In this document: positions 1 through 13,242 of the stretch, piece after piece
Layout of the letters: each line of letters starts with the position of its first letter
How positions within the stretch are numbered: position 1 is the stretch's first letter
From: a bacterium
Lineage (GTDB): Bacteria; CSSED10-310; JAJRTK01
DNA length: 13,242 nucleotides
NCBI GenBank assembly: GCA_024278345.1
Contig: JAJRTK010000536.1
Location: 1 to 13,242 of the forward strand
Direction of reading: 5' to 3'
Notes under the pieces: model-generated
The model's database searches: none
Seen by the model: only the letters and a program-made list of their open reading frames with translations
What the model was told of the DNA's origin: nothing
Translations under genes and position numbers: made by a program

Positions 1-80
1 CGGGACCTATCAGATCCGGTTGACAAGTTCACGCCCGAAACGAACCCACCGTTCAAGTTCGTGAATCCCGGTCGGCCCGC

Positions 81-99
81 CACCGGCAAGATGCCGGTG
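81..99. repeat. Perfect 7-bp hairpin
   Basis: CACCGGC (81-87) and GCCGGTG (93-99) are perfect reverse complements around a 5-nt loop AAGAT. There is no T-tract on either side, so a classical terminator is unlikely. It sits inside the inverted-repeat element at 2-172. Confidence 0.6.
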
Positions 100-103
100 C
101 CAC

Positions 104-135
104 CAGTGCGGCAGTGCGGCAGTGCGGCAGTGCGG
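104..135. repeat. Four-copy 8-bp tandem repeat
   Basis: The unit CAGTGCGG occurs four times without mismatch and ends at 135. A perfect short tandem array of this kind can change copy number by slippage. It lies in non-coding DNA between the hairpin at 81-99 and the right arm of the 2-172 element. Confidence 0.9.
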
Positions 136-172
136 ACTGTAAAGCAGAATCGTGTGGATTTGATAGGTTCCC

Positions 173-363
173 TGGAGCCAGAGGCGAAAGAGCGGCAACT
201 TTAGATTCTAGGCGTCCAGGATCACGTCTTCGCCAACGTTTCCCTCGGGACCTCTTGGGCCCCGGTCCCGCGATATGCGGAGCGAGACCGCGACCAAGGG
301 GAGGAGCCGGAGCGTCAGTGCGGCGGAGAACGCCGCCGCGGGCTAGCCGGTGGCTCCGCCGGA
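173..363. other. Non-coding stretch downstream of the selenoprotein gene
   Basis: I see no supported gene here. The open frames crossing it on either strand are low-complexity Arg/Pro/Gly-rich translations of GC-rich DNA without family signatures. No hairpin followed by a T-tract was found, so the end of the minus-strand selenoprotein transcript is not defined. Confidence 0.5.
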
Positions 364-1098
364 TCAGAGCACCCATTCCTCTAGGACTGGGACATCGGTT
401 CTTTCGCACAGTTTGAGCATCTCTTTCAGGATGGCGAGTTGGAGCGCCTCGTCGTTGGGCGCGCCCAGCGGGTAACCCAGCGGGTAGGGGACGGTGAGGG
501 CCCGGGAAGGCCCCACTTTCACGGTGATCTCCGGGAGCATCGTCAGCGATGCGGTGACGATTCCGCGGCTTTCCAGTTCTTCTTGAATCAAGGCGACCGC
601 CTGATGGCACAAGGGTCAGACGGGGACCAGGAGGGCGAGATCCACCTGGTCCTCCAGAAGCATTTCCGCGGCTTTGGGGGCCGTCCGTTTGACCAATCTG
701 CCAGGCGCGGTAATGGATCCCATGAACGAGAGGTGGCGCGGTGCGACGGATCCGATGTCGCCGTTGGCCCGGAGGGCGTGGAGCCTCTCCAGGGGAAAGG
801 CTAGATTTCCGTCCTTTTCGATACCGGCGTGATCGTAGGAATCGCTCCGGTGGGAATCCACCAGCGACTGGACATCGGCATCGGAAGGGATGATCCGGTA
901 AGAGTAGTCGCCGCCTTTGACGGTCTCGTCGAAGGGCGGGTCGCCGGGGAGGGCCAGGCCCGCCGTGGAAACCAAGGCGACGCGGCAGTCCGAGGCCGGT
1001 TTCTGGAGCCGCGTGGAGGAGACGGACTTGATCCGGCGCCAGGGGTAGACTTTGAGAGCCGTCCGAGTCCAGAGGGAAAGATCCTTCATGCTCGCCAT
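364..1098 (-). CDS. GrdB/PrdB-family selenoprotein (glycine/sarcosine/betaine/D-proline reductase type), in-frame UGA = Sec161
   Basis: This is a 244-residue protein when the in-frame TGA at 618-616 is read as selenocysteine. Family landmarks continue on both sides of the TGA: SH..S.SYDH near residues 82-90, FPLERL at 101-106, GSVAPRHLSFMG at 116-127, then VPV-U-PLCHQ with Sec161 and Cys164 (UxxC), then LTMLPEITVKVG. D-proline reductase PrdB (about 240 residues) has the same order and a U-x-x-C-H active site. The start ATG at 1098 is preceded by AGGAGG 4 nt upstream; the more upstream ATG at 1146 lacks such a site. In PrdB and GrdB the selenol attacks the substrate C-N bond, but no prdA, grdA, grdC or grdE partner is visible here, so the substrate is unknown. 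It is probably a cytoplasmic oxidoreductase, since I see no signal peptide. The gene ends at another UGA (366-364), which must act as stop. Reading the first TGA as a true stop would leave a 160-residue fragment without its catalytic residue. Confidence 0.88.
587..605 (-). promoter_or_regulatory. Bacterial SECIS element (selenocysteine insertion hairpin)
   Basis: Immediately 3' of the UGA (618-616), the mRNA folds as AUCA-GGC, loop GGUC, GCC-(bulged U)-UGAU. That is a 7-bp stem with one bulged U, read from 605 down to 587. The GGUC loop lies at +18 to +21 after the UGA. From memory, the E. coli fdhF SECIS also shows a GGUC apical loop about 19 nt after its UGA, with a bulged U in the upper stem; SelB recognises this loop. 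The bulge here is on the 3' side. Confidence 0.78.
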
Positions 1099-1262
1099 GC
1101 TGCCTCCTTGGGTTTTCATTCTTCCAGGTTTGTTGCTAAAACCCATTCCGCCCAGACCTTGCGGGAATTGTCAAATCGACGTTTCCCACCTGGTGGTCCA
1201 TCGCCCGAAACCTCTTTGATCGGTTCCGGGCGCTTTGCGCTTTTCTTCCGAAAGGACTACAC
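1099..1262. other. Divergent intergenic region (selenoprotein / DUF1499)
   Basis: These 164 bp must contain the promoters of both divergent genes. On the minus strand a perfect TTGACA (-35-like) lies at 1174-1169, but no good -10 hexamer follows at 16-19 bp (best CGGAAT), so no promoter is called. The plus strand carries a short palindrome CCACCTGGTGG near 1187-1197 that could be an operator; this is speculative. Confidence 0.4.
1103..1108 (-). promoter_or_regulatory. Ribosome binding site that fixes the selenoprotein start
   Basis: AGGAGG on the minus strand ends 4 nt before the ATG at 1098 and 13 nt before the next in-frame ATG at 1089. It favours 1098 over the ATG at 1146, which has no comparable motif. 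Confidence 0.65.
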
Positions 1263-1742
1263 ATGCCTCTTCGTCGATCCCTTCCTCTTGGCCGTTATCT
1301 CCAGGTTGCGGCACTTTTTGCGGTGAGTTCTTGCGCCTCGGTGAACCGGCAGGAGCCTGGGTTGTTGAATGCTAGGCTCCAGCCATGCGAGCATGGTCAG
1401 AACTGCGTTTGCAGCGAAGATCAGGAAGGTCCCGGCGCCATCGAGCCTCTGGTTTTTGAAGGCCCCCCGGAGGAAGCCTGGGAAAGGGTGCAAACCGCGG
1501 TGGCTGATTTGGGGGGAAAGATTCAGCGGCGGGAGGCTCGCTATCTCTGGGCGACCTTCCGGTCGGCGCTCTTTCGGTTCGTGGATGACCTGGAATTGCG
1601 CCTTGACCCGGGGCGGAAGGTGATTCATGTTCGATCCGCTTCGAGGTTGGGGCGCCTTGATTTCGGGAAGAACAGGAAGCGTGTGGAAGCTCTCCGCCGG
1701 CGGTTCAAGGAGCTTGCCAAGCCGCCTTCTCCCGTGCGCTGA
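1263..1742 (+). CDS. DUF1499 domain lipoprotein
   Basis: This 159-residue protein has the DUF1499 pattern over almost its whole length: LxPCxxxxNCV at residues 40-49, EEAWERVQTAVADLGG at 70-85, YLWATFRSALFRFVDDLELRLDP at 94-116 (core FVDDLELRLDP), and IHVRSASRLG then DFGKNRKRVEAL at 121-143. A short hydrophobic N-terminus ends in a lipobox-like V-S-S-C with Cys24, so it is probably lipidated and periplasmic or membrane-anchored. The first residues contain two Arg pairs, as expected for a signal peptide. AAAGGA at 1251-1256 is 6 nt before the ATG. The biochemical role of DUF1499 is not established; members are often found near envelope genes. It is transcribed away from the selenoprotein gene and followed by a 206-bp gap, so co-transcription with the next gene is uncertain. 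Confidence 0.88.
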   Translation: MPLRRSLPLGRYLQVAALFAVSSCASVNRQEPGLLNARLQPCEHGQNCVCSEDQEGPGAIEPLVFEGPPEEAWERVQTAVADLGGKIQRREARYLWATFRSALFRFVDDLELRLDPGRKVIHVRSASRLGRLDFGKNRKRVEALRRRFKELAKPPSPVR

Positions 1743-1864
1743 CCGCGGATTCACCGGTCTTCGTGGGGTCACATTGAACGGGCCGGGAGTTTGTGCGTGA
1801 CACCGAATGGTGTGAAATGGAATTTATGGGTTCGTGGGCCAAATGAGGGGGAGGGAAGGCGAGT

Positions 1865-1888
1865 GGCGGCGGACGGACTGCCGCCGCC
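1865..1888. repeat. Dispersed GC-rich palindrome, copy A
   Basis: A perfect 8-bp stem GGCGGCGG / CCGCCGCC encloses the loop ACGGACTG. The core GCGGCGGACGGACTGCCGCC is shared, with one base changed, by copies at 2394-2417 (opposite orientation) and 12880-12901. All three lie between genes. This copy is 60 bp upstream of the small lipoprotein start and could affect its mRNA leader. Confidence 0.75.
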
Positions 1889-1948
1889 GGGAGCGGAACA
1901 CCACCCACGTCCGCGAAAGACTTTTGGGCATATCAAGGAGTACCGGCA

Positions 1949-2305
1949 ATGAGAAAACGATTTTTCCTTGGCGCGACACTGTTGTTGGCCACTGCCCTCT
2001 TCCTGGGGGGATGCACTCAGGAATCTCAAAACCGCCTGAGCCGGAAGCTGCAAAACATTACCGGCATCGATGGTGTTTTGGATATTTATGCCGGCGAAAA
2101 GCTGGTGATGCGCTTCATCAAGATCGACAAGCTCACCACGGGCTCGGCCACCGACGGGGCGAATGTTTCGCGGCCCTACCGCTTCGGCTACGGTCATCTT
2201 GACCGGAACTTCAACTACAAGGTTGACAAGGGCGAACCGAAGCTCTACTTCGAGGTCAGTGACTACTCGACGCCTTATATCTTCTACGAAAACCCGGGAA
2301 GCTGA
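1949..2305 (+). CDS. Small lipoprotein with EF-hand-like calcium loop
   Basis: This is a 118-residue protein of unassigned family. Residues 1-21 are a type II signal peptide (MRKR, hydrophobic core, lipobox LGGC) with Cys22 as the predicted lipidated residue. The mature part is about 97 residues, rich in aromatic and charged residues. Residues 85-96 (DRNFNYKVDKGE) fit the EF-hand/dockerin calcium loop: D, N, N at positions 1, 3, 5, V at 8, D at 9, E at 12. Only one loop is present, so calcium binding is inference. AAGGAG at 1935-1940 is 8 nt before the ATG. It sits between a DUF1499 lipoprotein and a FadL-type porin on the same strand, with gaps of about 206 and 214 bp, and is flanked by two inverted copies of a palindromic repeat. 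The function is unknown; an envelope location is well supported. Confidence 0.85.
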   Translation: MRKRFFLGATLLLATALFLGGCTQESQNRLSRKLQNITGIDGVLDIYAGEKLVMRFIKIDKLTTGSATDGANVSRPYRFGYGHLDRNFNYKVDKGEPKLYFEVSDYSTPYIFYENPGS

Positions 2306-2393
2306 CGCCGCGGCCATTCTTTGGTGGTCGGACGTATTTAGGGCAACAAAGGTCAGAAACCTCTTTTCCTCATCGGGTTGCGTTCCGGTCGGG

Positions 2394-2417
2394 TCGGCGG
2401 CAATCCGTCCGCCGCCC
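2394..2417. repeat. Dispersed GC-rich palindrome, copy B (inverted)
   Basis: This is the reverse complement of the repeat core: GGCGGCAATCCGTCCGCCGCC at 2396-2416. It shares a 22-base identity, read on the minus strand, with copy C at 12880-12901. It lies between the small lipoprotein and the FadL gene, so copies A and B flank the lipoprotein gene in opposite orientation. Confidence 0.75.
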
Positions 2418-2519
2418 CTCCCTTGTCATGGCCCTGGACCGTTTCTCGAAGCCCCAAGGGCGTCTGACGGCCCATTCTTTTGCCCCCCTTTTCTTCGCGG
2501 GGAACTACGCGGATTCGAA

Positions 2520-3950
2520 ATGATGAGACGCACTGCCCTGCCTACGGCTCCTTTGTTCCTATTCTTTCTCTGGTTCGGTGCCACGCTGCTGGCTTCCACG
2601 GCAGCGATGGCGGGGGGGCTTGTGATTCCCGACTACGGGGTTCGGGCGCTGGGCCGGGCGGGGGCTTTTGTGGTGGGCGCTGACGATCTCATGGCGCTCC
2701 ATTACAATCCGGCGGCCTTGACCCATCTCAAGCGGACGAGCATTCACGTGGACATGGCGCTCATCGACGTGAGCACTTCGTTCCAGCGAGCGCCTGGAAT
2801 CGTTCGGCCCGACGGCGAGGTGATCGATCCCGACTTCATCTTTCCCAGGGTGGAAAATGAGGCGGGGCCGCGGCCGGTTCCGGGGCTTCTTTTCGGGAGC
2901 GATCTGGGGGTGTATGGATGTGAAGAATGTGCGGTGGCTTTCGGGCTTTATGCGCCTTACAGCGGTTTTTTTCGGTATCCTGATGCGGGGCCGCAGAGGT
3001 ATGGGCTGGTGGAGGCGAGACCGGTCCAGGCCTTCATTTCAGCGGCCTTTGCCAGGCCCGTGGGGCGGTGGCTCAAGGTGGGGGTGAGCGTTTCCGCGGT
3101 CTATGTGGCGGTCATTCAAAAGCAGGTGATCCAGTTCACGATCCCCGGGAGCAGTCCCAACAACGGGACGGAAGATCCGCGGTCGGACGTTTTTCTGTCG
3201 GCCAATCTGTCGGCGTGGGACGTCAATTTCGGTGCCGGGGTGCTCTTGGAGCCTGTCTCCTGGTTTGCCTTGGGTGCATCGGTGCAGACGCCGTACACGA
3301 TGAAGCCCAGCGGTGCCCTTGACATGACCAACGCGGACGGCGCGGGCCTTCCTTCCACGGGATCATTGGAGCTCAGTTTTCCCGTCATCGCCCGGTTCGG
3401 GGCACTGGTTCGCCCGTTTCCCAGCCTGGAGATCGAGGCGGACATGGTTTACTATGGTTGGTCGAGTTTTGAGGAGTTTACCATTGAGCCGGACCCTATC
3501 GGCTTTGGCGGAGTCGATCTTTTCAGCATCGCACCGGTGACTTTCGCGAAACAGTACAGCGATGTATGGAACCCGCGGATCGGCGTGGAATACAAGGGGT
3601 TCAACCCGTTGCGCCTTCGGGCCGGGTTCTACGCGGAGGCGGCCGCGGTTCCCGTGGAGACGGGAGTCGGCGACTCTCTCAACGGCAACAAGCGCCTTTG
3701 GAGCGTGGGCATGACCTACGACTTTGGATCTTGGGATTTCGACGTGGCTTTCGCCCATATTTCCACCGATCCCCGCTCGACGGACGATTCTCTGGTCAAC
3801 TCCATTAACCTGGTGATGGACCTTGAAAACCGCCAGGTGGTCCTTGGCCCCAACACGGTGGTGGGAAATGGCAGTTACGAGGCCAGCTCCAACATCATCG
3901 GAGTGGGCTTCCACTTCTATCCTGGGCGGGATCGATCCGATATTGAGTGA
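2520..3950 (+). CDS. OmpP1/FadL/TodX-family outer-membrane transporter
   Basis: This 476-residue protein belongs to the FadL family, beta-barrels that carry long-chain fatty acids or other hydrophobic compounds across the outer membrane. Residues 1-31 form a Sec signal peptide (MMRR, hydrophobic core, cleavage after A-M-A). The family's N-terminal plug region follows, with [13 protein letters not shown] and [15 protein letters not shown] containing the hallmark NPA at 63-65. The rest is alternating beta-strand sequence, and the C-terminus carries the aromatic strand [11 protein letters not shown]. The length is close to E. coli FadL (about 446). A CxxC pair (GCEEC) occurs near residue 138, which is unusual. 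The reading frame stays open upstream to 2163 but overlaps the lipoprotein gene; the signal peptide fixes the start at 2520 (or the adjacent ATG at 2523). The ribosome site is weak. The 3' end overlaps the convergent kinase gene by 34 bp. Confidence 0.9.
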
Positions 3951-6900
3951 ACTGATTCCGGCGCCTCCGAAGAGAGTTGCCCGGTCTTTTGGAGAACGCG
4001 TTTCAGGCCTTCTGGCAGATCCTCCACGAGTTCTCCGCGAAACAGTTTTTCAGTGTCACCAGAGTCGAAGGCTTTCTGGGCACGGCCAAGAGCGCGGAGC
4101 GCACGGCTGACATCGGTCTGGCCGTGGGAATCCAGCCCCAGGCTGGCGGTGGTTTCCTCGGCCTCGGCCAAGAAATGAGCGGCGGATCGGCCAGCGCCGA
4201 GCTCCGCGTGGCCGCGCTCGCAGAGGCAGGCCGAGACGTGAAGTGGATCGCCCACCTCCCGGAGAATTGCCTCCGCGCGCTCCACAAGGGGTTGCAGCTC
4301 CTTGAAGTTGCCGCCCAATCGACGCACGAGACGATGGAGATCCCGGAGCAGGCCAGCTTCAAAGCGGCGGTTGCCAACCTTCCGCAAAAGGGTCAAGGCC
4401 CTTGTGAGCAACCCCTTTGCCTCCGTCACCTTCCCCTGCTCCGAACGGACAAGGCCCAGCCGCCAGAGGATCCATGCGATGGTATCCTGATCCCCCACCT
4501 CCCGGGCGATCTGGAAGGCTTCCTCACAAAGCGCCCGGGCCCGCTCCAGATCCCCGAGATCCCTGTGCAGGTTCGCCATGTTCGTCAACGTCACGCTTTC
4601 GCCGATCCGCGATCCGACGTTGCGTTTAAGGCGCAGAGCTTCTTCGTGTAGCTCAAGGGCGTGGTCCAAATTGCCCTGCTCCTGCTCCAATGTGGCGAAG
4701 TTTCCCAGGGTTACCGCCGCAAAATGGCGCTGGTTGGTGGCTCGGTGGATTTCCAGGGCTTGGGTGTAGAGCTCCCTGGCATCAGCAATCTCTCCCCGCT
4801 CTTGGGCAAGAACCGCCATCTTCGACAAGGCGGCGCCTTGTCGGGCCTGATCGCCACTCTGGCGGGCAAGATCCAGCGCCCGGCGCCAGTAGCTCCAGGC
4901 CTCCCGGCTTCGGCCCAGATCGTGGAGGACATCCCCGAGTCCTCGGAGGATCGTCTCCTCCTCTTCCCGAAGTCCCAGGGCGAGAGAGTCCTCCAAAGCC
5001 TGCTGAAGCTCTTCCACGGCCTCCTCCAGGCGGCCCTGCGTATAGAGCACTTCCCTGGCCAGAAATCTGCGAGCGGCCACGCTTTCCGAAGTGGCGGCGC
5101 CGCCAAGGCGCAAGGAAGCCCGGAGCAGCCGTTCGGCCTCCTCGTGGGCGTACCGCTTGCTGGAATCCCGGGCGGCCTTGACGTAATGGAGGCCCGCTTT
5201 TTCCGGTTCCCCGGCAGCCTCCCAGTGGCGCGCGATGGGTGCTCGATCCCGCTGTGCATCCGATTCCAGCAAGAGCTCGAGCTCCCGGGCAGCCAGCCTG
5301 TGGAGCCGCCGCCGGGTTTCCGATGCCAAAAGAGTGTAGGCGACCTCCCTGATCTTGCCATGGAGCAGCTTCAGTTTTTCGTCCGCAAGCTCCTCGATAA
5401 GCTGAGCCCCTCTCAGCTCATGGATGGCCAGGGCCATTTGGTCGTCGGAGAAGGCCAGAATCTTCGCGGCTAGAGAAGCGCCGGTTTCCCCGCCAAGGAG
5501 AGCTACGGCGTCGAGTAGACGTCGAGCCATCCCGTCGAGCCGCGCCAGGCGGCCCCCCACAAGCTCGAAGAGGGAAGCGGGAAGTGGGAGCTCCTCGTAA
5601 GGATCGGCTCCGCCGGCTGGGGTGTCCGACACCTGCCACTGACCCAATTCATCCCGGTAGAGCACTCCCTGCGCCACTGCGGATCGAAGGTACTCCGCCA
5701 CGAAAAACGGGTTTCCCTCCGACTGGCGGCTCAGGAAACGAACAAACCTCTTGGGAGGAGCACGAAGCGCAAGCATGTCCATCACCATCGCCCCTACATC
5801 GTCCTCACCCAGGCGATCCAAGACCATCTTCTGGGTCCCCGGAAGTTCCAAAAGAGACCCAAGAGCACCGGCGGCCTCATCACTCCGGTAAATACCGACC
5901 ACCAATAGAGCCATTCCATCCAGCTCCCCGGAAACAAGCAAGTGTTTCAAGAAACCCAGTGTCAGCTCATCGGCCCACTGGAGATCATCAATGACAAGCA
6001 GGTGAGGCGATGCGACGCAAAACCGCGCCAGCGTCTCGGCAAGCCACTCAAAGAGACGCACCCGTGCGGCATCAAAGGGCAGGACGGCTGGATCGGGTTG
6101 CAGTTCTTGCCCGGGAAGTCCCAGAAGAGAGGGCTCGTATCGCGCCAACAACTTTCCACGTTGGCCCAAGATCCGTTTCGTCTCCTCCAGGCCAGTTTCC
6201 CGGCAGAGGTCGGCGACGGTTTGCAGAGTCTCTCGAAGAGGATGCAGTGCGCTACCACGAGGCGCATTGGGGCTCTCTTCTCCAGACCAGACGCCGCACT
6301 GGCCACTCAATACTCCGATTTGAAGTTCCCGCCCCATACGGGCCGCCTCCAGGGCCAATCGCGTCTTCCCAACGCCGCTCTCCCCTCCAAGGAAGGCCAT
6401 GGCCCCGGAACCGCGATCCAGGGCATCCAGCAACCGTTTCAGCCCACCCAGAAGCTCCCCGCGGCCCCGGAGCTCCGGTCGATAAAGGTAGGGGCGGACG
6501 GGCCTGTCTACCTCCGAATAATCGTTGCGGGCTCCCAGACGCGTCAGGACGACCGCGACGTCGGCGGCATGACCCAACCGGTCTTGCGGGCGCTTCGACA
6601 GCAGGCGTAACACAAGATCGTCAAGCTCCCAAGAAAGGCCTGGCCGGAGCTCCGATGGAGCCATGGGTGACTCTTCCAGATGTGCCCGCAAAAGCCCCGC
6701 AACCGAGCCGGCAATGAAAGGCGGCTGCCCCGTCAAAAGCTCGTAGAGAATGCAGCCCAAGCCATAGAGATCGGCTCGGGCGTCCACAAGCCGCCCCTGG
6801 ATTTGTTCCGGCGGCATGTAAGCCACGGTCCCGGCCACCAAGCTCCCGAGCTGGAGAGTTTCCCGGCCCCGCTCCCCCGCGAACCGATGGAGGAGCCCGA

Positions 6901-7657
6901 AGTCTACGATTACCGGCTGGCCATCGGGGCGAATCAAGATGTTTTCCGGCTTCAAATCCCGATGGACAAGCCCTTCCCCATGAAGAAAAGCCAAAGGCAC
7001 ACAAAGGGACCGGACCAGGCTCAACGATTCTTCAAGCTCCGGTGTCAACTTCGCCGCCGGCCCTCGCGAAGTCAGCTCAGCCACCGGGCCTCCAGAAGTT
7101 AGCTTGGCCGCCAGGCTGGCCGAAGCCGCCTCGCCTGCAGGATGCTCCGGCCGATCCTGCCCCCCGGCCAGCGCGGCATGGAGTAGACCATCGCCCCGCG
7201 GAAACGGTTGCTCCCCTCCCTCCCTACATGCTCCAAGCCCGTCCAGTTCGTCGGCAGAAACAGCCTCTGTCTCTCCAAGATAGTGCGCCTTCCCCAGAGC
7301 GGCTCGCGCCTCATCGGCCACCGTCACGCTGGAAGAAGGGCCAAGAAACACACTCTGCTGAAGTTCCTCAATCCGCTGCCGGAGGGTCTTCCCTGGAAGG
7401 TATTCCATGGCGTACCAGGGCAGGCCGCCCTCAATCCCATGGCCGACGATACGAACGATGCCGGGATGCCGAAGAGAAGCCAGGGCCCGAATCTCCCGCC
7501 GAAGGCTCTGAAGACCACGGCGATCGGCTACAGGAATCGTCTTGATGGCAGCCAGCTCGCCCGACTCCAGGTGCTTCCCAAGATAGACGACCCCCATCCC
7601 GCCTCGACCCAGGGGCTCCAGCAGCCGATAGTCACCAAGGGTTTCCGAAAGCTCCAC
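3917..7657 (-). CDS. Ser/Thr protein kinase - AAA ATPase - TPR signalling protein (PknK-like architecture)
   Basis: This 1246-residue, apparently soluble protein has an N-terminal Hanks-type kinase: glycine loop GRGGMG at 17-22, Lys39, Glu55, HRDLKPEN at 232-239, DFG at 252-254, and PPEQ in the activation segment near 283. Catalytic residues are intact. An insertion of about 100 residues (about 102-205) separates the hinge/alpha-D region from the HRD helix and contains a nonapeptide repeat. An AAA_16-type ATPase follows, with Walker A GESGVGKT at 425-432 and Walker [12 protein letters not shown] at 553-563. Residues 862-1170 are TPR-like helical repeats of about 40 residues. This architecture resembles PknK/STAND kinases, where the ATPase and TPRs sense partners and the kinase phosphorylates targets; the targets here are unknown. 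A GTG at 7657 is preferred because GGAGG lies 4 nt upstream and the kinase fold starts within 10 residues. The frame is open to 7864, but that extension crosses repeats. Confidence 0.9.
7044..7115. repeat. Imperfect 27-bp tandem repeat within the kinase gene
   Basis: Units at 7044-7070 and 7071-7097 and a partial one from 7098 encode, on the minus strand, nonapeptides of the form (A/V)A(K/E)LTS(G/R)GP. They lie in the kinase insertion and keep the frame, suggesting a flexible linker that grew by tandem duplication. Confidence 0.7.
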
Positions 7658-7661
7658 GTCG

Positions 7662-7666
7662 CCTCC
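7662..7666 (-). promoter_or_regulatory. Ribosome binding site for the kinase GTG start
   Basis: GGAGG on the minus strand ends 4 nt before the GTG at 7657. The alternative in-frame ATG at 7711 has no visible purine-rich site and lies within degenerate repeat sequence. Confidence 0.5.
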
Positions 7667-7767
7667 ACGCTCCGCCCTCAATCTTGCTTGCCGCGGGTAT
7701 CTACGTACCATGAAATTACACGCAAAGCAGACATCTGTCTTGCCGCGAAAGTACACGCCAGCATGGT

Positions 7768-7824
7768 GGCCGGAAGGCCTCCATGCGAAAGGCCGGAGAA
7801 AGGCCGGAAGGCCTCCATGCGAAA
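7768..7824. repeat. Two perfect 23-bp direct repeats, period 34
   Basis: The 23-bp units at 7768-7790 and 7802-7824 are identical. Each begins GGCCGGAAGGCC (itself palindromic) and ends CCATGCGAAA. The spacer GGCCGGAGAAA looks like a truncated third unit. Confidence 0.9.
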
Positions 7825-7953
7825 AGATTGGGGGGGGAAAAACATCGGTGTCCGCGGCGTCCAACCTTTCATGCTTCTGGGGTGGTTCGATGGGTCTCCA
7901 TGAGTGTTAAGGCGGGACAACTCGAGGCTCTCAGGCGCCTCGCTTTGCTTGGC

Positions 7954-8014
7954 GGTCGTCCGGGGACTCCGTCCCCGGTCCCCTGGCAGGGCTTTGCCCC
8001 GCACCCACCAGGGA
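7954..8014. repeat. 61-bp double-hairpin repeat, copy 1
   Basis: The first half contains CCGGGGAC-TCC-GTCCCCGG, a perfect 8-bp stem with a 3-nt loop. The second half is an outer stem CCCTGG...CCAGGG around an inner hairpin GCAGGGC-TTT-GCCCCGC. It matches copy 2 (8171-8231) at 58 of 61 positions. Confidence 0.85.
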
Positions 8015-8026
8015 ACTCGCAGGACA

Positions 8027-8048
8027 GGTATCCACGCAAAGCGGGACA
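8027..8048 (+). repeat. 22-bp dispersed motif GGTATCCAC...GCGGGACA, left inverted copy
   Basis: It agrees at 20 of 22 positions with the reverse complement of 8361-8382 and at 19 of 22 with 12988-13009. With 8361-8382 it forms an inverted pair enclosing 356 bp. No direct repeat resembling a target duplication is evident outside the pair. Confidence 0.8.
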
Positions 8049-8096
8049 ATGGTCGCCGGGGAAAAAACTTGGCCTCGGACAACGCCGCGCTCCGCT

Positions 8097-8172
8097 CGGC
8101 GGGTCACGTTTGCGTGACTCGAAGGGTCACGCCTCGCGTTACCCGGCGGGTCACGTTTGCGTGACTCGAAGG
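8097..8172. repeat. Two identical 29-bp hairpin repeats, period 47
   Basis: Units at 8097-8125 and 8144-8172 are identical. Each contains GTCACG-TTTG-CGTGAC, a 6-bp stem with a 4-nt loop. The spacer forms another hairpin (GGGTCACGC-CTC-GCGTTACCC, one mismatch), giving three consecutive stem-loops. Confidence 0.85.
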
Positions 8173-8231
8173 TCGTCCGGGGACTCCGTCCCCGGTCCCC
8201 TGGCAGGGCTTCACCCTGCACCCACCAGGGA
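8171..8231. repeat. 61-bp double-hairpin repeat, copy 2
   Basis: It is in the same orientation as copy 1 at 7954-8014 and 157 bp beyond its end. The three differences all fall in the inner hairpin, which here is GCAGGG-CTTCA-CCCTGC; the helix is kept. Confidence 0.85.
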
Positions 8232-8243
8232 GCGAGCTCATCT

Positions 8244-8269
8244 TCCCGTTGCAACGAAGGGCAACGGGA
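8244..8269. repeat. Perfect 9-bp stem hairpin
   Basis: TCCCGTTGC (8244-8252) and GCAACGGGA (8261-8269) are perfect reverse complements with the 8-nt loop AACGAAGG. There is no following T-tract, so it is not an obvious intrinsic terminator. Confidence 0.7.
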
Positions 8270-8360
8270 TCCCAGCCCACATTCTTGTACGGTAGGCCTC
8301 GCTTATGCTCGGCGTCTCACTTCGCTCGGTCCCGCGTTTTCCCTCTTCTTTTCCTGTTTT

Positions 8361-8382
8361 TGTCCCGCCTTACGTGGATACC
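8361..8382 (-). repeat. 22-bp dispersed motif, right inverted copy
   Basis: TGTCCCGC...GTGGATACC is the reverse complement of the motif at 8027-8048 with two mismatches. Together they could be terminal inverted repeats of a small element of 356 bp. Confidence 0.8.
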
Positions 8383-8827
8383 CCTTGCCGCACAAACGAT
8401 GGCGGTGACACGGAAACCCGCGGGACGGAAGTTCGGGATTGCTGACCAATCCCCGGTTCTCACGACTTCGCATAGATTGTAGCCGCGCCCTCGCCCCGAA
8501 GGCAAACCATCACAATCGGCACGGTTTTGACAAGATGGCATTCACATCAACGCCTGGCTCATCCCGGGTCAACGGACCTTCAAGACCTGGCGCTAGCGAA
8601 TGCCGGCGAGCGACCTGCGTGGGATCGCAATCGAGGTGTTGACGTTGGCAGACGAGAAGAGAAGAATGGTCCACGTGGATGAGTCGGAGCTGGGCAAGAG
8701 ACGGGCTTCCACCGAAGGCGGAACGCCCCGGTGCCAACGGGCCGTGATTGCAGATGGGACGCCCACGCTCCCGGAGAGATAATGCGAGGCAAAAAAAGTA
8801 AACGGCCTGATGCAAAGGAAAAAAACC
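8383..8827. other. Non-coding stretch upstream of the flotillin-like pair
   Basis: I find no supported gene in these 445 bp. A 60-codon plus-strand frame at 8600-8782 has no ribosome site or recognisable family. TTGACG at 8639 with AAGAAT 17 bp later is the best promoter-like pair for the downstream operon but is a weak match. A perfect TTGACA at 8526-8531 has no good -10 partner. Confidence 0.4.
8814..8819 (+). promoter_or_regulatory. Ribosome binding site that fixes the first SPFH start
   Basis: AAAGGA lies 8 nt before the ATG at 8828. The ATG at 8810, six codons earlier and in frame, overlaps this site and has no convincing site of its own. Confidence 0.6.
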
Positions 8828-9523
8828 ATGGTTCTGCTCTTCTCCGTAGGGGCCTTCATCCTTCCCGTGATCACCCTGTCGCTTCTTCTGCGTGTCGTGT
8901 ACGTCCGGAAGCCCAACGAGATCTTGGTCTTTTCGCCCGCCGGGGCCAGCGCTGCTTCGATGCGGGCGGAAGGCAGGCGGAAAATCTTCAACGACGGCAG
9001 CGATCATTGGATTTCGTTCGGTCAGAAGGTGGAACGGCTCGACCGCTCCCTCATGTCGGTGCCTTTGACAGCGGTGGTGACGTCGAATGCGAAGGTCCAC
9101 GTGACGGTCATGGCGGTGGCCCACGTGAAGATCAGTTCCGATCCGAAGCTCCAGGTGAATGCCGTTGAACGATTTCTTGGCGTCGCTCGCGAGGCAATCC
9201 TTGCCAATGCGAAGGCAACATTGGAAGAGCATTTGTGCCGTAAGATGGGGAACATGGCGCCCGGGGAAATCCACGAAAGACGGTTTGATATCGCGGAGGA
9301 AGCCGCCGAGGTAGCCAGCAGTGACCTGGAGGCACTGGGGCTTCAGCTCGATCTCTTGAGAATCCATCGCGTCTCCGATGACGGAGACTACCTCAAGAGC
9401 ATCGGCATGAGGCGGGTGGCGGTCGTCCTCAAGGAGGCCGAGTTCGCCAAGTTTTCTTCCGAAGAAGTCGATTCTGGCGACTCCAGGTTCGATTCCGGAA
9501 CCCCACGTTTCAAGCAAATATGA
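8828..9523 (+). CDS. Short flotillin-like SPFH/band 7 membrane protein, first of a pair
   Basis: This 231-residue protein has an N-terminal hydrophobic segment at about 3-24, then RKPNEILVF, the usual entry into an SPFH domain. Flotillin-type features follow: SLMSVPLTAVVTSNAKVHVTVMAVAHVKI (beta region), AVERFLGVAREAILANAKATLEEHL, EVASSDLEALGLQLDLLRIHRVSDDGDYLKSIG and a short basic/acidic end. Flotillins scaffold membrane microdomains and usually have about 450-550 residues, with a long Ala/Glu-rich coiled coil after the SPFH domain; here the protein stops almost directly after SPFH. The next in-frame stop is followed by the second SPFH gene, so this is not an obvious frameshift. The two genes are 15 nt apart on one strand and the proteins are clear paralogues, so a heteromeric membrane complex is likely. 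The low similarity in the first beta region suggests old divergence. Confidence 0.85.
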   Translation: MVLLFSVGAFILPVITLSLLLRVVYVRKPNEILVFSPAGASAASMRAEGRRKIFNDGSDHWISFGQKVERLDRSLMSVPLTAVVTSNAKVHVTVMAVAHVKISSDPKLQVNAVERFLGVAREAILANAKATLEEHLCRKMGNMAPGEIHERRFDIAEEAAEVASSDLEALGLQLDLLRIHRVSDDGDYLKSIGMRRVAVVLKEAEFAKFSSEEVDSGDSRFDSGTPRFKQI

Positions 9524-9538
9524 GTTCGAGGAAAAGTC

Positions 9539-10177
9539 ATGCCGGGAATTTCCACTCTCTTTTTCGTGGTCGCCGGGGTCATCTTAGCGGCATTCCTACA
9601 CCTTCGGTCAATCCTTTGGATTTGCGGTCCCGACCAGGCTCTCGTCCTCTACGGGCTCCGGGAAAAAATCGAGAACCGCACGGGTGGCTACCAGATCGTT
9701 CAAGGTGGGCGCGTGTGGCGCATCCCCGCCTTCGAAAAAGCGATACTGCTCGATCTCTCATCGCTGAGGGTCGAGCTTGACCTTTGTTGTGACTCCAGAG
9801 ACCTGGTTCCTCTGAACGTTCAGGTTGTGGCCATCATCAAAATCGCCTTGGAGGGAACCAAGGCCCCGGCTGCCGTCGAACGCTTTCTTGGAATGTCTCG
9901 CGGAAAGATGGCTCAAATCGTCCGCGAGGTTCTGGAAGGCGGTCTCCACGGTGTCCTGGCAACTCTCACTCTCGTGGAGATCAGCGATGAACAGAACGTC
10001 CTCCGCCAGGTGATGGCCCGGGCAGAGAAGGAGTTGCACAGGCTGGGGCTCAAACTCGATTCCCTCGTCCTCTCAAACATCAACGACGACGTGGGCGCTT
10101 TCAAGGCGATCTCGGCCATGCGGCTTTCGGATCCAGCTACCGGGGCTTCAGCCGCGCCATCGGACAACGGCCCTTAA
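9539..10177 (+). CDS. Short flotillin-like SPFH/band 7 membrane protein, second of a pair
   Basis: This 212-residue protein has one N-terminal membrane segment (about 5-28) followed by an SPFH domain close to flotillins: GPDQALVLYG, GGYQIVQGGRVWRIPAFEKAILLDLSSLRVEL, VPLNVQVVAIIKI, AVERFLGMSRGKMAQIVREVLEGGLHGVLATLTLVEI, and LHRLGLKLDSLVLSNINDD. It ends about 25 residues after that point with a Pro/Ala/Ser-rich tail, so the flotillin coiled-coil domain is absent. GAGGA at 9528-9532 is 6 nt before the ATG, and the gap to the upstream paralogue is 15 nt, indicating one operon. The DNA downstream (10178-10468) does not resume an Ala/Glu-rich coiled coil in any frame, which argues against a recent truncation. 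It probably forms oligomers in the inner membrane with its neighbour; the client is unknown. Confidence 0.88.
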   Translation: MPGISTLFFVVAGVILAAFLHLRSILWICGPDQALVLYGLREKIENRTGGYQIVQGGRVWRIPAFEKAILLDLSSLRVELDLCCDSRDLVPLNVQVVAIIKIALEGTKAPAAVERFLGMSRGKMAQIVREVLEGGLHGVLATLTLVEISDEQNVLRQVMARAEKELHRLGLKLDSLVLSNINDDVGAFKAISAMRLSDPATGASAAPSDNGP

Positions 10178-10468
10178 GAGGCTACGACAATAGAACCCGA
10201 ACGGGCACCTGGTTTCACGCCCCGCACCGATGCGACAAACAGGCTCGGCGCGATCATTGGGCAGCTTGCGAATGCAGATAGGCACGGGCAAAATGCCATC
10301 ATCTCCAAAGCGACCGAGCCATTCCTCCTCTCCATCCGCTTGGAACTGGCAGTCTCCTCAGAAAAGGTCGCGTCATTGCCCGTAAAGTCGCCACAACCAG
10401 AATCCAACCGTTTGCGAATTGGCAAAAACATGAACGAGCTGAGACCGTGGAATCTCAAGGTGGGAATC
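10178..10468. other. Intergenic region between the SPFH pair and the LRR gene
   Basis: These 291 bp contain no supported gene. A minus-strand frame of 120 codons crosses the region and the start of the LRR gene but has no family features. A 5-bp dyad TTTGC-GAATTG-GCAAA around 10411-10426 might be an operator for the LRR gene; this is weak. No intrinsic terminator was found after the SPFH pair. Confidence 0.4.
10457..10463 (+). promoter_or_regulatory. Ribosome binding site that fixes the LRR protein start
   Basis: AAGGTGG lies 5 nt before the ATG at 10469. The same frame is open from 10340 without a comparable site, and a start at 10469 places an exported-protein leader at the N-terminus. Confidence 0.6.
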
Positions 10469-12829
10469 ATGAATGATCGATTGCGAAAGACTCGTTGGAT
10501 GTCGTGTTTGAACTCTGCCGGGCGGCTGCGAACCATGGGGAGACTTCTGTCGATGGGGCTGCTGGTTGGTTGCCTGCTCCTCGGTTCCGCAGCTTCCGCC
10601 GCTATTCCGACTACTGAGCGAAATGCCCTCGTTGATCTTTACAATTCCACCAGCGGGGCGGCGTGGGGAGACAACACCAACTGGCTGGGGGCGGCGGGGA
10701 GCGAGTGTAGCTGGTACGGAGTGACCTGTAACGGGGGGCAAACCAGCGTCACGAGTTTGCTGTTGCAAGGAAACAATTTGAGCGGGGAGATTCCCGTGAC
10801 GATTGGGAATCTCACCGGCCTAATTTTCCTCAACCTCAGTTCGAACCAGCTCGGTGGCAGTATCCCCCCGGAGCTGGGCAATCTTGGTAGCGTCAGATAC
10901 CTTTACCTCGGCTCGAACCAGCTCTGGGGTTCGATTCCCGTTGAATTGGGTATGCTTGGCAGCCTTATTGAACTCCGGCTCGATGTGAACCAACTTACGG
11001 GTTCAATCCCCGTTGCTCTGGGTGGTCTCGCCAGCCTTACCTATCTAAACCTCGATTCCAACCGGCTCAGCGGCAGTATCCCGGTTGAGCTGGGCAATCT
11101 GCCGGTCCTTGTTTTCCTTTTCCTGAAGGAGAACCAGCTCAGCGGGAGTATCCCGATCGAGCTGGGCAATCTCACCAACCTTGCCTATCTTGATCTCAGA
11201 GGCAACCAGCTCACGGGCAGTATCCCGGTCGAGCTCGGCAATCTTGCCAGCCTCAAGAATCTCAACGTGAGTATAAACCAGCTCAGCGGGAGTATCCCGA
11301 TCGAGCTCGGCAATCTTGCCAGCCTCAAGAATCTCAACGTGAGTATAAACCAGCTCAGCGGGAGTATCCCGATCGAGCTGGGCAATCTCACCAGTCTTAC
11401 CTATCTTGACCTCAGCGGCAACGTGCTCACGGGCAGTATCCCCGTCGAGCTGGGGAATCTCACCGGTCTTACCTATCTTGACCTCGGCTGGAACGTGCTC
11501 ACGGGCAGTATCCCCTTGGAGTTTGGAAATCTCACCAGCCTTACAAGCCTTGACCTCGAGCAAAACGAGCTCACGGGCAGTATTCCCGTGGAGTTTGGGA
11601 ATCTCACCAGTCTTACAAGGCTTGACCTCCGCTGGAATGGGCTCAGCGGCAGTATTCCCGCAGAACTGGGGAATCTCACCAGCCTTACCGGCCTCTACCT
11701 CGATGGCAACTGGCTTAGCAGCAGTATCCCCATTGCTCTGGGCGATCTCACCAGCCTCACCTACCTCCACCTCGCCGGCAACCAGCTCAGCGACAGTATT
11801 CCCGCAGAACTGGGGAATCTCACCAGCCTTACGGACCTCAGCCTCAGTTTAAACCAGCTCAGCGGGAGTCTCCCCGTTGAGCTGGGCAAGCTCACCAGTC
11901 TTACCAATCTTGACCTCAACGGCAACGTGCTCACGGGCAGCATCCCCGCTGCTTTGGGGAATCTCACCAGTCTTACCTATCTTGACCTCCGAATAAATCA
12001 GCTTAGCGGGAGTATCCCCGTTGAGCTGGGCGATTTGACCAATCTTGTCACTCTTTCTCTGAACTCGAACCAGTTCAGCGGGAGTCTCCCCGTTGAGCTG
12101 GGCAATCTGACCAATCTTGTCACTCTTTCTCTGGACTCGAACCAGTTCAGCGGCAGTCTCCCCGCTGAACTGGGCAATCTCGCCAACCTTACCAAGCTTT
12201 CTCTCAGCTCGAACCAGCTCAGCGGGAGTCTCCCCGTTGAGCTGGGCAATCTGACCAACTTGAGCGATGATAGCTCGGAGTTTCGCTGGAATGCTCTGTA
12301 CACGACCGACCCAAGCCTCAAAGCTTTTCTGGATGCGAAGCAGAAAGGCGGCAACTGGGAAGAGACCCAGACGATCACGCCGCTGAACCTGGTGGCCAAG
12401 CCGGCTTCGAAGACATCGGTGCTTGTCACCTGGACCCCCATTGCCTACACCGGAGAGAGCGGCGGTTATGAAGTGAAGTGGAGCAACGCCTCCGGTGGCG
12501 TATACTTCAAGTTCGGCATCACGATCGACAAGACGGCCTCTTCCATGGAAGTGACCGGTCTGACGGGTGGCGGCCCATTCTACTTCTTGGTTCGAACTGT
12601 CACGGAGCCTCATGCCAACAACGACAACAGGGTGACCAGCGAATGGAGCTCCGAGGTGAGCTCCGGCACGGCGCCTACGCTCCCCACCTTGCCGGAAACC
12701 GGGCGGTGGATGCTCGCGATGCTGCTGGTGCTTCTGGCGCTGTGGCGCCGCTGTTGGGGTCCGGAAAAAGTTGATAGGCTTCCACCGAAGGGGCTGGCCG
12801 CGGGTGGCGGAACAGTTCAAGGGTCGTGA
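10469..12829 (+). CDS. Exported leucine-rich-repeat protein with plant-type cap, FN3-like domain and C-terminal LPETG/IPTL-like anchor
   Basis: This 786-residue protein has a long-n-region signal peptide (hydrophobic core about 29-44, A-S-A near 44). Residues 47-95 form a plant-type LRRNT_2-like cap (ERNALVDLYNSTSGAAW...NWL...CSWYGVTC, with Cys80 and Cys87). About 21 repeats of 24 residues follow at about 96-600, with consensus NQLSGSIPxELGNLxxLxxLxL, the plant receptor-type LRR. A fibronectin III-like domain lies at about 635-733 (LVTWTP, YEVKWS, YFLVRTV). The end has PTLPTLPETG at 736-745, a hydrophobic stretch at about 746-759 and Arg760-Arg761, then about 25 more residues. It is probably a surface or periplasmic adhesion or recognition protein. 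The repeats are 72-bp DNA units, and at least two adjacent pairs are nearly identical. Downstream of the SPFH pair by 291 bp, it is probably transcribed independently. Confidence 0.9.
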   Translation: MNDRLRKTRWMSCLNSAGRLRTMGRLLSMGLLVGCLLLGSAASAAIPTTERNALVDLYNSTSGAAWGDNTNWLGAAGSECSWYGVTCNGGQTSVTSLLLQGNNLSGEIPVTIGNLTGLIFLNLSSNQLGGSIPPELGNLGSVRYLYLGSNQLWGSIPVELGMLGSLIELRLDVNQLTGSIPVALGGLASLTYLNLDSNRLSGSIPVELGNLPVLVFLFLKENQLSGSIPIELGNLTNLAYLDLRGNQLTGSIPVELGNLASLKNLNVSINQLSGSIPIELGNLASLKNLNVSINQLSGSIPIELGNLTSLTYLDLSGNVLTGSIPVELGNLTGLTYLDLGWNVLTGSIPLEFGNLTSLTSLDLEQNELTGSIPVEFGNLTSLTRLDLRWNGLSGSIPAELGNLTSLTGLYLDGNWLSSSIPIALGDLTSLTYLHLAGNQLSDSIPAELGNLTSLTDLSLSLNQLSGSLPVELGKLTSLTNLDLNGNVLTGSIPAALGNLTSLTYLDLRINQLSGSIPVELGDLTNLVTLSLNSNQFSGSLPVELGNLTNLVTLSLDSNQFSGSLPAELGNLANLTKLSLSSNQLSGSLPVELGNLTNLSDDSSEFRWNALYTTDPSLKAFLDAKQKGGNWEETQTITPLNLVAKPASKTSVLVTWTPIAYTGESGGYEVKWSNASGGVYFKFGITIDKTASSMEVTGLTGGGPFYFLVRTVTEPHANNDNRVTSEWSSEVSSGTAPTLPTLPETGRWMLAMLLVLLALWRRCWGPEKVDRLPPKGLAAGGGTVQGS
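11221..11364. repeat. Recent 72-bp tandem duplication in the LRR gene
   Basis: The blocks 11221-11292 and 11293-11364 differ at one base (CCCGGTC versus CCCGATC). They encode adjacent 24-residue LRRs that are identical except for one Val/Ile change, indicating a recent in-frame duplication. Confidence 0.92.
12040..12183. repeat. Second near-identical 72-bp LRR repeat pair
   Basis: Two consecutive units beginning CAATCTTGTCACTCTTTCTC, at 12040-12111 and 12112-12183, differ at few bases and encode adjacent LRRs containing NSNQFSGSLP and DSNQFSGSLP. Confidence 0.75.
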
Positions 12830-12879
12830 AATCGTGGTGGTCCGGAGACTCAGCCGGATGGTGGCGATCCTTGCGAGTA

Positions 12880-12901
12880 GCGGCGGACGGATTGCCGCCG
12901 A
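12880..12901. repeat. Dispersed GC-rich palindrome, copy C
   Basis: GCGGCGGACGGATTGCCGCC plus the next two bases are identical to the reverse complement of copy B (2394-2417) and one base away from copy A in the core. It lies 50 bp downstream of the LRR stop codon. Confidence 0.78.
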
Positions 12902-12987
12902 TGCGAGCGGACTTCAACCCAAAGAGAACACGGGGATATCCCTGTCTTTGCCGTGGGCGAAACAGACGCGGATCTTGACCTTTGGAG

Positions 12988-13009
12988 GGTATCCACCTGA
13001 AGCGGGACA
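12988..13009 (+). repeat. 22-bp dispersed motif GGTATCCAC...GCGGGACA, third copy
   Basis: It matches 8027-8048 at 19 of 22 positions and lies almost 5 kb away in non-coding DNA, showing that the motif is dispersed and not only local to the kinase upstream region. Confidence 0.75.
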
Positions 13010-13020
13010 GAGAGTGAAAA

Positions 13021-13149
13021 CGGCCTTGTTCATCGCACGATCCACAATGCCGTAGGGGCGACGCAAAAATCACCCGCCGGTGACGGTCAACCGGGGCAGG
13101 GCCGCACAGCTCCGATACAGATAGGTGGATCAAACGATGAACAAGGCCG
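13021..13149. repeat. 25-bp inverted repeat separated by 79 bp
   Basis: The arms 13021-13045 (CGGCCTTGTTCATCG...GATCCAC) and 13125-13149 (GTGGATC...CGATGAACAAGGCCG) are reverse complements at 22 of 25 positions, the three mismatches being adjacent. They begin 11 bp after the third copy of the 22-bp motif. They could be ends of a small mobile element or one large stem-loop. Confidence 0.75.
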
Positions 13150-13242
13150 GAAATGGTTCGGATTGAATCGGTAGCTCGTCTTCCGGCCCAACGGGTCCGT
13201 CACCAACGTCCGCACCACGCGGCTTCGAGATACCGCCGCCAA

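Follow-up and report, generated by a model that had tools for sequence, protein, structure and literature searches.

The minus strand of the window (the whole stretch of DNA analysed, 13,242 nucleotides) very probably carries an intact selenoprotein gene in which an in-frame UGA is decoded as selenocysteine (Sec), and whose product, which falls in a clade apart from PrdB and GrdB, would act as a stand-alone redox enzyme (Table 1). Genes of this kind are already known from marine and soil microbes; 42 Sec-containing 'PrdB' sequences with a UXXC motif were catalogued in a 2005 survey of the Sargasso Sea (PMC1088965) and 235 Sec versus 110 Cys forms were assigned to pfam07355 in the 2008 GOS survey (PMC2398784), so that the novelty claimed in the original prediction was overstated. 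What is added here is that the branch to which the gene belongs, named UPxC after its motif, does not qualify as PrdB by the criteria applied, that no partner subunit was detected for it and that its SECIS element covaries.

Table 1. Features of the selenoprotein locus (coordinates in the window)
Feature	Position	Strand	Details
Selenoprotein gene, PrdB/GrdB-like	364..1098	minus	244 residues, Sec at 161, terminal TGA 366-364
In-frame TGA, predicted to be read as selenocysteine (U161)	616..618	minus	Motif UPLC
Shine-Dalgarno AAGGAGG	1103..1109	minus	Read from sequence; 4 nt upstream of ATG 1098
Bacterial SECIS hairpin AUCAGGC-GGUC-GCC(U)UGAU	587..605	minus	Bulged U at 591; covariation in 83 distinct sequences
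SECIS loop GGUC	595..598	minus	Invariant GU (positions 22-23 from T of TGA)

An open frame interrupted by a conserved TGA

As originally predicted, with the right coordinates, two minus-strand frames join across the TGA at 618-616 into one gene. The ORF list splits this gene into pieces of 176 and 82 residues, which is what a standard caller was expected to report, and it is therefore a clean example of how routine annotation would break a selenoprotein gene in two. On the minus strand there is a single internal TGA between the ATG at 1098 and the terminal TGA and, when it is translated as a residue, the context of position 161 reads LLVPV-U-PLCHQAV. Both halves have a coding-type composition (GC by codon position is 0.64/0.47/0.80 upstream of the TGA and 0.69/0.40/0.76 downstream), and differences from the nearest relatives are in excess at third codon positions on both sides of it. 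That the gene also ends in UGA, which would make the same codon serve as Sec and as stop, was correctly seen but is nothing unusual, as TGA is also the stop codon in 51 of the 83 relatives whose end can be read, a count made without L067 and one contig end. The locus appears to be an intact selenoprotein gene, apparently monocistronic.

The TGA is conserved well beyond the window. Comparison of 60 genomes with the window's own genome produced matches in eight, with exactly one TGA in all but one of the matches listed. A scan of 84,980 species genomes, queried with a 3-row alignment (a single-protein query gave no matches and one of 8 rows proved too diverse), confirmed 138 relatives. The best 80 of these 138 were retained, and the window protein is 44-65% identical to them; the homologue L036/L037 is 63% identical. 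In an alignment of these with the earlier set, position 161, at which homologues were to be checked for U or C, is encoded by TGA in 86 of 87 loci. As L019 and L039 are identical, this amounts to 85 of 86 distinct genes, and the exception is a distant Cys form with TGC. The resulting Sec:Cys ratio is no unbiased census, since the scan relied on peptide patterns by which some forms may have been favoured. All 85 UPxC-type homologues examined besides the window have TGA at this codon, and they span at least ten phyla, the record names for relatives including Acidobacteriota, Verrucomicrobiota, Myxococcota, Planctomycetota and Gemmatimonadota, as well as Desulfobacterales, Nitrospirota, Latescibacterota, Poribacteria and Schekmanbacteria. 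Cys is found in two homologues on annotated plasmids of Roseomonas and Haematobacter, with the motif NCPVCHQ/NCPICHQ. Downstream of Sec, five residues (C164, E176, T182, R199 and G208) are invariant in 36 sequences.

Two of these relatives have peculiarities of their own. In the Verrucomicrobia homologue L067 (1437-2132), the codon equivalent to Cys164 is TGA as well (TGACCGATGTGAAAC). The motif would then be UPMU, in a form with two Sec residues, or else the sequence contains an error. On the Roseomonas plasmid (L116, 2911-5296), the gene next to the Cys form, arranged tail to tail with it, encodes the protein adenylyltransferase SelO.

The SECIS hairpin and the decoding machinery

The expected 7-bp hairpin with GGUC at +18 to +21 past the TGA is present, together with a bulged U on its 3' side that had gone unmentioned. 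Taken alone it is unremarkable: its energy is -6.6 kcal/mol, the 48-nt stretch has another structure as its MFE, the z of -0.41 is no better than shuffles, and an Rfam search of the window returned no SECIS or other relevant family. What makes it credible is family-wide covariation. With the T of TGA numbered 1, the family stem consists of seven pairs (14-32, 15-31, 16-30, 17-29, 18-28, 19-27 and 20-26) that enclose a 5-nt loop, without a bulge and at a fixed distance from the TGA. Loop bases 2 and 3 are GT in 86 of 86 sequences, an invariance to which protein constraint contributes because the GU lies within a Val codon. Across 83 distinct sequences, 96.7% of stem cells are paired, a share that drops to 17-40% if the 3' arm is displaced by 1-3 bases, and the observed pairing was not equalled in any of 2000 column shuffles. 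Among the variable column pairs of the 48-nt stretch, mutual information is highest for 19-27 (98% paired), followed by 15-31 (94%).

Pair 19-27 is particularly telling, since it is formed in 81 of 83 sequences versus a mean of 49 and a maximum of 62 under a codon-constrained shuffle, in which codons at 25-27 were swapped only among sequences sharing that residue. The third base of the Gly codon tracks the first base of the opposing codon, GGT going with Thr (20/21), GGC with Ala (11/13) and GGA with Ser (17/19), in counts that, like the others for covariation, treat related sequences as independent, yet with residue and codon choices that recur across phyla. Elsewhere in the same homologue genes, GGC is the dominant Gly codon. 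Judging from these alignments, there is good evidence for selection acting on the RNA at this hairpin, and the covariation provides a precise SECIS model for the UPxC clade.

The window departs from that model. It has an Ala codon, GCC, where all other sequences carry Gly, Ser or Cys, which results in a C-C at pair 20-26 that is unique among the 83, and the stem survives only if its three inner pairs slip by one base and the U at position 28 (coordinate 591) is bulged out, with GGUC as the loop. Compared with the family element, the SECIS of this gene is atypical and weaker, and it may be less efficient. The SECIS of E. coli fdhF, to which it had been likened, has a GGUC loop with GU about 20 nt past the UGA and one bulged U. 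This likeness holds for the loop and for the presence of a bulged U, but the window loop is one base nearer the UGA, the bulge is on the 3' strand, and the family consensus is an unbulged hairpin with a 5-nt loop.

Most of the Sec machinery could be found in the host assembly (550 contigs, 87.9% complete), namely selA (478 bits), selB (273 bits, in a long open frame) and a tRNA-Sec, or selC (74.6 bits, anticodon TCA according to ARAGORN). These are the three genes whose absence was to count against a selenoprotein, an objection that therefore does not arise. The fourth gene that was to be looked for, selD, was not found in this 87.9%-complete assembly, where it has two matches, both below cut-off and with sequences resembling ThiL and HypE, and it has probably been lost in assembly gaps.

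Taken together, TGA conservation in 85 of 86 distinct homologues, covariation of the hairpin and the presence of selA, selB and tRNA-Sec argue for a real selenoprotein gene, as had been proposed, and Sec decoding of the UGA at 618-616 is strongly supported by this comparative evidence. Against it stand the missing selD and the window's aberrant hairpin. That the gene is instead a pseudogene, or its TGA a sequencing or assembly error, with a truncated protein of 160 residues as the only product, is barely credible. The two ORFs given by a standard caller and a SECIS weaker than that of relatives would suit such a reading, which is refuted in substance by the occurrence of TGA at this position in 85 relatives, by third-position-biased divergence on both sides of it, by the covarying hairpin and by a genome equipped with Sec machinery. 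In the selenoprotein that we favour, SelB with Sec-tRNA(Sec) would bind the hairpin just 3' of the first UGA, leading to incorporation of selenocysteine, and the second UGA would terminate translation.

Relationship to PrdB and GrdB

Two kinds of selenoprotein are recognised in this family in a 2026 review, D-proline reductase (TIGR04483) and GrdB (PF07355) (PMC13188914). The joined protein scores 30.2 bits on Pfam GRDB (PF07355), over the gathering cut-off of 22, and its best NCBIfam match is TIGR04483 (PrdB) with 140 bits (E 7e-41), under the equivalog cut-off of 300 that the control, PrdB of Peptoclostridium acidaminophilum, exceeds with 310 bits. On TIGR01918 and TIGR01917 it reaches 44.9 bits (cut-off 65.45) and 44.1 bits (cut-off 602), respectively, with its match confined to the second half, and a control GrdB-type protein scores 380 bits on TIGR01918. 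Membership of the GrdB/PrdB family, as first proposed, is therefore supported in the wide sense of GRDB, and it stops short of the PrdB cut-off.

In a maximum-likelihood tree, PrdB and GrdB stand together and the UPxC genes and Cys forms lie across a 97/94 branch, the window sequence being in a 100/97 group with MAG sequences from Myxococcota, Nitrospirota, Schekmanbacteria and Pseudomonadota. The window gene is thus neither PrdB nor GrdB proper but part of a separate clade. It resembles PrdB in length (about 240 aa), in the UxxC at the aligned place and in sequence (33-36% identity), and differs from it in the motif, which is PVUPxCxQ in the UPxC branch and A/G-U/C-GTCHR in PrdB, and in having neither the prdA-prdB cluster nor a detectable PrdA partner. 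As for GrdB/GrdF/GrdH, their C-terminal half, with its UxxC, is homologous to the window protein, whereas GrdB is about 430 aa long, of which the window gene aligns to the second half alone, has UxxCxxC and adjoins a PF09338 gene.

The lack of Grd/Prd partners nearby that had been noticed holds genome-wide for PF09338, the PrdA/GrdE-type subunit family, which was not found in the host genome (87.9% complete). The search is validated by positive controls in G043 and G055, where PF09338 genes were found near GrdB-type genes, and G055 carries both kinds, in that three GrdB-type genes have PF09338 genes close by and two genes of the UPxC type are located elsewhere. PF09338 was not found either in four genomes with UPxC-type genes only (G003, G046, G039 and G038). 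GrdA (PF04723) had no match in the host genome, but it had none in any control genome.

These results bear on whether the gene could, after all, encode a true D-proline reductase PrdB with a PrdA partner lying in the missing part of the genome. TIGR04483 being the best match, at 140 bits, and 12% of the genome being missing would be compatible with this, which is nevertheless highly improbable considering that (i) the score is under half of the cut-off, which genuine PrdB passes, (ii) the motif is not that of PrdB, (iii) the clade is separate in the tree, (iv) PF09338 is absent too from the four other UPxC carriers and (v) bona fide prdB is clustered with prdA, as seen in L124, L125 and L127. 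Two further prdB genes have escaped annotation, one on a Paraclostridium plasmid (L122, 4001-4603) with a Cys codon, TGT, and one with TGA at the Sec site (L126, 4001-4588) in a plasmid record that is almost without annotation.

A separate UPxC clade has implications for published names. The 'proline reductase PrdB' sequences of the Sargasso and GOS surveys share with it the Pfam family, the UxxC, an excess of Sec over Cys forms and a distribution in many environmental bacteria, and differ in that the surveys filed the family as proline reductase. We infer that they belong to the UPxC clade, and the name 'proline reductase' seems, from how this branch differs from PrdB and GrdB, to be wrong for it in marine surveys; if so, a common selenoenzyme of non-clostridial environmental bacteria has been misnamed. 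In a broader form, it is slightly more likely than not that the UPxC clade represents a selenoenzyme with a function of its own and no partner, which is found widely in Acidobacteriota, Verrucomicrobiota, Myxococcota, Planctomycetota, Gemmatimonadota and other groups, has no Cys forms in its core and has been called proline reductase in error for 20 years. The absence of Cys forms from the UPxC core, in the set examined, suggests a chemistry that needs selenium. A literature search found no function reported for this branch.

The predicted product and its genomic surroundings

The product would be an alpha/beta protein of 26 kDa in which U161 and C164 form the UxxC redox pair. In an AlphaFold model built from 36 sequences (pLDDT 95.7, pTM 0.93), these two residues are placed between a strand (154-158) and a helix (164-177), and such a predicted location at a helix start fits a redox pair. 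Searches of the PDB by sequence yielded no credible relative of the window protein, PrdB or GrdB, the few weak matches being unrelated molecules, and by fold Foldseek returned nothing below E 0.001. The best VIA-align match has a Z of 8.1 over 157 residues, a level that the tool calls common without true relationship, so no function is read from it. In a plausible redox cycle, U161 and C164 would form a selenenylsulfide, a general dithiol system would then regenerate the pair, and the protein might thereby function as a stand-alone thiol/selenol oxidoreductase, acting without PrdA, GrdE or GrdA.

It is possible, if unlikely, that the Sec protein serves instead as a redox subunit in a different enzyme, with a partner encoded at another locus. 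GrdB and PrdB, after all, both act in complexes (PMC13188914), and unlinked partners are compatible with the gene neighbourhood data. This is countered by the absence of any recurrent neighbour, since no Pfam family was found more than 5 times among the 56 downstream genes scanned or more than 3 times among the 53 upstream ones, in a set chosen by a simple ORF rule in which some genes may be wrong. The strand of genes next to UPxC genes is near random. DUF2064 (two downstream genes) and OsmC-like proteins (three) were considered as partners and judged too rare.

Two other features of the window and its genome deserve mention. The first, at 79-104, is a sequence of 26 bases that contains a perfect inverted repeat of 8 bp (CACCGGCA-TCT-TGCCGGTG) and has 237 copies in the genome at up to three mismatches, over 80 of them exact, and none in the reversed control; the copies are often near contig ends, some are repeated in tandem every 35 bases (C28), and one lies just downstream of selA. 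The second, on the plus strand at 10340-12829, encodes an 829-residue protein with plant-type leucine-rich repeats (NLTSLTxLxLxxNxLSGSIP), near the C-terminus of which PTLPETGRWMLAMLLVLLALWRRC looks like a C-terminal sorting signal.
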